Assembly: GCF_016908635.1 (NCBI RefSeq)
Contig: NZ_JAFBEG010000001.1
Span: 248,001 to 312,000 of the forward strand
Length of the DNA stretch: 64,000 nt
Reading direction: 5' to 3'
Source: Sporohalobacter salinus
Lineage (GTDB): Bacteria; Bacillota; Halanaerobiia; Halobacteroidales; Acetohalobiaceae
A model generated the notes under the pieces. The model saw only the letters and a program-made list of their open reading frames with translations, was not told where the DNA came from and did not search any database. Of this stretch, positions 1-64,000 are shown one piece after another; positions within the stretch are counted from its first letter, which is position 1, and each line of letters starts with the position of its first letter. Made by a program: the position numbers and the translations under genes.

Positions 1-1128
1 GTTTTAGCGGGGATTATTGCTGGACTTGTGGCTGGAGCACTATATAATCAGTTCTATGACATAGATTTACCAGATTATTTAGGTTTTTTTGCTGGTAAAA
101 GGTTTGTTCCAATTATCACTGGAGCTTCATGTGTATTACTAGCTGGAATATTTGGCTATGTTTGGCCTCCAATTCAGATTGTTATTGAGATAGTAGGTAA
201 TTGGATTATTGGAGCAGGTGCATTAGGTGTTTTTGTTTATGGAGTTTTAAATAGATCGTTAATACCATTAGGATTACATCATGTTATGAATAGCTTTATT
301 TGGTTTGTATTTGGTGAATATACTAATGAAGCTGGTAAAGTAGTAACTGGTGATTTGTCAAGATTTTTTGCTGGTGATCCTAATGCAGGTAGTTTCATGG
401 CAGGGTTTTATCCAATCATGATGTTTGGTTTACCTGCGGCTGCATTAGCTATGTATCATACTGCAGAATCTAAAGATAAAAAAGAAGTATCAGGGGTTTT
501 ATTTAGTATGGCATTTACTTCATTTTTGACTGGGATTACAGAACCACTAGAATTTAGTTTTGTATTTTTAGCGCCATTTTTATATTTGATTCATTCATTA
601 TTAAGCGGAGTTTCAATGGCGGTTACTTATGTGTTGGGTATTAAGCATGGTTTTGGGTTTTCTGCTGGAGCAATTGATTATTTCTTAAATTATGGTTTAG
701 CTACTAAACCTTTTTTATTGATTCCAATAGGAATTGTAACTTCTACTGTCTATTACTTTTTATTTAAATTTGTAATTCAAAAGTTTGATTTGCCAACTCC
801 AGGAAGGGTAGGATCAGATGAGATAGAAAATGATATGAGTGTTATGCCAGATAAACACCAAGATTCTGTTGATGGAAGTATAGATAAAGCGAAAAGTTAC
901 ATTAACTATTTGGGTGGGGCAGATAATTTGGAGACAGTAGGAGCTTGTATTACTAGATTAAGGTTAACCGTTGAAGACACTAATAAGATTGATGAAAGTG
1001 GGCTAAAAAAGTTAGATGCCACAGAGGTGATTAAGTTAGATGAAGAAACTGTTCAGGTTGTAGTTGGTACTAAAGCAGAAAAGGTTGCAATTTCTATTAA
1101 TGAAGAATTAAATAATAGACAGCAATAA
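1..1128 (+). CDS. nagE: PTS N-acetylglucosamine-type EIICB permease (5' truncated by window)
   Basis: The reading frame is open from base 1, so the gene begins upstream. What remains is the C-terminal part of a glucose-family EIIC membrane domain (HHVMNSF substrate-loop region, several hydrophobic segments, GITEPLEF motif). A short linker and an EIIB domain follow, with the phosphorylated cysteine in GACITRLRL at about residue 305 of the visible part. No EIIA domain follows, so phosphate must come from a separate EIIA. It would import and phosphorylate GlcNAc or a related sugar. nagB starts 19 bases later, which supports an amino-sugar substrate over glucose. Confidence 0.85.
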   Translation, partial: VLAGIIAGLVAGALYNQFYDIDLPDYLGFFAGKRFVPIITGASCVLLAGIFGYVWPPIQIVIEIVGNWIIGAGALGVFVYGVLNRSLIPLGLHHVMNSFIWFVFGEYTNEAGKVVTGDLSRFFAGDPNAGSFMAGFYPIMMFGLPAAALAMYHTAESKDKKEVSGVLFSMAFTSFLTGITEPLEFSFVFLAPFLYLIHSLLSGVSMAVTYVLGIKHGFGFSAGAIDYFLNYGLATKPFLLIPIGIVTSTVYYFLFKFVIQKFDLPTPGRVGSDEIENDMSVMPDKHQDSVDGSIDKAKSYINYLGGADNLETVGACITRLRLTVEDTNKIDESGLKKLDATEVIKLDEETVQVVVGTKAEKVAISINEELNNRQQ

Positions 1129-1147
1129 GTATATTGGAGGTAAGATA

Positions 1148-1879
1148 ATGAGATTGCAAGTTTTAGAAGATTATGAAGAAATGAGTGTTAAAGCTGCTAG
1201 TATTGTTGCTAGCCAAGTTACCTTAAAGCCGAATTCTAATTTAGGATTGGCTACAGGATCTACTCCTTTAGGTATGTATAATAATTTAATTAGAATGTAT
1301 AAAAAAAATTTAATTAACTTTGAGGAAGTGGTTACTTTTAATTTAGATGAGTATGTAGGATTGCCTGCTGATCATCCTCAAAGTTATCATTATTATATGT
1401 TTGATAACTTTTTTGATAAAGTAAATATTCCCCCAGAAAAAATATATATTCCTTCGGGAGTAGGAGATAATTTAAAGCAAATTTGTAAAAAATATGATCA
1501 AAGCATTAATAGTCATGGAGGGATCGATTTACAAGTTCTAGGGATTGGGAAGAATGGTCATATTGGATTTAATGAACCAGATAATAAATTAAGAACAAAT
1601 ACCCATGTTGTAAAATTAACAGAAGAGACTATTAATGATAATAGCCGATTTTTTGATTCAATAGATGATGTTCCTAAAAAAGCAATTTCAATGGGAATGA
1701 GTTCAATTATGAAGTCTAAAAAAATCCTATTATTAGCTAGTGGAGAACAAAAAGCAGAAGCAATTAAAAAAGCAATAAATGGAGAAATTACAACAGAACA
1801 TCCTGCTTCACTATTGCAATTGCACTCAGATGTTACTATTTTAGTTGATAAGGATGCAGCTAAATTGTTAAATGGATAA
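1148..1879 (+). CDS. nagB: Glucosamine-6-phosphate deaminase
   Basis: 243 aa, normal length for the family. It converts glucosamine-6-phosphate to fructose-6-phosphate and ammonia in the cytoplasm. Visible motifs are LGLATGSTPLGMY (phosphate binding), FNLDEYVGL (catalytic Asp region), GIGKNGHIGFNEP and the lid segment THVVKLTEET. The ATG follows a good ribosome binding site (GGAGG at about 1137-1141). It lies directly after the GlcNAc permease, so the two form an uptake-and-catabolism unit. No nagA is visible; it may lie upstream of the window or elsewhere. Confidence 0.95.
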   Translation: MRLQVLEDYEEMSVKAASIVASQVTLKPNSNLGLATGSTPLGMYNNLIRMYKKNLINFEEVVTFNLDEYVGLPADHPQSYHYYMFDNFFDKVNIPPEKIYIPSGVGDNLKQICKKYDQSINSHGGIDLQVLGIGKNGHIGFNEPDNKLRTNTHVVKLTEETINDNSRFFDSIDDVPKKAISMGMSSIMKSKKILLLASGEQKAEAIKKAINGEITTEHPASLLQLHSDVTILVDKDAAKLLNG

Positions 1880-1956
1880 TAAGAGGTGTGTTTTTAATGT
1901 GATTTTATATTAGGAAATACTAGGGAGAAAACAGTTATAATTTAGATGAGATAAAA

Positions 1957-1986
1957 AGCAAGAAGCTGACAGCTTCTTGCTTTTTA
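1957..1986. terminator. Bidirectional intrinsic terminator
   Basis: Perfect 11-bp inverted repeat AGCAAGAAGCT (1957-1967) / AGCTTCTTGCT (1971-1981) with a 3-base loop, an A-run before it and a T-run after it. It sits between the convergent nagB and peptidase genes and can stop transcription from both sides. Confidence 0.85.
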
Positions 1987-2025
1987 TTAGACTTATCTTT
2001 CTATAATTTTATTTTGTTTAGATGT

Positions 2026-3921
2026 TTACTTTTGATTATTTTGATTAATAGCCTTAATTTTTTGCCATGGTCCCCTCCGATTAGTTCCTGGTTCCATGCC
2101 ATAATTCCACCATTTTGCTTTCCAAATTGCTTTATTATAAGTTACTCTATCTCCTCCCCAATAAGTTGCATAAGGATTCCAAACTGGAATGTCTGAATCA
2201 TTTTCGTTTTTAACTAACGCTGTAATAACACTACTTTTACTTTGACCATAATCATTACTTAATTCAGCATAATACTCATAACTTCCAGGAAGCTTATTAG
2301 ATACTGAGTATTCAATAACTTGTTTTTCAGAGGAATTAGGATTCAAATTAACTACTTTAACCACCTGATTATTTTCATAAAGTCTCATCTCTTGTGCAGA
2401 GTTATTAGCCGGAACTGTAACCAAAATTTTATAGCTACTACTATTGTTATTTTGATCTATAGTTACTTCGGCAGATCCAGGTTTTTGATTAGAACTTCCT
2501 TTATCTTCAAAACCGACTACTGTATTAGCATGATTTAAGTCGCGATTACTAGCGTTATAATTAGCAGCGTTCCAGACACCTGAATTTGGATATTGGTTGC
2601 CATCTACTGCTGTTACTAAAACATAACCATTAGCTAATAATCGTTTTATAGCTTCAATATCTTGATTATCCTTAACGTCAATGTAATATGTTTGAGGAAC
2701 CTTACTTCTGAATTGTGGTGCCGATCTAAATGCTTCTTCACTTCCCCAACTTGAAACATCACCATCATAACCATCATAAGGCATTTTTGCCCAACTGGAA
2801 ACACCTAAATTGGCATTTACATTAACTATATCTGGCACCGAAGATCCTCTATCTTGACCACCATTTACTAAGCTATAAGTAAAGGCAGGACTTAATGTTT
2901 TATTGGCATCAAAAGTAGATAGATCCCAATTTCTATCTCTAGCTTCGAAAAATCCATTTGTATAATAAGTCATAGCCCAAGCTGCACATGAACCTTCTTC
3001 TCCTTGATTTCCTACTGGTGGAAAATATTTTGATTTTGAGTGATCTACTTGATTATTTTGAGATGATTCTGAAAATAATTGCAACACTTTATTACTGTCA
3101 ATAACTCTAATTCTATCTTTCTTTTTAGCTTCTTTCCACTCCTCAGGAGTTAAAGGTTTATATCCAGTACCATGACCATTAATAATTTGATTTCCTTTTG
3201 TTGCTGATAAATTTCTTTCATTGTTTTTAGTAAAATTATCAATATCTTCATCAGTTAATTTTCGAGATACATCTTTTAAGTTAATAGGTTTAGATTTTAA
3301 GGTAGGACTTTTCTTAGCTGAAACATTAGTAACGGATACGGATTTTGTTGAGGAAGGCCTAACATTAATTGGAACTTGATTAGAAGTATAAGTATTAACT
3401 GGATTGCTATCATAGTTATTGTAGATTTCAACTGAAAAATGATTTATTCTCCCTGAACTATAACTACCATTTTTTACTATTAAAGAGATATCTTCATTGT
3501 TAAACGGCATTAATTCTGTGATATCTAAGACGAGCTTCTCATTGCTATCGAATGGTACATTTCCTCCTTTGGAACGTACATCTTGAGGATAAAAAGTTTT
3601 AGAACTTGTCCCACTTTGAACTTTAATTGTCCATTGTCCCCGATTATTTCCTTCTAACTTAAAAACAGCAATGGCTTGAGGTTGATAATCATCTCTTGGA
3701 TCTGCAATAAATATTGGAAAACTATTATTTATTGCAGCTTGATATGTGATATACACAGATCCATCATTAAATGTCCCCCAATTTTCCCCCCAAGAGTTAA
3801 TCAGCTTCAATCGTCCTTCAGAAGCGGCACCTGCACTTAGACTAAAACTTACTATCATCATGGAACTAAGAACCAGACACAATACCACCAATGATAAATA
3901 GAACTTATCACTTCTTTTCAT
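2026..3921 (-). CDS. Secreted C1 (papain-like) peptidase with permuted Asn motif and C-terminal carbohydrate-binding module
   Basis: 631 aa from the ATG at 3919-3921, which follows a strong GGGGGAG site; an in-frame ATG nine codons upstream would place that site inside the protein. Residues 1-33 are a signal peptide. Catalytic Cys312 lies in VGNQGEEGSCAAWA with the oxyanion Gln306, and catalytic His464 is in LNHANTVVGF. The Asn motif expected about 15 residues after the His is absent there. Instead NSWGENWG occurs at residues 42-49, right after the signal peptide. A beta-rich domain (about 80-170), a linker, an Ig-like domain (about 483-580) and a WNPYATYWGGDRV-type chitin/carbohydrate-binding module (about 587-628) are also visible. 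It is the only minus-strand gene. Peptidase family call is firm; substrate is unknown. Confidence 0.85.
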   Translation of the reverse strand: MKRSDKFYLSLVVLCLVLSSMMIVSFSLSAGAASEGRLKLINSWGENWGTFNDGSVYITYQAAINNSFPIFIADPRDDYQPQAIAVFKLEGNNRGQWTIKVQSGTSSKTFYPQDVRSKGGNVPFDSNEKLVLDITELMPFNNEDISLIVKNGSYSSGRINHFSVEIYNNYDSNPVNTYTSNQVPINVRPSSTKSVSVTNVSAKKSPTLKSKPINLKDVSRKLTDEDIDNFTKNNERNLSATKGNQIINGHGTGYKPLTPEEWKEAKKKDRIRVIDSNKVLQLFSESSQNNQVDHSKSKYFPPVGNQGEEGSCAAWAMTYYTNGFFEARDRNWDLSTFDANKTLSPAFTYSLVNGGQDRGSSVPDIVNVNANLGVSSWAKMPYDGYDGDVSSWGSEEAFRSAPQFRSKVPQTYYIDVKDNQDIEAIKRLLANGYVLVTAVDGNQYPNSGVWNAANYNASNRDLNHANTVVGFEDKGSSNQKPGSAEVTIDQNNNSSSYKILVTVPANNSAQEMRLYENNQVVKVVNLNPNSSEKQVIEYSVSNKLPGSYEYYAELSNDYGQSKSSVITALVKNENDSDIPVWNPYATYWGGDRVTYNKAIWKAKWWNYGMEPGTNRRGPWQKIKAINQNNQK

Positions 3922-4042
3922 AATAACTCCCCCTTTTTTAATTTCCATTATAATGATCTGTAAAATAATTTTAGCATATATTGAATTAAATGTAAATAAA
4001 AATAATGGATTTAAATAGATATTATTAAGTTGACTGATAAAA

Positions 4043-4070
4043 TTGATATCTTTGAGGAATATGATATAAT
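4043..4070 (+). promoter_or_regulatory. Sigma-A-type promoter for the DUF134 gene
   Basis: TTGATA (4043-4048), 16-base spacer, TATAAT (4065-4070). It lies 47 bases before the ATG of the DUF134 gene. Confidence 0.6.
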
Positions 4071-4117
4071 ATCAATATAATTAAAATAAATTATATTAAT
4101 AAAATGGGGTTGATAAA

Positions 4118-4504
4118 ATGGGGAGACCACCTAAAGAACGCCGGGTTGGCTATATACCGGAAGTTAAGTTTTTTAAACCAGTAGGTATTCCTAAGCGAGA
4201 ATTAAAAGAAGTAAGTCTTACTATTGAAGAAGTAGAGGCAATACGTTTAAAGGATAAAAAAGGCTTAACACAGCAGGAAGCTTCTGAACGTATGGAGGTT
4301 TCGCGACCGACTTTCCAACGGATCTTGACTGAAGCTCGAAAAAAGATTACTGAAGCTTTAATAGAAGGAAAAGCACTTAAATTTCGAGGAGGTAATTATA
4401 AGTTTAAGCCACGTTGTGTAAAATGTGGTAATGATTTTACTTATAAGCAGAGAAGTGGAAGACAAGGCTGGGAGAATAAAGAAGTTTGTCCAGAGTGTGA
4501 CTAA
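4118..4504 (+). CDS. DUF134 (UPF0251) family DNA-binding protein
   Basis: 128 aa. Begins MGRPPKERRVGYIPEV, the hallmark start of the DUF134 family. A sigma-70-region-4-like helix-turn-helix occupies about residues 45-75 (LTQQEASERMEVSRPTFQRIL). Two CxxC pairs at the C-terminus (C100/C103 and C124/C127) look like a zinc ribbon or redox-metal site. Family members often sit beside genes for iron-sulfur or NifX-like proteins, but none follows here. It is a single-gene transcript with its own promoter and a terminator at 4542-4597. The regulatory target is not evident. Confidence 0.85.
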   Translation: MGRPPKERRVGYIPEVKFFKPVGIPKRELKEVSLTIEEVEAIRLKDKKGLTQQEASERMEVSRPTFQRILTEARKKITEALIEGKALKFRGGNYKFKPRCVKCGNDFTYKQRSGRQGWENKEVCPECD

Positions 4505-4523
4505 ATTAGGGAGGATTAAAATT

Positions 4524-4556
4524 ATGAGATACAAATGGACTACTTCTTTGATTTAA
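4524..4556 (+). other. Possible 10-codon leader peptide overlapping a terminator
   Basis: GGGAGG (4509-4514) lies 9 bases before an ATG that opens a 10-codon frame (MRYKWTTSLI, stop TAA). The last codons are also the 5' arm of the downstream hairpin. This could be a translated attenuator leader, the remnant of a deleted gene, or chance. Confidence 0.25.
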
Positions 4557-4597
4557 TAGGATATGTTGATATAAATTGTAAGTCAAAGAAGTTTTTT
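4542..4597 (+). terminator. Intrinsic terminator after the DUF134 gene
   Basis: ACTTCTTTGA (4542-4551) pairs perfectly with TCAAAGAAGT (4583-4592) across a 31-base loop, followed by a T-run. Confidence 0.6.
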
Positions 4598-4753
4598 GCA
4601 TTTGTATTTATTAATTTTTTGTGTTAAATATAAAAAGAATATAAATAAATTTAAATAATTGAAATAATAAATAAGGTAAAAATGATTTTATATTAGATAT
4701 AAGGATCATTTTTATGATATAATCTAGTTGAAAAGAAGAAAGGGGGATAATTA

Positions 4754-5323
4754 GTGGCTTATATAGAGTATATATTAAACCAGCGTCCTATAATTGCAGC
4801 AGTTAAGGAACCATCTGATTTAGAGGAGATCCCTTCAGATAAGATTGCTGCTATATTTGTACTAGGAAGCGATATCTCTACTTTATCCAAGATTGTTGAT
4901 GCTGCAATTAAACTTGATAAGTTGGTTTTCTTACATCTTGATTTAGTTAAAGGAGTTGCTAAAGATAAGTATGGAATTAAGTATTTAGCAGAAGAGATTG
5001 GTATTGATGGTGTAATTACCACCAAAAGTTATTTGATTAAGGAAGCTAAAAAACAGGATTTAATTACGGTACAGCGGTTATTTATTCTTGATTCTTCTGC
5101 TGTTGAGATGGGGATTAATGTAATTAATAAATCTAGTCCTGATTTGGTAGAAGTTTTACCAGGGATAGCCTTTCCATATTTAGCTGAAAGATTAAAGGAT
5201 GAATTAGAACAGCCTATTATTGCTGGTGGATTGATTAGAAATAATAAAGATGTAGATAGAATATTAGATTTTGAAGCCTTAGCTATTTCGACTAGTAGTA
5301 AAGAATTGTGGAATTGGTCTTGA
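4754..5323 (+). CDS. glpP: Glycerol-3-phosphate-responsive antiterminator GlpP
   Basis: 189 aa, a typical length for the GlpP family (TIM-barrel-like RNA-binding antiterminators described for Bacillus glp genes). Starts at GTG after AGGGGG. Family segments seen include NQRPIIAAVKE at the N-terminus, VFLHLDLVKG, DGVITTKSYLI, DLVEVLPGIAFPYL and PIIAGGLI. It sits just before glpF and glpK. Two leaders downstream (5434-5546 and 8263-8346) each carry a terminator and a shared element, which fits GlpP acting in the presence of glycerol-3-phosphate to let polymerase read through. Confidence 0.9.
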   Translation: MAYIEYILNQRPIIAAVKEPSDLEEIPSDKIAAIFVLGSDISTLSKIVDAAIKLDKLVFLHLDLVKGVAKDKYGIKYLAEEIGIDGVITTKSYLIKEAKKQDLITVQRLFILDSSAVEMGINVINKSSPDLVEVLPGIAFPYLAERLKDELEQPIIAGGLIRNNKDVDRILDFEALAISTSSKELWNWS

Positions 5324-5342
5324 AATTTTTTAGATTTATAAC

Positions 5343-5372
5343 TTGACAAATGACAAAAAAATGATTTATAAT
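5343..5372 (+). promoter_or_regulatory. Sigma-A promoter for the glpF leader
   Basis: TTGACA (5343-5348), 18-base spacer, TATAAT (5367-5372): consensus hexamers. Transcription from about 5379 would run into the attenuator at 5434-5546. Confidence 0.75.
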
Positions 5373-5433
5373 AAACACAAGGTTAAGTTGTTTTTTAAAT
5401 GTCTGAAAATTTAAAATATCTGAATAATTAGAT

Positions 5434-5546
5434 GTGGACTGAGAAGAGGAGAAAGTCCTATCTAATCATTAAAGGTAGGTAGATTTCCTGCTGCAAAAGT
5501 GGGCGAACTATGCTTACTTACCTTAGTGATTAGATAGGACTTTTTT
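5434..5546 (+). promoter_or_regulatory. GlpP-type antiterminator/terminator leader before glpFK
   Basis: The terminator is a perfect 15-bp stem, AGTCCTATCTAATCA (5454-5468) with TGATTAGATAGGACT (5527-5541), then T6. It encloses an inner stem, GGTAGGTA (5474-5481) with TACTTACC (5515-5522). Just upstream, GGACT (5436-5440) can instead pair with AGTCC (5454-5458), which is the 5' base of the terminator stem. The purine-rich loop of that alternative hairpin carries GTGGACTGA...GAGAAA (5434-5454). The same sequence pattern and spacing recur before glpA. GlpP is the likely ligand protein because its gene is immediately upstream. Confidence 0.7.
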
Positions 5547-5623
5547 ATATTTAAATTATAATGATTTTAAAAAGGAGGGGGTATATTAATAAAGTAATTG
5601 CAATAATTATTGATTTGGAGGGG

Positions 5624-5733
5624 GTTATGATGTGCTGAGGGAGTAGGGAGAATAGATAATTTTTTGATAGTTGCAGGATGATTAGGCGGCTCCTTGTTAT
5701 GATGTGCTGAGGGAGTAGGGAGAATAGATAATT
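5624..5733. repeat. 38-bp exact direct repeat, two copies
   Basis: The same 38 bases (starting GTTATGATGTGCTGAGGGAG) occur at 5624-5661 and 5696-5733, a 72-base period. They lie between the glpF leader terminator and the decayed glpF fragment. No terminal inverted repeats or transposase are visible, so this looks like a local duplication. Confidence 0.85.
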
Positions 5734-5734
5734 C

Positions 5735-5845
5735 AAAGGAAGAAGGATAATAGGAGCATATTTGGCTGAATTTTTTGGGACTATGATTCTGATATTTTTA
5801 AGTTATGAAAATGATTTAGAAGTTTACAGAGGATTTAGTTCTTAA
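5735..5845 (+). pseudogene. Remnant of a second glpF/aquaporin-family N-terminus
   Basis: The frame at 5753-5800 reads GAYLAEFFGTMILIFL, closely like the start of a MIP-family channel; the intact glpF 150 bases downstream has GECIAELIGTAILLFF at the same place. After this segment the frame loses similarity and stops at 5843-5845. There is no start codon with a ribosome binding site. It is best read as the scar of an old partial duplication or replacement of glpF. Confidence 0.6.
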
Positions 5846-5904
5846 AAGATTTTATCCTAGGGTTAAACTTTGATTCTATAATATGAATAGAGGAGGAGTT
5901 AGGT

Positions 5905-6705
5905 ATGAAAAAGGAGAATTTATTTGGTGAATGCATTGCTGAATTAATTGGAACAGCTATTTTATTGTTTTTTGGAGCTGGGGTAGTTGCTAATTTGTTA
6001 TTGGTTGAAGCTAATATTGGGTGGTGGGAATTATGTTTATTATGGGGACTAGGAGTAGCAATGGCAGTTTATATTACTGGTGGAGTTTCTGGAGCTCATA
6101 TTAATCCGTCAGTAACAGTTGGTTTAGCAGCAGCAGGAGATTTTCCTTGGAAAAAGGTGCTTCCTTATTGTATTTCACAAACAGCTGGTGCTTTTTTAGG
6201 GGCAGCAGGAGTTTATTTTATTTATGCTGAACAATTTGTTGAAAAGACAGCAGTTAATATGACCATCTTTCATACTATTGCTATGGATAACATCTCTAAT
6301 CCGAAGGCGATGATGATAGAGTTAATTTTAACAATGATCTTATTAATGGGAGTAATGGCTATGACTGAGCCATTAAATAGTACAGCACCAAAAGGATTAG
6401 GTGCAGCAATGTCCATTGGTATTTTAGTAGCTGGAATTGGTGGAATTGGTGGAAAGTTAACTGGTTTTGCAATTAATCCAGCTAGAGATTTTGGACCTAA
6501 GTTATTTACAGCCTTGGCTGGTTGGGGTGCGACTCCATTTACAGAGCATAATTTTTATTTTTGGGTACCAATTATTGGTCCATTATTAGGAGGAGTTTTA
6601 GGGGCTATTATTTATAAGAAGCTCTTGAGAGCACATTTGCCAGAAGTATGGAAGAATAAAGATGAAACTACTGGAATTGAAACTGGTGAAACTACAACTG
6701 CATAA
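5905..6705 (+). CDS. glpF: Glycerol uptake facilitator (MIP/aquaglyceroporin)
   Basis: 266 aa, six membrane spans expected plus two half-helices. The second NPA box is canonical (AINPARDFGPKLF, about residues 190-202). The first reads GAHINPSVT, with Ser in place of the usual Ala. The R of NPAR (selectivity filter) is present. It passes glycerol through the cytoplasmic membrane for phosphorylation by GlpK, whose gene follows 35 bases on. RBS AGGAGG precedes the ATG. Expression is probably controlled by the GlpP leader about 360 bases upstream; a TATAAT at 5877-5882 lacks a convincing -35 partner. Confidence 0.93.
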   Translation: MKKENLFGECIAELIGTAILLFFGAGVVANLLLVEANIGWWELCLLWGLGVAMAVYITGGVSGAHINPSVTVGLAAAGDFPWKKVLPYCISQTAGAFLGAAGVYFIYAEQFVEKTAVNMTIFHTIAMDNISNPKAMMIELILTMILLMGVMAMTEPLNSTAPKGLGAAMSIGILVAGIGGIGGKLTGFAINPARDFGPKLFTALAGWGATPFTEHNFYFWVPIIGPLLGGVLGAIIYKKLLRAHLPEVWKNKDETTGIETGETTTA

Positions 6706-6740
6706 ATAAAAACTTTAATATATTTAAGGAGGAGAAATAA

Positions 6741-8234
<1,494 letters not shown>

Positions 8235-8262
8235 AAGTAAAATCTAATATTTGATTATATAT

Positions 8263-8346
8263 GTGGAATGAATAAAAGAGAAACCACATTTAGACACCTA
8301 GGGAGTAGTATACCTAATTTGAAGAGGGTCTAAGTGTGGTTTTTTC
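8263..8346 (+). promoter_or_regulatory. Second GlpP-type antiterminator/terminator leader, before glpA
   Basis: The terminator pairs AACCACATTTAGAC (8282-8295) with GTCTAAGTGTGGTT (8329-8342), one G-U pair, then a T-run; a small inner stem pairs TAGG (8299-8302) with CCTA (8313-8316). Upstream GTGG (8263-8266) can pair with CCAC (8284-8287), which would break the terminator. The loop carries GTGGAATGA...GAGAAA with the same 15-base offset as in the glpF leader. No strong promoter is seen, so it probably governs read-through from glpK into glpA. Confidence 0.65.
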
Positions 8347-8383
8347 ATATTTGATATAATTTTAATTGAAGGAGGGAATAACG

Positions 8384-9862
8384 ATGGAAGATAAAACAGA
8401 AGTTTTAATTATTGGTGGTGGTGTAATTGGAGCTTCAATAGCACGAGAGTTGAGTAAATATCAATTAGATATTATGTTAGTTGAAAAAGAGAGTGATGTA
8501 GCTGATGGAGGGCCTAGTAAAGCTAATACTGCTCTCATTCATGCTGGATTTAACGCTGATTCTAATAAATTAAAAGGACAATTAAATGTTAAAGGAAATA
8601 AAATGTACGACCAGTTGACTGAAGAATTAAATGTTCCTTTTGAACGGAATGGTGCTATGGTAGTAGCCCAAAAGGAAGAAGAAATTACAGTATTAGAAGA
8701 GATTTTAGAAAATGGGAAGAGAAATGGAGTATCAGATTTAGAGATTATTACAGGGAAGCGGATTTTTGAATTGGAACCTAACTTAAATAATAAAGCAATT
8801 GCTGCTTTATATGCACCAACGGCTGGGATTATCTGTCCTTATGAGTTAACTATTGCTTTGGCTCAGAATGCAGCTGTAAATGGAGCAAATATTCTATTGG
8901 AGACAGAAGTATTGGATATAGAAATAGAAGATGATTATAAAATAGTACAGACTAATAAAGGTGAGATAAAAGCTAAGATAGTGATTAATGCTGCTGGTCT
9001 ATATTCAGATAAGATTGCTAAAATGGTAGGGATTGATGATTTTGAAATTATTCCGCGTAAAGGAGAATATTATGTCTATGATAAGAAACTTGGAGATGAA
9101 ATTAACCACACAATTTTCCAAGTGCCGACAGGAGTTAGTAAAGGTGTTGTAGTTACTCCTACTGTTGATGGTAATCTATTAGTGGGACCTAATGCTGAAG
9201 AAATTGAGAATAAGGATGATGTATCAACTACTCAACCTGGTTTAGATGAAGTATTTCAAGGAGCACAGAAGACTTTGCCAAGTTTAAGTAAACATGGGGT
9301 GATTAACCAATTTGCTGGTTTGCGTCCAGCTTATAAAGATACTAGTGATTTTATTATTGAAGCTAGCGAGAAGGTTGATGGATTCATTAATGTTGCAGGT
9401 ATTCAATCACCTGGATTATCTTGTGCTCCAGCTATTGCTGATTTAGTAGTAGACTTAGTAAACGAAGTAAAAGAGGGATTAACTTTTGCTCCTGATTTTG
9501 ATCCTTATCGAGAAGAACCAGTAAGATTTAGAGAATTATCACCAGAAAAACAGGCAGATTTAATTAAAGAGGATAACAGATACGGCCAGATAATTTGCCG
9601 TTGTGAAACAGTAACCAAAGGAGAAATTATTGATGCTATTCAAGGACCAGTAGGTGCTAGATCAGTAAGAGCAGTACGCCGAAGAACAAGAGCCGGAATG
9701 GGGCGCTGTCAGGGAGGCTTCTGCGGACCAAAGGTAGTAGAAATTTTAGCTGAGGAACTAGGATTATCTCCTGTTGAGATTACAGAAAAAGGGAAAGGAT
9801 CGGATATCTTAGTAGATAAAACTAAAGCTCCGTTATTAAGAGAGGTGAATAAGGGTGAATAA
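8384..9862 (+). CDS. glpA: FAD-dependent glycerol-3-phosphate dehydrogenase with C-terminal BFD-like [2Fe-2S] domain
   Basis: 492 aa from the ATG at 8384, set by GAAGGAGGG at 8368-8375; an in-frame TTG at 8366 overlaps that site. The N-terminal dinucleotide fold (VLIIGGGVIGASIARELSK, residues 7-25) and a DAO-type FAD domain are followed by a BFD-like domain with cysteines near 405, 407, 442 and 447 (CRCETV, GRCQGGFC). The protein oxidises glycerol-3-phosphate to dihydroxyacetone phosphate at the membrane surface and passes electrons onward. It overlaps the next gene by 8 bases. The arrangement with an oxidoreductase and a DUF1667 protein is a known Firmicute variant of GlpABC. Confidence 0.88.
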   Translation: MEDKTEVLIIGGGVIGASIARELSKYQLDIMLVEKESDVADGGPSKANTALIHAGFNADSNKLKGQLNVKGNKMYDQLTEELNVPFERNGAMVVAQKEEEITVLEEILENGKRNGVSDLEIITGKRIFELEPNLNNKAIAALYAPTAGIICPYELTIALAQNAAVNGANILLETEVLDIEIEDDYKIVQTNKGEIKAKIVINAAGLYSDKIAKMVGIDDFEIIPRKGEYYVYDKKLGDEINHTIFQVPTGVSKGVVVTPTVDGNLLVGPNAEEIENKDDVSTTQPGLDEVFQGAQKTLPSLSKHGVINQFAGLRPAYKDTSDFIIEASEKVDGFINVAGIQSPGLSCAPAIADLVVDLVNEVKEGLTFAPDFDPYREEPVRFRELSPEKQADLIKEDNRYGQIICRCETVTKGEIIDAIQGPVGARSVRAVRRRTRAGMGRCQGGFCGPKVVEILAEELGLSPVEITEKGKGSDILVDKTKAPLLREVNKGE

Positions 9863-11141
9863 ACAGAGTTGTAAATTAGCAGTTATCGGTGGAGGACCGG
9901 CTGGATTAGCCGCGGCTCAAGAAGCATACCAGGAAGGAATTGAAGATATATTAATTATCGAACGGGATTTTGAATTAGGTGGAATCCTCCAACAATGTAT
10001 TCATAACGGTTTTGGGCTTCATTATTTTGATGAAGAACTAACAGGTCCTGAATATGCTCAGAGATTTATAGATGAGATAGCTGAGAAAGGTATTAATGTT
10101 AAGTTAGATACAATGGTGTTGGATGTTACACCTAAAAAAAAGATTTATGCTGTTAACTCTAAAGAAGGAATGCTTGAGATTGAAGCTGAAGCTATAGTTT
10201 TAGCTATGGGCTGTCGTGAACGTACACGCGGTGCTATTGGAATTCCCGGTACTCGTCCTGCAGGAGTAATTACTGCTGGAACAGCTCAGAGATATATTAA
10301 TATGGAAGGTTATATTCCAGGAGAGAAAGTAGTTATTTTGGGTTCTGGGGATATAGGTTTAATTATGGCAAGAAGGATGCATCTTGAGGGAGCTGAGGTA
10401 GAAGCAGTTTTAGAACTTCTACCTTTTACAGGAGGGATAACTCGAAATGTAGTTCAGTGTTTAGATGATTTCGATATTCCACTTCGCCTTAATCAGACAG
10501 TAACTAAAATTCATGGGAAGGATAGATTAGAAGCCGTTACAGTGGCAGAAGTTGATGATGATTTAAATCCAATTCCTGATACTGAATATAAAATTGAATG
10601 TGATACCTTACTGTTATCAGTTGGATTAATTCCTGAAAATGAATTATCTCAGGAAGCTGGTGTGAAACTTGATAATTCTACGGGAGGTCCTGTTGTTAAT
10701 GAAAATCGTGAAACTAATATTGAAGGGATATTTGCTTGCGGAAATGTACTTCATGTTCATGATTTAGTTGACTATGTAACAGAAGAAAGTAAGATTGCAG
10801 GTAAAGCTGCTGCTGCTTATTTACAGAATCAATTAGAAAAGAGGGAGGCGCCTGTAGAACTAATAGCTGGTGATAATGTGGGTTACATTGTGCCTCAAAA
10901 AATTACTGATAAAGTAAAAGATAGAAAAAGAGTTGACCTCTATATGCGGGGAACGAAACCGATGAATAATGTTAAAATTTCTATTATAGATGATAAAGAA
11001 GAGATACTTAGCAAAAAAGAACGTTTTGTAAAACCTGGAGAAATGATTAGTCTTCCTTTTCCTGAAAAGATGATAACTAAATTAAAAACAGACCAAGTAA
11101 CAGTTCAGATTTTGGAAGGGGGCGGAACTAATGAAGGATAA
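9855..11141 (+). CDS. FAD/NAD-dependent oxidoreductase, GlpA partner
   Basis: 428 aa. Starts at GTG inside the end of glpA. Two Rossmann folds are visible: LAVIGGGPAGLAAAQEA (residues 8-24) for FAD and VVILGSGDIGLIMARRM (about 160-176) for NAD(P). The ATG motif-like segment GIFACGNVLHVHDLVDYV and the CRERTRGA segment match the pyridine-nucleotide-disulfide oxidoreductases encoded beside Firmicute GlpA. It probably carries electrons from the GlpA flavin/iron-sulfur centre to NAD or a quinone-like acceptor; which one cannot be read from sequence. It overlaps the DUF1667 gene by 11 bases. Confidence 0.85.
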   Translation: MNKQSCKLAVIGGGPAGLAAAQEAYQEGIEDILIIERDFELGGILQQCIHNGFGLHYFDEELTGPEYAQRFIDEIAEKGINVKLDTMVLDVTPKKKIYAVNSKEGMLEIEAEAIVLAMGCRERTRGAIGIPGTRPAGVITAGTAQRYINMEGYIPGEKVVILGSGDIGLIMARRMHLEGAEVEAVLELLPFTGGITRNVVQCLDDFDIPLRLNQTVTKIHGKDRLEAVTVAEVDDDLNPIPDTEYKIECDTLLLSVGLIPENELSQEAGVKLDNSTGGPVVNENRETNIEGIFACGNVLHVHDLVDYVTEESKIAGKAAAAYLQNQLEKREAPVELIAGDNVGYIVPQKITDKVKDRKRVDLYMRGTKPMNNVKISIIDDKEEILSKKERFVKPGEMISLPFPEKMITKLKTDQVTVQILEGGGTNEG

Positions 11142-11514
11142 AGCAGTAATTACTTGTATTAGTTGTCCAATAGGCTGTGAAATAGAATTAGAAGTAGTAG
11201 ATGATGAAATTACAGATATAGAAGGTAACCGTTGTCCTAGAGGCAAAGAGTATGCTCGGGAAGAATACTTTAATCCTACTCGAATTTTACCTACTACTGT
11301 ACGGGTGAAGAATGGAGTTTTGCCATTAGTTCCAGTTAAGACTGCTAAGCCAATTCCTAAAGAAAAGCTGGAACTAGCTATGGATGAATTAGCTAAAGTT
11401 GAATTAGAGGCTCCAATTAAATTAGGTGATATAGTTATTGAAAATATTCTTAATACCGGTGTTGATGTGGTAACGACTAGAGATTTACCAGCTAAAAAAA
11501 TAGAGCAGAATTAA
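11131..11514 (+). CDS. DUF1667 protein, cysteine-motif subunit of the glycerol-3-phosphate dehydrogenase cluster
   Basis: 127 aa, cytoplasmic. The N-terminal pattern has C9, C12, C16 and C35 (CISCPIGC...NRCPRG), which resembles an iron-sulfur binding site of the type found in molybdopterin oxidoreductases. The rest matches DUF1667 (PTRILPTTVRVKNG). Its start ATG overlaps the preceding oxidoreductase and RBS GGGGGCGG lies within that gene. A role as third (GlpC-like) electron-transfer subunit is inferred from context. The operon ends at a strong terminator just downstream. Confidence 0.85.
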   Translation: MKDKAVITCISCPIGCEIELEVVDDEITDIEGNRCPRGKEYAREEYFNPTRILPTTVRVKNGVLPLVPVKTAKPIPKEKLELAMDELAKVELEAPIKLGDIVIENILNTGVDVVTTRDLPAKKIEQN

Positions 11515-11524
11515 TTAGAACTGG

Positions 11525-11556
11525 CCCCATTGGATGATCATCTAATGGGGTTTTTT
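11525..11556 (+). terminator. Terminator of the glp operon
   Basis: CCCCATTGGATGA/TCATCTAATGGGG hairpin (11525-11550; one mismatch pair) followed by T6. Confidence 0.9.
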
Positions 11557-11605
11557 GTATATGTTATTCAATTATTAACTATTATTAAAAATATTTAATA
11601 GCACC

Positions 11606-11633
11606 TTGACAATTTGTTCAAATAGTATATAAT
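11606..11633 (+). promoter_or_regulatory. Sigma-A promoter of glyA
   Basis: TTGACA (11606-11611), 16-base spacer, TATAAT (11628-11633). The roughly 100-base leader to glyA shows no clear terminator or riboswitch. Confidence 0.75.
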
Positions 11634-11742
11634 GTACATAAGTGAGGGGTAGTAAAATTTACTAATATATTTTCAGAAAATTATCTATTTTTTGGTGTAA
11701 ATTGAGAGAAAATTATATTTACATAAAAGGAGGGACTTAATA

Positions 11743-12981
11743 ATGAATAATTTAAGTCAAGTTGATCAGGAGATAGCAGAAGTTATTAAGAAAGAAAAAG
11801 AGAGACAGAAAAGTACAATTGAGTTGATTGCTTCAGAGAACTTTGTTAGTGATGCAGTATTGAAGGCGATGGGAACTGTTTTAACTAATAAGTATGCTGA
11901 GGGGTATCCTGATGCTAGATACTACGGAGGTTGCGAGGTTATAGATGAGGCTGAAAAATTGGCTATCAATCGAGCTAAAGAATTATTTGGAGCCGATCAT
12001 GCCAATGTTCAGCCTCATTCTGGTTCTCAAGCCAATGCTGCTGTTTATGCTGCAGTTTTAGAGCATGGGGATACGGTGTTAGGGATGGATTTAACTCATG
12101 GAGGCCATCTAACTCATGGAAGCCCAGTCAACTTTTCTGGAAAACAGTTTAATTTCGTTTCTTATGGTGTTGACAAAGAGACGGAAAGAATAGATTATGA
12201 TAATCTTTTGGAATTAGCTAAAGAACATCAGCCTAAATTAATTGTAGCTGGTTTTAGTGCTCATTCACGTCAGTTAGATTTTGCTAAGTTTAGAGAAGTG
12301 GCTGATGAAGTAGGAGCTTATTTAATGGTGGATATAGCTCATATTGCTGGTTTAGTAGCAGCTGGTTTACATCCTGATCCTGTACCTTATGCAGAATTTG
12401 TAACTACTACTACTCATAAGACTCTCCGTGGCCCACGTGGCGGCATGATTTTATGTCAAGATGAATTTGCTAAAGCTATTGATAAAGCTATCTTTCCTGG
12501 TTTGCAGGGAGGTCCATTAATGCATGTGATTGCTTCTAAAGCTGTTTCCTTTAAGGAAGCTTTACAGCCAGAATTCAACGATTATCAACAACAGATTATA
12601 GATAATGCTCATGTTTTAGCTGAAGAGATTAAAAAGGGCGGTTATCGATTAGTAGCTGGTGGAACTGACAATCATTTATTATTAATGGATTTATCGGACA
12701 CTGAAATCACAGGTTTAGCAGCAGAAGAGGCATTAGATGAAGTAGGAATTACAGTTAATAAAAACACTATTCCGTTTGAAACTAGAAGTCCTAAGGTTAC
12801 TAGTGGAGTTAGAATTGGAACGCCAGCAGTGACTACAAGGGGCATGGAAGAGCCAGAAATGAAGAAAATTGGTCAATTAATTACTAAAGTTTTAGATAAT
12901 ATAGATGATGAAGCAGTAAAAGAAGAGGTCAAAAAAGAAGTGCAGCAGTTAACAGATAGATTTCCGCTACATCAAAAATAA
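11743..12981 (+). CDS. glyA: Serine hydroxymethyltransferase
   Basis: 412 aa, standard bacterial length. PLP lysine in [13 protein letters not shown] (about residue 228), with [14 protein letters not shown] and [12 protein letters not shown] also present. It interconverts serine and glycine and loads methylene-tetrahydrofolate, feeding the folate pool made by the fol genes downstream and used by FolD. RBS AGGAGGG precedes the ATG. Monocistronic: own promoter at 11606 and a long hairpin terminator at 13054. Confidence 0.97.
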
Positions 12982-13053
12982 TTGCTTTCTATTGATTCTC
13001 TGAAGTATAAAGAATAGATGGATATTATGATAGATTATACATGCTGTTTGATA

Positions 13054-13099
13054 AATAATCCTGATTCTAAATTAATTTAGAATCAGGATTATTTTATTA
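13054..13099. terminator. Terminator after glyA, nearly perfect long palindrome
   Basis: AATAATCCTGATTCTAAAT pairs with ATTTAGAATCAGGATTATT across two bases (13054-13093), followed by TTTATT. Because it is symmetric it could work in both directions. Confidence 0.85.
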
Positions 13100-13228
13100 T
13101 AATTTGTAGACTTTTTCAGCACTTAACAGGTTAAAACTTTAAATCTAGGGAAAAATTAGTTGAAAAGTTTGAAGTTTAATAATAAAATGATGAGCAAAGG
13201 AAATTATTAATTTATAAAGGTGACTAAA

Positions 13229-14338
13229 ATGAAAATAGCTTACTTTGATTTAACTGAACTGGTAGATGAAAGAGTTATTTTGGGAGCGTTAGTTGACTTA
13301 GGTTTTGATTTTAATAAGTTGGAAGTTAAATTAGGCAATCAAATTTTTAGTGAATTTGGAGTTGAATTATCAAAACGTATAGATTTAATTAGAAATGATA
13401 AAGGAGTAAGAATTAAATTAAATTTAGAATCTGATTTAAAATATAGAGAATTAAATTATGTAAAATTAAAGCGAATAATTGACTCTATAATTTTAAATGA
13501 TGAGATTAAAAGACAAGGAATAGAGATTATTCAAACATTATTTATGGTTGAAGATAGGATTTCTATTTATAAAGCAGTTAAGAGTTTTATTTTTACTTTT
13601 GGTATTTTACTTGGAATTAAAGAACTAAAGATAGATAAAACTTATAGTTCAAGGATACAATTAGGTACTACTCCTCTAGCAGATGTGTTAAAGTTATTAA
13701 AAGGGAAACCAATTTTTTCTGACAATAAAGATAAGCGATTAGTGACTAAACTTGGAACTGCAATTATAATTAATATAATTGATGAATTTGATCAACATCC
13801 AGAAATGATTTTATGTGAGAGTGGTTATGGAATAGGATCTAAAGAGCAAAAATTAAGAATTTCGCTAGGAGATACTGAAGATTCTAAATATAACCAGGAT
13901 GAAATAATTACAATTAAAGCTAATATAGATGATATGCAGCAAGAGCTGTATGACTATGTTATGGAACTTTTATTAAATGTTGGAGCTTTAGATGTCTATT
14001 TGACTTCGATTCAGATGAAGAAAAACCGACCAGCACAGCAATTGACAGTTTTAACAGATGAAGAAAATTTAACAGATTTGTTAGAGATTCTGTTTACTGA
14101 GACTACAACCTTGGGGATAAGGATTAATAAACAGCAGAGATATAAGCTTAAGCGTGAAATTAGAAAGGTTGCTCTAAAAGATAAGAAAGTAGATGTTAAG
14201 TTAGGATTTAGAGGAGATGAATTAGTGAATATTGCTCCAGAATATGACTCATGTAGACAAGCAGCTAAAGATTTAGATTTGCCATTAAAGGAAGTTTATC
14301 GTCGAGTGATAATGAGTATCGATAAAATGAATACATAA
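13229..14338 (+). CDS. Degenerate LarC-like (nickel-pincer cofactor/DUF111 family) protein
   Basis: 369 aa from ATG 13229, chosen because AAAGGTGA sits 5 bases upstream; an in-frame GTG at 13220 overlaps that site. The C-terminal half carries family marks: ITIKANIDDMQQELYDYV, GALDVYLT and the segment ETTTLGIRINKQQR. The N-terminus keeps MKIAYFD and ILGALVDLG, but the usual GxSGDM phosphate/metal motif between them is replaced by TELVDERV. LarC inserts nickel into the lactate-racemase pincer cofactor. No larA, larB or larE is in the window. Family membership is fairly sure; retained activity is doubtful. Confidence 0.7.
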   Translation: MKIAYFDLTELVDERVILGALVDLGFDFNKLEVKLGNQIFSEFGVELSKRIDLIRNDKGVRIKLNLESDLKYRELNYVKLKRIIDSIILNDEIKRQGIEIIQTLFMVEDRISIYKAVKSFIFTFGILLGIKELKIDKTYSSRIQLGTTPLADVLKLLKGKPIFSDNKDKRLVTKLGTAIIINIIDEFDQHPEMILCESGYGIGSKEQKLRISLGDTEDSKYNQDEIITIKANIDDMQQELYDYVMELLLNVGALDVYLTSIQMKKNRPAQQLTVLTDEENLTDLLEILFTETTTLGIRINKQQRYKLKREIRKVALKDKKVDVKLGFRGDELVNIAPEYDSCRQAAKDLDLPLKEVYRRVIMSIDKMNT

Positions 14339-14395
14339 TATGGATTAGATCTGGAAAGAATGGATAATAGATACTAATAATAAGCAGGTGGTGTA

Positions 14396-14815
14396 ATGGA
14401 TTACGAATTAACTGTTATTGGACTCGGTGATACTTCGCGGCAGGATCGAGGAGTCAGCATTTATCTGCTAGATGATCTGCAGGATGAATTTAGTAAGTAT
14501 CCGATTAAGTTTATTAATGGAGGTTTAGATGGTGGGGATTTATTTAATTTATTACAGCAATTAACGGTTAAAAAAGTGATAGTACTAGATACAGTAGAAA
14601 CCATTGAGAATCCAGGTGAGTTGAATTATTTGACTATGGCTTTTAATCAAGCTAAAACGCTAGAAGAATTAATGTTAATTACTATTGAGGTTTTCAAAAC
14701 CGGGTATGAAAATGGATTATCTTTTCCTCTAATTAAAAAGTATAAAAAAATTTTAACAAAAGTTAAAGCTGTAATTGAACAAATGCTAACAAGATCGCTG
14801 ATGATTAGTCATTAG
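14396..14815 (+). CDS. Hydrogenase-maturation-protease-like (HybD/HycI fold) protein, likely inactive
   Basis: 139 aa. Start VIGLGDTSRQDRGVSIYLLDDL aligns with the family motif GxGNxLxxDDGxG, but the nickel-binding acidic residue of the DD/DE pair is Arg. GGLDGGDLFNLL and VIVLDTVE match the second motif and keep its Asp. The C-terminal nickel-binding His region is missing; the only His is the last residue. Two of three nickel ligands therefore appear lost. It sits 57 bases after the LarC-like gene and its last codons form a terminator stem. The fold assignment is moderate and the function unknown. Confidence 0.55.
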   Translation: MDYELTVIGLGDTSRQDRGVSIYLLDDLQDEFSKYPIKFINGGLDGGDLFNLLQQLTVKKVIVLDTVETIENPGELNYLTMAFNQAKTLEELMLITIEVFKTGYENGLSFPLIKKYKKILTKVKAVIEQMLTRSLMISH

Positions 14816-14838
14816 CGATCTTGTTAGTTATTATTTTT
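14787..14838 (+). terminator. Terminator overlapping the end of the HybD-like gene
   Basis: TAACAAGATCGCT (14787-14799) pairs perfectly with AGCGATCTTGTTA (14814-14826); the following tract is T-rich but broken by A residues. The 5' arm is coding sequence. Confidence 0.7.
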
Positions 14839-14927
14839 TGAGTTTAAGTTGCAGGTAAATTTAATTCTGATACTGAATAAATTAAGTGGGTCCATAGTAA
14901 TTTATAGCAAGTAAGGTAGTGATTTAT

Positions 14928-15440
14928 ATGAGACGACTCAATAAGCTAATTAATAGTAAGGAGTACAATCATTATTTACAAAAAAATAGCCAGAGGGAAG
15001 ATAACAGGATCTTTTGTAAACATAACTGGCAGCATTTTATTGATGTTGCTAGAATTACTTATCTGTTAGTATTAGAAGAAGATTTAGACAAAAAAATACT
15101 TATTGAGTGGCAGTTAGAAGAGAAAAGTTCTTTAAAAGAATTGATCTATACTGCAGCTTTTTTACATGATATTGGACGTTGGAAGCAATATGATACTGGT
15201 CAAGATCATGCGGAAGTGAGTGCAAATTTAGCTAAAGATTTATTACAGGAGTATGGATATGATTCTTTAGAAGAGAAGATAATTTTAACTGCAATTCGAG
15301 AACATAGAGATAAACCAAATAGTGACAAATCAATTTTAGGTCAGTTACTTTGTAGAGGAGATAATTTATCCCGTAATTGTATAAGATGTTCTAGTCGAGA
15401 AGAGTGTAAACGGATTAAGAACCCTACTTTTAAATATTAA
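14928..15440 (+). CDS. HD-domain phosphohydrolase with C-terminal cysteine cluster
   Basis: 170 aa. HD metal-site residues are H32 (KHNWQHF), H80-D81 (AAFLHDIGRW) and a late Asp near 146 (CRGDNLS). The tail carries C142, C151, C154 and C160, which could bind zinc or sense redox. The ATG at 14928 is preferred to an in-frame GTG at 14919 because AAGG lies at 14913-14916. The gene sits 24 bases before folP and may be co-transcribed with the folate operon. The family acts on nucleotides or phosphoesters; no substrate can be named. Confidence 0.8.
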   Translation: MRRLNKLINSKEYNHYLQKNSQREDNRIFCKHNWQHFIDVARITYLLVLEEDLDKKILIEWQLEEKSSLKELIYTAAFLHDIGRWKQYDTGQDHAEVSANLAKDLLQEYGYDSLEEKIILTAIREHRDKPNSDKSILGQLLCRGDNLSRNCIRCSSREECKRIKNPTFKY

Positions 15441-15464
15441 TTTGAATAAAAGGAGAGGAGTAAT

Positions 15465-16664
15465 ATGCAGCAGGCGAGAGTTTTAGAAATTAATAATGAA
15501 ACTAGTTTCAAAGAAGAATTAGAAAATTTAGAAACAGATAGACCAGGAATTAATATTATGACTCCTAAGTCGCAGTATCATTTGATTAAATTAAAGAATA
15601 TACCTTTAAGAGCAGCATTAATTTTAAAACAGGAGATGTTATCTAAAGGAGGAGAAGTTGCTCTGCCTAAAAAAGCTGCTGGATTGAAAATTGAAGAGAC
15701 GGATTTAATTCTTATGGGGACTAGGGATATTTATAAAAAGGTAGAAAAGGTATTGCGTCAACAGCCTTTTGGTTTAAAAGAAATAGGAGAACTAATTTTA
15801 GAAACTCTTGCTTCTTATAGAGAAGGATTAGGATCAATTTCTGGTTCGGGGTATAATTTTGATTTTGGGGATAAAACTTATATAATGGGAATTTTGAATG
15901 TAACTCCGGATTCCTTTTCTGATGGTGGAGAATTTAATGAACTGGATACAGCAGTAAAGCGGGCTAAAGAAATGATTCAAAATGGAGCTGATATTATTGA
16001 TATAGGAGGTGAATCAACACGGCCTGGTTCTGATCCTTTGTCATTAGAAGAAGAATTAAAACGGGTAGTTCCAGTAATAGAGCATTTATCATCTGCTATT
16101 GATGTTCCAATTTCAATAGATACTTATAAAAGTGAAGTGGGACGAAAGGCTCTAGAAGCTGGAGCAGATATTATCAATGACATTACTGGTTTTAAAGAAG
16201 ATCCGAAGTTAGCTGAAGTAGCTGCTGAATATGATGCTCCAGTAATAGTTATGCATATTCAAGGAAGGCCTAAGAATATGCAACAGAATCCTAACTATGA
16301 GAATTTGATTTCAGAAATCATGAATTATTTAGAAGAAAGTATAGATATTGCTATAGAGGCTGGGATTGATAGGGGAAAGGTAATTATTGATCCTGGTATT
16401 GGCTTTGGTAAAACAACAGACCATAACTTAGAAATTATGCACCGGCTAGGAGAATTTAAAAGTTTGGGACAGCCGATATTACTTGGGACTTCTCGGAAAT
16501 CAATGATAGGAAATACTTTAGATTTGCCAGTTGAAGAACGAGTAGAAGGTACAGGGGCAACAGTAAGCATTGGAATTGCTAATGGAGCAGATATAGTACG
16601 AGTGCATGATGTAAAAGAGATGGCTCGGGTAGCTAAAATGACTGATGCAATGGTAAGGAGATAA
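15465..16664 (+). CDS. folP: Dihydropteroate synthase with long N-terminal extension
   Basis: 399 aa, about 120-140 residues longer than the usual enzyme. The catalytic TIM barrel begins near residue 137 (YIMGILNVTPDSFSDGG) and continues with DIGGESTRPG, PISIDTYKS, VIMHIQGRP, DPGIGFGK and GTSRKSMIG, all of which are needed for activity. The extension (residues 1-135) is predicted cytoplasmic, has no motif I recognise, and is seen in other clostridial FolP proteins. It joins pABA to the pterin diphosphate. It heads folP-folB-folK, with a 3-base gap to folB. Confidence 0.95.
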   Translation: MQQARVLEINNETSFKEELENLETDRPGINIMTPKSQYHLIKLKNIPLRAALILKQEMLSKGGEVALPKKAAGLKIEETDLILMGTRDIYKKVEKVLRQQPFGLKEIGELILETLASYREGLGSISGSGYNFDFGDKTYIMGILNVTPDSFSDGGEFNELDTAVKRAKEMIQNGADIIDIGGESTRPGSDPLSLEEELKRVVPVIEHLSSAIDVPISIDTYKSEVGRKALEAGADIINDITGFKEDPKLAEVAAEYDAPVIVMHIQGRPKNMQQNPNYENLISEIMNYLEESIDIAIEAGIDRGKVIIDPGIGFGKTTDHNLEIMHRLGEFKSLGQPILLGTSRKSMIGNTLDLPVEERVEGTGATVSIGIANGADIVRVHDVKEMARVAKMTDAMVRR

Positions 16665-16667
16665 AAA

Positions 16668-17036
16668 ATGAGTGATTATATACGACTTGAAGGACTTGAA
16701 TTTTATGGTTATCATGGAGCTTTGGTTGAAGAAAAAGAATTAGGGCAGCGGTTTATTATTGATTTGGAGTTAGAAATTGATTTAAAAGAAGCAGGAAGAA
16801 CAGACCAACTTGATAAAACAATCAATTATGCTAAAGTTTATCAAACGGTAAAAAAGGTAGTAGAAGGAGAGGCGTATGATTTGATAGAATCAGTAGCTGA
16901 AGAGATTGCTGATCGATTATTAACAGATTATTCTATGCTAAAGGGAGTATTGATAAGAGTAAAGAAGCCTGAAGTGCCGATTCCTGGAGTTTTAGATTGG
17001 GTAGAGGTAGAAATAGAGAGAGATAATAAGTCATGA
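16668..17036 (+). CDS. folB: Dihydroneopterin aldolase
   Basis: 122 aa, normal length. LEFYGYHGALVEEKELGQRF at the N-terminus contains the family motif; catalytic Lys is in VRVKKPEVPIPG-type C-terminal segment (RVKKPEVPIPGVLD). It releases glycolaldehyde from dihydroneopterin to give the substrate of FolK. RBS TAAGGAG overlaps the end of folP, and its stop overlaps the folK start as ATGA, indicating translational coupling. Confidence 0.95.
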   Translation: MSDYIRLEGLEFYGYHGALVEEKELGQRFIIDLELEIDLKEAGRTDQLDKTINYAKVYQTVKKVVEGEAYDLIESVAEEIADRLLTDYSMLKGVLIRVKKPEVPIPGVLDWVEVEIERDNKS

Positions 17037-17527
17037 TTACTTCTTATTTAAGCTTGGGTTCTAATAAAGGAAATAGAGAAGATTATCTTAAAAAAGCAAT
17101 TAAGGGATTACAGGGCAATTCTGATATTGAGGTAATAGCTATTTCATCAATTTATGCAACTGAACCTGTTGGATATACTGACCAGGCTGATTTTCTTAAT
17201 TTAGTAGTAGAGATAAAAACTACTTTGACTCCCTTAGAATTATTGGATTATATTCAGGAAGTAGAACTTGAATTGAATAGGACGCGTGAGATTCGTTGGG
17301 GTCCACGGACAATAGATATAGATATTATTTTATTTGGGGATAGAGAAATTAAATCTAATCGGTTAACAGTTCCTCATCCTCGTTTTCAGCAGCGTGCTTT
17401 TGTTCTTGTTCCTTTGTCTGATTTAACAGATGAAGTAATTTATGATGGAAAGACAGCTACTGAACTTCTAGCACAATTACCTGAAAAGACTGGAATAACA
17501 GAGTATAAGAGCAGTTTGAAAGTTTGA
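17033..17527 (+). CDS. folK: 2-amino-4-hydroxy-6-hydroxymethyldihydropteridine diphosphokinase
   Basis: 164 aa. YLSLGSNKGNREDYL at the start, the segment TREIRWGPRTIDIDIILFG with the magnesium-binding DID residues, and PHPRFQQRAFVLVPL are diagnostic. It pyrophosphorylates the pterin for FolP. No folE is nearby. Its last codons overlap the -35 box of the fur promoter. Confidence 0.95.
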   Translation: MITSYLSLGSNKGNREDYLKKAIKGLQGNSDIEVIAISSIYATEPVGYTDQADFLNLVVEIKTTLTPLELLDYIQEVELELNRTREIRWGPRTIDIDIILFGDREIKSNRLTVPHPRFQQRAFVLVPLSDLTDEVIYDGKTATELLAQLPEKTGITEYKSSLKV

Positions 17528-17552
17528 CAATAAGAATCATTTGCGGTATAAT
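17524..17552 (+). promoter_or_regulatory. Consensus sigma-A promoter of fur
   Basis: TTGACA (17524-17529), 17-base spacer, TATAAT (17547-17552): a perfect match. The folK stop codon lies within the -35 box. Predicted transcription start near 17559 leaves a 30-base leader and rules out in-frame starts at or above the promoter for the next gene. Confidence 0.85.
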
Positions 17553-17589
17553 GCTGCTAAGAAAAATATTAAATTTAGTGGGTGAAAAT

Positions 17590-18018
17590 ATGAAAATTAC
17601 AATCGAAAAGGTAAAGGATAAATTGGCAGTTAATAATTATAAAATGACTTCACAGCGTCTAATTATTCTAGAGAGTATAATAGAAAATGAAGGAGAACAT
17701 TTAAGTGCTGAGGAGGTTTATGCCAAAGTTAAAGAAGAAGAACCGGGGATTGGTTTGGCAACTGTTTATCGAACTTTAGAGCTTTTTTGTGAACTAGATA
17801 TTTTACATCAATTGAATTTTGGAGATAACTGTCGCCGGTATGAACTTGTTCATGAAAATCAACATCATCATCACTTAATCTGTATTAATTGTAACAGTAT
17901 TACTGAATTTAATGATGAAATATTAGAAGACTTTGAAGCTGGGATTAAGGAAGAACATAATTTTGCTGTAACGGATCATAGAATTAAATTTTACGGCTAT
18001 TGCGAAGATTGTCAATAG
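17590..18018 (+). CDS. fur: Fur-family metalloregulator
   Basis: 142 aa from ATG 17590, after GGGTGA. Winged helix in residues 10-75 (KMTSQRLIILESI, GIGLATVYRTLELF). Metal residues: HHHH at 92-95, CINC at 98-101, CEDC at 138-141 (structural zinc), and H130. A start further upstream is excluded by the promoter at 17524-17552. A Fur box 22 bases after its stop, in front of feoA, points to iron rather than peroxide or zinc as the signal; PerR or Zur cannot be fully excluded by sequence. Confidence 0.88.
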   Translation: MKITIEKVKDKLAVNNYKMTSQRLIILESIIENEGEHLSAEEVYAKVKEEEPGIGLATVYRTLELFCELDILHQLNFGDNCRRYELVHENQHHHHLICINCNSITEFNDEILEDFEAGIKEEHNFAVTDHRIKFYGYCEDCQ

Positions 18019-18028
18019 CCTTTTTTTT
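17995..18028 (+). terminator. Terminator of fur
   Basis: GGCTATTG (17995-18002) pairs with CAATAGCC (18013-18020), followed by T8. The stem includes the final fur codons and stop. Confidence 0.9.
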
Positions 18029-18040
18029 ATTCATAAATAT

Positions 18041-18055
18041 TGATAATTATTTTCA
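18041..18055 (+). promoter_or_regulatory. Fur box upstream of feoAB
   Basis: TGATAATTATTTTCA differs at a single position from the 15-base Fur consensus TGATAATnATTATCA. A possible promoter follows (TTAATG 18073-18078, 17 bases, TATAAT 18096-18101), with a further half-match (TGATAATAATAG) overlapping its downstream side at about 18107-18118. This predicts iron-Fur repression of feoAB by the Fur encoded next door. Confidence 0.75.
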
Positions 18056-18178
18056 ATGAATTTTAAAAGCTATTAATGTTAAGAGCTTAGTGGAATATAA
18101 TAATGATGATAATAATAGTTATATTAACATAGTCATATATTGAAAAATTTATTATTTATTTGATAAGGAGAAACTATT

Positions 18179-18397
18179 ATGATCTTAACTGAGGCACAGA
18201 GAGAAGATAGACTAGAGATTATCTCTATTGCAGACAGTAGGATTCGGGTTCAGGCTTTTAGATTTGGTATTTCCAAAGGAGCCTATATTAAATGTTATGA
18301 ACAGATTCCACAGGGACCAGTGATTATTAAAAAGAATTTACAGGAGATTGCTATAGGTCGTAAATTAGCAGAAGGGATTGAGGTTAGGCTAGTTTAG
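18179..18397 (+). CDS. feoA: Ferrous iron transport protein A
   Basis: 72 aa SH3-like protein. ATG follows AAGGAG. Weak but family-like pattern: a turn with AFRFGISKGAYIKCYEQIPQ and ending VIIKKNLQEIAIGRKLAEGIEVRLV, the usual IGxxLAxxIxV tail. It supports FeoB-mediated ferrous iron uptake at the membrane. Only 13 bases separate it from feoB. Confidence 0.85.
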   Translation: MILTEAQREDRLEIISIADSRIRVQAFRFGISKGAYIKCYEQIPQGPVIIKKNLQEIAIGRKLAEGIEVRLV

Positions 18398-18410
18398 AGG
18401 AGGCAGGAGA

Positions 18411-20225
18411 ATGGAGGCTGACCGTATAGTTCTAGCTGGGAATCCAAATGTCGGAAAATCAATCTTTTTCAATGAATTAACTGGTATCTATGTTGACGTA
18501 TCTAATTTTCCCGGAACTACTTTAGATATTAGTTATGGTTATTATCAAGAGAGATTAGTTATTGATACTCCAGGAGTTTATGGAGTATCTTCTTTTAATG
18601 ATGAAGAAATTGTAGCTCAAAATATAATTATTGAAGCCGATATAGTTTTGAATGTAGTTGATGCAACTCATTTAGAGCGAGATTTATTCTTAACACAGCA
18701 GATTATAGATATGGGAATTCCGGTAGTAGTTGCTCTTAATATGATGGATGAAGCTAAACTTCAGGGACTGAAGATAGATATTGAAGGGTTAGAAGCAGAA
18801 TTAGGAGTACCAGTGATAGGTACAGTAGCTACTAAGGGCCAGGGACTAGATAAGGTTAAAACTGCTCTTTTTAACGCTAGAATTGGGAGAAGTAATTCTA
18901 AATTACAGCATAAACTTGAAAAAATTAATAACAGAGTCAAAAATCAAGCAGAAGCTTTATTGATCCTTGAAGATGACCCTAGTTTAGCTAAAAAGTATGG
19001 AATTAACTTTTCAGCTGAAGGTAAAAATAGAGAAGAAATATATCGCCAACGGCGGCAAAGGATTGATAAGATTGTCAATCGAGTTATATTAAGAAGGGAT
19101 AGACATAATTCCTTTAAATCTAAGCTAAGTAAGTTAATGGTAAAGCCATTAACAGGAATTCCAATTTTATTTTTGGTTTTGTTTATCATCTATCAAGTAA
19201 TAGGTGTTTTTATTGCTCAAAAAGTAGTTGATTTTACTGAAGGAGTAGTTTTTGGAGGAATTTATGAACCTTTTATTTATAATGTAGTAACCGAATTTAT
19301 TCCAGCTAATTCATTATTAGGAAGCATCTTAATAGGAGAATTTGGCTTACTGACAATGACTGTAACTTATATTTTTGGGCTCTTACTTCCGTTAGTAATT
19401 GGAGTTTATTTCTTTTTATCCTTATTAGAAGATTCAGGATATCTACCTAGAATAGCTGCTTTAGTTGATAGAATCTTAACTAAAGTAGGATTAAATGGTC
19501 AGGCGGTAATTCCTTTAATTTTAGGCTTTGGTTGTGTAACTATGGCCATAATTACTACTAGATTGCTTGATTCAAAACGTGAGCGAGTGATTACTATTTT
19601 TCTTTTGGGTTTGGCTATTCCTTGTTCAGCTCAACTGGGAGTTAGTGCTGGTTTGATTAGTTCATTAGGTTTTAAGTATTTAATTTCTTATAGTATAATT
19701 ATATTTTGTGTACTGGTAGTAGTTGGAATGATGTTAGATAAAATGTTGCCAGGAGATGCGGCTGGTTTATTAATTGATTTACCACCACTTAGAGTACCAC
19801 ATTTAAGCAATGTAATAACTAAGACTTTAAGTAAAGCACAATTATTTATAGAAGAAGCAGGACCTATCTTTATATTTGCTTCTATAATTATTACTCTAAT
19901 GAAGGTAAATGGGTGGTTAGTGGTTATAGAAGATGCTGTAGCTCCGATTATTGTGAATTGGCTTAAGTTACCTAAAGAGACAACTGTAGCTTTCATTATG
20001 GGGGTAGTACGTAGAGATTTTGGAGTAGCAGGTTTAACAGATATTCCTCTATCTCCGCCTCAGACCTTAGTAGCGTTAGTTACTGCAACTTTATTTGTGC
20101 CCTGTATTGCTTCAATGATGATTATTTTTAAAGAACAAAACTGGAAAGAAGCTATTTTAATTTGGATAAGTAGCTGGTTAATTGCTTTTGGTGTTGGGGG
20201 AGTAATAGCACAGATTTTAATTTAA
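18411..20225 (+). CDS. feoB: Ferrous iron transporter B (GTPase-permease)
   Basis: 604 aa. N-terminal G domain: G1 GNPNVGKSIFFN (residues 10-21), G3 DTPGVYG, G4 NMMD. The C-terminal permease has two Gate (nucleoside-recognition) segments. The first Gate reads GFGCVTMAIITTR rather than the GCNVPA of the classical proteins, and the second has PCSAQLGV; this combination marks a distinct FeoB subfamily found in anaerobes. It imports Fe2+ and is probably Fur-controlled. The RBS GAGGAGGC precedes the ATG. A broken Gate-domain gene follows. Confidence 0.93.
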   Translation: MEADRIVLAGNPNVGKSIFFNELTGIYVDVSNFPGTTLDISYGYYQERLVIDTPGVYGVSSFNDEEIVAQNIIIEADIVLNVVDATHLERDLFLTQQIIDMGIPVVVALNMMDEAKLQGLKIDIEGLEAELGVPVIGTVATKGQGLDKVKTALFNARIGRSNSKLQHKLEKINNRVKNQAEALLILEDDPSLAKKYGINFSAEGKNREEIYRQRRQRIDKIVNRVILRRDRHNSFKSKLSKLMVKPLTGIPILFLVLFIIYQVIGVFIAQKVVDFTEGVVFGGIYEPFIYNVVTEFIPANSLLGSILIGEFGLLTMTVTYIFGLLLPLVIGVYFFLSLLEDSGYLPRIAALVDRILTKVGLNGQAVIPLILGFGCVTMAIITTRLLDSKRERVITIFLLGLAIPCSAQLGVSAGLISSLGFKYLISYSIIIFCVLVVVGMMLDKMLPGDAAGLLIDLPPLRVPHLSNVITKTLSKAQLFIEEAGPIFIFASIIITLMKVNGWLVVIEDAVAPIIVNWLKLPKETTVAFIMGVVRRDFGVAGLTDIPLSPPQTLVALVTATLFVPCIASMMIIFKEQNWKEAILIWISSWLIAFGVGGVIAQILI

Positions 20226-20287
20226 AAATATAGTAAGTTATAACAGAATTTTTTTATTAAGTAGGATCTAATCAAGGAGGATATTAG

Positions 20288-20851
20288 ATGCTAAAACAGG
20301 ATACAATTAAGCGTGGACTACAGAAGGGATGGAATACTTATTTAACTTTAATCAAAGTAATTATTCCAGTTTAAGTTACAGTAATAATTTTAAAGTATAC
20401 CCCATTAATTGGCTTAATGGCAGATTGGATGGCACCAATAATGAAACAGTTAGGACTTTCTGGTGAAGCTATTTTAGCTTTGTTAAGTGGTTACCTTATA
20501 AATAATTATGCCGCTTTGGGAGTAGTAAGTAGTTTCGATTTTTCAGTTCGAGAAATAACAATATTGGGAGTTATGCTTGGGGTTTCTCATAGTTTAATTA
20601 TAGAAGCAGCGATAATTAAACGGATTAAAGTTAATACTTTACCGTCCCAAACTGCTCTTCCTTTATTAGTAGGACAAATATTTGGTTTAACTTATGGAGC
20701 TGGTGTAATTATTCAGGTAACAGACGAGGAAGATATTTCGCAGAATAAATTATTGGTTATGGCTGTCTTTTTAGCTATCGGAATTACATATTTAGGTAGT
20801 AAATTTTTAATTAATGAAGATGAAAATACAAAGACTGGTATGGAGTCTTAG
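20288..20851 (+). pseudogene. Nucleoside-recognition (Gate) domain membrane protein interrupted by an in-frame stop
   Basis: A well-placed AAGGAGG and ATG (20288) open a frame reading 28 residues to IKVIIPV, then TAA at 20372-20374. The same frame continues with VTVIILKYTPLIGLMADWMAPIM and a full Gate-type membrane protein to 20851 (about 188 aa in all). Homologues usually have Tyr after the Pro-Val, so one base change (TAT or TAC to TAA) explains it. The downstream part has an ATG at 20417 but no ribosome binding site. Its place after feoB suggests an iron-transport accessory role. A sequencing error is an alternative. Confidence 0.75.
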
Positions 20852-20868
20852 AATGGAGGAAAAGGAGA

Positions 20869-21765
20869 ATGACAGAATATGAGGAAGTACCATTGAAAAG
20901 GAGGGTTAAGGCAGATTTAGCTTTATTATTAGTAGTCTTTGTTTGGGGAACAACTTTTGCTATTATGAAGGATGTTTTTAGTATAGTAACTCCATTTTAT
21001 TTTTTGACATTGCGTTTTTCGACAGCAGTTTTAGTATTGATATTAATATTTCATCGTCGTTTGAAGAAACTAGATTTGGAGACTATTAAACTTGGTTTTT
21101 TTGTAGGGATATTTTTGTTTGGCGGATTTGCTTTTCAAGTAGTAGGCTTAAATTATACTACTGCTTCTAAAGCTGGTTTTTTAACGGGGCTATCAGTAGT
21201 TATTGTTCCAATTTTATCGGCAGTTATTCTAAAGAAGATACCCTCAATATTGACGATTGTTGGTGTTATTTTAGCTGCAGTTGGTCTAGGGTTATTATCT
21301 TTTAATGGTCAATTTATTTTTAACTTTGGTGATTTTTTAGTATTTTTATGTGCGATTTCTCTTGCAGTCTATATTTTATTAGTAGGAAAGTATGTACAAC
21401 AAAAAGATTCAATCTTGTTAACTATAGTTCAGATTACAACGGTAGCTTTGTTAAGCGGGATTGCATCTTTATTGGAAGGTAGCTTTAAGGTAGTGATGGA
21501 TCCTGAACTTTGGGGAGCGGTAGTTTATATGGCGCTTTTTGCTACAACTTTTGCTTTAGTAGTCCAGAATAAGGCACAGGAGTTTACAACTCCAACTAGA
21601 ACAGCCATTATTTTTTCTATGGAACCTGTGTTTGCTGCTATTTTTGCTTACTTTTATTTAGGAGAAATTATTTCTACTAATGGTTATTGGGGTGGTTTAT
21701 TAATCGTTATAGGTATGTTTGTTGCTGAATTAAAGTTAAGTAAACCGAAAGAAGAAGTAGCTTAA
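20869..21765 (+). CDS. EamA-family (DMT superfamily) transporter
   Basis: 298 aa with about ten hydrophobic helices in two EamA repeats. The first begins LLLVVFVWGTTFAIMKDV; the second ends TAIIFSMEPVFAAIFAYFYLGE, both typical of the family. RBS AAAGGAG before ATG. It exports or imports small metabolites across the cytoplasmic membrane; the substrate cannot be inferred. It follows the Gate pseudogene by 17 bases and precedes aroE by 40. Confidence 0.88.
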   Translation: MTEYEEVPLKRRVKADLALLLVVFVWGTTFAIMKDVFSIVTPFYFLTLRFSTAVLVLILIFHRRLKKLDLETIKLGFFVGIFLFGGFAFQVVGLNYTTASKAGFLTGLSVVIVPILSAVILKKIPSILTIVGVILAAVGLGLLSFNGQFIFNFGDFLVFLCAISLAVYILLVGKYVQQKDSILLTIVQITTVALLSGIASLLEGSFKVVMDPELWGAVVYMALFATTFALVVQNKAQEFTTPTRTAIIFSMEPVFAAIFAYFYLGEIISTNGYWGGLLIVIGMFVAELKLSKPKEEVA

Positions 21766-21805
21766 AATAAATTAGTTAAACTTTAGTTATTTAGGAGGGA
21801 TTAAA

Positions 21806-22690
21806 TTGGATTTAAGCCAGATTGATTTAATGAAAAAGGAATTAGTAGGTTTATTTGGTTATCCAGTGGAGCATTCTTTGTCTCCAGTAATGCATAATGC
21901 AGCTTTCTCGAAGTTGGATTTAGACTATTTATATCTTCCATTTGAAGTGGATCCTGATAATCTTAAGGCAGCAGTAGAAGGGATTAAAGGTTTAGGTTTG
22001 CAGGGAGTAAATCTTACTATTCCTCATAAGAAAGCAGTGATTCCTTATTTGGATGAGGTATCAAGGGAAGCTGAATTAATTGGAGCTGTAAATACGATTA
22101 AGAATGAATCTGGAAAATTAGTAGGTTATAATACCGATGGCCGTGGTTTTGTTAGATCACTAGCAGAAGAAAACTTTGAACTACATAATAAGAATGCATT
22201 GATTATTGGAGCAGGTGGAGCTGCTCGGGCTATAGCTTTTCAATTTGGTTTAGAGGGAGTGCATGAGCTTTATATTACCAATCGTACCTTAGAGAAAGCT
22301 AAAAATTTAGTTTGTGATATTGAGGAAAAATTAGAACTTAAAAATGTACAAGCTTTATCATTTAAAACCAAGAATTTAAAGGAAATTATAACAGAGATAG
22401 ATTTACTTGTGGATACTACTCCTGTTGGTATGTATCCAAATTTTGAAGTAGAACCAGTAATTGATCCAAGCTTGATTCATCAAAATATGGTTGTTAGTGA
22501 TTTAGTATATAATCCTGTTAAGACTAGTTTGCTAAGAACTGCTAATAAAAAAGGCGCTAAAATAGTTAGTGGGTTAGGGATGTTAGTTCACCAAGGAGCA
22601 ATTGCTTTTGAATTGTGGACAGAAAAAAAAGCTCCAATAAAATTAATGTCGGAAGTTATTAAGGATGAAATTGAGAATAATAAAAATTAA
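21806..22690 (+). CDS. aroE: Shikimate dehydrogenase
   Basis: 294 aa. Starts at TTG six bases after TTAGGAGGG; no ATG fits better. Substrate motif PVEHSLSPVMHNAAF, catalytic Lys in NLTIPHKKAV, NTDGRGF and the NADP-binding loop IGAGGAARAIAFQ are all present. It reduces 3-dehydroshikimate in the aromatic pathway; the other pathway genes aroC, aroK, aroB and aroQ are 15 kb away in their own operon. Confidence 0.95.
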   Translation: MDLSQIDLMKKELVGLFGYPVEHSLSPVMHNAAFSKLDLDYLYLPFEVDPDNLKAAVEGIKGLGLQGVNLTIPHKKAVIPYLDEVSREAELIGAVNTIKNESGKLVGYNTDGRGFVRSLAEENFELHNKNALIIGAGGAARAIAFQFGLEGVHELYITNRTLEKAKNLVCDIEEKLELKNVQALSFKTKNLKEIITEIDLLVDTTPVGMYPNFEVEPVIDPSLIHQNMVVSDLVYNPVKTSLLRTANKKGAKIVSGLGMLVHQGAIAFELWTEKKAPIKLMSEVIKDEIENNKN

Positions 22691-22716
22691 AATAAAAATA
22701 AAAAAAGTTTAAAAAT

Positions 22717-23270
22717 ATGCAGGAGTTTATTTATATTTAATCAAATTATAAATAGTGGTAATATTTATACAAAAATGAATATAATGTTAATCATGGAGGG
22801 GATTTAGGTTTAATAAGATGACCAGGGCAGGAATAAAATCAAAAAAAGGAAAAAAAATTAAAGAGATATGCAGGAATCTTGGTTATAGTTGGTTAAGTGT
22901 AAGTATTAGCTGGTAATATTTATACAAAAATGAATATAATGTTAACCAGGGAGAGGATTTAAGTTTAATAATGTGATGAGCTGAGCAGAAATAAAATCAA
23001 AAAAAGGAAAAAATCAGATAAATATGCAGGAATCTTAGTTAGATTTAGTTAAACTTAAATATTAACTAGTAATATTTATACAAAAACGAATATAATGTTA
23101 ATCCTGGAGAATATTTAGGTTTAATAAGATGATCAGGGCAGGAATAAAATCAAAAAAAGGAAAAAATTAAAAAACATGCAGGAATTTAGTTAGATTTAGT
23201 CAAATGTAAATAATGGCAATGTTTATTCAGGAGTGAATATGATATTAATTTTGATAAATGATCAGTATAG
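22717..23270. repeat. Four imperfect tandem repeats of about 153 bp before the pilus operon
   Basis: Units begin with ATGCAGGA at 22717, 22868, 23024 and 23176, giving periods of 151, 156 and 152 bases; the last is shorter and more diverged. Each of the first three contains the core AATATTTATACAAAAA followed by GAATATAATGTTAA, then TTTAATAA and the segment GCAGAAATAAAATC or GCAGGAATAAAATC with an A-rich run. GCAGGAAT recurs within units. No coding frame is conserved. The 702-base gap from aroE to pilB holds this array and an AT-rich tail (23271-23392) with no clear promoter. The role is unknown: regulatory region or decayed mobile repeat. Confidence 0.8.
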
Positions 23271-23392
23271 TTATTAATGGTAAAAAACATTAAAGTTTGA
23301 ATAGTTATAATATTAGTGAAATTCATTTAGCTACTAGTATATAAATAATTGAGAGTGGAATTAATAAAATTTATTTTAGCAGGTGGTAAAAA

Positions 23393-25096
23393 ATGATTAA
23401 GAAGAAGCGGTTAGGAGATATTTTAGTTGATGTTGGTTTTATCACTGAAGAAGAGTTACAGCAAGCTTTAGAATGGCAAAAAGGGACTGAAAAGAGGTTA
23501 GGGACTATATTAAGAGAGATGCAGTTAGTTACTGACCAGGATGTAATGGAGGCTTTAGAGTATCAACTAGGAATTCCACAGGTCAATCTCAATAAGTTTA
23601 TTATTGATTCTAATGTAATAAAGATGATTCCACAGTCGTTAGCTGAAAGACATCAGGCTATTCCGATTAAGAAAGAAGGTAACACTTTAACAGTTGCTAT
23701 GGCTGATCCTCTGGATGTGTTGGCAATTGATGATATTAGAATTAAGACAGATTGTGAGGTATCACCAGTAATTGCTAGTAAAGAAGGGATTCAGCGAGCT
23801 ATAGAACAGTATTTTGGGAATGAAGATATAGTTAATGAATTAGTAAATGAAATAGATGCTCAGGATATAGGGCAAGATATAGAAGCTGAAGAGAATGAAG
23901 AAGTAGATAGATTACGTCAGATGGTCGATGAAGCACCAGTAGTTAGATTAGTAAATAATATCATTAATGATGGAGTTAAGATGCGGGCTAGTGATGTTCA
24001 TATTGAACCTCAAGAAGATAGAGTACAGATTAGATATAGAGTTGATGGTATTTTACGAAATGAAATGAATATTCCTAAGTATACTCACTCTGCTTTGGTT
24101 TCTAGAATTAAGATTATGGCTGATTTGGATATTGCCGAAAGGCGTAAGCCTCAGGATGGAAGAGTTCAGATGATGATTAGGGATAAAGAAATAGATCTAA
24201 GAGTTTCTGTTTTACCGACTGTAGAAGGTGAGAAAGTAGTAATTAGAATACTTGATAAGAGTAGTTTAATGCTGAATCTTGATGAACTGGGATTTTTACC
24301 TGAACATTTAACAGAATTTAAATCTATGATCAAACAGCCGCATGGTATATTACTGCTTACTGGTCCAACAGGTAGCGGTAAGACAACAACGCTTTATTCA
24401 GCACTTAATCAATTGAATACGGAGAAAGAAAATATTATTACTATTGAGAATCCGGTTGAATATACTTTACCTGGAATAAATCAGGTCCAGACTAATCCTA
24501 AAGCAGGGCTTACTTTTGCCTCTGGATTACGTTCTATCCTTCGACAGGACCCTGATATAGTCATGGTGGGAGAAATTCGAGATAAAGAAACGGCTGAAAT
24601 TGCCATTCATGCTGCTTTAACAGGACATTTAGTTTTAAGTACTTTACATACTAATGAAGCTTCAGGTGCTTTAACTAGACTAATTAATATGGGAATTGAA
24701 CCTTTCTTAGTTGCATCATCAGTTATCGGAGTTGTTGCTCAGCGTCTGGTCAGGACTATATGTGATGATTGTAAAGTTAAGAATGAAGATTTGACGGTTG
24801 ATTTCAATCTTGGGAAATATATAAGTAGTGATCAGGAAGTATTAGAACTTTATGAAGGCAGTGGTTGCCATCGCTGTAATGAGCTAGGCTATCGAGGTAG
24901 AACAGCTATTCATGAGATTTTGAGGATTGATTCTGATATTAAGAAGCTAATCGTTCAAAAAGCCTCAGCTTCTGAAATTGAAGAGAAGGCTATAAATGAT
25001 GGGATGATCACATTAGAGGCTTCAGGACTGGAGAAGGCTAATCAAGGAGTTACTACTTTAGAGGAGGTGATGAGGGTTACTAAAGTTCAAGTTTAG
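23393..25096 (+). CDS. pilB: Type IV pilus assembly ATPase PilB
   Basis: 567 aa. N-terminal MshEN domain (RLGDILVDVGFITEEELQQAL), then the secretion ATPase core with Walker A GPTGSGKTTTLYSAL near residues 324-338, the Asp box, Walker B (DPDIVMVGEIRD) and the His box. A tetracysteine zinc site (CDDC near 457, CHRC near 491) is typical of extension motors. It hydrolyses ATP in the cytoplasm to polymerise pilin. First gene of a long operon and 13 bases ahead of pilT. Confidence 0.95.
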   Translation: MIKKKRLGDILVDVGFITEEELQQALEWQKGTEKRLGTILREMQLVTDQDVMEALEYQLGIPQVNLNKFIIDSNVIKMIPQSLAERHQAIPIKKEGNTLTVAMADPLDVLAIDDIRIKTDCEVSPVIASKEGIQRAIEQYFGNEDIVNELVNEIDAQDIGQDIEAEENEEVDRLRQMVDEAPVVRLVNNIINDGVKMRASDVHIEPQEDRVQIRYRVDGILRNEMNIPKYTHSALVSRIKIMADLDIAERRKPQDGRVQMMIRDKEIDLRVSVLPTVEGEKVVIRILDKSSLMLNLDELGFLPEHLTEFKSMIKQPHGILLLTGPTGSGKTTTLYSALNQLNTEKENIITIENPVEYTLPGINQVQTNPKAGLTFASGLRSILRQDPDIVMVGEIRDKETAEIAIHAALTGHLVLSTLHTNEASGALTRLINMGIEPFLVASSVIGVVAQRLVRTICDDCKVKNEDLTVDFNLGKYISSDQEVLELYEGSGCHRCNELGYRGRTAIHEILRIDSDIKKLIVQKASASEIEEKAINDGMITLEASGLEKANQGVTTLEEVMRVTKVQV

Positions 25097-25109
25097 GAGG
25101 TAGTAATTC

Positions 25110-26156
25110 ATGGAATTAGATGAACTATTACGTGAAGGTATTAAGCTTGGTGCTTCTGATGTTCATTTAACTGTAGGAAGAGAACCAACAGCTCGAATTA
25201 ATGGAAAATTAAGTAAAATAAGTGATAAGAATATAAATCATGATATAATTAACAAATTAATTGCAGGAATAATGGATAAAGATCAAGAAAAGGTATTTGA
25301 TGGAAAAGGAGAAGTTGATTTTGCTTATAGTTTAGATGATTATCGATTTCGAGTTAATATTTTTAAACAGCGAGGTAATCCAGCAGCTGTTTTGCGGATT
25401 ATTCCCAATGAGATTTTAAGTTTAGATGAACTAGGACTACCTGAACAATTAGAAGAACTGGCTTTAAAGCCGCGGGGGTTATTTTTGGTGACTGGACCTA
25501 CCGGGAGTGGTAAATCAACTACTTTGGCTTCGATGATTGATTTAGTTAATAATCGATTGGGTAAGCATATTATTACTTTGGAAGACCCGATTGAATATAT
25601 TCATCAGCATAAAGAAAGTATTATCAATCAGCGGGCAGTAGGGGAGGATACCGATAATTTTGCTAATGGTCTCAGAGCGGCATTAAGGCAGGATCCTGAT
25701 ATAATCTTAGTTGGCGAGATGAGGGACTTAGAGACAATTTCAACGGCAATTACTGCTGCTGAGACTGGCCATTTAGTTTTGGCTACTTTACATACTAATA
25801 GTGCTTCAAAAACAATCGAAAGAATAATTAATGTCTTTCCTGCTCACCAGCAGGCTCAGGTTAGAACACAATTGGCCTTAACAGTGGAAGGGGTATTGTC
25901 CCAACAGCTTTTAGAGACAATTGATAAGTCAGATAGAGTAGTTGCTACGGAACTTATGGTTGCTAATTCAGCTGTCAGAAACTTGATTAGAGAAGGCAAG
26001 ACTCATCAATTAGAATCAATAATGCAGGCTGGAAAAGATGAAGGAATGCATACAATGGATTATTCGTTGCGTGATCTATGCTTAAACGGTAAAATAAGTC
26101 GGAAAAAAGCCTTAGAACGGGCAATTAATGCTCAGACCCTTAAAAAGCAGATCTAG
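25110..26156 (+). CDS. pilT: Type IV pilus retraction ATPase PilT
   Basis: 348 aa, standard length. Walker A GPTGSGKSTTLASMI near residue 130, Asp box, Walker B DPDIILVGEMRD and the PilT signature AIRNLIREGKTHQ-type segment (AVRNLIREGKTHQLES) are present. No zinc tetracysteine, which separates it from PilB. It depolymerises the pilus for twitching or DNA uptake. RBS AGGAGGT before ATG. Confidence 0.95.
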   Translation: MELDELLREGIKLGASDVHLTVGREPTARINGKLSKISDKNINHDIINKLIAGIMDKDQEKVFDGKGEVDFAYSLDDYRFRVNIFKQRGNPAAVLRIIPNEILSLDELGLPEQLEELALKPRGLFLVTGPTGSGKSTTLASMIDLVNNRLGKHIITLEDPIEYIHQHKESIINQRAVGEDTDNFANGLRAALRQDPDIILVGEMRDLETISTAITAAETGHLVLATLHTNSASKTIERIINVFPAHQQAQVRTQLALTVEGVLSQQLLETIDKSDRVVATELMVANSAVRNLIREGKTHQLESIMQAGKDEGMHTMDYSLRDLCLNGKISRKKALERAINAQTLKKQI

Positions 26157-26185
26157 CAACTTTGATATTAAGGGGGGAGAAGATT

Positions 26186-27397
26186 ATTACTCAAGTATTT
26201 CGCTATAAAGCAAGAGATGAGAATGGTGAACAGTTAGAAGGAACACTAGAAGCTGAGAGTAAAGAAAGTGTTGCCGATAGACTTAGAGATAGGGGATACT
26301 ATATTATTTCAGTTGAAGAAAATATAGAAAGAAGTAATTTAGGAGATATATTGAAGCGATTTAGAAGAGTAAAACTAGAGGATTTAGCGATTTTTTGTCG
26401 TCAATTTGCTACTATGATAGATTCTGGGGTTTCGTTAGTAAGGTCTCTTGATATTCTTAGTAATCAAAAAAGCAATCATAAATTACAAGAAGCAGTTAAT
26501 TCGGTTCAGGAAAGTGTTGAAAGCGGAGCATCCTTGTCTGAAGCTTTAGAGGAAGAGAATCATGTTTTTCCCCGCCTTTTTATCAGTATGGTAGAGGCAG
26601 GAGAGACTGGTGGTATTTTAGATGAAGTATTGTTGGAGATGGCGGATTACTTTGAAAAGGAAAATGAGATGAAACAGAAGATCATATCAGTTTTAGCTTA
26701 TCCGGCAGTTATTACTTTAGTAGCTATAGCGGCAGTTATATTTTTACTTACGTTTGTTTTGCCTACTTTTGTTAATACTTTTTCGTCTCTTGATGTTGAA
26801 TTGCCATTGCTGACACGAATTTTATTGGAAACTAGTAATTTAATATCCAGTTACTGGTATGTAATCTTAGGGATAGGTTTGGCAATTATATTACCTATTT
26901 ATTATTATTACAAGACAGAAAACGGTAAACGGCAGATAGATTTGTTATTGTTGAAATTGCCGTTAATTAGTGATTTAATTATTAAAATATCGGTAGCTAG
27001 ATTTACGCGAACATTGGGAACCTTAATTGAAAGTGGAGTTGCTATTTTAGATGGATTAGAAGTGGTTAGTGGAGTAGTTTCTAATCAAATAGTAGTAGAG
27101 CAGATCAATGAAGCTCGAAATAATATTAGTGCAGGGGAGAGTATGGTTAATCCTCTTCGCGAAGGTGGACTATTTCCCCAGATGGTGCTTCAAATGATTA
27201 GAGTTGGGGAAGAGACTGGTAGTCTAGATCAGATGTTGAATCGAATAGCTCTATTTTATGATCAGGAAGTAGATCATAAAATAGAAGGAATGGTTTCTTT
27301 AATTGAGCCAGCTTTAATTTTGGTATTAGGTTTAGTAGTAGGTAGTATTGTAATTTCAATAATGTTACCAATGTTTAATATGATACAATCCTTTTAA
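26186..27397 (+). CDS. pilC: Type IV pilus inner-membrane platform PilC, probable ATT start
   Basis: 403 aa from ATT at 26186. The family begins M-x-x-(F/Y)-x-YKARD, which here is TQVFRYKARDENG directly after that ATT. AGGGGGGAG (26171-26179) ends six bases upstream, a normal spacing. The only standard start in frame is TTG at 26162; it has no ribosome binding site and would put this purine run inside the protein. Two GspF/T2SSF repeats are present with membrane spans near 165-195, 215-245 and 370-400. It anchors the PilB/PilT motors. Confidence 0.88.
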   Translation: MTQVFRYKARDENGEQLEGTLEAESKESVADRLRDRGYYIISVEENIERSNLGDILKRFRRVKLEDLAIFCRQFATMIDSGVSLVRSLDILSNQKSNHKLQEAVNSVQESVESGASLSEALEEENHVFPRLFISMVEAGETGGILDEVLLEMADYFEKENEMKQKIISVLAYPAVITLVAIAAVIFLLTFVLPTFVNTFSSLDVELPLLTRILLETSNLISSYWYVILGIGLAIILPIYYYYKTENGKRQIDLLLLKLPLISDLIIKISVARFTRTLGTLIESGVAILDGLEVVSGVVSNQIVVEQINEARNNISAGESMVNPLREGGLFPQMVLQMIRVGEETGSLDQMLNRIALFYDQEVDHKIEGMVSLIEPALILVLGLVVGSIVISIMLPMFNMIQSF

Positions 27398-27512
27398 AAA
27401 TAGATTGTAATTATTTAAAGGAGGTGATAAGGGGGGCGGAAGGGAGTTAATGAATTATATAGATATATTTATTATCAGTACGGAACTAAAATTAAACTAA
27501 GGAGGAATAAGA

Positions 27513-27878
27513 ATGATTTCTAAATTAAGAAGAAAAATGAGTTTCATTAATGATGAAGATGGCTTTACATTAATTGAGTTGATGATAGTTATAGGTATAT
27601 TAGGAGTCTTGATTGCGATTGCTGTTCCTAAGTTTAGTGGAATGACAGATGAGGCAGAAGATGTTGCCGTACAAAGTGATTTGAGAAATATTCAAACAGG
27701 AATGTCAATGCATTTTGCTGAGAATACTACTATGACTGCTTTGAGTGATATTACTGATTATGTTGATTTTAATTTAAGTGCTTATTCTTTAGATAGTCCT
27801 CCTACAACAGTAGGTGGTTATCAAGTTAATGTTACTGGTTCATCTTTCATACTTACTCCAGGAGGTATAGGTAAGTAA
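27513..27878 (+). CDS. pilA: Major type IV pilin (prepilin)
   Basis: 121 aa. Leader of 17 residues ending in Gly17, followed by FTLIELMIVIGILGVLIAIA with Glu at +5: a canonical prepilin cleavage and helix. The mature protein is about 104 residues, short, with a Ser/Thr-rich C-terminal half. The precursor is cut and methylated by PilD encoded 2 kb downstream. Strong RBS AAGGAGGA. A hairpin right after the gene could raise its mRNA level over downstream genes, as expected for the most abundant product. Confidence 0.9.
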   Translation: MISKLRRKMSFINDEDGFTLIELMIVIGILGVLIAIAVPKFSGMTDEAEDVAVQSDLRNIQTGMSMHFAENTTMTALSDITDYVDFNLSAYSLDSPPTTVGGYQVNVTGSSFILTPGGIGK

Positions 27879-27887
27879 TTTACAATC

Positions 27888-27916
27888 AGCACCAGCTGCT
27901 AATAGCGGCTGGTGCT
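27888..27916 (+). terminator. Hairpin after the pilin gene, partial terminator or mRNA stabiliser
   Basis: AGCACCAGCTGCT (27888-27900) pairs with AGCGGCTGGTGCT (27904-27916), 13 bp with one G-U. No T-run follows, so it may protect the pilin mRNA 3' end or attenuate only weakly. Confidence 0.6.
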
Positions 27917-28005
27917 AATTATCCATCATTATCTACTGAGTAAAAATATGGAAATAAGTGAGAACAAATAGTATTATAATTTTAAAGTAAGTTAGGAGAT
28001 TAAAT

Positions 28006-29799
28006 ATGGAAGAGGTTAAAAATAAATTTAATAACATTAAATATTTACTTCCTATAGCTTTTATATTGGCAATAGTGCCTTTGATAGTATTTGCCAAAAA
28101 AATTTCAATTAGTGGAATCTTAAAAAGTTATTGGTCAAAACAATTGGATTTCTTTTCTTACTATAAGATGATAGTTTTTTTAATTGCAGTTTTAGCAGCA
28201 ACAATTTCAGTTTTGATATATTTTTTTAAAAGGAAAAGGTTGAAAAGGACTTTTCATTATTTACTAATGGAGATTTATGGGATTTTAATTATTATTTCAA
28301 CTATTTATTCTACTTTTACTTCAGTGGCTTTATGGGGATTTCCTGATCGCTATGAAGGAATGTTTGTTTTATTAGGATACTTAGTAGTTCTGTTTGTAAC
28401 GATTAATTTAGTAGAGTATAAGTCAGATATAAAGTTTTTGCTTTCTTCATTATTAATTTCTGCTGTAGTAATATCAGTGATAGGAATTTTGCAATATTTT
28501 GGGGTTGATGTGTTAACTACGGCATTTGGTAAGAAATTTATTTTGCCGTCTAGTCTTTATACTATAGCTGATAATATAAATGCTAAATTTGATTATGCTT
28601 TTTCTACTCTCTATAATCCTAATTATATGGGTAGTTATACAGGAATGTTGTTGTCGTTAATTTTAGTTTTATACACTTTAACTTCAGAGAATCGAAGAAA
28701 GATAATATTGGGTTGTTTTGGTTTAGTGGTTTTTGCTGGTTGGTTAGCTTGTTTATCTCGGGCTGGAATGATAGGTGGTTTTTGTAGTATCATTTTCTTA
28801 ATAGTGATTTTACGTCGGGAGTTAAAGAATAATTGGAAATCTTTAGTTATATTGGCAATTGGTTTTATATTTATTTTTGTAGGAATGAATTATGTTGGTG
28901 ATGGTAGATTAGTAAGAGAGGTATTTTCTTTTGGACAAGAAATTCAAATAGCTACTGGAAGGAAAACAGGAGAATTTAAAGATATTATAATTAATAAAGA
29001 TCAATTAACGATAATTACTGAAGAAGAAAAATTACAGATTAATTTTACAAAGGATAATTCATTTATATTTACAGATGAAACTGGTAAAAAAATTGATTAT
29101 GAAGTAGGAAAAGACAGTGGTATAATAAAGTTAAAGAATGATAAATATCAAGACTATAAATTTAAATTAGTTTCTAAGAAAGGACTTTTGCATTTTGAGT
29201 ATGGTTCTTCTGAAGTTGGTAAGAAAAAAGTTAATTTTAAGATAACAACTGAACCAGAGAGAGGTTTCTGGATTATGGGATTTGCTGATAAGGCTTACAA
29301 AACAGGTTCGATTGAGAAGTGGGGGTTTGAAGGTCGAGAAAATTTAGGTTCAAATCGAGGATATATTTGGTCTAGATCGTTGCCGATGTTAAAGGATACA
29401 ATTATAACTGGTTATGGACCTGATACTTATGCTCTTTATTTTCCTCAATATGACAATATAGGTAAATTAATTGCATTTAATAGAACTAGAGTTATAGTAG
29501 ATAAACCACATAATATGTATTTGCAAATAGCAATTAATACAGGAGTTATTTCATTATTAGTTGTATTATTAATGTTTGGGAAGTATATATTATCTAGTTT
29601 GAAGCTTTATTGGAATAATGAGTTTAATGATTTTTACAGTCAAGTAGGAATAGGAGTTTTTATGGCGGTGATTGCTTATTTAATAGCCGGATTATTTAAT
29701 GATAGTGTAATTTCAGTGGCACCGGTATTTTGGGTTTTGTTTGGAATTGGGATTAGTATTAATATGAAGTTGAAAAAATTGCAAGAAGAGACTAGTTAA
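28006..29799 (+). CDS. O-antigen ligase-like (Wzy_C family) membrane protein in the pilus operon
   Basis: 597 aa with about twelve hydrophobic helices. A central Wzy_C-type core (LYNPNYMGSYTGMLLSLIL, ACLSRAGMIGGFCSI) is followed by a hydrophilic loop of roughly 170 residues (about 300-480) and further helices with DKPHNMYLQIAINTGV, where the His is a typical catalytic position. Family members transfer lipid-linked glycans to lipid A, to S-layer proteins or to pilins. Its position between the pilin and PilD genes suggests pilin glycosylation, but this is inference. Confidence 0.75.
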   Translation: MEEVKNKFNNIKYLLPIAFILAIVPLIVFAKKISISGILKSYWSKQLDFFSYYKMIVFLIAVLAATISVLIYFFKRKRLKRTFHYLLMEIYGILIIISTIYSTFTSVALWGFPDRYEGMFVLLGYLVVLFVTINLVEYKSDIKFLLSSLLISAVVISVIGILQYFGVDVLTTAFGKKFILPSSLYTIADNINAKFDYAFSTLYNPNYMGSYTGMLLSLILVLYTLTSENRRKIILGCFGLVVFAGWLACLSRAGMIGGFCSIIFLIVILRRELKNNWKSLVILAIGFIFIFVGMNYVGDGRLVREVFSFGQEIQIATGRKTGEFKDIIINKDQLTIITEEEKLQINFTKDNSFIFTDETGKKIDYEVGKDSGIIKLKNDKYQDYKFKLVSKKGLLHFEYGSSEVGKKKVNFKITTEPERGFWIMGFADKAYKTGSIEKWGFEGRENLGSNRGYIWSRSLPMLKDTIITGYGPDTYALYFPQYDNIGKLIAFNRTRVIVDKPHNMYLQIAINTGVISLLVVLLMFGKYILSSLKLYWNNEFNDFYSQVGIGVFMAVIAYLIAGLFNDSVISVAPVFWVLFGIGISINMKLKKLQEETS

Positions 29800-29830
29800 A
29801 ATTATTTATAGAAGAATAGGTGGCTGAATA

Positions 29831-30574
29831 ATGTTAGTTATAATTTTTATTTGTGGTCTTATGATAGGAAGTTTCTTAAATGTGGTAATCTATCGTTTGC
29901 CCAAGGAAGAATCAATAATTTTTTCGCGTTCCTATTGTACTAGTTGTCAGACAGAGTTAGGAGTAGTTGATTTAATTCCTGTAATTAGTTTTTTGTTTGC
30001 TAGGGGTAAATGTCGATATTGTGGAGGAAAGATTTCTTATCAGTATCCGTTAGTAGAACTTTTAACTGGAATTTTATTTTTAATATTATTTCAGCAGTAT
30101 CATTTTAGTATTGAATTTGGAGTTTATGCTTTTTTATCATTACTTTTGATAGTTAGTTCTTTTATCGATTTTAAGCATCAGATTATACCTAATCGTATTA
30201 CATATTTTGGATTTATCTCTGGAATTATACTTAGTTTATTATTTAATCATATAACTATTATATCAGCTTTATTAGGAGCAGTGATACCAGCAGGATTCTT
30301 GTTTTTAATTTCAGTTATAACTAAAGGCGGATTAGGAATGGGTGATGTTAAATTTGTAGCTATGGTAGGAAGCTATTTAGGAGCTGGATATACCTTAATA
30401 GGTATTTTTATTGGATCTATTGTTGGTTCTGTTATTGGATTGCTTTTAATCATATCTGGGATTAAAAGTAGAAAGTCTAGAATTCCTTTTGGTCCTTTGC
30501 TGGCGTTAGGAAATTTATTGATGCTTTTAAAGGGGGCGGCTATTATTGATTTCTATTTTAAACTTTGGAATTAG
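29831..30574 (+). CDS. pilD: Prepilin peptidase / N-methyltransferase
   Basis: 247 aa. N-terminal methyltransferase domain with GSFLNVVIYRLP and a CxxC...CxxC zinc site (CTSC, CRYC). The peptidase aspartates are in SFIDFKHQIIPN and GGLGMGDVKFVAMVG. Multiple membrane spans. It cleaves leader peptides of the pilin and minor pilins encoded around it and methylates the new N-terminus. Confidence 0.95.
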   Translation: MLVIIFICGLMIGSFLNVVIYRLPKEESIIFSRSYCTSCQTELGVVDLIPVISFLFARGKCRYCGGKISYQYPLVELLTGILFLILFQQYHFSIEFGVYAFLSLLLIVSSFIDFKHQIIPNRITYFGFISGIILSLLFNHITIISALLGAVIPAGFLFLISVITKGGLGMGDVKFVAMVGSYLGAGYTLIGIFIGSIVGSVIGLLLIISGIKSRKSRIPFGPLLALGNLLMLLKGAAIIDFYFKLWN

Positions 30575-30611
30575 ACAGTATTATAAGAAGAACAGTAGGG
30601 GTTAAGAGGCA

Positions 30612-31088
30612 ATGAACATTTTAGAGGAAGAAAGAAGCTTTATATTAATAGAATTATTAATAGTGGTAAGTATTTTTGGTGTTTTAGTAGGAATGTTTAC
30701 TTTTGGAATGAGAGATATTATAGGGTATTATCGGTTGAAAGCGCAGGTTGGTGAAATAGTGTCTATGCTCAATAAAGCAAAATACTGGTCTATCAATAAA
30801 CAAGAAAAATATGGTGTTAAATTTAATTTAGGTAACGATACATATACTCTTTTTAGATATAATGATGGTAATGAGTTTGAAACTAAAGATTCTAATCAGG
30901 GGATAGATATTTATGTTTCGGATAGAGTTCACTTTACTCCTGAAGGAACAGCAGATTATGGAGAGGTAAAATTAAAAAATGATAATGAAGAAAAGTATAG
31001 AATATATGTTTATTCTGTTACAGGTCGAATTTCAGTAGAAAAATGGGATAAAAAGAAAAGAAAATTTGTTGATAAGCTAGATTATTAA
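30612..31088 (+). CDS. GspH/FimT-like minor pilin with Ser at the cleavage site
   Basis: 158 aa. Short leader MNILEEERS followed by FILIELLIVVSIFGVLVG with Glu at +5. The residue before the cut is Ser9 rather than Gly, unusual for PilD substrates. The mature protein has a GspH-like beta-rich region (LNKAKYWSINKQEKYGVKFN). Probably a minor pilin that primes assembly. Third of a series of prepilin-like genes; the RBS is weak. Confidence 0.75.
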   Translation: MNILEEERSFILIELLIVVSIFGVLVGMFTFGMRDIIGYYRLKAQVGEIVSMLNKAKYWSINKQEKYGVKFNLGNDTYTLFRYNDGNEFETKDSNQGIDIYVSDRVHFTPEGTADYGEVKLKNDNEEKYRIYVYSVTGRISVEKWDKKKRKFVDKLDY

Positions 31089-31117
31089 GTTCTTTATATA
31101 ATATTGGAGTGATTGTA

Positions 31118-31501
31118 GTGGTATTTAAATTTAATTGGCAGCAAGAAAGAGGAATGACTCTAATTGAAGTATTGGTAGGTATTACTATTTTAGCTGTTAT
31201 CTTAATTTCAATATTAGGTTATTTTGTTCGCAGTACAAAAGTAGTGAGTGAAACAGAAAAGAGATCTATAGCTTTAAATCTGGCTCAGAAAAAGATGGAA
31301 GAACTTAAGGGAATGGAGTTTGACAATTTGAGTGAGGAAGATGAAGATTATGGAGATATTGATGATTATCCTGAGTTTAAAAGAGAAGTTGATCTTGAGC
31401 TAGAAGAATCTAATCTTCAAGGAGTAACTGTAATAGTTTCTTGGCAAAGTGGTGATTCTGAAAATTCCATTAGACTTGAAACATATATTGCAAGAAGGTG
31501 A
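31118..31501 (+). CDS. Minor pilin (PilV/GspI-like)
   Basis: 127 aa from GTG 31118, spaced 8 bases from GGAG (31106-31109); an upstream in-frame GTG at 31109 overlaps that site. Leader ends ERG12, followed by MTLIEVLVGITILAVILIS with Glu at +5. The rest is short, acidic and matches PilV/GspI minor pilins (ALNLAQKKMEELKGMEFD). A likely component of the pilus-tip priming complex. Confidence 0.78.
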   Translation: MVFKFNWQQERGMTLIEVLVGITILAVILISILGYFVRSTKVVSETEKRSIALNLAQKKMEELKGMEFDNLSEEDEDYGDIDDYPEFKREVDLELEESNLQGVTVIVSWQSGDSENSIRLETYIARR

Positions 31502-31509
31502 TAAATTAG

Positions 31510-32100
31510 ATGTTGGAAAATTATGACAACGAAAGAGCGTTTACATTAATTGAAATATTAATTGTACTGGCAATTGTAGGAGTAGTTGGTGCTGCTATTT
31601 CTAATGTGTTGTTAACTGGTATGAATGTTCGCGACTTTAATCGACAGCAAGTAGACCTTCAACAGAGTGGTAGAGGGGTTATGATTAGATTAGAAAAAGA
31701 CATACGAGCGGCTGAGGAAGCAAGGGTAGAGGATGCAAATGGAATGACTGGAGGTCAATTAGTATTGCGATTTAGAGATTTAGATAATGACGTTTATCAT
31801 TATGCTAGATATGTATTTTATGATAGTAAATTGGGATGGGGAGAATTAAATAGTACTGATACGGTAGAGAATAATGATATTTGGGATACTGATCAGGATG
31901 AATGGCCAACAAATGAGGATTGGAATGGACATAGACATCCACTTACTGCTGAAATAATTGCGGAAGATGATTATAATGATAAAGGGCTTTTTGAATATGA
32001 CTTAGATTTTCAAACTGTAGAGATAACTTTATATTTAGAGCTTGGTGATAGAGAATATAACATTATTAATACCGCTCACCTTAGGCTACCTAATCGGTAG
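31510..32100 (+). CDS. Minor pilin (PilW/GspJ-like) with Ala at the cleavage site
   Basis: 196 aa. Leader MLENYDNERA followed by FTLIEILIVLAIVGVVGAA with Glu at +5; the residue before the cut is Ala instead of Gly. The segment VDLQQSGRGVMIRLEKDIRAAEEA is typical of PilW/GspJ proteins. Starts 8 bases after the previous stop, with RBS AAGGTGAT. Confidence 0.78.
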   Translation: MLENYDNERAFTLIEILIVLAIVGVVGAAISNVLLTGMNVRDFNRQQVDLQQSGRGVMIRLEKDIRAAEEARVEDANGMTGGQLVLRFRDLDNDVYHYARYVFYDSKLGWGELNSTDTVENNDIWDTDQDEWPTNEDWNGHRHPLTAEIIAEDDYNDKGLFEYDLDFQTVEITLYLELGDREYNIINTAHLRLPNR

Positions 32101-32116
32101 AAGGGAGGTAAAAGTT

Positions 32117-33340
32117 ATGTGGAATAGAGAAGAGGGATCAGTAATTATTTTAGCATTAGTAACTGTTGTTGTTTTATCGACTCTAGTTACCGTTTCTGCC
32201 CAGATGATATCAAATGAAATTGAAATTAATAATTATAATGAAAATAAAACTGAGGCTTTTTATGCAGCTGAGGCTGGAATAGAAAAATCTTATAATAAAA
32301 TGTATAATAATTTATCATACTATTTATCATTGGATGAAAATGATGCAGATGTAATGAGAGATAGGCTTAATGATCCTAATGAAATTTATAATATAACAAA
32401 TGTTAATATTGAGAATGAGGATAGTTCTATTTATAGAACATATATGATTACGTCTGAGGATACTAATGGAGAAGTTAGTATTACTGTTGAAATTAGGGTG
32501 AGTTCTATTAGTCAAAATACAGTATCGGCAGGTGGTGATGTAGATACTAATATTTTAGAATTATTTAATGTAGAGCTTATTAATACGAATATTAGTGGAA
32601 ATGTGGAGGAAGGATTAGCTGAAGAGTCATTGCCGACTTTTTTTGCTCCTGATGATCCTAATGATCCGGATTATCAAAAGTATGATGGTTATGTAACATA
32701 TCAGTCAGATAAAAAAGAGGATATTAAATTTGCAGATGATTCTGAAATAAAAAATGGTTCTAAAATAGAATTAACTGATAAAGCAAAAGGCGACTTTTAT
32801 TTTTCTGATCAAGATACCTTTGAAGAAAAATATGATGATTTAAATGGAGGTATTTTGGGAGTTGACATTGCTTCAGATGTAGATTTACCATCAGGGAAAA
32901 TAATTTATCATAATGGTGATTTGAAGTTAGGTAGCTTCTTTGGCAATATTAAGGGAGGAACAGCAGAGAAACCTTCGGTTGTAGTTGTAAATGGAAGTTT
33001 AACTTATGATAGTGGTCTTAATAGCATAGAGGATGTTATTTTTATAGTTAAAGATGATTTTAAATTAAATCAGACAAGTTTAACTGCTAATAGAACTTTC
33101 GTTTATACAGCAGGAAATTTAAATATTGGAGGAGCTATTCTCGATACAAGTCTTTATGGGAATTATGATGGAATGCTTTTAGCTAGAGGTAATGCAATTA
33201 TAAAAATGTTATTAGGAGAGGGGTTAATTGGTCCTGCAGTAGAATATGAAGATATTAATATTAGATTGATTGCTCGATTACTTCAAGACAATGATAACTC
33301 ATTTTTTGTACCGGAAATAATTTCATGGGAAGAAAACTAA
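32117..33340 (+). CDS. PilX-like pilus assembly protein
   Basis: 407 aa from ATG 32117, placed by AAGGGAGGT at 32101-32108. N-terminal EEGSVIILALVTVVVLSTLV gives a pilin-like helix without the +5 Glu, followed by EAFYAAEAGIEKSYNKM, the PilX hallmark. The body is acidic and contains a long beta-helix-like stretch (about 230-380), longer than classical PilX proteins. It probably belongs to the minor-pilin complex at the pilus tip. Confidence 0.75.
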   Translation: MWNREEGSVIILALVTVVVLSTLVTVSAQMISNEIEINNYNENKTEAFYAAEAGIEKSYNKMYNNLSYYLSLDENDADVMRDRLNDPNEIYNITNVNIENEDSSIYRTYMITSEDTNGEVSITVEIRVSSISQNTVSAGGDVDTNILELFNVELINTNISGNVEEGLAEESLPTFFAPDDPNDPDYQKYDGYVTYQSDKKEDIKFADDSEIKNGSKIELTDKAKGDFYFSDQDTFEEKYDDLNGGILGVDIASDVDLPSGKIIYHNGDLKLGSFFGNIKGGTAEKPSVVVVNGSLTYDSGLNSIEDVIFIVKDDFKLNQTSLTANRTFVYTAGNLNIGGAILDTSLYGNYDGMLLARGNAIIKMLLGEGLIGPAVEYEDINIRLIARLLQDNDNSFFVPEIISWEEN

Positions 33341-33369
33341 ATTAATAATTTTATAATGGAGGTGAGTCA

Positions 33370-34428
33370 ATGAGAATAATTAAAGACTTAAAAGAAAGAG
33401 TTAGTACTATGTTTAACACTGATGTAATTGGATTTGATATTGGGGAGGGATTAATTAAATTAGTAGAAGTTAATCTTAAGCAGGGTAATATTCAGCTTAG
33501 TGATTTAGCTATTACCTCCACTCCTTCTGGTGCTATAGTAGATGGTAAATTGAAAGATATAAATTCTTTGGTTGAACAGATAGAACCTTTATTAAAGAAT
33601 AATAGTTTTAAAGCGGAACAAGTAGTAACTGCTATTAGTGGAGAAGAGGTAATTATTAGAACTATTGAGATACCTAATATGGATGAGGAAGAATTGGATG
33701 AGGTGATTTATTGGGAGGCGCAAGAACAGATTCCAATTTCAGTAGAAAGTGCTATCTTAGATTATGAAATTATTACTCAAAAACCTGACGGTAATTACGA
33801 ACTGATGTTAGTAGCAGTTGCCAGAGATTTAATTAATAAATATATAGAACTATTTAATAATTTAGGACTGCAGCCAGTAGCAATCGAGATAGAACCAACA
33901 GCAGCTGCTAGAGTGATTAATTATCTATATTCTAAAGAAACAATTTGTTTAGTAGATATAGGAACTGGAACTACTGATGTTTCGATTTTTAGTAATGGGG
34001 AATTGATATTTACTAGAACTATAGATATATCTGGTTATGATATTACTGAAGAAATAATGGATAGTCAGAACTTGAATTTTGTAGAAGCAGAAGAATATAA
34101 GAGGAGTCATAACTTTTTTGAAGATTCAGACTTAAATATATTAATTAGAAATTTACTGACGGCTATCTATCGATCATTAGATTATTTTCAGGTTCAGTAT
34201 AAGGAATACGATATAGAGAAACTAGTTTTAACCGGTGGTGAAAGCAATTTGATTGGACTTGATACTCATTTAGAGAATGAATTTGAAGTAGAGACAGAAA
34301 GGTTGGATCTTTTATCCAGTATAGATTCGACAGTGAATCATTTAAACCAACGTGAATTAGCAGATATAAGTCAACTTTTAAATGTTGGAATTGGACTTGC
34401 TATGCGGGAGGGAGAAGACAATGGTTAA
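33370..34428 (+). CDS. pilM: Type IV pilus assembly protein PilM
   Basis: 352 aa cytoplasmic actin/FtsA-like ATPase fold. VIGFDIGEGLIKLVEV, the segment YWEAQEQIPISVESAILDYE, ICLVDIGTGTTDVSIF and LVLTGGESNLIGL are the expected nucleotide-site motifs. It links the motor to the membrane complex through the N-terminus of PilN, whose gene overlaps its end by 8 bases. RBS GGAGGTGA. Confidence 0.93.
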   Translation: MRIIKDLKERVSTMFNTDVIGFDIGEGLIKLVEVNLKQGNIQLSDLAITSTPSGAIVDGKLKDINSLVEQIEPLLKNNSFKAEQVVTAISGEEVIIRTIEIPNMDEEELDEVIYWEAQEQIPISVESAILDYEIITQKPDGNYELMLVAVARDLINKYIELFNNLGLQPVAIEIEPTAAARVINYLYSKETICLVDIGTGTTDVSIFSNGELIFTRTIDISGYDITEEIMDSQNLNFVEAEEYKRSHNFFEDSDLNILIRNLLTAIYRSLDYFQVQYKEYDIEKLVLTGGESNLIGLDTHLENEFEVETERLDLLSSIDSTVNHLNQRELADISQLLNVGIGLAMREGEDNG

Positions 34429-34996
34429 TTTATTACCTCCAGAATATATAGAAAAAACTAAAATAAATATAGATAAGTTTTTAATTGGAGCTTTAGTTGT
34501 TAGCTTATTATTAATTCCTTTATCCTATTATATTCAATTAAGAGTTAAGATTAATAGAGTAGAAAATAAGATAGGGGTTGTTAATACAGAGTTAAATAAA
34601 ATTAGTAAGGAGAGTAATAGGCTGAATAAGTTGAAACAAGATTATAAAAGTCTAAAAAATAGTCTACAGAAAAGAAAAAAAATAGTAGGAGATAAGCTTA
34701 ATTGGATTATCATTTTAAAAGAATTAAGGCGAATAACTCCTAATAAAGCTTGGATTAAAGATTTTAAAGTGGCTAAGCATAAACTTTTTGAGCTTAAAGG
34801 TCATGCTTTAAATAATAAACAGTTAGGATTGATGGTGGACAAGTTAAGTTCATCTTCTTACTTTAGAGATATAACTGTTGATTTTTCTCGTCAGAAAAAG
34901 ATTAAAAAAGATGGATATAAAAAGCAGACTACAATTTATTATCAAATAAGCGGTAAATTAAAAAGAAATGTTGGTGATAATAATGAGGTGGAGTAA
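34421..34996 (+). CDS. pilN: Type IV pilus assembly protein PilN
   Basis: 191 aa from ATG 34421, preceded by GGGAGGGAGAAG. Begins MVNLLPPEY, the INLLP-type peptide that binds PilM. One membrane span (about 23-43), then a coiled-coil periplasmic segment rich in Lys/Asn and a ferredoxin-like C-terminal domain with RRITPNKAWIKDF. Pairs with PilO in the alignment complex. Confidence 0.9.
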   Translation: MVNLLPPEYIEKTKINIDKFLIGALVVSLLLIPLSYYIQLRVKINRVENKIGVVNTELNKISKESNRLNKLKQDYKSLKNSLQKRKKIVGDKLNWIIILKELRRITPNKAWIKDFKVAKHKLFELKGHALNNKQLGLMVDKLSSSSYFRDITVDFSRQKKIKKDGYKKQTTIYYQISGKLKRNVGDNNEVE

Positions 34997-35540
34997 TTTA
35001 AGTTCAAGAGAGCAGAAATTAATAGTAATTGGCTTAGTACTTCTTTTAGCATTTGGATATTATCGTTATGTTTATCAGCCGTATACTAAAAAATTGGATA
35101 AAGTTAGTCAGCAACTTGAACAAGAAGTTGAAAATTTACGGCTTAAAAGTAAGATACTAGCAAGAAAAAGAGAAATAGAGCAGAAATATAAATTACTTAA
35201 ACAGAAATTAGAAGAAAAAGAGGATAACTTTCTAAGTTTAGAAGAAGATTCAAAGTTAGTTGTTGATTTAAATAATTTAGCTAGCCAGACTGGAGTTGAA
35301 CTCTTATTTACCCTACCACGCAAGAGAATTACAGAGGATATTTATGTTCAGTATCCTGTTAGTGTTGGCTTGGAAGGGAATTATAATGAGATTATAAACT
35401 CTACAGATAAAATAACAGAATTGGATTATTTAGCTCGGATTAAAAATTTACATATTTCGTCTAAACTAAATTCTAATAAGGTACAAGCTAAAATTAAAGT
35501 AATAAGTTATGCTCTTGATAAGAAAAGTGGTGATCAATAA
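34983..35540 (+). CDS. pilO: Type IV pilus assembly protein PilO
   Basis: 185 aa from ATG 34983, five bases after GGTGA; an ATG at 34968 is also in frame but has no site. Short cytoplasmic tail, one membrane helix (LIVIGLVLLLAFGYYRYVY), a coiled coil (about 40-85) and a C-terminal domain. Overlaps pilN by 14 bases and its stop overlaps the next ATG (TAATG). Confidence 0.85.
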   Translation: MRWSNLSSREQKLIVIGLVLLLAFGYYRYVYQPYTKKLDKVSQQLEQEVENLRLKSKILARKREIEQKYKLLKQKLEEKEDNFLSLEEDSKLVVDLNNLASQTGVELLFTLPRKRITEDIYVQYPVSVGLEGNYNEIINSTDKITELDYLARIKNLHISSKLNSNKVQAKIKVISYALDKKSGDQ

Positions 35541-36085
35541 TGAAGTTTAATAATTTATTTACTTCTTCTTTTAGTAAGCTTAAATTGGTTTTAATTTTAC
35601 TTAGTATTATATTAGCAATAGGATGTAATGGCTTTATAATCTATCAGGCTTTTGGATCAAATAATACTAAACAAGATATGAGTGTTTTTAAAGAAAGCAT
35701 AGCTGATATAGTTAGAGTTCAGGATAAAAAGATCAGTTCTAAAGAGAAAATTTCAGAGATAAATAGTAGTAATCAATCTAATGTATTATTTTCTTATGAT
35801 AATGATGATAATACTAATCCGTTTCGGTCATTGTTAATTAAAAAAGATAATGATGGTATAAGACCAAAAATTGAAATTTTAGGAATTCTTAACGGACAAG
35901 AAACTAAACGGGCTATTATTAGATTGAAAGATTCTAAGCAAGGATCTTATATTGTTGAGGATAATGAAAGAATTAAAGAACTAAAAATTAAGAAGATAAC
36001 AGATAAGAAAATAATTGTTACTAAGCAGGGGCTAGATTTTAGTTATGAATTAGGAGGTCAAAATTATGAATCTAAGTCAGAATAA
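35540..36085 (+). CDS. PilP/GspC-like pilus alignment protein
   Basis: 181 aa. One N-terminal membrane helix, a low-complexity linker, then NPFRSLLIKK and a small beta domain (IEILGILNGQETKRAIIRLKD...GSYIVEDNERI), resembling the HR domain of GspC and the domain of PilP. It would link the PilN/PilO complex to the PilQ secretin. The start overlaps the pilO stop, and its end overlaps pilQ by 20 bases. Confidence 0.72.
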   Translation: MKFNNLFTSSFSKLKLVLILLSIILAIGCNGFIIYQAFGSNNTKQDMSVFKESIADIVRVQDKKISSKEKISEINSSNQSNVLFSYDNDDNTNPFRSLLIKKDNDGIRPKIEILGILNGQETKRAIIRLKDSKQGSYIVEDNERIKELKIKKITDKKIIVTKQGLDFSYELGGQNYESKSE

Positions 36086-37523
36086 TTTTTCAAGGAAGTA
36101 TATTATTTGTTTATTAGTTGCTGTAATATTTCTGTCTTCAGCAGCTGTTGCTAAAGAGATTCCTAAAAGTAATCAAAAAATAGATTTGAATCTTAAAGGA
36201 GTTGATTTAAAGGATGCTTTTCGAGCTTTAGCAGATATAGCGGGAATTAATATAATTGCAGATAGCTCTGTTAAAGGTGTAGTAACTACTAATTTAAAGA
36301 ATATGTCGGTTAAGAGAGCAATAAAATTATTAGCTAAAACTAATAATTTATCATATAGAGTAGAAGATAATACTATAATAATAGCTGGTGCTAATAAATT
36401 AAAAAAAGGGTTTGAGAATAAGATTACTAGAGTATTTGAATTAAAAAATTCTAAACCTAAAGAATTAAAGAAGACTCTAAATTTATTAGTTGAGGATAGT
36501 TCTATTAAAGTAGATAAGCGGACGGATAGTTTAGTAATTACTACTTATCAGAGTGAATTATCTAGAATTGAAAAAACAATTAACTCTTTAGATAAGGCTA
36601 AAAAGCAAATAGTATTAGAAGCTAGAATAGAAGAAGTTTCTAGAAATGAATTAGAAAAGCTGGGTATTAGTTGGGATGAAATTTCCAATGTTGATGATTC
36701 ATCTGATACTATTAAGATGCTACATGATACAATTAAAACTTCAGCGGGTAGTTCAGATAATACAGGTGCTTCTACTTTTGAAGGAGAGATAACAAATTCT
36801 ACTGGTGGAGTAAAATATACTGCTATTTTAGAAGCATTAGAGGCTGACGGAAAAGCTGATTTATTAGCTAATCCTAAGATAGCTACATTAGATGGTAAAG
36901 AAGCAAATATTATGATAGGAACAAAAGTTCCTTTGTTTGAAATAGAAGAAGATGATGAAACTGGTGAAACTACTCAAAAGTTTGATGAATATAAAGAAGT
37001 AGGAATTAAGTTAAATATAGTTCCCCGGGTTGTTGGCGATAAAATCACGGTAAAAGTAAAGCCTGAGGTGAGTACTATTACTTCATTTAAAGGAGAACAT
37101 GATGAAGTTCCTGTAATTAATACTAGAGAAGCAGAGACTAATATTAGGATTGAGGATGGAAAGACAATTGCTCTTGGTGGTTTGATTAAAGAAGAAGAAC
37201 TAGAGAAGTTGTCCAAAGTTCCTATGTTAGGGGATATACCAATTTTGGGTAAGTTATTTCAGAAAAAAGAAACTGACCTTCAGAAACGTGAATTAGTTAT
37301 TTTCATTACGCCTAGAATTATTGGTGATAGCGGGGATGATGGAGTAAATAATTCTAAAAATAAAGCTAGTGATAATTCAACGAATCAAACTAATACTAAT
37401 AAAAAAGCAAAGAAATCGAAAACAGTTAATACTAAAAATGAAGAATCGTCTTCAGAAAGTGAAGAGGAAAAACAAGAAAAGAAGAGTAAGTCTAAAGAAA
37501 AAACAGATAATAACCAAGAATAA
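36066..37523 (+). CDS. pilQ: Type IV pilus secretin PilQ with charged C-terminal tail
   Basis: 485 aa, shorter than proteobacterial PilQ because AMIN domains are absent. Signal peptide 1-29 (ending SSAAVA), an STN/N0 domain (about 40-105), one N1-type domain (about 110-170), and a secretin barrel (about 185-418) with VPLFEIEE, VGIKLNIVPRV, INTREAETNIRIEDGKTIALGG and VPMLGDIPILGKLF. A 66-residue tail (420-485) is rich in Lys, Glu, Ser and Asn and has no fold I recognise. An outer-membrane pore gene in a sporulating Firmicute implies a diderm envelope. Last gene of the pil operon. Confidence 0.92.
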   Translation: MNLSQNNFSRKYIICLLVAVIFLSSAAVAKEIPKSNQKIDLNLKGVDLKDAFRALADIAGINIIADSSVKGVVTTNLKNMSVKRAIKLLAKTNNLSYRVEDNTIIIAGANKLKKGFENKITRVFELKNSKPKELKKTLNLLVEDSSIKVDKRTDSLVITTYQSELSRIEKTINSLDKAKKQIVLEARIEEVSRNELEKLGISWDEISNVDDSSDTIKMLHDTIKTSAGSSDNTGASTFEGEITNSTGGVKYTAILEALEADGKADLLANPKIATLDGKEANIMIGTKVPLFEIEEDDETGETTQKFDEYKEVGIKLNIVPRVVGDKITVKVKPEVSTITSFKGEHDEVPVINTREAETNIRIEDGKTIALGGLIKEEELEKLSKVPMLGDIPILGKLFQKKETDLQKRELVIFITPRIIGDSGDDGVNNSKNKASDNSTNQTNTNKKAKKSKTVNTKNEESSSESEEEKQEKKSKSKEKTDNNQE

Positions 37524-37534
37524 TATAGCTATCC

Positions 37535-37578
37535 CCCCTTTTCTTTTACTAGTGTAATTAAGAAAAGGGGATTTTTTT
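37535..37578 (+). terminator. Terminator of the pil operon
   Basis: CCCCTTTTCTT (37535-37545) pairs with AAGAAAAGGGG (37560-37570), then a long T-run. Confidence 0.9.
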
Positions 37579-37662
37579 ATTATTAGGCAGGATAATAAAT
37601 GTGTTTAGAGGAAATCATAGTATAAATTTAATTTAAATATATGAATATAGAGGAGTGAGAAG

Positions 37663-38865
37663 ATGTTTAGATATTTAACTACTGGTGAATCACATGGTAA
37701 AGCAGTAACAGCAGTTGTGGAAGGCTTACCGGCTAATTTAGAGATTGAGCCTAAAGATATAAATAAAGAATTGGCTCGTCGTCAAGGTGGATATGGACGC
37801 GGTGGTAGAATGAAATTGGAAAATGATCAGGTCGAAATTTTATCCGGAATTAGAGCTAATCAGACATTGGGAAGTCCGGTTACTTTTCAGATTAAGAATA
37901 AAGACTGGAATAACTGGCAGGAGATAATGTCTCCAGAAGGTGATGGAGGTTATAATAAAGAGGAAGTAATTATCGAAAAAGATGAGAAAGTAAAGGAGGT
38001 TACTCCTAAAGTTACTAAGCCTCGTCCCGGTCATGCTGATTTAGCTGGAAGTTTGAAATATGATCAGGAAGATATTAGAAACATTTTAGAGCGTGCTAGT
38101 GCCCGAGAAACAACAGGACGGGTAGCTGTAGGAGCAGTAGCAAAGAAATTGCTGCAGGAGTTTGGAATTAAAGTTATTAGTCATGTAGTGCAGTTAGGTT
38201 CTGTCAAAGCAGATGAGCAGGAACTTACTTTTGTAGAAATAGATAATCAAGTAGATGATTCGCCAGTACGAACTCTTGATCAAAAGGCAGAAACCAAGAT
38301 GATAGAAGAAATAAAACAGGCTAAAAAGACTGGTGATTCTCTAGGTGGTGTTTTTGAAATAGTAACGACACCACTGCCTGTTGGTTTAGGGAGTCATGTT
38401 CAATGGGATCGTAAATTAGACGGTCGTTTAGCCCAGGCGTTGATGAGTATTCAAGCAATCAAAGGTATAGAAGTTGGTTTAGGTTTTGCGTCTTCCGGGA
38501 GACCAGGATCTAAAGTTCATGATGAGATTTATTATCATGATGGTCGCTTTCAACACCAGACTAATAATGCTGGTGGTTTAGAAGGAGGCATGACCAATGG
38601 AGAACCTTTGAGATTAAGGGCAGCTATGAAGCCAATACCTACACTTTATAAGCCGTTAGAGTCAGTAGATTTAGAAACTAAAGAGAAGTTTAAAGCTAGC
38701 GTAGAGCGTTCGGATGTTACTGCTGTGCCAGCAGCTGGAGTAGTTGGTGAAGCAGTAGTAGCTATTGAATTAGCTAAAGCTTGGTTAGAGAAATTTGGCG
38801 GCGATAGTATGGCTGAAATAAAGCAGAATTATAAAAATTATATTCAATCTTTAGAGCAGAGGTAA
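37663..38865 (+). CDS. aroC: Chorismate synthase
   Basis: 400 aa. [18 protein letters not shown] at the start, [12 protein letters not shown] (FMN/substrate binding), [15 protein letters not shown] and the C-terminal segment [19 protein letters not shown] are family signatures. It makes chorismate from EPSP using reduced FMN. First gene of aroC-aroK-aroB-aroQ-pepP-efp; five bases separate it from aroK. No aroA is in the window. Confidence 0.97.
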
Positions 38866-38870
38866 TTATA

Positions 38871-39380
38871 ATGAAGAATATAATCTTAATTGGTTTTATG
38901 GGTACCGGTAAGAGTGTAGTAGGCAAGCGTTTGGCAGAAAGATTAAATTTAGAATTTATTGATTCTGATGAGATTATTGAACAGAGAGCTGGGCAGGAGA
39001 TTAGTGATATTTTTGCTGATTATGGTGAGGAACATTTTCGGGATTTAGAAACAGAAGTGATTATAGATTTAAGTCAAAAAAAAGGAATGGTTATTTCTAC
39101 TGGTGGTGGGGTAGTGTTGCGAAAAGAAAATATAGAGCAATTACGCAAACAAGGAATTATTATTCTTTTAACTGCAGAACCAGAGGTAATTTTAGATAGA
39201 GTAAAAGATAGTAATCGACCTCTTCTTGAAGTACCAGAACCGTTAGAAAAGATTAAAGAAATGTTGGCTGTAAGAAAAGAGTATTATAATATTACTGAAT
39301 ATAAGATTGATACTTCCAGACTTTCAGTTAGAGAAGTAATAGATAAAGTTGAAGAGATTATAAAAAATGAAGGTGGGTAA
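38871..39380 (+). CDS. aroK: Shikimate kinase
   Basis: 169 aa. P-loop GFMGTGKSVVGKRLAERL (residues 8-25), shikimate-binding DSDEIIE and STGGGVVLR are all present. It phosphorylates shikimate with ATP. Placed six bases before aroB. Confidence 0.96.
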   Translation: MKNIILIGFMGTGKSVVGKRLAERLNLEFIDSDEIIEQRAGQEISDIFADYGEEHFRDLETEVIIDLSQKKGMVISTGGGVVLRKENIEQLRKQGIIILLTAEPEVILDRVKDSNRPLLEVPEPLEKIKEMLAVRKEYYNITEYKIDTSRLSVREVIDKVEEIIKNEGG

Positions 39381-39386
39381 ATTAGG

Positions 39387-40496
39387 ATGGAGAATGTAGA
39401 AGTAGATCTAGGAGAGCGGAGTTATGAGATAAAGATCGGGACAGGATTATTAGCTAACTTAGATCAATATTTAGTTGAAGCAGGAATCAAGACTGGAACA
39501 AAACTATTAGTTATTACTGATAAACGAGTTAAACAGCTATACGGCGAGGATATCGAATTTAGCTTAACACAGTCAAATTTTGAATTTCGTTTGACAGCAG
39601 TACCTGAGGGAGAAGGCTCCAAAAGTTTAGAGATGGCTCAAAAACTTTATGATGAGGCAGTAGATTTTGGGCTGGAACGTAATTCAGTTATTGTTGCTTT
39701 TGGAGGAGGAGTAGTCGGTGATCTGGCTGGTTTTATTGCTGCTACTTATATGCGTGGTATATCTTTAGTGCAGGTGCCAACTACATTGTTAGCTCAGGTT
39801 GACAGCAGTGTTGGTGGAAAAGTAGCAGTTAATCATAATGCAGGTAAGAATTTAATTGGTGCTTTCTATCAACCAGAAACAGTAATAATTGATCTAGAAG
39901 TTTTAACTACTTTAGATGAACGAGATATAAAATCAGGTTTAGCAGAGATAATTAAGTACGGAGTTATCTGGGATCAAGATTTCTTTGAATATTTAAAGAC
40001 TAATTCTGAGGCGATTAAAAATTTAGATTTTGAAATATTAACTAAAATTATTCAGCGTTCTTGTCAGATTAAGGCAGAGGTAGTTGCAAAGGATGAGAAG
40101 GAAGAAGGTTTGAGGGTTATTCTAAATTACGGTCATACGATCGGTCATGCTGTTGAAGCATTAGCAGGATATGGTGAGTACCGTCATGGTGAAGCAGTAG
40201 CTATAGGAATGGTCAGTGCTGTTAAGTTAGCTCATAAGTTAGAGATGGTAACTGAAAATGAAGTTCAAAAGCAGATAGAGTTAATTTCTAGTTTGGATTT
40301 ACCGATTACCTTTAATAGTCTTGAGCTAGATGATATTATTGCTAAAACCAAGCAGGATAAGAAGGTGCAGGATGGTCGGGTAAGATATATACTTCCTAAT
40401 CGAATTGGTGAAGTAGAAGTAGTATCTGGAATATCGGAAAAATTAATAATAGAAGTGTTAAAAGAGCAGTGTCAGGAGGGATTAGGATGTACTTAG
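39387..40496 (+). CDS. aroB: 3-dehydroquinate synthase
   Basis: 369 aa. NAD-binding [64 protein letters not shown] and [10 protein letters not shown] supply the zinc and catalytic residues. It cyclises DAHP to 3-dehydroquinate, which AroQ then uses. Overlaps aroQ by 10 bases. Confidence 0.97.
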
Positions 40497-40912
40497 TATT
40501 ACATGGTCCTAATTTAAATTTATTAGGAAGTAGGGAACCAGAAGTCTATGGAAATTTAACTTTAGATAATATCAATCAACAATTAGAAAACCTTGCTGAG
40601 CAATTAGGAGTTGAATTAATAATTGAGCAGTTAAATAGTGAAGGCGAGATGGTAGAACGAATTCATCAGACACTAGAGGAAGAAATAAAGGGAATTTTAA
40701 TTAATCCAGCTGCTTATACACATTATAGTATTGCAATTCGAGATGCCTTAGTTGGAGTTGAACTTCCTATAATAGAGGTTCATTTAAGCAATATTCATGC
40801 TCGAGAGGAATTTCGTCAACAGTCAGTTGTTGCTCCAGTAGCAGAGGGACAGATCTCTGGTTTAGGAATAGATAGTTATTTGTTAGGACTACAAGCATTA
40901 GTAAACTTATAG
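40487..40912 (+). CDS. aroQ: Type II 3-dehydroquinate dehydratase
   Basis: 141 aa from ATG 40487, preceded by CAGGAGGG; longer frames would add six residues not found in the family. [34 protein letters not shown] and [17 protein letters not shown] contain the Tyr, Asn and His of the active site. It forms a dodecamer and dehydrates 3-dehydroquinate for AroE. Confidence 0.96.
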
Positions 40913-40928
40913 AAAGGGGATTATTAGA

Positions 40929-41999
40929 ATGAAAAAGCGGATTGCAGCTTTAAGAGATAAATTAATTGAGTTAGACTTGGATGGGATTATAATCAATAAT
41001 CCTAAGAATAGATATTATCTCTCTGGATTTACTGGAACAGCTGGTACAGTTTTAATTACAGAGGAGGAAGCAGTCTTAATTACTGATTTTAGATATATAG
41101 ATCAAGCTAATAATCAAGCTACCGATTTTAAAGTAGTTGAGCATGGTAATTATAAAATAGAGACTCTAAAGAAAGAATTGCAGAGATTAGAAGTTGAAAA
41201 GTTAGGTTTTGAAGCCTGTTATGAAAGCTATCAGCAGTATAACCAATACCAAAGAAAGTTAGATTTTTTGGAGTTAATAGCTACTGAGAATGTAGTTAAA
41301 AAGATGCGGAAAGTCAAAGATGAATCGGAACTGAATACTATTCAAAAAGCAGTGAAGATTACTGATGATGCTTTTTCTCATATCATAGAATATATTGAAC
41401 CAGGAATGACAGAAAAGGAAGTAAGTCTGGAATTAGAATACTTTATGAAACAAAAAGGAGCTTCAGCGAAGGCATTTGATTTCATTGTTGCTTCTGGCAA
41501 GCGAGGTGCTATGCCCCATGGAGTAGCTACTGACAAAGAGATAGCTGTAGGTGAATTAGTAACTTTTGATTTAGGCTGTGTTTATCAACGGTATAATTCT
41601 GATTTAACTCGAAATCTTATTATTGGAGCCGCCCCGACAGTAAAACAGCAAGAAGTCTATGAAACTGTTTTGGAAGCTCAACTAGCAGCTATAGATGCTA
41701 TTGAGCCTGGTAAGACAGGAGCAGAGATTGATCAGGTAGCTAGAGAGATTATTACCGAGGCTGGTTATGGAGATGATTTCAGACATGGTCTGGGACATGG
41801 AGTAGGGCTTGAGGTTCATGAGGGACCTAGGTTAGCTCAGAATAAAGATAAAGAGCTGAAGCCAGGAATGGTCGTTACTGTTGAACCAGGAATCTATCTT
41901 TCGGGCTGGGGAGGAATAAGAATTGAGGATATAGTAGTAATTACAGAAGAAGGATGCGATATTTTAACAGAAGCTTCTAAAGAACTAATTAGAGTTTAA
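40929..41999 (+). CDS. pepP: Xaa-Pro aminopeptidase-type M24 metallopeptidase
   Basis: 356 aa. N-terminal creatinase-like domain (IDGIIINNPKNRYYLSGFTG-like start, residues 17-36), then a pita-bread domain with metal ligands in DLGCVYQRYNSDLTR, HGLGHGVGLEVHEGPRL, VEPGIYL and IEDIVV. It removes N-terminal residues next to proline. Found between aroQ and efp, a common clostridial order. The efp neighbour concerns proline-rich translation, which may be why the two stay together. Confidence 0.93.
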   Translation: MKKRIAALRDKLIELDLDGIIINNPKNRYYLSGFTGTAGTVLITEEEAVLITDFRYIDQANNQATDFKVVEHGNYKIETLKKELQRLEVEKLGFEACYESYQQYNQYQRKLDFLELIATENVVKKMRKVKDESELNTIQKAVKITDDAFSHIIEYIEPGMTEKEVSLELEYFMKQKGASAKAFDFIVASGKRGAMPHGVATDKEIAVGELVTFDLGCVYQRYNSDLTRNLIIGAAPTVKQQEVYETVLEAQLAAIDAIEPGKTGAEIDQVAREIITEAGYGDDFRHGLGHGVGLEVHEGPRLAQNKDKELKPGMVVTVEPGIYLSGWGGIRIEDIVVITEEGCDILTEASKELIRV

Positions 42000-42077
42000 T
42001 TAGAGAAGAAAGCAGGAAAATATAATTATAGCCTAGAAATTATAAGATGATTTTAAAATATTAAGGAGGTAAAAAAT

Positions 42078-42635
42078 TTGATTTCGACTAATGATTTTAG
42101 TACAGGAATAACTATTGAATTGGATGGAGAATTATATAAAGTTATTGATTATGAACATACTAAACCGGGTAAAGGTGGTGCCTATATTCAAACAGAGTTA
42201 AAAAATGTCGATACAGGTGCTACTACTACTAAACGTTTTAAGTCTGGTGAAAAAGTAAAACAAGCTTATATTGATACAAGACCGTATCAATATCTTTATC
42301 GTGATGGTAATGAATATGTCTTTATGGATAATGATACTTATGAACAGGTTAATCTTACTGAAGATGAATTAGGGAGAGCAACTAATTATTTAAAGGAAAA
42401 TCAAGAAATTAAGCTTGAACTTTATGAAGAAAGAATTATCGGAGTTCAAATTCCTAATTCTGTAGAGTTAGCTGTTGCTTCTGCTCCTCCAGCAATTAAA
42501 GGAGATACTGTTTCCGGAGGTACCAAACAAGTTGAATTAGAAACAGGAGCTAAAGTAAAAGTACCTCTTTTTATAGAAGAAGGGGATATTTTGAAGATAG
42601 ATACTCGTAGTGGTGAATATATAGAACGAGTTTAG
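42078..42635 (+). CDS. efp: Elongation factor P
   Basis: 185 aa. Starts at TTG, eight bases after AAGGAGGT. KOW-like domain I has KPGKGGAYIQTELKN with the lysine that can be modified at its tip, followed by two OB domains ending GDILKIDTRSGEYIERV. It relieves ribosome stalling at polyproline. No epmA or ymfI-like modifier gene is in the window. Last gene of the aro operon, closed by the terminator at 42674. Confidence 0.96.
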   Translation: MISTNDFSTGITIELDGELYKVIDYEHTKPGKGGAYIQTELKNVDTGATTTKRFKSGEKVKQAYIDTRPYQYLYRDGNEYVFMDNDTYEQVNLTEDELGRATNYLKENQEIKLELYEERIIGVQIPNSVELAVASAPPAIKGDTVSGGTKQVELETGAKVKVPLFIEEGDILKIDTRSGEYIERV

Positions 42636-42673
42636 TAAGTGATAGATAAAATGAATATTTAAATTAACCGGCT

Positions 42674-42708
42674 AGGATGTATTGGATCTTCCAATACATC
42701 CTTTTTTT
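42674..42708 (+). terminator. Terminator after efp
   Basis: AGGATGTATTGGA (42674-42686) pairs perfectly with TCCAATACATCCT (42690-42702), then T-run. Confidence 0.92.
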
Positions 42709-42718
42709 ATTTATTATT

Positions 42719-42748
42719 CATATTTTTACCAAAGATCTAATATGTATT
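42719..42748 (+). promoter_or_regulatory. Possible sigma-E promoter for the spoIIIA operon
   Basis: CATATTT (42719-42725) matches the sigma-E -35 box. A spacer of 15 bases leads to TATGTATT (42741-42748), a partial match to CATACAnT. Sigma-E control is established for spoIIIA in Bacillus; the -10 match here is weak. Confidence 0.4.
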
Positions 42749-42767
42749 ATTGAGAGGTGATTAGGTA

Positions 42768-43760
42768 ATGATTGAACGAATCAAAGAAGAAATATTTCCT
42801 ATCTTAGCTGCTGGATTAAGAAAGGTATTAAGACAAGTTAATACTGAAATTTTAAATAAAACCGAAGAGATTAGATTGAGAACAAATCAGCCGTTAATAT
42901 TAAATTTGCATCAAGAAGAAGTAATTATAACTAGAACGGGTCAAATTACTAAAGACTTTAAATGTGCCTATCAAACAACTAAAAGCGATATTAAAGAGAC
43001 AATGAACTTAATGACTCAGCATTCTCTTTATGCTTTAGAAGAGGAATTGCAGCAGGGTTATTTGACATTGGCTGGTGGCCACCGCGTTGGTTTTGTAGGT
43101 GAGGTAGTTTCTAATCTCGATGAAATTGAATTAATTAAGAATTTCTCTGGATTGAATATTAGAATTTCTCAAGAGATAATTGGAGCTGCTGATGGAATAA
43201 TAAAGGAAGTAATATCCAATGATTCAAGTCAGAGTATTTATAATACATTAATTATTTCACCTCCTCAGTGTGGTAAGACGACATTATTGCGTGATTTAAT
43301 TAGACAGTTAAGTACTGGATTACCAGAAGATAATTTTTCCGGTTTGAAAGTTGGAGTTGTAGATGAGCGTGGAGAGTTAGGAGGGAGCTATCAGGGAGTA
43401 GCTCAGAATCAACTGGGAATTAGAACGGATTTATTAGCTAACTGTCCTAAATCTCAGGGGATGATCTTATTAATTAGAGCAATGTCTCCGGAAGTAATTG
43501 TAACTGATGAAATAGGTAGCAGACAAGATGTCCAAGCCATCTGCGAAGCTGTCAATGCTGGAGTTAAAGTTATCACTTCAGTACACGGTTGTAATTTAGA
43601 AGAGATAAAACAGCGGCCTAATTTAAAGAAATTATTAAAACGAAACTTTTTTAAACGATTTATTATTTTAAGTCGTAGAGAGGGGCCAGGAACAATTGAA
43701 AAGATCATTAGAATCGAGAATAATAAGAAAGAACTTACAGAAAGAAGGAAAATTTTATGA
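42768..43760 (+). CDS. spoIIIAA: Stage III sporulation ATPase SpoIIIAA
   Basis: 330 aa. Walker A PPQCGKTTLLRDLI near residues 164-177 and GVVDERGELGGSYQG plus SPEVIVTDEIG (Walker B) identify it. It is related to type II/IV secretion ATPases and powers the SpoIIIA-SpoIIQ channel between mother cell and forespore. ATG follows GAGAGGTGA. First of eight genes in the standard order; its stop overlaps the spoIIIAB start. Confidence 0.95.
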   Translation: MIERIKEEIFPILAAGLRKVLRQVNTEILNKTEEIRLRTNQPLILNLHQEEVIITRTGQITKDFKCAYQTTKSDIKETMNLMTQHSLYALEEELQQGYLTLAGGHRVGFVGEVVSNLDEIELIKNFSGLNIRISQEIIGAADGIIKEVISNDSSQSIYNTLIISPPQCGKTTLLRDLIRQLSTGLPEDNFSGLKVGVVDERGELGGSYQGVAQNQLGIRTDLLANCPKSQGMILLIRAMSPEVIVTDEIGSRQDVQAICEAVNAGVKVITSVHGCNLEEIKQRPNLKKLLKRNFFKRFIILSRREGPGTIEKIIRIENNKKELTERRKIL

Positions 43761-44275
43761 TTAAGTTAATGGGTGGGCTATTAATAGTTGGATCTGCTAG
43801 TTGCTTAGGTTTTCTTAAAGCAGACCAATTAATTCAACGGACTAGACAGCTACAGCAATTGCAGATAGCTTTTCAAGCCTTGGAGACAGAGATTATGTAT
43901 GCTGCTGTTCCACTGCCCAAAGCATTGCAGAAGGTAAGTAACAAAGTTGATTTACCGATATCAGATTTTTTTTTAGTTAGCAAAGAAAAATTAGAAACTG
44001 AAGTAGGAATTACAGCTCAACAGGCTTGGAAAGAAGCAGTTAAGGAGGTATTTTCAAATACAGCTTTAACGATAGATGATCAGGAAATATTGCTGAACTT
44101 TGGTAATAATCTTGGGAATTCTGATCGCCTCCATCAGGAAAAGAATCTAAAATTGATACAAGAAGAAATAAAACAGGCTAAAGAGAATTCAGTAACTGTC
44201 AAGAAGAGTGGGGTTAAAAAGTGGAGATACTTTGGAGTTTTAGGAGGTCTGCTAATTGTGATTCTGCTATATTGA
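43757..44275 (+). CDS. spoIIIAB: Stage III sporulation protein SpoIIIAB
   Basis: 172 aa with hydrophobic segments at each end and a GspF-like helical core (TRQLQQLQIAFQALETEIMYAAVPLPKAL is the conserved part). Membrane component of the SpoIIIA complex. ATGA overlap with spoIIIAA shows translational coupling. Confidence 0.93.
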   Translation: MIKLMGGLLIVGSASCLGFLKADQLIQRTRQLQQLQIAFQALETEIMYAAVPLPKALQKVSNKVDLPISDFFLVSKEKLETEVGITAQQAWKEAVKEVFSNTALTIDDQEILLNFGNNLGNSDRLHQEKNLKLIQEEIKQAKENSVTVKKSGVKKWRYFGVLGGLLIVILLY

Positions 44276-44298
44276 TTTAGCTGGAAGGAGCGGAAGCG

Positions 44299-44493
44299 AT
44301 GAATGTAGACTTAGTATTTAAGATTGCTGGGTTAGGGATTTTGATTTCAATTTTCAATATAGTTTTGGAACAAGCTAATAAAGAGGAACAAGCGGAAATG
44401 CTGACATTAGTAGGAGTAATTATCGTATTAATGATGGTGATTCGTTTGATCAATGATTTATTTACTAATGTAAGACAGATATTTGGTTTTTAA
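44299..44493 (+). CDS. spoIIIAC: Stage III sporulation protein SpoIIIAC
   Basis: 64 aa with two membrane helices (IAGLGILISIFNIVLEQ; MLTLVGVIIVLMMVIRLI), the usual size for this tiny subunit. RBS GGAAGGAGCGG. Overall pattern matches a ring of small membrane proteins with SpoIIIAD. Confidence 0.92.
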   Translation: MNVDLVFKIAGLGILISIFNIVLEQANKEEQAEMLTLVGVIIVLMMVIRLINDLFTNVRQIFGF

Positions 44494-44506
44494 CGGAGGG
44501 CCTTGT

Positions 44507-44893
44507 ATGGAGATAATCAAAATAGTAGGTCTTGGGCTAATAGCAACAATTTTAACTATTTTGATTCGAGAAGAAGAACCAGAAATTGCACTTCAATTGA
44601 GTCTAGTAGTGGGAATTTTAATCTTTGCTTTAATGTTAAGTAAAGTAGTAGCTATCATTGATCTTTTGCGAGATTTAGCTCTTAAAGCAGAGATTGATTT
44701 AGTTTATTTAGATACTATTTTAAAAGTGATTGGAATTGCTTATATTGCTGAATTTGGTGCTGCTATTAGTCGTGATGCAGGGGAAGGGATTATAGCTTCT
44801 AAGATAGAGTTTGCTGGTAAAGTATTAATTATGGTGTTAGGTATTCCGATTATGCTAGCAATTATGGAGTCTATTATGCAGTTAATGCCTTAG
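44507..44893 (+). CDS. spoIIIAD: Stage III sporulation protein SpoIIIAD
   Basis: 128 aa from ATG 44507, placed by CGGAGGGCC at 44493; a longer frame would begin inside spoIIIAC. Four hydrophobic segments, with YLDTILKVIGIAYIAEFGAAISRDAGE as the conserved centre. Integral membrane part of the channel. Confidence 0.93.
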   Translation: MEIIKIVGLGLIATILTILIREEEPEIALQLSLVVGILIFALMLSKVVAIIDLLRDLALKAEIDLVYLDTILKVIGIAYIAEFGAAISRDAGEGIIASKIEFAGKVLIMVLGIPIMLAIMESIMQLMP

Positions 44894-44926
44894 AAGTAAT
44901 AGAAATAAAGGTGTGATTGAACGAAA

Positions 44927-46138
44927 ATGAATAAAGAGAAGAAAATAATTTTAATATTTGTAATTTTGATAGTAATTAGCAGTATGTTCATATCACCTCT
45001 TCAGGCTAAGCCACAGAAAAAGATTAGAAAGAATTTAGAAAATAAGAAAGAAGAGTTAATAGAACAACAGTTGAATCGTTTGGATGTTAGTCGAATAAAA
45101 GAGCAAATTGAGAAATTAAATCGCGAAGCTGGAGAATATCTACCTAAATTGACTTTAGATGATGTTATTGGCTTATTCACCGATGGGGATACAGATTTTA
45201 ATTTTAAGGCTATTATTACTGGACTATTGAAATATTTATTTAGAGAAATAGTAGTTAATCTAGAGCTATTAGGAAAATTAATCATACTGGCTGTAATTGC
45301 AGCAGTATTAAAAAGTTTTCAAAATTCGTTTGCCAATGAGAATATTAGTCAATTAGTAAATAGTATAGTTTATTTGGTATTAGTAATTCTTGCTCTTAAT
45401 TCCTTTAAAATAGCGCTAAGTATTGGAGAAGAAACAATAGATAATATGGTAAGTGTTATGCAGGCTCTTTTGCCAACATTATTGACATTATTAGTAGCAG
45501 TAGGCAATGTTACTTCAGCCTCATTATTTCAGCCGGTTACTTTTTTGACTGTTAATCTGTTAAGTGTCTTGATTAAAAATATTATTTTTCCGTTACTCTT
45601 GTTGGCTGTTATTCTATCAATAGTTAATAATATTTCTGATAATTTTGATGTATCAGGATTGGCAGACTTAATTCGAGAGATAAATATAAGTTTGTTAGGT
45701 AGCTTTCTAACTATATTTATTGGGGTTTTAGTAATCCAGGGAGCTGCAGGGGCAGTTGGTGATGGAATAACAATTAGAACAGCAAAATATTTAAGTGGAG
45801 CTTTCATTCCAGTAATTGGTGGTATGTTTGCTGATGCTTTAGATATGATTATTGGCGGTTCACTTTTGATTAAGAATGCAATTGGAATTTTAGGAGTAGT
45901 TATTATCTTTCTTTTCTGTGCTTTTTCAGTAATTAAAATTGTAGCATTAATTTTTATCTATAAGTTTGCCCGGGCTGTTATTCAACCTATTAGTGATTCA
46001 AAAATAGTAGCTTGTTTAAATGATCTAAGCAACAGTTTGATTTTAGTTTTTGCATCAGTTTTATCCGTAGCTATGATGTTCTTTATTATGGTAACTATTT
46101 TAATTGGTGTAGCAAATATGTCAGTAATGCTGAGGTGA
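44927..46138 (+). CDS. spoIIIAE: Stage III sporulation protein SpoIIIAE
   Basis: 403 aa. Signal-like N-terminus (IILIFVILIVISSMFISPLQA), a soluble helical region (30-90), then about eight membrane helices with LVAVGNVTSASLFQPVTF and GAFIPVIGGMFADALDMIIG, the conserved family motifs. Polytopic permease-like subunit of the feeding-tube complex. Starts 33 bases after spoIIIAD. Confidence 0.93.
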   Translation: MNKEKKIILIFVILIVISSMFISPLQAKPQKKIRKNLENKKEELIEQQLNRLDVSRIKEQIEKLNREAGEYLPKLTLDDVIGLFTDGDTDFNFKAIITGLLKYLFREIVVNLELLGKLIILAVIAAVLKSFQNSFANENISQLVNSIVYLVLVILALNSFKIALSIGEETIDNMVSVMQALLPTLLTLLVAVGNVTSASLFQPVTFLTVNLLSVLIKNIIFPLLLLAVILSIVNNISDNFDVSGLADLIREINISLLGSFLTIFIGVLVIQGAAGAVGDGITIRTAKYLSGAFIPVIGGMFADALDMIIGGSLLIKNAIGILGVVIIFLFCAFSVIKIVALIFIYKFARAVIQPISDSKIVACLNDLSNSLILVFASVLSVAMMFFIMVTILIGVANMSVMLR

Positions 46139-46143
46139 AATAG

Positions 46144-46758
46144 ATGATAGCTTATCTTGAGGCCTGGATTAGAAATATAGTAGTTATTCTTCTTTTAACT
46201 TCATTTGTAGAATTATTACTTCCAGAAAGTGAATTAGAAAAGTATACTCGGGTAGTATTAGGGCTTTTTATAGTAATAGCAATTTTAAATCCAATTTTAA
46301 ACCTTTTTAATAATAATTATAATTTTCAACATATTACTGATCTATTAACAGTAGAAGAAGAAAGTAGCATGAGTAAATCAGAGATAATGAAACGCGGAAA
46401 AAAACTTAGAAATATTAGTCATCAGGAAGCACGTAATAACTATAAACGTCAATTAAATAGACAGATTACTGCTTTGCTATCTTTTGATGAAGAACTGCCA
46501 GAAAGATCTGTGAAAGTTAATTTAGATTCAAATAATAAGATTAAAAAGATAATAATAGAATTACATAATAAAAGAGTAGATAAGTCACAATTTGATCAGG
46601 AGATTAGAGTTGATGATATAGAAATAGGTAATGAAACTCAGAAAAGAAATAGTAAGTCAAATCAAAAGTCATTTTCCAAAGTTAGTAGTAAGATAAAGAA
46701 ACAGTTAGCCAATTTTTATAATCTTAACTATGAACAAATTGTAGTAAAGAGAGACTAA
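46144..46758 (+). CDS. spoIIIAF: Stage III sporulation protein SpoIIIAF
   Basis: 204 aa. Two N-terminal membrane helices (IVVILLLTSFVELLLPES; VVLGLFIVIAILNPIL) and a soluble alpha/beta domain facing the intermembrane space. The LLPESELEKYTRVVLGLFIV stretch is the family signature. Six bases separate it from spoIIIAE. Confidence 0.9.
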   Translation: MIAYLEAWIRNIVVILLLTSFVELLLPESELEKYTRVVLGLFIVIAILNPILNLFNNNYNFQHITDLLTVEEESSMSKSEIMKRGKKLRNISHQEARNNYKRQLNRQITALLSFDEELPERSVKVNLDSNNKIKKIIIELHNKRVDKSQFDQEIRVDDIEIGNETQKRNSKSNQKSFSKVSSKIKKQLANFYNLNYEQIVVKRD

Positions 46759-46775
46759 CTAATTTGGAGGGATAG

Positions 46776-47390
46776 ATGATGTCTAATAATGGATGGAAGG
46801 AGAGAATTAAGCAGTTATTTACTGGAATACTAAAAGGGAATAATCGCAAATTAGTACGCAGAATAATTATTTTAGGAGTAATTGGATTTTTGTTATTAAT
46901 TTCAGGAAAATTAATGGATTCAAATCAGTTCCACCCAACATCTCAGGATGATTCGGAAACTAAAGTCAGTCAGATATCCTCTCAACAGTTGGATGTAGAG
47001 TTAAAGATGGAAAAAAGACTGACTAAAATCCTAACTAATGTTTCAGGAGTAGGAAAAGTAAAAGTTGACATAACGTTAGATACAGGTTCTAAATATGAAT
47101 ATGCTAGAGATTATGAAACTTCTCAGCAGACTACTGAACAAAAAGATAGTAATGGAGGACAACAAAAGAAAAATCAGATAGATAAACAGCGGGAAGTAGT
47201 TATTATTCGTACTAATAGTGGGAAAGAAAAGGCAGTAATAAAAAAAGAAACTAAACCGAAGATTAGAGGGGTAATGGTAGTGGCTCAGGGAGCAGAAGTC
47301 TCCCAGGTTAAGGCAGATTTGATTTCGGCAGTTAAGATAGGTTTAGGCGTTGAAGCTCATAAAATAGTGGTATTACCAATGAAAAGGTAG
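46776..47390 (+). CDS. spoIIIAG: Stage III sporulation protein SpoIIIAG
   Basis: 204 aa (an ATG at 46779 would shorten it by one). One membrane helix (about 29-46), then a ring-building domain: LTNVSGVGKVKVDITLDTG, a disordered Gln/Lys-rich loop, and PKIRGVMVVAQGAEVSQVKADLISAV. SpoIIIAG forms the large ring in the intermembrane space in Bacillus. RBS TTGGAGGG. Confidence 0.93.
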   Translation: MMSNNGWKERIKQLFTGILKGNNRKLVRRIIILGVIGFLLLISGKLMDSNQFHPTSQDDSETKVSQISSQQLDVELKMEKRLTKILTNVSGVGKVKVDITLDTGSKYEYARDYETSQQTTEQKDSNGGQQKKNQIDKQREVVIIRTNSGKEKAVIKKETKPKIRGVMVVAQGAEVSQVKADLISAVKIGLGVEAHKIVVLPMKR

Positions 47391-47398
47391 GTGAAATT

Positions 47399-48010
47399 AT
47401 GTCAATCTTTATTAGGAAAAAGTTAATTTGGTTGTTAGTTTTGATGTTATGGGTGGGGATGATATCGGCAATTGTAGTTTATAATGTGGGTGATTCGACA
47501 TCAATTAGTAAGATAGAAAAGGCTGCAAAGCCGAAAGCAAAACAGGTAAGTAGTATGGAAGTTGAAACATCAGAAGAATTAGAGGAGAAACTAAAGAAGG
47601 TAGAACAGAAAGCAATTAATGTAGCTAAAACAAATAAGGGTAATAGCCAAGAAGACAAGAACTTTTTTGTAGAATATAGATTAGAAAGAGATAAAATAAG
47701 AAGTGAACAGGTGAATTTACTGCGAGAGATGATTAATAACCCTAATTCTAATAAAGAATTAAAAAATAAAGCTCAGAATAGATTATTAGAAATAACTAAT
47801 AATTTAGAAAAAGAGATGGAAGTAGAGAGTCTTATTAGAGCTCGCGATTATAAAGATGCAATTTCATTTATTCATCAGAATTCAGTAGATGTAATTATTG
47901 CATCCAATAAAGGACTTAAAAGAAAAGATGTAGCTAAGATAGGAGATATAGTAGCCAAGACTACTGGATTAGAGATGGAGGATGTAACAATTATCGAGAA
48001 AAAGTATTAA
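47399..48010 (+). CDS. spoIIIAH: Stage III sporulation protein SpoIIIAH
   Basis: 203 aa. N-terminal membrane anchor (LIWLLVLMLWVGMISAIVVY), a coiled region (60-150), and a C-terminal EscJ/YscJ-like domain ending KTTGLEMEDVTIIEKKY. In Bacillus it binds SpoIIQ across the septum. Last gene of the operon. Confidence 0.92.
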   Translation: MSIFIRKKLIWLLVLMLWVGMISAIVVYNVGDSTSISKIEKAAKPKAKQVSSMEVETSEELEEKLKKVEQKAINVAKTNKGNSQEDKNFFVEYRLERDKIRSEQVNLLREMINNPNSNKELKNKAQNRLLEITNNLEKEMEVESLIRARDYKDAISFIHQNSVDVIIASNKGLKRKDVAKIGDIVAKTTGLEMEDVTIIEKKY

Positions 48011-48037
48011 AATTGCTGAGAATAAGTCTTAGAGGAA

Positions 48038-48066
48038 TTGACAAATAAATATAAAGTATATATAAT
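48038..48066 (+). promoter_or_regulatory. Consensus promoter between spoIIIAH and the carboxylase gene
   Basis: TTGACA (48038-48043), exactly 17 bases, TATAAT (48061-48066). The predicted start near 48073 is only about 12 bases before a strong terminator at 48085-48120. Confidence 0.8.
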
Positions 48067-48084
48067 TATAAAATAAGATTGTAT

Positions 48085-48120
48085 AACTCAGGTTTGGATA
48101 TTTATAACCTGAGTTTTTTT
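48085..48120 (+). terminator. Terminator or attenuator just after the 48038 promoter
   Basis: AACTCAGGTT (48085-48094) pairs with AACCTGAGTT (48106-48115), then T-run to 48120. It can end the spoIIIA operon and also cuts the transcript from the adjacent promoter to about 45 bases. Confidence 0.85.
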
Positions 48121-48212
48121 ATAGATCTAATTTATAATATAAAAATGATTGAAAAAAGGATTTATAATTAATTTAAAGAATTTTATATTAGGAGATTTTA
48201 GGAGGTAGTAGT

Positions 48213-50078
48213 ATGACAAAAAAAGTTGGAATTACGGATACTACTTTACGTGATGCTCATCAGTCTTTATGGGCTACACGAATGAAAACAGAAGATATGT
48301 TGCCAATAGTTAGCAAATTAGATGAAGTTGGTTATCACTCAATGGAAGTTTGGGGTGGGGCAACCTTTGATGTTTGTATGCGTTATTTAAAAGAGGACCC
48401 TTGGGAAAGACTAAGATTACTGAATGAATATATTCAGAATACTCCATTACAAATGTTGCTTAGAGCTCAGAATGTAGTAGGCTATAAACACTATCCTGAT
48501 GATGTAGTTGAGAAGTTTGTAGAGAAAGCAGCCGAGAATGGAATAGATATTTTCCGTATTTTTGATGCCTTGAACGATGTACGTAATATGCGAACAGCAT
48601 TAGAATCAGTAAAAGAGACTGGAGCCCATGCTCAGGCTACAGTAGTATATACAGTTAGTCCTGTACACACTATTGAACATTATGTAGAGACTGCTGCTAC
48701 TTTGCAAGAGATGGGAGCAGATTCATTATGTATTAAAGATATGGCAGGATTATTAAAGCCATATAAAGCTTATGAATTAGTAACAGCGTTTAAAGAAGAG
48801 ATAGATCTGCCAATTCAGATACATAGTCATTATATCGGGGGATTAGCAGTATCAACATATATGAAAGCAGTAGAAGCTGGAGCAGATGTAGTGGATACCG
48901 CTACTGCGTCGCTAGCTTTTGGTTCTTCACAGCCGCCAGTAGAAACAATGACAGCTATCTTTAGTGAGACTGAATTTGATAATGAATTTGATCTTGATCT
49001 TCTATTTGATATTGACCGTTATTTTGAGCAGGTTAGACGAGAACGTGGATTTGAAAGAGGAGTTACTAGAATTACTGATATGCAGACTTTCTCTCATCAA
49101 GTACCAGGCGGTATGATTTCAAATTTAGTTTCTCAGTTAGAAGATCAGGATTCATTAGATAGAATTCATGATGTATTAAATGAAATTCCAAAAGTAAGAG
49201 AAGAACTAGGTTATCCACCATTAGTAACACCTACCAGTCAGATAGTAGGTACTCAAGCAGTATTTAATGTCTTATTAGAAGAAAGATATAAAGTGATTCC
49301 TGATGAGGTTAAGTCCTATATTAAAGGATATTATGGAAAACCACCGGCAGAAATAGATCCTGAAATTAAAGAATTAGCAATTGGAGATGAAGAGTTAATT
49401 ACATGTCGACCGGCTGATTTATTGGATCCAATGCTGGATAATATTAAGGATGAGGTAGAACATTATGCAGAGAAAGAAGAAGATTATCTATCTTATGCTC
49501 TCTTTCCACAGGTAGGTCTGAAGTTCTTAAAAGAAAGAAAACAAGAGAAGGATATATTCGGCGTTGATGATAATAATAAAGAAGTCAAAGAGGAGGAAGA
49601 AGAAATGGATTTAGGTGAAATCAAAGAATTAGTTAAGATTCTGAATGAAACTGATGTCTCTGAAATTAATTTGGAAAATGACGGTACTAAGGTAAATATC
49701 AAGAAAGGTGGTACTGTAGTTAAAGAAGCAGCAGATACAACAGAAGTAAAGAAAGAAGTACAGACTCAAGCTAATGATAATCAATCAACTCAAGTAGAAG
49801 AAACAGCAGAAAAAGAGGAAGAAGTTAGTACCGAAGAGGGTGAAACTATTGAAGCTCCGATGGTAGGAACATTCTATCGGGCACCTGCTCCTGATGCTGA
49901 TCCATTTGTGGAAAAAGGAGATGTAGTTGAAGAAGGAGAAACACTCTGTATTATCGAAGCAATGAAGCTAATGAATGAAATTGAAGCTGATAATAAAGTT
50001 AAGATAATAGATATTTTAGTGGAAGATGCAGAACCGATTGAATATGGGCAGCCATTATTTTCAGTAGAAAAGTTATAA
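48213..50078 (+). CDS. Pyruvate carboxylase subunit B/oxaloacetate decarboxylase alpha fused to a full-length AccB
   Basis: 621 aa. Residues 1-445 are the PycB/OadA carboxyltransferase: DTTLRDAHQSLWATRM, carboxylated Lys in LCIKDMAGLL, metal ligands in HSHYIGG, then the PYC_OADA domain. An acidic linker (452-464) joins residues 465-621, which look like a complete acetyl-CoA-carboxylase biotin carrier: MDLGEIKELVKIL..., the segment PMVGTFYRAPAPDADPF, and biotin Lys585 in EAMKLMNEIEA. The usual OadA-type biotin domain is absent. AGGAGG lies in the linker. accC follows by 47 bases. The enzyme probably makes oxaloacetate from pyruvate with AccC. Confidence 0.9.
   Translation: MTKKVGITDTTLRDAHQSLWATRMKTEDMLPIVSKLDEVGYHSMEVWGGATFDVCMRYLKEDPWERLRLLNEYIQNTPLQMLLRAQNVVGYKHYPDDVVEKFVEKAAENGIDIFRIFDALNDVRNMRTALESVKETGAHAQATVVYTVSPVHTIEHYVETAATLQEMGADSLCIKDMAGLLKPYKAYELVTAFKEEIDLPIQIHSHYIGGLAVSTYMKAVEAGADVVDTATASLAFGSSQPPVETMTAIFSETEFDNEFDLDLLFDIDRYFEQVRRERGFERGVTRITDMQTFSHQVPGGMISNLVSQLEDQDSLDRIHDVLNEIPKVREELGYPPLVTPTSQIVGTQAVFNVLLEERYKVIPDEVKSYIKGYYGKPPAEIDPEIKELAIGDEELITCRPADLLDPMLDNIKDEVEHYAEKEEDYLSYALFPQVGLKFLKERKQEKDIFGVDDNNKEVKEEEEEMDLGEIKELVKILNETDVSEINLENDGTKVNIKKGGTVVKEAADTTEVKKEVQTQANDNQSTQVEETAEKEEEVSTEEGETIEAPMVGTFYRAPAPDADPFVEKGDVVEEGETLCIIEAMKLMNEIEADNKVKIIDILVEDAEPIEYGQPLFSVEKL
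49605..50078 (+). CDS. accB: Predicted internal translation product: free biotin carboxyl carrier protein
   Basis: Within the fusion gene, AGGAGG (49591-49596) lies 8 bases before the in-frame ATG 49605. Translation there gives 157 aa, the usual length of a stand-alone AccB, starting MDLGEIKELVKILNE, a typical AccB N-terminus. A free copy could serve acetyl-CoA carboxylase while the fused copy serves the pyruvate enzyme. The AccC gene downstream would charge both. Internal initiation is inferred from the site and the domain boundary. Confidence 0.5.
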   Translation: MDLGEIKELVKILNETDVSEINLENDGTKVNIKKGGTVVKEAADTTEVKKEVQTQANDNQSTQVEETAEKEEEVSTEEGETIEAPMVGTFYRAPAPDADPFVEKGDVVEEGETLCIIEAMKLMNEIEADNKVKIIDILVEDAEPIEYGQPLFSVEKL

Positions 50079-50125
50079 ATATGAATCAATCGGTAAGGTT
50101 TGTAAGATAATGGGGGTTGTAATCA

Positions 50126-51478
50126 ATGTTTGATAAAATATTAGTTGCTAATCGCGGAGAGATAGCATTACGTATTATTCGCGCTTGTGAGGAAATGGGG
50201 ATAAAAACAGTAGCTGTTTATTCGGAAGCTGATGAAGAAGCTTTACATGTAAAGCACGCCGATGAAACTTATTGTCTAGGGCCACCTTCTTCGAATGAAA
50301 GTTATCTAAATATTCCTAGCATTATTGCTGTGGCAGATATAGCTGGGGTGGATGCTATTCATCCTGGGTATGGGTTCTTATCTGAGAATGCTTACTTTGC
50401 TGAAGTCTGTGAGACTTGTGGTATTAAGTTTATTGGACCATCAGCAGAAAGTATGGAAAAGATGGGGGATAAATCTATTGCTCGAGAGACAATGATTGAA
50501 GCTGACGTTCCAGTAGTACCAGGTACAGAAGGTGGTTTAGAGAATCTTGATGAAGCAGTAGAGATAGCGGATGAGATAGGTTACCCAGTAATCGTTAAAG
50601 CTGCCTTTGGTGGTGGTGGTCGAGGAATGAGAACTGCTCAAAATGAAGAGGACTTAAAGCAGGCTATTCAGACAGCCAGTTCAGAAGCGGAAGCTGCTTT
50701 TGGTAATGCAGAGGTCTATCTTGAGAAGTATATTGAGGAACCTCGTCACATCGAGTTCCAAATTATTGCTGATGAATATAATAATACAGTGCATTTAGGA
50801 GAAAGAGACTGTTCCATTCAGCGGCGTCACCAGAAAGTAATTGAAGAAGCTCCTTCTCCTGCTTTAGATTCTGAATTAAGGGAGGAAATGGGGCAAGCAG
50901 CTGTTAAGGCTGCTAAAGCTGTTAATTATGCCAATGCAGGAACTGTTGAATTCTTGCTTGATAAACATAATAATTATTATTTTATTGAAATGAATACGAG
51001 AATTCAGGTAGAACATCCAGTAACAGAATTAGTTACTGGAATTGATTTAATTAAAGAACAGATCAGAATAGCTAATGGAGAGGAACTTGGTTATGCTCAA
51101 GAAGATATTGAGATTAATGGGGCAGCAATTGAGTGTAGAATAAATGCAGAGGATCCTTATAAAGACTTTAGGCCATCTCCTGGTAAACTAAAAGAGTATA
51201 TAATTCCTGGTGGATTTGGGGTTAGAATTGATAGTTGTGCCTATCCAGGGTATCTGATACCGCCTCATTATGATTCGATGGTAGCTAAATTAATTACTTA
51301 CGGTAATGATCGAGAAGGAGCCCGTCGAAGGATGTTAAGAGCTTTGGATGAGTTTGAAATATCTGGGGTCAAGACAACAATTCCATTCCATAAATTGGTT
51401 CTTAATAATGCTTTCTTTCAGCAAGGGCAATTCTATACAAACTTTATTCAGCGTAGAATTTTAGGTGAATTAGAGTAA
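50126..51478 (+). CDS. accC: Biotin carboxylase
   Basis: 450 aa, standard length. Starts [28 protein letters not shown]-grasp glycine loop [32 protein letters not shown], and [14 protein letters not shown] (metal and bicarbonate residues) are intact. It carboxylates biotin on the carrier encoded just upstream, using ATP. Together the two genes can provide pyruvate and possibly acetyl-CoA carboxylation; accA and accD are not in the window. Confidence 0.97.
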
Positions 51479-51541
51479 GATTTTTGATTGCTGTTTATAA
51501 TAACTAAAAGAAGCTTTGGGAAGTATAAGGAGGTGGGAGAT

Positions 51542-51970
51542 TTGAATAATATGGAAAACATGGAAGCTATGAAGAAGGTCGAAAATGATGTAGGAACTGT
51601 TAAAATTGCCAATGAAGTAGTTGGTATTATAGCCGGTTTAGCTGCTACTGAAGTAGGAGGAGTAGCAGGTATGAGTGGAGGACTTGCTGGAGGAATTGCA
51701 GAAATATTAGGTAAGAAGAATCTCTCTAAAGGAGTTAAAGTAGAAGTTGGCGAAAAGGAAGCGGCTATTGATCTTTATGTAATTACTGAATATGGAATTA
51801 GAATTCCTGATGTCGCCTGGGAAATTCAGGATAATGTTAAACAGGCAATAGAAGATATGACTGGCCTGTCTGTAGTTGAGGTTAATGTACATGTACAGGG
51901 AGTAAATTTTGGTGAAGAAGATGAAAAAGAAGAAGATAATAAAGAAGAAACAACACATAGAGTAAGGTAA
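51542..51970 (+). CDS. Asp23/Gls24 family envelope stress protein
   Basis: 142 aa from TTG 51542, eight bases after AAGGAGG (51527-51533); longer frames would put this site inside the gene. Family segments VKIANEVVGIIAGLAATEVGGVAGM, VKVEVGEKEAAIDLYVITEYG and DMTGLSVVEVNVHVQGV are clear. The C-terminus is acidic. It precedes amaP and a DUF2273 gene, the standard Asp23 membrane-anchoring cluster. Confidence 0.93.
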   Translation: MNNMENMEAMKKVENDVGTVKIANEVVGIIAGLAATEVGGVAGMSGGLAGGIAEILGKKNLSKGVKVEVGEKEAAIDLYVITEYGIRIPDVAWEIQDNVKQAIEDMTGLSVVEVNVHVQGVNFGEEDEKEEDNKEETTHRVR

Positions 51971-51978
51971 GGAGTTCA

Positions 51979-52013
51979 TAACTAACCCTTGGCTAAAAGA
52001 TGAGGGTTAGTTA
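51979..52013 (+). terminator. Hairpin between asp23 and amaP
   Basis: TAACTAACCCT (51979-51989) pairs perfectly with AGGGTTAGTTA (52003-52013). The following TATCTTTATC is only moderately T-rich, so it may be a partial terminator that sets the asp23:amaP ratio. Confidence 0.6.
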
Positions 52014-52041
52014 TATCTTTATCTTGGAAAGGAGATTTCAT

Positions 52042-52578
52042 ATGCAGATTTTAGACCGAATCATTATTTTTATTTTCACTGTTCTTTTAATATTTATTTC
52101 TTTAATTATGATCGGTTCTGCTGTGGAGTTAATTCCCCAAAGTTACATAACAGCATTTATTAATCAATATTATGGCCAAGCAGTAGTTGGAGTTATAGGA
52201 GCTATATTGCTATTAGTAGCACTTCGTATTCTTTATCCATTATTCAAAAAGAAAGAAAAGAATAAAAACACTATAGTAAGAGAGAATAGTTTGGGACAGA
52301 TTCGGATTTCCCTTTTAGCTATTGATGCTTTGGTTAATAAAGCAGTAACTCAAACTCGGGGAGTTAAAGAAGTAGAATCTAAATTAAAAGTAGGAGAAAA
52401 AGGATTAAATATCTTTCTTGAGGTTATTGTAACACCTGATATCAACATTCCTGAGATTAGTGAAGAGCTGCAGGAAAGTATTAAAGAATATCTTAAGCAA
52501 ACTACTGGAGTGGTAGTTGGGCAGATAGAAGTTTTGGTTGATAAAGTTGCTCAAGACTCCAATTTAAGAGTAGAATAA
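52042..52578 (+). CDS. amaP: Alkaline shock response membrane anchor protein AmaP
   Basis: 178 aa from ATG 52042, preceded by AAAGGAG. Two N-terminal membrane helices (IIIFIFTVLLIFISLIMIGSA; AVVGVIGAILLLVALRILY) and a cytoplasmic Asp23-like domain (QIRISLLAIDALVNKAVTQTRGVKEVE). In staphylococci AmaP tethers Asp23 to the membrane; the same is likely here. Confidence 0.88.
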   Translation: MQILDRIIIFIFTVLLIFISLIMIGSAVELIPQSYITAFINQYYGQAVVGVIGAILLLVALRILYPLFKKKEKNKNTIVRENSLGQIRISLLAIDALVNKAVTQTRGVKEVESKLKVGEKGLNIFLEVIVTPDINIPEISEELQESIKEYLKQTTGVVVGQIEVLVDKVAQDSNLRVE

Positions 52579-52591
52579 GAGGTGGTTGTAG

Positions 52592-52822
52592 ATGACAAAT
52601 GAGTTGTTTGAGAGAATTATAGAACTTTTTTATACTTATAAAGGTAGAATTTTTGGTGTCTTTTTAGGTTTTCTATTTAGCCTCTTTTTTATCTATTTTG
52701 GTTTTATCTTGACAGTTTTCATTTTTATTTGTATTTTTGTTGGTTATCATATTGGTAGTAGATATGATCAAGGGAATAATTTTCAAGATATAATTGATGA
52801 CATTCTACCACCTAATAGGTAA
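52592..52822 (+). CDS. DUF2273 small membrane protein
   Basis: 76 aa with one or two hydrophobic spans (IFGVFLGFLFSLFFIYFGFILTVFIFICIFVGYHIG) and the family tail GSRYDQGNNFQDIIDDILP. It is the usual third member of the Asp23-AmaP cluster; its stop is inside the terminator stem. Confidence 0.88.
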   Translation: MTNELFERIIELFYTYKGRIFGVFLGFLFSLFFIYFGFILTVFIFICIFVGYHIGSRYDQGNNFQDIIDDILPPNR

Positions 52823-52854
52823 GTACTTTATTACCTAATTTAAGGTGGTTTTTT
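52807..52854 (+). terminator. Terminator of the asp23 cluster
   Basis: ACCACCT (52807-52813) pairs with AGGTGGT (52843-52849) around an inner stem AGGTAA (52817-52822)/TTACCT (52831-52836); T-run follows. Confidence 0.8.
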
Positions 52855-52918
52855 GATTTGAATTTAGAGTAAAAATAAGAATATAATATTAAGATTTAGC
52901 TATAAGGAGGGAATTGGA

Positions 52919-53335
52919 ATGGCTAAGGAATATAATAGACATGAAGCTAGAAAGATAGCACTGCAAACATTATATCAAATGGATATTAATAATGAAAATT
53001 TAGAAAGGAATCTAGAGATGCTAACTGATAGAGTTGAAGGATTAGAGTTAAAGAATACATTTTTAGAAGAGATCATTACTGGAACTTATCGGTACTTACC
53101 TGAAATAGATGAAAAATTAAATGAGAGTGCTGAAGGGTGGAAAGTAAGTAGAATGGGGAAGGTGGATCGTAATATTCTCCGTTTAGCTGTTTATGAAATT
53201 CTCTATTGTGATGATATACCAATAGAAGTTTCAATTGATGAAGCAGTAGAATTATCTAAAGATTTTCTAGCTGATAAGTCTTCTAAATTTATTAATGGAG
53301 TATTAGGCAAAGTAGTTTCTGATCAGGAGGAATAA
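52919..53335 (+). CDS. nusB: Transcription antitermination/rRNA processing factor NusB
   Basis: 138 aa, all-helical. RHEARKIALQTLYQMD at the start, KVSRMGKVDRNILRLAVYEIL and EAVELSKDFLADKSSKFINGVLGKV are the RNA-binding and core motifs. It binds the boxA RNA of rRNA operons with NusE. RBS AAGGAGGG; two bases separate it from the next gene. Confidence 0.96.
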   Translation: MAKEYNRHEARKIALQTLYQMDINNENLERNLEMLTDRVEGLELKNTFLEEIITGTYRYLPEIDEKLNESAEGWKVSRMGKVDRNILRLAVYEILYCDDIPIEVSIDEAVELSKDFLADKSSKFINGVLGKVVSDQEE

Positions 53336-53337
53336 TT

Positions 53338-54288
53338 ATGAGTTTAATTATGGGAATTGATACTAGTAATTATACTACCTCAGCAGCTTTATTGAATCAG
53401 AGAGGTGATTTGGTAGCAGAAGCCAGAAACCTATTGCCTGTAAGCAAAGGAGAGCGTGGTCTGCGTCAATCAGAGGCAGTTTTTAAGCATATTGAGCAGT
53501 TTCCTGAAGTAATAGAGGAATTAGGGTTGGGAGAGGTAGAAGAAGAAATAAGTAGAATAGTTGTCAGTACTAGACCAAGAGAGGCTGAAGAATCTTATAT
53601 GCCTGTTTTTAGAGTAGGTGAAGGACATGCTCGTAGTATAGCAGAGGTATTAGGAATTCCAATTAAAGAGGTTTCACATCAAGCTGGGCATTTACAGGCT
53701 GGAATTTGGTCTGCGGATGGGCCAAAAACTAAAGAGTTTTTAGCTGTACATATTTCTGGAGGAACTACAGAAATTATGCGGGTAAATAGTTTAAATACTA
53801 CTTTTGAAATTGAGAGATTAGGGTCAGCCTCTGATCTTCATGCGGGTCAATTTATAGATAGAGTAGGTGTTGAGTTAGGGTTAGATTTTCCTGCTGGACC
53901 TCAGTTGGAAGAACTAGCAAAGAATGGAGAAAAAGGTGCAGTAGTAATTCCTTCAGCAGTAGATGGATATGATATTAGCTTTTCAGGCCCCAATTCTGCT
54001 GCTATGCGGGCAATTTCTGCTGAAGAAAGACCAGCCGATATTGCTTTGGCAGTTCAAAGATGTATCGTTAAAACATTAGAGAAAGTATTAAGATTAGCTT
54101 TAAAGGAGCAAGAAGTAAGAAATATTTTAATCGTTGGCGGTGTAGCTGCTAATCTTTATTTGCGTGAGAATTTAAAAGAAAGGTTAGAACATCCGGCAGT
54201 TGGAGGTAAATTATTCTTTGCTTCTCCTGAATTTAGTAGTGATAATGCAGTAGGAGTAGCTGCTTTAGGTTTGAAAGAAATAAATTAG
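53338..54288 (+). CDS. TsaD/Kae1-like ASKHA paralogue (M22 family), function unclear
   Basis: 316 aa. N-terminal IMGIDTSNYTTSAALLN, possible metal ligands in SHQAGHLQAG, phosphate motifs HISGGTTEIM and ILIVGGVAANLYL, and a late Asp in FSSDNAVGVAALG. It resembles TsaD but diverges in the segment before the HxxxH and is shorter than TsaD at about 340 aa. In clostridia this paralogue often follows nusB and exists beside a separate true tsaD. It should not be called the t6A enzyme without a genome check. Confidence 0.8.
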   Translation: MSLIMGIDTSNYTTSAALLNQRGDLVAEARNLLPVSKGERGLRQSEAVFKHIEQFPEVIEELGLGEVEEEISRIVVSTRPREAEESYMPVFRVGEGHARSIAEVLGIPIKEVSHQAGHLQAGIWSADGPKTKEFLAVHISGGTTEIMRVNSLNTTFEIERLGSASDLHAGQFIDRVGVELGLDFPAGPQLEELAKNGEKGAVVIPSAVDGYDISFSGPNSAAMRAISAEERPADIALAVQRCIVKTLEKVLRLALKEQEVRNILIVGGVAANLYLRENLKERLEHPAVGGKLFFASPEFSSDNAVGVAALGLKEIN

Positions 54289-54297
54289 ATTAATGAC

Positions 54298-54327
54298 TCC
54301 TTTTCACAATTAAAAAAGGATTTTTTT
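54298..54327 (+). terminator. Weak terminator after the TsaD-like gene
   Basis: TCCTTTT (54298-54304) pairs with AAAAGGA (54314-54320), followed by T7. An A/T-rich stem. Confidence 0.6.
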
Positions 54328-54406
54328 GTTAATTAATGAATATATTAATACAGTAAAGAATTATTTTTTTGTTTTGCCAAAACTTTGTTTAGTAGGAGGA
54401 TTAAGA

Positions 54407-55267
54407 ATGTCAAAAGAAGCTGTGCTTTTGGATGGAAGTGCTAAGTCTAAAGAAATTCAGGAAGAAATTAGCATAGAAGTTGAAAATTTAAGAAAAAAAG
54501 CAGGGGTTATACCTAAACTAGCCATTATTTTCGTTGGTAATGATCCGGCCTCAGAATCTTATATCAAGCTTCAACAGAAGATTTGTAGTAAAGTAGGAAT
54601 TGAATCAGAAGTAGTTGATTTGCCAGAAGAAATTTCTCAAAATGAATTATTAGCTGAATTAGATAAGTTAAATAATGATGATGAAGTAAATGGAATTTTA
54701 ATTCAGATGCCATTGCCAGATCATATTGAAAATGATAAAGTAATTAGATCTATTAATCCTGCTAAAGACGTAGATGCTTTTCATCCTTATAATATTGGAG
54801 AATTAGTAATTGACGGTGATGCTTATGTCCCTTGTACTCCAGAGGGAGTGATGGAATTATTTAAAAGATATGATATTAAATTGCGAGGGAAGGATGTAAC
54901 TGTAGTTGGTCACAGTAATATAGTAGGTAAGCCAATGGCACTGTTATTATTAAATGAGAATGCTACAGTATCTGTTTGTCACATTGATACTGAAGATACA
55001 GCAAGTTATACTAAAGAATCAGATATTGTAATTGTAGCTGCTGGTGTACCTAACTTAATTACTGTTGATATGATCAAAGAAGGAGCAATTGTTATTGATG
55101 TTGGTATTAACGAAGTTGATGGTGAAATTGTTGGGGATGTTGACTTTGAGAATGTAAAAGAGAAGGCTGGTGCTATTACTCCAGTACCTGGAGGAGCAGG
55201 CCCAATGACAATAGCTATGTTACTTAAGGATACACTTAAGTCCTGTAAAGAGATGTTAAATAATTAA
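54407..55267 (+). CDS. folD: Methylenetetrahydrofolate dehydrogenase / methenyltetrahydrofolate cyclohydrolase
   Basis: 286 aa from ATG 54407, preceded by TAGGAGGATT; in-frame starts further up lie in terminator-proximal DNA. Catalytic Lys in SYIKLQQKIC, QMPLPDHI, GELVIDGDAYVPCTPEGVM, VVGHSNIVGKPMALLL and PGGAGPMTIAMLL are present. It links GlyA-derived methylene-THF to formyl-THF. The roughly 80-base leader has no obvious structure. Confidence 0.95.
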   Translation: MSKEAVLLDGSAKSKEIQEEISIEVENLRKKAGVIPKLAIIFVGNDPASESYIKLQQKICSKVGIESEVVDLPEEISQNELLAELDKLNNDDEVNGILIQMPLPDHIENDKVIRSINPAKDVDAFHPYNIGELVIDGDAYVPCTPEGVMELFKRYDIKLRGKDVTVVGHSNIVGKPMALLLLNENATVSVCHIDTEDTASYTKESDIVIVAAGVPNLITVDMIKEGAIVIDVGINEVDGEIVGDVDFENVKEKAGAITPVPGGAGPMTIAMLLKDTLKSCKEMLNN

Positions 55268-55295
55268 AAAACTAGAAAGGAGTAGATATCCTTCT

Positions 55296-56528
55296 ATGCA
55301 GCAGGAGATAATGACAGTTACTGAATTAACCAAATATATTAAAAAAAGATTAGAAAGCGATAAATTATTGAATAGCCTACTAATTACTGGTGAGATTTCT
55401 AACTTTCATCATCATAGTTCAGGTCATATGTACTTTACTTTAAAAGATGATAACAGTCGGCTTAAGTCTGTTATGTTTCGCAGTATTAATCAAAATTTAA
55501 AGTTTCAACCTGAAGGTGGAATGGAAGTTGTAGCTTCAGGCTATGTTAGTCTTTATGAATCGCGTGGGCAGTATCAGTTATATGTACAGAATTTACAGCC
55601 AGAGGGAATTGGTGCTTTACATATTGCTTTTGAGCAATTGAAAGAGAAGCTACAGAAGGAAGGGCTTTTTGCTGAAAAATATAAACAGGATATTCCTCAG
55701 TTTCCTCAGAAAGTAGGTGTAATTACTTCATCTACAGGTGCTGCTATTCGTGATATATTGTCGGTTATTCAACGAAGATTTATGGGGGTATCTATTTTAA
55801 TTGCGCCAGCTACTGTACAAGGAGAGAAGGCTGTTCCTGATTTAATGGAATCTTTGGAAATATTAAATCAACAGGATGATGTAGATGTAATTATTATTGG
55901 GCGTGGTGGAGGTTCTATAGAAGATTTATGGGCTTTTAATGATGAAAATTTGGCTAGAGCTATTTTTTCTTCTCAAACACCTATAATTTCTGCTGTTGGT
56001 CACGAAACTGATTACACTATTTCAGATTTTGTAGCTGATTTAAGAGCACCTACTCCATCGGCTGCTGGAGAATTAGTAGTATCTAATCAAGAAGAAATAA
56101 AGCGATATTTAAATAAGTTAACTGATAATTTAATTCAAAATATTGAGCAGAAATTAAAGAACTGTCATAATCAGCTTGATAATTTAATGCAGCGTCATAT
56201 TTTTTTACAACCTAAGCGACAGCTTAAAGATTGGAAACAAAGAATTGATGAATTAAAGGAAAGATTAATAAATTTAATGGAGAGGCGGTTGAATTTAGCC
56301 CAAGAAAGATTAAATTCAAAAATAGGAAAGCTGGATACATTGTCTCCACTGAGTACGTTATCTAGAGGTTATAGTTATTGTCGAAAAAGAGGTGAAAAAG
56401 AGAGCTTATCTTCAGTGGTTGAAGTTGAAACTGGAGATAGATTAGAACTTTTTTTATCTGATGGTAAATTAGAGACAGAAGTAATAAGTATAAAAGAAAA
56501 AAAGCTTAATGGAGATGAATCTATATGA
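55296..56528 (+). CDS. xseA: Exodeoxyribonuclease VII large subunit
   Basis: 410 aa. N-terminal OB domain (TVTELTKYIKKRLESDKLL; GHMYFTLKDDNSRLKSVMF), nuclease core VGVITSSTGAAIRDILSVIQRR and GRGGGSIEDLWAFNDE, then a long coiled coil (about 255-350). Degrades single-stranded DNA with XseB. RBS AAAGGAGT is 12 bases from the ATG, slightly long. Confidence 0.95.
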   Translation: MQQEIMTVTELTKYIKKRLESDKLLNSLLITGEISNFHHHSSGHMYFTLKDDNSRLKSVMFRSINQNLKFQPEGGMEVVASGYVSLYESRGQYQLYVQNLQPEGIGALHIAFEQLKEKLQKEGLFAEKYKQDIPQFPQKVGVITSSTGAAIRDILSVIQRRFMGVSILIAPATVQGEKAVPDLMESLEILNQQDDVDVIIIGRGGGSIEDLWAFNDENLARAIFSSQTPIISAVGHETDYTISDFVADLRAPTPSAAGELVVSNQEEIKRYLNKLTDNLIQNIEQKLKNCHNQLDNLMQRHIFLQPKRQLKDWKQRIDELKERLINLMERRLNLAQERLNSKIGKLDTLSPLSTLSRGYSYCRKRGEKESLSSVVEVETGDRLELFLSDGKLETEVISIKEKKLNGDESI

Positions 56529-56561
56529 TAAAAGTAATGCTTAAAGTGGTTTTTACTTCAG

Positions 56562-56589
56562 GTCTCTATCCAAAGATAGAGACTTTTTT
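56562..56589 (+). terminator. Terminator between xseA and xseB
   Basis: GTCTCTATC (56562-56570) pairs perfectly with GATAGAGAC (56575-56583), then T6. It separates the two exonuclease subunits; the remaining gap to xseB has a TATACT (56634-56639) that may be a -10 box. Confidence 0.85.
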
Positions 56590-56721
56590 ATGTTAAATTC
56601 CAATTTTATACTTATTACTGCATTAAATTGTGTTATACTAATATTAAGTTCCATTTTTGCAGGGAATAGACTTTTAGTATAGAATTAAATTATGTGATAT
56701 TGAAAAAGGGGAGTTGGATTT

Positions 56722-56955
56722 ATGTCAGATAAAGAAGAACTTTCTTTTGGGACAGCATTGAAACAATTAGAAGAGATAGTTAATAAGCTTGAAGGTCAAG
56801 AACTAAGTTTAGAGAATTCGTTAGCTGAATTTGAGCGGGGAATTAAGTTATCTAAGTTCTGTTCTCAAACTTTAGAGGAAGCTGAAACTAAAATAGAGAC
56901 GATTATTAAAGATGAAGCAGATGAATTACAGATTGAACCTTATGATATGGAGTAG
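56722..56955 (+). CDS. xseB: Exodeoxyribonuclease VII small subunit
   Basis: 77 aa. SFGTALKQLEEIVNKLEGQELSLE with the usual helical hairpin and FERGIKLSKFCSQTLEEAE complete the family pattern. Several copies wrap the XseA coiled coil. Unusually it is cut off from xseA by a terminator. It lies 14 bases before ispA. Confidence 0.95.
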   Translation: MSDKEELSFGTALKQLEEIVNKLEGQELSLENSLAEFERGIKLSKFCSQTLEEAETKIETIIKDEADELQIEPYDME

Positions 56956-56969
56956 AGAGGGGTAGAATA

Positions 56970-57866
56970 ATGGAGATTAAAGACTTTCTTGCTACTAAAG
57001 CCAAGACAATAGACCAAGCATTGGATGATTATTTACCATCTGAAGATAAAAAACCATCCAGATTACATGAATCCATGAGGTATAGCACTTTAATAGGAGG
57101 TAAACGTCTTCGGCCGGTTTTAACTTTGACAGTAGCTCATTATCTTTTTGGGGTAGAAGAGAAAAAGGTGATGCCGGCAGCAATAGCTATAGAATTGATT
57201 CATAATTATTCTTTAATTCATGATGATTTACCATGTATGGATGATGATGATTATCGTCGTGGGGAACTAACTAATCATAAAGTATTTGGTGATGCTATTT
57301 CTGTATTGTCAGGAGATGCTCTGTTAACTTATGCTTTTGAGTTACTGACTGAATTAGACGGTGATTTTGCAGGGGAAGATATAGTTCGAGTAAGTAGAGA
57401 AATATCACAGAGTGCAGGCTGTCAGGGTATGGTTGGGGGACAGGTTGTTGATATATTAGCTGAAGGTGCTGAACGCAAGAAAGATAAAAAAACAGATTTA
57501 GAGTTTATTCATAGGCATAAAACAGGTGCTTTGCTGCAAGCATCTGTTAGGACTGGAGCAATTTTAGGTGGAGCAAACAAAGAAGAATTAACAGCTTTAA
57601 CTATTTATGCAGAGAATATTGGTTTGAGTTTCCAAATTATTGATGATATTCTAGATGTAGTTGGTGATGAAGAGAAGTTAGGAAAAGAAGTAGGAAGTGA
57701 TGAAGGAAAAAATAAGGTTACTTTTCCTAGCGTTTATGGTTTAGAAGAGTCACGAGATATGGCTCAAAAGAAGATTCAATCTGCTAAAGAAGCTATTGGA
57801 ATATTTGGTAAAGATGCTAAACTGTTAGTTAAGTTAGCAGATTATATTATTGATCGAAATTATTAA
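56970..57866 (+). CDS. ispA: Farnesyl/geranyl diphosphate synthase
   Basis: 298 aa. GGKRLRPVLTL, the first Asp-rich motif DDLPCMDDDDYRRG, and the second QIIDDILDVVGD define a polyprenyl synthase; the residues before the first motif (HNYSLIHDD) suit a C15 product, giving farnesyl diphosphate. It uses the isoprenoid units from the DXP pathway, whose first gene dxs is next. Confidence 0.94.
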   Translation: MEIKDFLATKAKTIDQALDDYLPSEDKKPSRLHESMRYSTLIGGKRLRPVLTLTVAHYLFGVEEKKVMPAAIAIELIHNYSLIHDDLPCMDDDDYRRGELTNHKVFGDAISVLSGDALLTYAFELLTELDGDFAGEDIVRVSREISQSAGCQGMVGGQVVDILAEGAERKKDKKTDLEFIHRHKTGALLQASVRTGAILGGANKEELTALTIYAENIGLSFQIIDDILDVVGDEEKLGKEVGSDEGKNKVTFPSVYGLEESRDMAQKKIQSAKEAIGIFGKDAKLLVKLADYIIDRNY

Positions 57867-57914
57867 TTTATTATTAGGAGAATTTAATTACTAATTAAGA
57901 AGGTGATATTTATT

Positions 57915-59807
57915 ATGAAAGAATATCTACAACATATTACTTCACCTCGCGATTTAGATGAATTATCTGTAAAAGAATTAGATAAAGTAGCTGAAGAGAT
58001 TAGAAAAAAGATAATTGTTACTCTGTCAAAGACTGGAGGACATTTAGCTTCCAGCTTAGGAGTTGTAGAGTTAACCTTAGCTTTACATACTATCTTTAGC
58101 ACTCCTGAAGATAAGATTATTTGGGATGTCGGCCACCAGGCTTATGCTCATAAATTAATTACTGGTCGTTATGATGAATTTTCATCTTTACGTCAGTATA
58201 AAGGATTAAGTGGTTTTCCTAAACGAAGCGAGAGCAAACATGATATTTTAAATACAGGACACAGTGGCACTTCCATTTCTGGAGCTTTAGGTATGGCCTG
58301 TAGCCGTGATATTAAGCGGAAGGATAATGATGTAGTAGCAGTGATTGGTGATGGAGCTTTAACAGGAGGAATGGCTTTTGAAGCTTTAAATCATGCTGGC
58401 CATTTGGGAACAGATTTGACTGTAGTTTTAAATGATAATGAGATGTCAATAGAAGAAAATGTAGGAGCTGTTTCTAGTTACTTAACTAAATTAAGAACTG
58501 AACCTATGTTACATCAAATTAAAGAAGATATAGAGGAATTAGTTAATAAGATACCTGCTATTGGAAGTAGAGTAATAAAAACTGTAGATAGAGTAAAGGA
58601 AGGGCTTAAGTATTTAGTAGTTTCTGGAGTATTATTTGAAGAGATGGGCTTTAATTATTTAGGGCCTGTAGATGGACATAATATAGAAGAGATGCAAAAG
58701 AGTTTAGAGTATGCCAAAAATTTAGATGGTCCAGCTTTAGTACATACAATTACTACTAAAGGTAAAGGATATAAACCAGCTGAAAATGCTCCTGAAAATT
58801 TTCATGGGACAAGTGCTTTTGAAATAAAAACTGGAGAAAGCAAAAGAAAAAGGCCTTTACCAACTTATAGTACAATATTTAGTAGGACTTTAATAAATTT
58901 AGCTGAAAATGATAAAGATATTATAGGTATTACAGCAGCAATGCCTAGTGGAACTGGATTGGATAAATTTAGAGCTGAATTTCCTGATAGGTTCTATGAT
59001 GTAGGTATTGCTGAACAACATGCTGTAACTTTTGGGACTGGATTAGCTTTAGAGGGTTCCAAACCTGTAGTAACTATTTATTCTACTTTCCTACAGCGGG
59101 CTTATGATCAGTTAATTCATGATGTCGCTTTGCATGAGGCTCCAGTGACACTTGCTATTGATAGGGCTGGACTAGTAGGTAGAGATGGTGAAACTCATCA
59201 GGGAGTTTTTGATTATGCTTATCTGCGCCAGATTCCTAATTTTACAGTAATGGCTCCTAAAGATGAGAATGAATTACAGCATATGTTAAAGACAGCAGTT
59301 AATTATTCAGAACCAATTTCGCTTCGTTATCCTCGGGGAATGGGGGTAGGTGTTCCGCTTGATTCTAAATTAGAAGAGTTAGAAATTGGAAAAGCAGAAG
59401 TGCTGCGCAAAGGTTCTGATATAGCTATTTTGGCTATCGGTTCTATGGTAATGCCAGCTCTAGAGGCTAGTAAAGGATTAGCTAAACAAGATATAGAAGC
59501 TACTGTAATAAATAGTCGATTTGTAAAACCGTTAGATGAGGAATTAATTTTGAGTTTAGCTGCGGAACATGATCAAATTATAACAGTTGAAGAACATGTG
59601 CTTCAGGGTGGTTTTGGTAGTGCTGTCTTAGAATTTTTAGCTGATAACAAAATTACTGATGTCGAAATAGAGAGAATGGGAATTTCTGATGAATTTGTTC
59701 AGCAGGGGAGTCAGGATATACTTTTAGAACAATATGATCTAAACAAATCTGGAATAGAAAATAGAGTACTCGAATTAGTAAATAATAGGGTTGATAAAGA
59801 TGACTAA
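57915..59807 (+). CDS. dxs: 1-deoxy-D-xylulose-5-phosphate synthase
   Basis: 630 aa from ATG 57915, eight bases after AAGAAGGTGA; an in-frame GTG at 57903 overlaps that site. TPP motif GDGALTGGMAFEALNHAG, GHSGTSISGALGMA, LNDNEMSIEENVGAVS, and the transketolase C-domain with AGLVGRDGETHQGVFD. It makes DXP from pyruvate and glyceraldehyde-3-phosphate. Overlaps tlyA by 8 bases. Confidence 0.97.
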   Translation: MKEYLQHITSPRDLDELSVKELDKVAEEIRKKIIVTLSKTGGHLASSLGVVELTLALHTIFSTPEDKIIWDVGHQAYAHKLITGRYDEFSSLRQYKGLSGFPKRSESKHDILNTGHSGTSISGALGMACSRDIKRKDNDVVAVIGDGALTGGMAFEALNHAGHLGTDLTVVLNDNEMSIEENVGAVSSYLTKLRTEPMLHQIKEDIEELVNKIPAIGSRVIKTVDRVKEGLKYLVVSGVLFEEMGFNYLGPVDGHNIEEMQKSLEYAKNLDGPALVHTITTKGKGYKPAENAPENFHGTSAFEIKTGESKRKRPLPTYSTIFSRTLINLAENDKDIIGITAAMPSGTGLDKFRAEFPDRFYDVGIAEQHAVTFGTGLALEGSKPVVTIYSTFLQRAYDQLIHDVALHEAPVTLAIDRAGLVGRDGETHQGVFDYAYLRQIPNFTVMAPKDENELQHMLKTAVNYSEPISLRYPRGMGVGVPLDSKLEELEIGKAEVLRKGSDIAILAIGSMVMPALEASKGLAKQDIEATVINSRFVKPLDEELILSLAAEHDQIITVEEHVLQGGFGSAVLEFLADNKITDVEIERMGISDEFVQQGSQDILLEQYDLNKSGIENRVLELVNNRVDKDD

Positions 59808-60612
59808 AGAGAGATTAGACAAACTTGTTACTGAGCAGGGATTATATTCTAGTCGTTCAAAAGCTAAACGAGCAATTATGGCAGGATTAGTATTAGTTGA
59901 TGGAGAGTTAGTTGATAAGGCTGGAACTCAGATTGATGTAGATGCAGATATAGAGATTAAAGGGAAGGTACACCCTTATGTTAGTCGCGGGGGATTAAAG
60001 TTAGAAAAGAGTTTAGAGGTATTTGATGTTGAGGTCAAGGATAAAGTAATTATTGATATCGGAGCTTCTACAGGTGGATTTACTGACTGTGCTTTACAGC
60101 ACGGAGCTAGCAAGGTATATGCTGTAGATGTTGGATATGGTCAGTTGGCTTGGAAATTACGTAAAGATGAACGAGTAGTCAATCATGAACGTACTAATGC
60201 TCGCTATTTAACGCCGGATGATTTTGACACTAAATTTGATTTAGCTACTATTGATGTGGCTTTTATTTCGTTAACAAAAATACTACCAGCATTAATAGAA
60301 TTATTGACTCCTACTGGTGATATATTGGCTTTAATCAAGCCGCAGTTTGAAGCTGGTCCTGAGAATGTAAATAATAATGGAGTAGTAAAGGACTTTGAGA
60401 TTCATCATGAAGTTATTGAAAAGATTATTAGTTTTGCTCAAAAAAGAGGTTTATCTTTTGTAAATCTATCCTTTTCGCCTATTACAGGAGCTCAAGGACA
60501 TAATATTGAATATTTGGCTTACTTTAGTTTAGATGAATCTAAAGCTATAAATAAGAGCTGTAATAAAAAGATTAAAGAGATAATCAAGCAAGCACAAAAG
60601 GAACTGTTGTAG
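59800..60612 (+). CDS. tlyA: TlyA family rRNA 2'-O-methyltransferase
   Basis: 270 aa from ATG 59800. N-terminal S4 RNA-binding domain (ERLDKLVTEQGLYSSRSKAK) and an FtsJ-like methyltransferase domain with the SAM motif IDIGASTGGFTDCALQHGA. Family members methylate 16S and 23S rRNA; in older literature they are listed as hemolysin A. Typical neighbour of dxs and nadK in Firmicutes. Confidence 0.93.
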   Translation: MTKERLDKLVTEQGLYSSRSKAKRAIMAGLVLVDGELVDKAGTQIDVDADIEIKGKVHPYVSRGGLKLEKSLEVFDVEVKDKVIIDIGASTGGFTDCALQHGASKVYAVDVGYGQLAWKLRKDERVVNHERTNARYLTPDDFDTKFDLATIDVAFISLTKILPALIELLTPTGDILALIKPQFEAGPENVNNNGVVKDFEIHHEVIEKIISFAQKRGLSFVNLSFSPITGAQGHNIEYLAYFSLDESKAINKSCNKKIKEIIKQAQKELL

Positions 60613-60648
60613 TTTCTAGTAAAGCATATAAGCTTGGGAGTGGTTGGA

Positions 60649-61506
60649 GTGGAAAGAATCGGTTTAATACCTAATCCTACTAAAGAAAGAGCAATAAAAA
60701 CAGTAAAAAAGGTAATAAATTGGTTACAAGAAAGAGGAATTGAGTATTTAATAGAGCAGGAATCAGCCGAGCTAGTAGATGAGCTAAACAAAAGTTCTTC
60801 TTGTTCTAGAATGGTAGATGAAGTTGATTTAGTTATTGTTTTTGGCGGTGATGGAACATTTTTGAATACTGCTCGTAATTTCGCTAATGCTGAGATACCT
60901 ATTTTAGGTGTTAATTTAGGAGGATTAGGATTTTTAACTGATATAGAATTGAGTAAACTTGATTCAGCTTTAGAAGACTTAATTGCCAATAGATTCGAAA
61001 TTGAAGAGCGGATGATGCTAGAAGCAGAAGTCATTCGTAAGGGAGAAAGTATTCAAAAAGTAGTTGCTGTAAATGATGTAGTAGTAACTAAGGGATCTTT
61101 TTCGCGGATAATAAAATTAAAGACTTATATTGATGGTGAGTATCTAGCAACTTATCCAGCTGATGGATTAATAGTTGCTTGTCCTACTGGTTCTACAGCT
61201 TATTCGCTATCAGCTGGCGGACCTATAGTTAATCCTAAATTGAATTCATTGATAGTTACTCCTATTTGTCCACATACATTAAGTTCTCGGTCAATTATTA
61301 CTGCTGGCGATGAAGTGGTGGAAATAGAGGTTGAGGCAGACCATGAAGACATAAAGTTGACTGTAGATGGGCAGACTGGTTTGAAATTAATTTCTGGTGA
61401 TAGAGTAAAGATTAAACATTCCGATTTAGTTACTAGGCTAGTAAAATTGGAAGATTATAATTTTTATAAAATTTTAAGAAATAGAATCCAGTTTAGTGAT
61501 TTTTAG
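60649..61506 (+). CDS. nadK: NAD kinase
   Basis: 285 aa from GTG 60649, eight bases after GGGAG; it gives MERIGLIPNPTKERA, the normal start. An upstream in-frame TTG (60634) lacks a ribosome binding site. GGDGT (residues 66-70), the segment LGVNLGGLGFLTDIE, NDVVVTKG and CPTGSTAYSLSAGGPI are present. It produces NADP. Confidence 0.95.
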   Translation: MERIGLIPNPTKERAIKTVKKVINWLQERGIEYLIEQESAELVDELNKSSSCSRMVDEVDLVIVFGGDGTFLNTARNFANAEIPILGVNLGGLGFLTDIELSKLDSALEDLIANRFEIEERMMLEAEVIRKGESIQKVVAVNDVVVTKGSFSRIIKLKTYIDGEYLATYPADGLIVACPTGSTAYSLSAGGPIVNPKLNSLIVTPICPHTLSSRSIITAGDEVVEIEVEADHEDIKLTVDGQTGLKLISGDRVKIKHSDLVTRLVKLEDYNFYKILRNRIQFSDF

Positions 61507-61517
61507 GAGGATTGATG

Positions 61518-61970
61518 ATGAAAAGCAAACGGCATTTAAAAATTATGAAGCATATTCAGCAGGAAGAGATTAGTACTCAACAGGAATTGGCGGCTAGGTT
61601 AAGAAAAGATGGCATAGCGGTAACTCAGGCTACTGTTTCTAGAGACATTAAAGAATTAGGATTAATTAAGGTGCCGACGAAAAATGAAGGATATAAGTAT
61701 GCTTTACCTCCCGAACGTGAACAGAGTGATCTTCAAGGACGAATGGAGAGGATGTTTCATGATTCAATAGTTGATTTTGATAAGAGTGAAAATTTAATTA
61801 TAATTAATACTCTACCTGGAACAGCCAACGGAGTAGCTTCTTTAATTGATAATGCTGATTGGGAAGGAGTATTATCTACGCTTGCAGGTGATGATACAAT
61901 TTTAATTATTGTTAAACCGAAAGAGATGGTAGAAGAAATTCTTGAAAAATTACATCAGTTAACCATCTAG
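61518..61970 (+). CDS. argR: Arginine repressor ArgR/AhrC
   Basis: 150 aa from the ATG at 61518 (61515 is also possible), after AGGAGG. N-terminal winged helix with STQQELAARLRKDGIAVTQATVSRDIKELGL, then the hexamer domain with GTANGVASLIDNADW and TLAGDDTILII (arginine-binding GDD). It controls arginine genes when arginine is present; no arg genes are in the window. Its position before recN is conserved in Firmicutes. Confidence 0.95.
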   Translation: MKSKRHLKIMKHIQQEEISTQQELAARLRKDGIAVTQATVSRDIKELGLIKVPTKNEGYKYALPPEREQSDLQGRMERMFHDSIVDFDKSENLIIINTLPGTANGVASLIDNADWEGVLSTLAGDDTILIIVKPKEMVEEILEKLHQLTI

Positions 61971-61979
61971 GGAGTGAAT

Positions 61980-63731
61980 TTGAAGGTGTTACTTAGCCTA
62001 AATATCTATAATTTTGCTTTGATTGAAGAATTGCAGATTGATTTTACTAGTGATTTAAATATAATTACTGGTGAAACTGGAGCTGGAAAATCAATAGTTG
62101 TAAAAGCATTAGAAATGTTATTAGGTGGTAGAGCTTCTACTGATTATATTCGTAGTGGGCAAAATAAAGCTATCATTGAAGCAAACTGTAGTATAAATAA
62201 CAATCAACCAGTAAAGAATAAGTTAAAACAGCTAGGGATTGAGTATGATTCAAATGAAAGTATTATTCTAACGCGCGAAATAACTCACAATGGCAATAAC
62301 TGTAGTCGTATTAACGGTAGAATAGTTCCTTTGAAAGCGACTAGAGAGGTTAGTCAGCATTTGATTGAAATTCATAGTCAACATGAGCATCAGGCATTGT
62401 TCCAGACTAGAAAGCAGTTATCTTTGTTGGATGATTTTGGTGGTGAAGAAATTGATAGGTTATTAGAAAAAGTAGAGAGGCTTTATCAACAATTAAAAGA
62501 GAAGAAAGAGGAACATTCTGATTTAAATCAGAATGAAAAGGAAAAGGCTAGGAGAATAGATTTATTACAGTTTCAGGTAAATGAAATTGAAGAAGCAAAA
62601 TTGACAGCTGGTGAGGATGAGGAATTATTAGCTGAGAAGAAGCGGTTGAGTAATGCAGAGGAGATAACTAAAATAATAAGAAAGATATATGCTAACCTTT
62701 ATGAGAGTGGATTTGAAGAGGTAGCAATAATTGATCAATTAAATCAATTTGTAAAAGAGTTAAATTCTATTAATAATTTTGATGATGAATTGAAGTCAAT
62801 GACAGAAATTCTAACTGATGCCACTTATAAACTACAAGAGGTAGCTTATCAGTTAGATGATTATCAACACCAGCTAGAATTTAATCCTCAACGGTTAAAT
62901 GAAATTGAAGAACGTTTACAGCTAATTAATAAATTAAAGCGTAAGTATGGAGATAATGTAAATGAAATTCTTGATTATCAAACCAAGATTCAGTCAGAAT
63001 TAGATGATTTGTTAGCAAGTGAAACGAGATTAGAAGAGTTAGAAAAGGAAATTGCAGAATTAAAAAAAGATTACTTTACAGCAGCTAGTAAATTATCTGA
63101 TTTACGCTGTAAAGTGGCAGAGAATTTTACTGATAGAATCATTTCAGAATTAAAGGATTTGGCAATGGAAAAGAGCAAATTTGAAATAGAAGTAATACCG
63201 ATGATTGATTCGATTGAAGATATGGAATTAAAACAGATTACTTCGTATGGTATAGATCAGATTGAGTTTTTGATTTCTCCTAATCCAGGTGAAGATTTAA
63301 AACCACTGGCTAAAATAGCTTCTGGTGGTGAATTATCGAGAACTATGTTAGCTTTAAAGAAAATTATAGCTGAAAATGATGAAGTACAAACGCTTATTTT
63401 TGATGAAGTCGATACTGGAATAGGCGGTCGGGTTGCTGACCTTGTGGCAGAAAAATTAGCTATTATTGCTAAAAGCCAGCAAGTGATTTCTATTACTCAC
63501 TTACCTCAGATTGCCAGTATGGGCGATACTCATTATCATATTTCTAAAAGTATGACTTCTGATCAGACAAAGACAGAAGTAATGCAGTTAAAGGATAAAG
63601 AACGGATTGAAGAATTATCGAGAATGTTAGCTGGAAGCCAATTAACTGATGCTACTTTAGAACATGCTGATGAGATGATCAGGATAGCTAGGAAGAAGAA
63701 GGCAGCTATTTTGCAGGACAAATTTGAATAA
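61980..63731 (+). CDS. recN: DNA repair protein RecN
   Basis: 583 aa with the start set at TTG 61980, five bases after GGAG; GTG 61986 would give MLLSLNIYNFALI, also family-like. Walker A GETGAGKSIV near residue 31, long coiled coil (about 160-370), ABC signature ASGGELSRTMLALK near 446, Walker B TLIFDEVDTGIGG near 472. SMC-like ATPase for double-strand break repair. spoIVB follows without a clear terminator. Confidence 0.94.
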   Translation: MKVLLSLNIYNFALIEELQIDFTSDLNIITGETGAGKSIVVKALEMLLGGRASTDYIRSGQNKAIIEANCSINNNQPVKNKLKQLGIEYDSNESIILTREITHNGNNCSRINGRIVPLKATREVSQHLIEIHSQHEHQALFQTRKQLSLLDDFGGEEIDRLLEKVERLYQQLKEKKEEHSDLNQNEKEKARRIDLLQFQVNEIEEAKLTAGEDEELLAEKKRLSNAEEITKIIRKIYANLYESGFEEVAIIDQLNQFVKELNSINNFDDELKSMTEILTDATYKLQEVAYQLDDYQHQLEFNPQRLNEIEERLQLINKLKRKYGDNVNEILDYQTKIQSELDDLLASETRLEELEKEIAELKKDYFTAASKLSDLRCKVAENFTDRIISELKDLAMEKSKFEIEVIPMIDSIEDMELKQITSYGIDQIEFLISPNPGEDLKPLAKIASGGELSRTMLALKKIIAENDEVQTLIFDEVDTGIGGRVADLVAEKLAIIAKSQQVISITHLPQIASMGDTHYHISKSMTSDQTKTEVMQLKDKERIEELSRMLAGSQLTDATLEHADEMIRIARKKKAAILQDKFE

Positions 63732-63781
63732 ATAAAAAGAAAAAAGGGCATCTCTAAATATAGAGGCACTCTTCCGGAGGA

Positions 63782-63813
63782 ACTCTACACAGATGGGGAG
63801 ACTGTGTAGGAGT
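63782..63813 (+). other. Hairpin enclosing the proposed spoIVB start codon
   Basis: TACACAG (63786-63792) pairs with CTGTGTA (63802-63808) and ACTC (63782-63785) with GAGT (63810-63813), with one bulged G. The ATG at 63793 sits in the loop. It could modulate spoIVB translation. Confidence 0.5.
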
Positions 63814-64000
63814 GTGATTAAATCCGTGAAACAAAGGTGGAAGAAATACTCCCTGTATGTTGTCATTAGTCTATTATTATTTGTACTATTAGTTCCTATG
63901 TTTCTTACTACAATTGGTTTTCCACAAGAATTGCAGTTGGTTAAAGGTCATAAACAATTATTAGAGATTGATTTTCCTTTTCCTGTTTATATTCAGGTTA
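63793..64000 (+). CDS. spoIVB: SpoIVB-like sporulation protease (3' truncated by window)
   Basis: First 69 codons only. ATG 63793 lies 12 bases after CGGAGG (63775-63780); a GTG at 63826 is the alternative start. A membrane helix (YVVISLLLFVLLVPMF) is followed by FPQELQLVKGHKQLLEIDFPFPV, similar to the SpoIVB segment just after its anchor. The PDZ and peptidase S55 domains would lie beyond base 64000. The recN-spoIVB order is standard in spore-formers. SpoIVB triggers sigma-K activation in Bacillus. Confidence 0.75.
   Translation, partial: MGRLCRSVIKSVKQRWKKYSLYVVISLLLFVLLVPMFLTTIGFPQELQLVKGHKQLLEIDFPFPVYIQV

Follow-up and report, generated by a model that had tools for sequence, protein, structure and literature searches.

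The window, that is, the whole 64,000-nucleotide stretch of Sporohalobacter salinus DNA analysed here, carries a gene for a secreted papain-type (C1) cysteine peptidase, P0001, that is very probably a natural circular permutant, its new termini lying in the loop that connects the His strand with the Asn strand. In papain, a model enzyme, the order Cys, His, Asn along the chain is a textbook constant. In P0001 the two pieces of the protein are homologous to the two parts of an unpermuted protein, their order is swapped, and the new ends meet at one point. The swapped order occurs in six Halanaerobiia genomes from four genera and three families, P0001 included, and because it is conserved in more than one genome it is not an artefact. 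The permutation within C1 is genuine and, as far as the open-access literature goes, apparently undescribed.

The window gene and its two displaced pieces

The P0001 gene lies on the minus strand and encodes 631 amino acids followed by a stop codon; the genome has a single copy of it. Its features, in window coordinates, are as follows.

2026..3921, minus strand: whole gene for a secreted, circularly permuted C1-type peptidase (P0001); translation without internal stop
3927..3933, minus strand: probable ribosome-binding site GGGGGAG, 5 nt ahead of the start codon ATG at 3921; sequence reading
3820..3921, minus strand: signal peptide, residues 1-34 (...SLSAGAAS), without a lipobox; sequence reading, with a putative cleavage site
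3724..3819, minus strand: displaced Asn segment, residues 35-66, comprising the native third catalytic strand RLKLINSWGENWG and the GSVYITY strand; matched by a normal-order profile, NSWG invariant in the permuted family
3796..3798, minus strand: codon of Asn42, the predicted catalytic Asn; homology to the post-His Asn of normal-order relatives
3412..3723, minus strand: accessory beta module, residues 67-170; matched by a normal-order profile, all-beta in AF2 models, weak C2-like Foldseek matches
3070..3411, minus strand: linker and putative pro-region, residues 171-284 (LTDEDIDNF...IINGHGTGYKPLTPEEWKEAKKKDRIRVID); homologous, by alignment, to the N-termini of the normal-order relatives L021, L043 and L017
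2500..3069, minus strand: papain core (residues 285-474), which runs from the native N-terminus as far as the His strand; Pfam PF00112 (E 1.2e-6) and a normal-order core profile
2986..2988, minus strand: codon of Cys312, which stands in GNQGEEGSCAAWA and is the predicted nucleophile, with Q306 as oxyanion Gln; invariant in the permuted family
2530..2532, minus strand: codon of His464, the predicted catalytic His (NHANTVVGF); invariant in the permuted family
2209..2469, minus strand: FnIII-like beta domain, residues 485-571, in the window protein only; AF2 strands and, for the full-length model, weak Foldseek matches to chitinase and CBM-type FnIII modules
2062..2181, minus strand: CBM5/12 chitin-binding-type module, residues 581-620; Pfam PF02839 E 1.6e-4 (22.1 bits, just below the cut-off of 26.2), and phmmer against chitinase CBMs, best E 7e-8

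Directly behind the signal peptide stands EGRLKLINSWGENWGTFNDGSVYITY; L38 to G49 reads LKLINSWGENWG and is followed by GSVYITY. The papain motifs lie well downstream of this segment, with Q306 and C312 in GNQGEEGSCAAW and H464 in NHANTVVGF, the sequence at H464 being HANTVVGFEDKG. A preliminary description, made from the sequence and its open reading frames, had placed N42, C312 and H464 at these positions with Cys before His, and translation of the minus-strand frame bears this out, as does our reading of the Asn motif and GSVYITY immediately after the signal peptide. It had also reported that the Asn/Trp motif is absent after H464, in agreement with the Peptidase_C1 profile (PF00112), which matches residues 290-475 at 29.2 bits against a cut-off of 20.7, covers profile positions 3-179, and so ends at position 179 of 220. 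Q306, C312 and H464 occur in C1 order and within C1 motifs, and N[SA]WG after the His is absent. Judged by these motifs, P0001 is a C1 homologue with an altered chain order and not a canonical C1 member.

Profiles built from normal-order C1 relatives only were then compared with P0001, each piece separately, as had been proposed. The Asn-segment profile matches residues 38-66 at 30.0 bits (E 4e-8), far above chance: its best score on 2000 shuffled versions of P0001 was 9.5 bits. With the beta module added to the Asn segment, the profile matches residues 36-173 (63.5 bits, E 2.6e-18), and that of the Cys-to-His core matches residues 285-474 (152 bits, E 1.5e-45). Since normal-order profiles match both pieces, P0001 contains both of the blocks that stand side by side in normal-order proteins, in exchanged order. 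NCBIfam has no name for any of these peptidases.

The surroundings of the gene were read by eye. At window positions 1-1879 a gene for a PTS-type permease is followed by one that is nagB-like and stands tail to tail with P0001. Window 4754-9862, next to the peptidase gene, has an apparent glycerol-use cluster (GlpP-, GlpF-, GlpK- and GlpA-like frames) on the opposite strand.

The permuted family and its unpermuted counterparts

The preliminary description had advised looking for the same order in related genomes. Among 59 genomes of the class, searched with the front segment, five Halanaerobiia genomes beyond the source proved to have it, in three further genera; four of the five have named counterparts among genome contigs, namely Halanaerobium kushneri, Halanaerobium sp. 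5-U2, H. saccharolyticum WC1 and a Halanaerobiales MAG. A search of genome contigs with P0001 alone returned no relatives, and one with the family alignment of Asn segment and beta module did. No relatives were found among viral contigs and phage records. The one plasmid match, to the core of a Leptospira protein, proved to be in normal order and was ruled out as permuted, and matches of the permuted profile to four other Bacillota genomes (G119, G131, G159 and G368) are likewise normal in order.

In all six proteins the Asn segment comes first, followed by the beta module, the linker, the pro-region, the Cys and the His. The NSWG motif is invariant among them, as are the Gln, the Cys and the His, in proteins only 37-47% identical to P0001. 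The other five stop 13-21 residues past the catalytic His, three of them at 21, which is the point where the Asn strand would normally come; P0001 alone extends past the core, into its FnIII-like domain and CBM. The relatives have lipobox-type signals, and InlB-type repeats or other domains before the Asn segment. Over the 560-900 bases that follow the permuted genes, no second or frameshifted NSWG could be read.

The same beta module occurs in normal-order proteins from Chloroflexi, Thermoplasmata, WOR-3, Aerophobetes, Ignavibacteriae and a Bacteroidetes MAG, there too directly behind NSWG, and with the Asn 24-28 residues past the His. Across normal-order relatives overall this spacing is 18-28 residues, mostly 24, which corrects the figure of about 15 given in the preliminary description. 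The module, of about 110 residues (window 3412-3723; L017-L028), recurs in C1 proteins of many phyla; it has no Pfam family of its own, and its Foldseek matches are only weak C2-like ones.

A profile of the permuted family matches permuted proteins without a break, from position 1 to 459-461. With proteins of Haladaptatiplasma, of Chloroflexi and of Thermoplasmata the match falls into two blocks within one open reading frame and in reverse order, with the back part (174-267 to 456-458) first and the front part (2-5 to 158-207) second. The N-terminal pro-region of the Haladaptatiplasma proteins, VIIDGHGTGLAPPSEEEY..., is homologous to residues ~219-285 of P0001. Together, the reversed blocks and the homologous pro-region indicate that P0001 begins with the C-terminal half of such a protein and continues with the N-terminal half. 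The break lies precisely in the loop between the His and Asn strands, where the preliminary description had put it. Its central proposal, a circular permutation that moved the old C-terminal part and a beta domain to the front, is upheld by an order that six genomes of one class conserve, and by the two pieces being in normal order, within one open reading frame, in other phyla.

The closest unpermuted counterparts, as judged by proximity in a joint tree, are two proteins of Ca. Haladaptatiplasma (L021 and L043). They share with P0001 the pro-region (GHGTG/GFGTG), the core and the beta module, but unlike P0001 they are unpermuted, with the junction NHANTVVGYDD...GAFKLINSWG. L043 (G443 contig 22) is the second normal-order member, giving this genome two paralogues beside the permuted clade. 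In the joint tree of core plus Asn segment, the six permuted proteins form one clade (96/99) adjoining the Haladaptatiplasma pair (100/99), and a tree of the Asn segment plus beta module splits permuted from normal proteins (98/97). When the tree is made from the core only, with both archaeal copies included, the permuted group is not a clean clade, so that a single origin rests on the Asn-segment tree and the joint tree; on these sequence comparisons it is no more than likely. Since the C1 proteins further away in the core tree all have the normal order, the permuted order is most simply taken as derived. Gene transfer between the archaeon and Halanaerobiia, in either direction, is possible.

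The ancestral gene would have encoded a signal, a pro-region, the Cys-to-His core, the Asn strand and the beta module. Most likely it underwent tandem duplication and fusion, after which the front would have been trimmed to the Asn strand of the first copy and the back to just past the His strand of the second. The beta module and the old pro-region would thereby have become an internal connector.

Predicted structure, activity and alternative readings

An AF2 model of residues 35-485 reached pTM 0.88 and pLDDT 86, with pLDDT 92 over the first ten residues; for residues 35-631 the values were pTM 0.72 and pLDDT 77. The models come from a shallow alignment of 27 rows, of which five are permuted proteins, and AF2 may be drawing on papain folds that it has memorised. 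A poorly ordered block (pLDDT 45-51) lies near model residues 200-217. A pTM of 0.88 would be unlikely if the parts were freely oriented, and the prediction is accordingly of a single folded unit that takes in the front segment, the beta module and the core. In Foldseek the best PDB match is the C1 peptidase xylellain; because the program aligns only in chain order, it does not superpose the swapped segment.

The front segment would pack on the core and give Asn42 to a Cys312-His464-Asn42 triad, with Gln306 as the oxyanion residue. Removal of the pro-region on activation would then leave a mature enzyme of two non-covalently held chains. In the window protein, the FnIII-like domain and CBM5/12 probably anchor the enzyme on chitin, and the nagB-like and PTS genes nearby, together with the CBM, suggest work on chitin-associated protein. 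The triad geometry, the activity, the activation route and the targeting to chitin are features that we infer. As a tentative proposal, somewhat more doubtful than probable, this would be the first natural circular permutation in C1 to have been kept active, with an internalised pro-region whose removal on activation splits the chain and leaves the Asn apart from Cys and His.

In three Halanaerobium genomes, the permuted peptidase gene is directly followed by a gene for a chagasin-family (I42) inhibitor; in H. kushneri that gene lies 23 nt downstream (E 1.7e-32). Chagasins inhibit C1 peptidases, and because an I42 gene adjoins the permuted enzyme we argue that the enzyme is active. From these sequence features, the permuted peptidase is probably catalytically active and works like papain. 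I42 was found in 4 of the 59 class genomes, three of them among the six with a permuted peptidase (hypergeometric P ~0.002, calculated by hand and ignoring shared ancestry). The window genome gave no I42 match. In locus L013 the secreted chagasin gene lies at 6395-7099 on the plus strand, and one stands likewise downstream in L010 and L011; the H. kushneri protein has two I42 domains and the others one. A further I42 match, L051 (G238), is in a class genome that gave neither a permuted peptidase nor a C1 match in these searches.

The rearrangement is drastic and the window protein bears a chitin-binding-type module, as might be expected of a pseudo-peptidase or binding protein that kept the fold while its catalysis was damaged. 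We think this improbable, as Gln, Cys, His and the Asn/Trp motif have remained invariant in proteins of such limited identity to P0001, and three family members have the chagasin gene beside them. It is quite improbable, too, that the Asn segment is supplied in trans, through N-terminal strands swapped between molecules, so that a permuted gene would yield a swapped oligomer. The 110-residue linker and pro-region between beta module and core is long enough for such an exchange and is partly ill-ordered in the model; yet the single-chain model is confident, completion in cis looks possible, and nothing specifically supports an exchange.

The sequences themselves bear on two other readings. A tandem fusion is the expected intermediate of circular permutation, and one could therefore imagine a misassembly, or two fused and decayed papain domains, in place of a functional permutant. 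This is most implausible given the same order and open frames in six genomes, the three proteins that end at the same distance past the His, and the lack of a downstream NSWG; moreover, the front half of P0001 shows no remnant of a papain Cys or His motif, and the back half none of an Asn motif. P0001 has no normal Asn motif elsewhere, and its homologues do not assign the motif to an unrelated domain, two outcomes that the preliminary description had named as grounds for rejecting a permutation. Pfam does not recognise the front piece alone, as would be the case for an unrelated domain with a chance likeness to the Asn motif. The likelihood of this is close to nil, and the normal-order profile matches refute it: front piece and beta module are homologous over ~140 residues to the post-His segment of normal-order proteins, in which the motif follows the His strand. 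The circular permutant is the reading that we retain.

Relation to known papain-like enzymes

The change in Cys-His-Asn order has occurred in nature and has been kept across several genera, with unpermuted relatives that can be aligned in every part. The permuted family thus makes it possible to test cleanly how a circular permutation comes about and persists, whether the papain triad tolerates its third residue at the chain's N-terminus, and how a pro-region works once it is an internal connector. It also matters for annotation, as profile searches truncate such proteins: the Pfam match ends before the Asn, and a tool would call the triad incomplete.

The preliminary description knew of no C1 peptidase with this layout, and in the open-access literature we too found no earlier report; searches there for circularly permuted C1 or papain peptidases gave only a general classification of papain-like proteins. 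A 2023 paper on the origin of the papain family does not contain the word 'permut' (PMC10380794). In the 2023 classification, papain and the cathepsins (cluster I) retain canonical structures (PMC10318531).

Among known systems, the prokaryotic C1A papains of the xylellain type (PF00112) have the same Cys, His, Asn and Gln motifs as P0001, whose core scores above the PF00112 cut-off. They run in the order Cys, His, Asn, whereas P0001 has the Asn first and its native ends joined through the beta module and pro-region. P0001 gave no Pfam match to NlpC/P60-type or OTU-like families. Papain-like enzymes of the NlpC/P60 type (C92, C97/PPPDE and LRAT) are circularly permuted, the Cys helix, with or without beta-1', having moved behind the rest so that the His precedes the Cys (PMC10318531). 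Both cases are natural permutations of a papain-like fold; in P0001, by contrast, Cys stays before His and the part from the Asn strand to the end has moved to the front. OTU/LupA-like deubiquitinases (cluster V) have permuted beta-3/beta-4 with reversed strands, and the permuted beta-3 can carry the third catalytic residue (PMC10318531). They are a different family from P0001, in which the event is visible directly through unpermuted close homologues. The breakpoint between His strand and Asn strand thus differs from the permutations described in other papain-like families.
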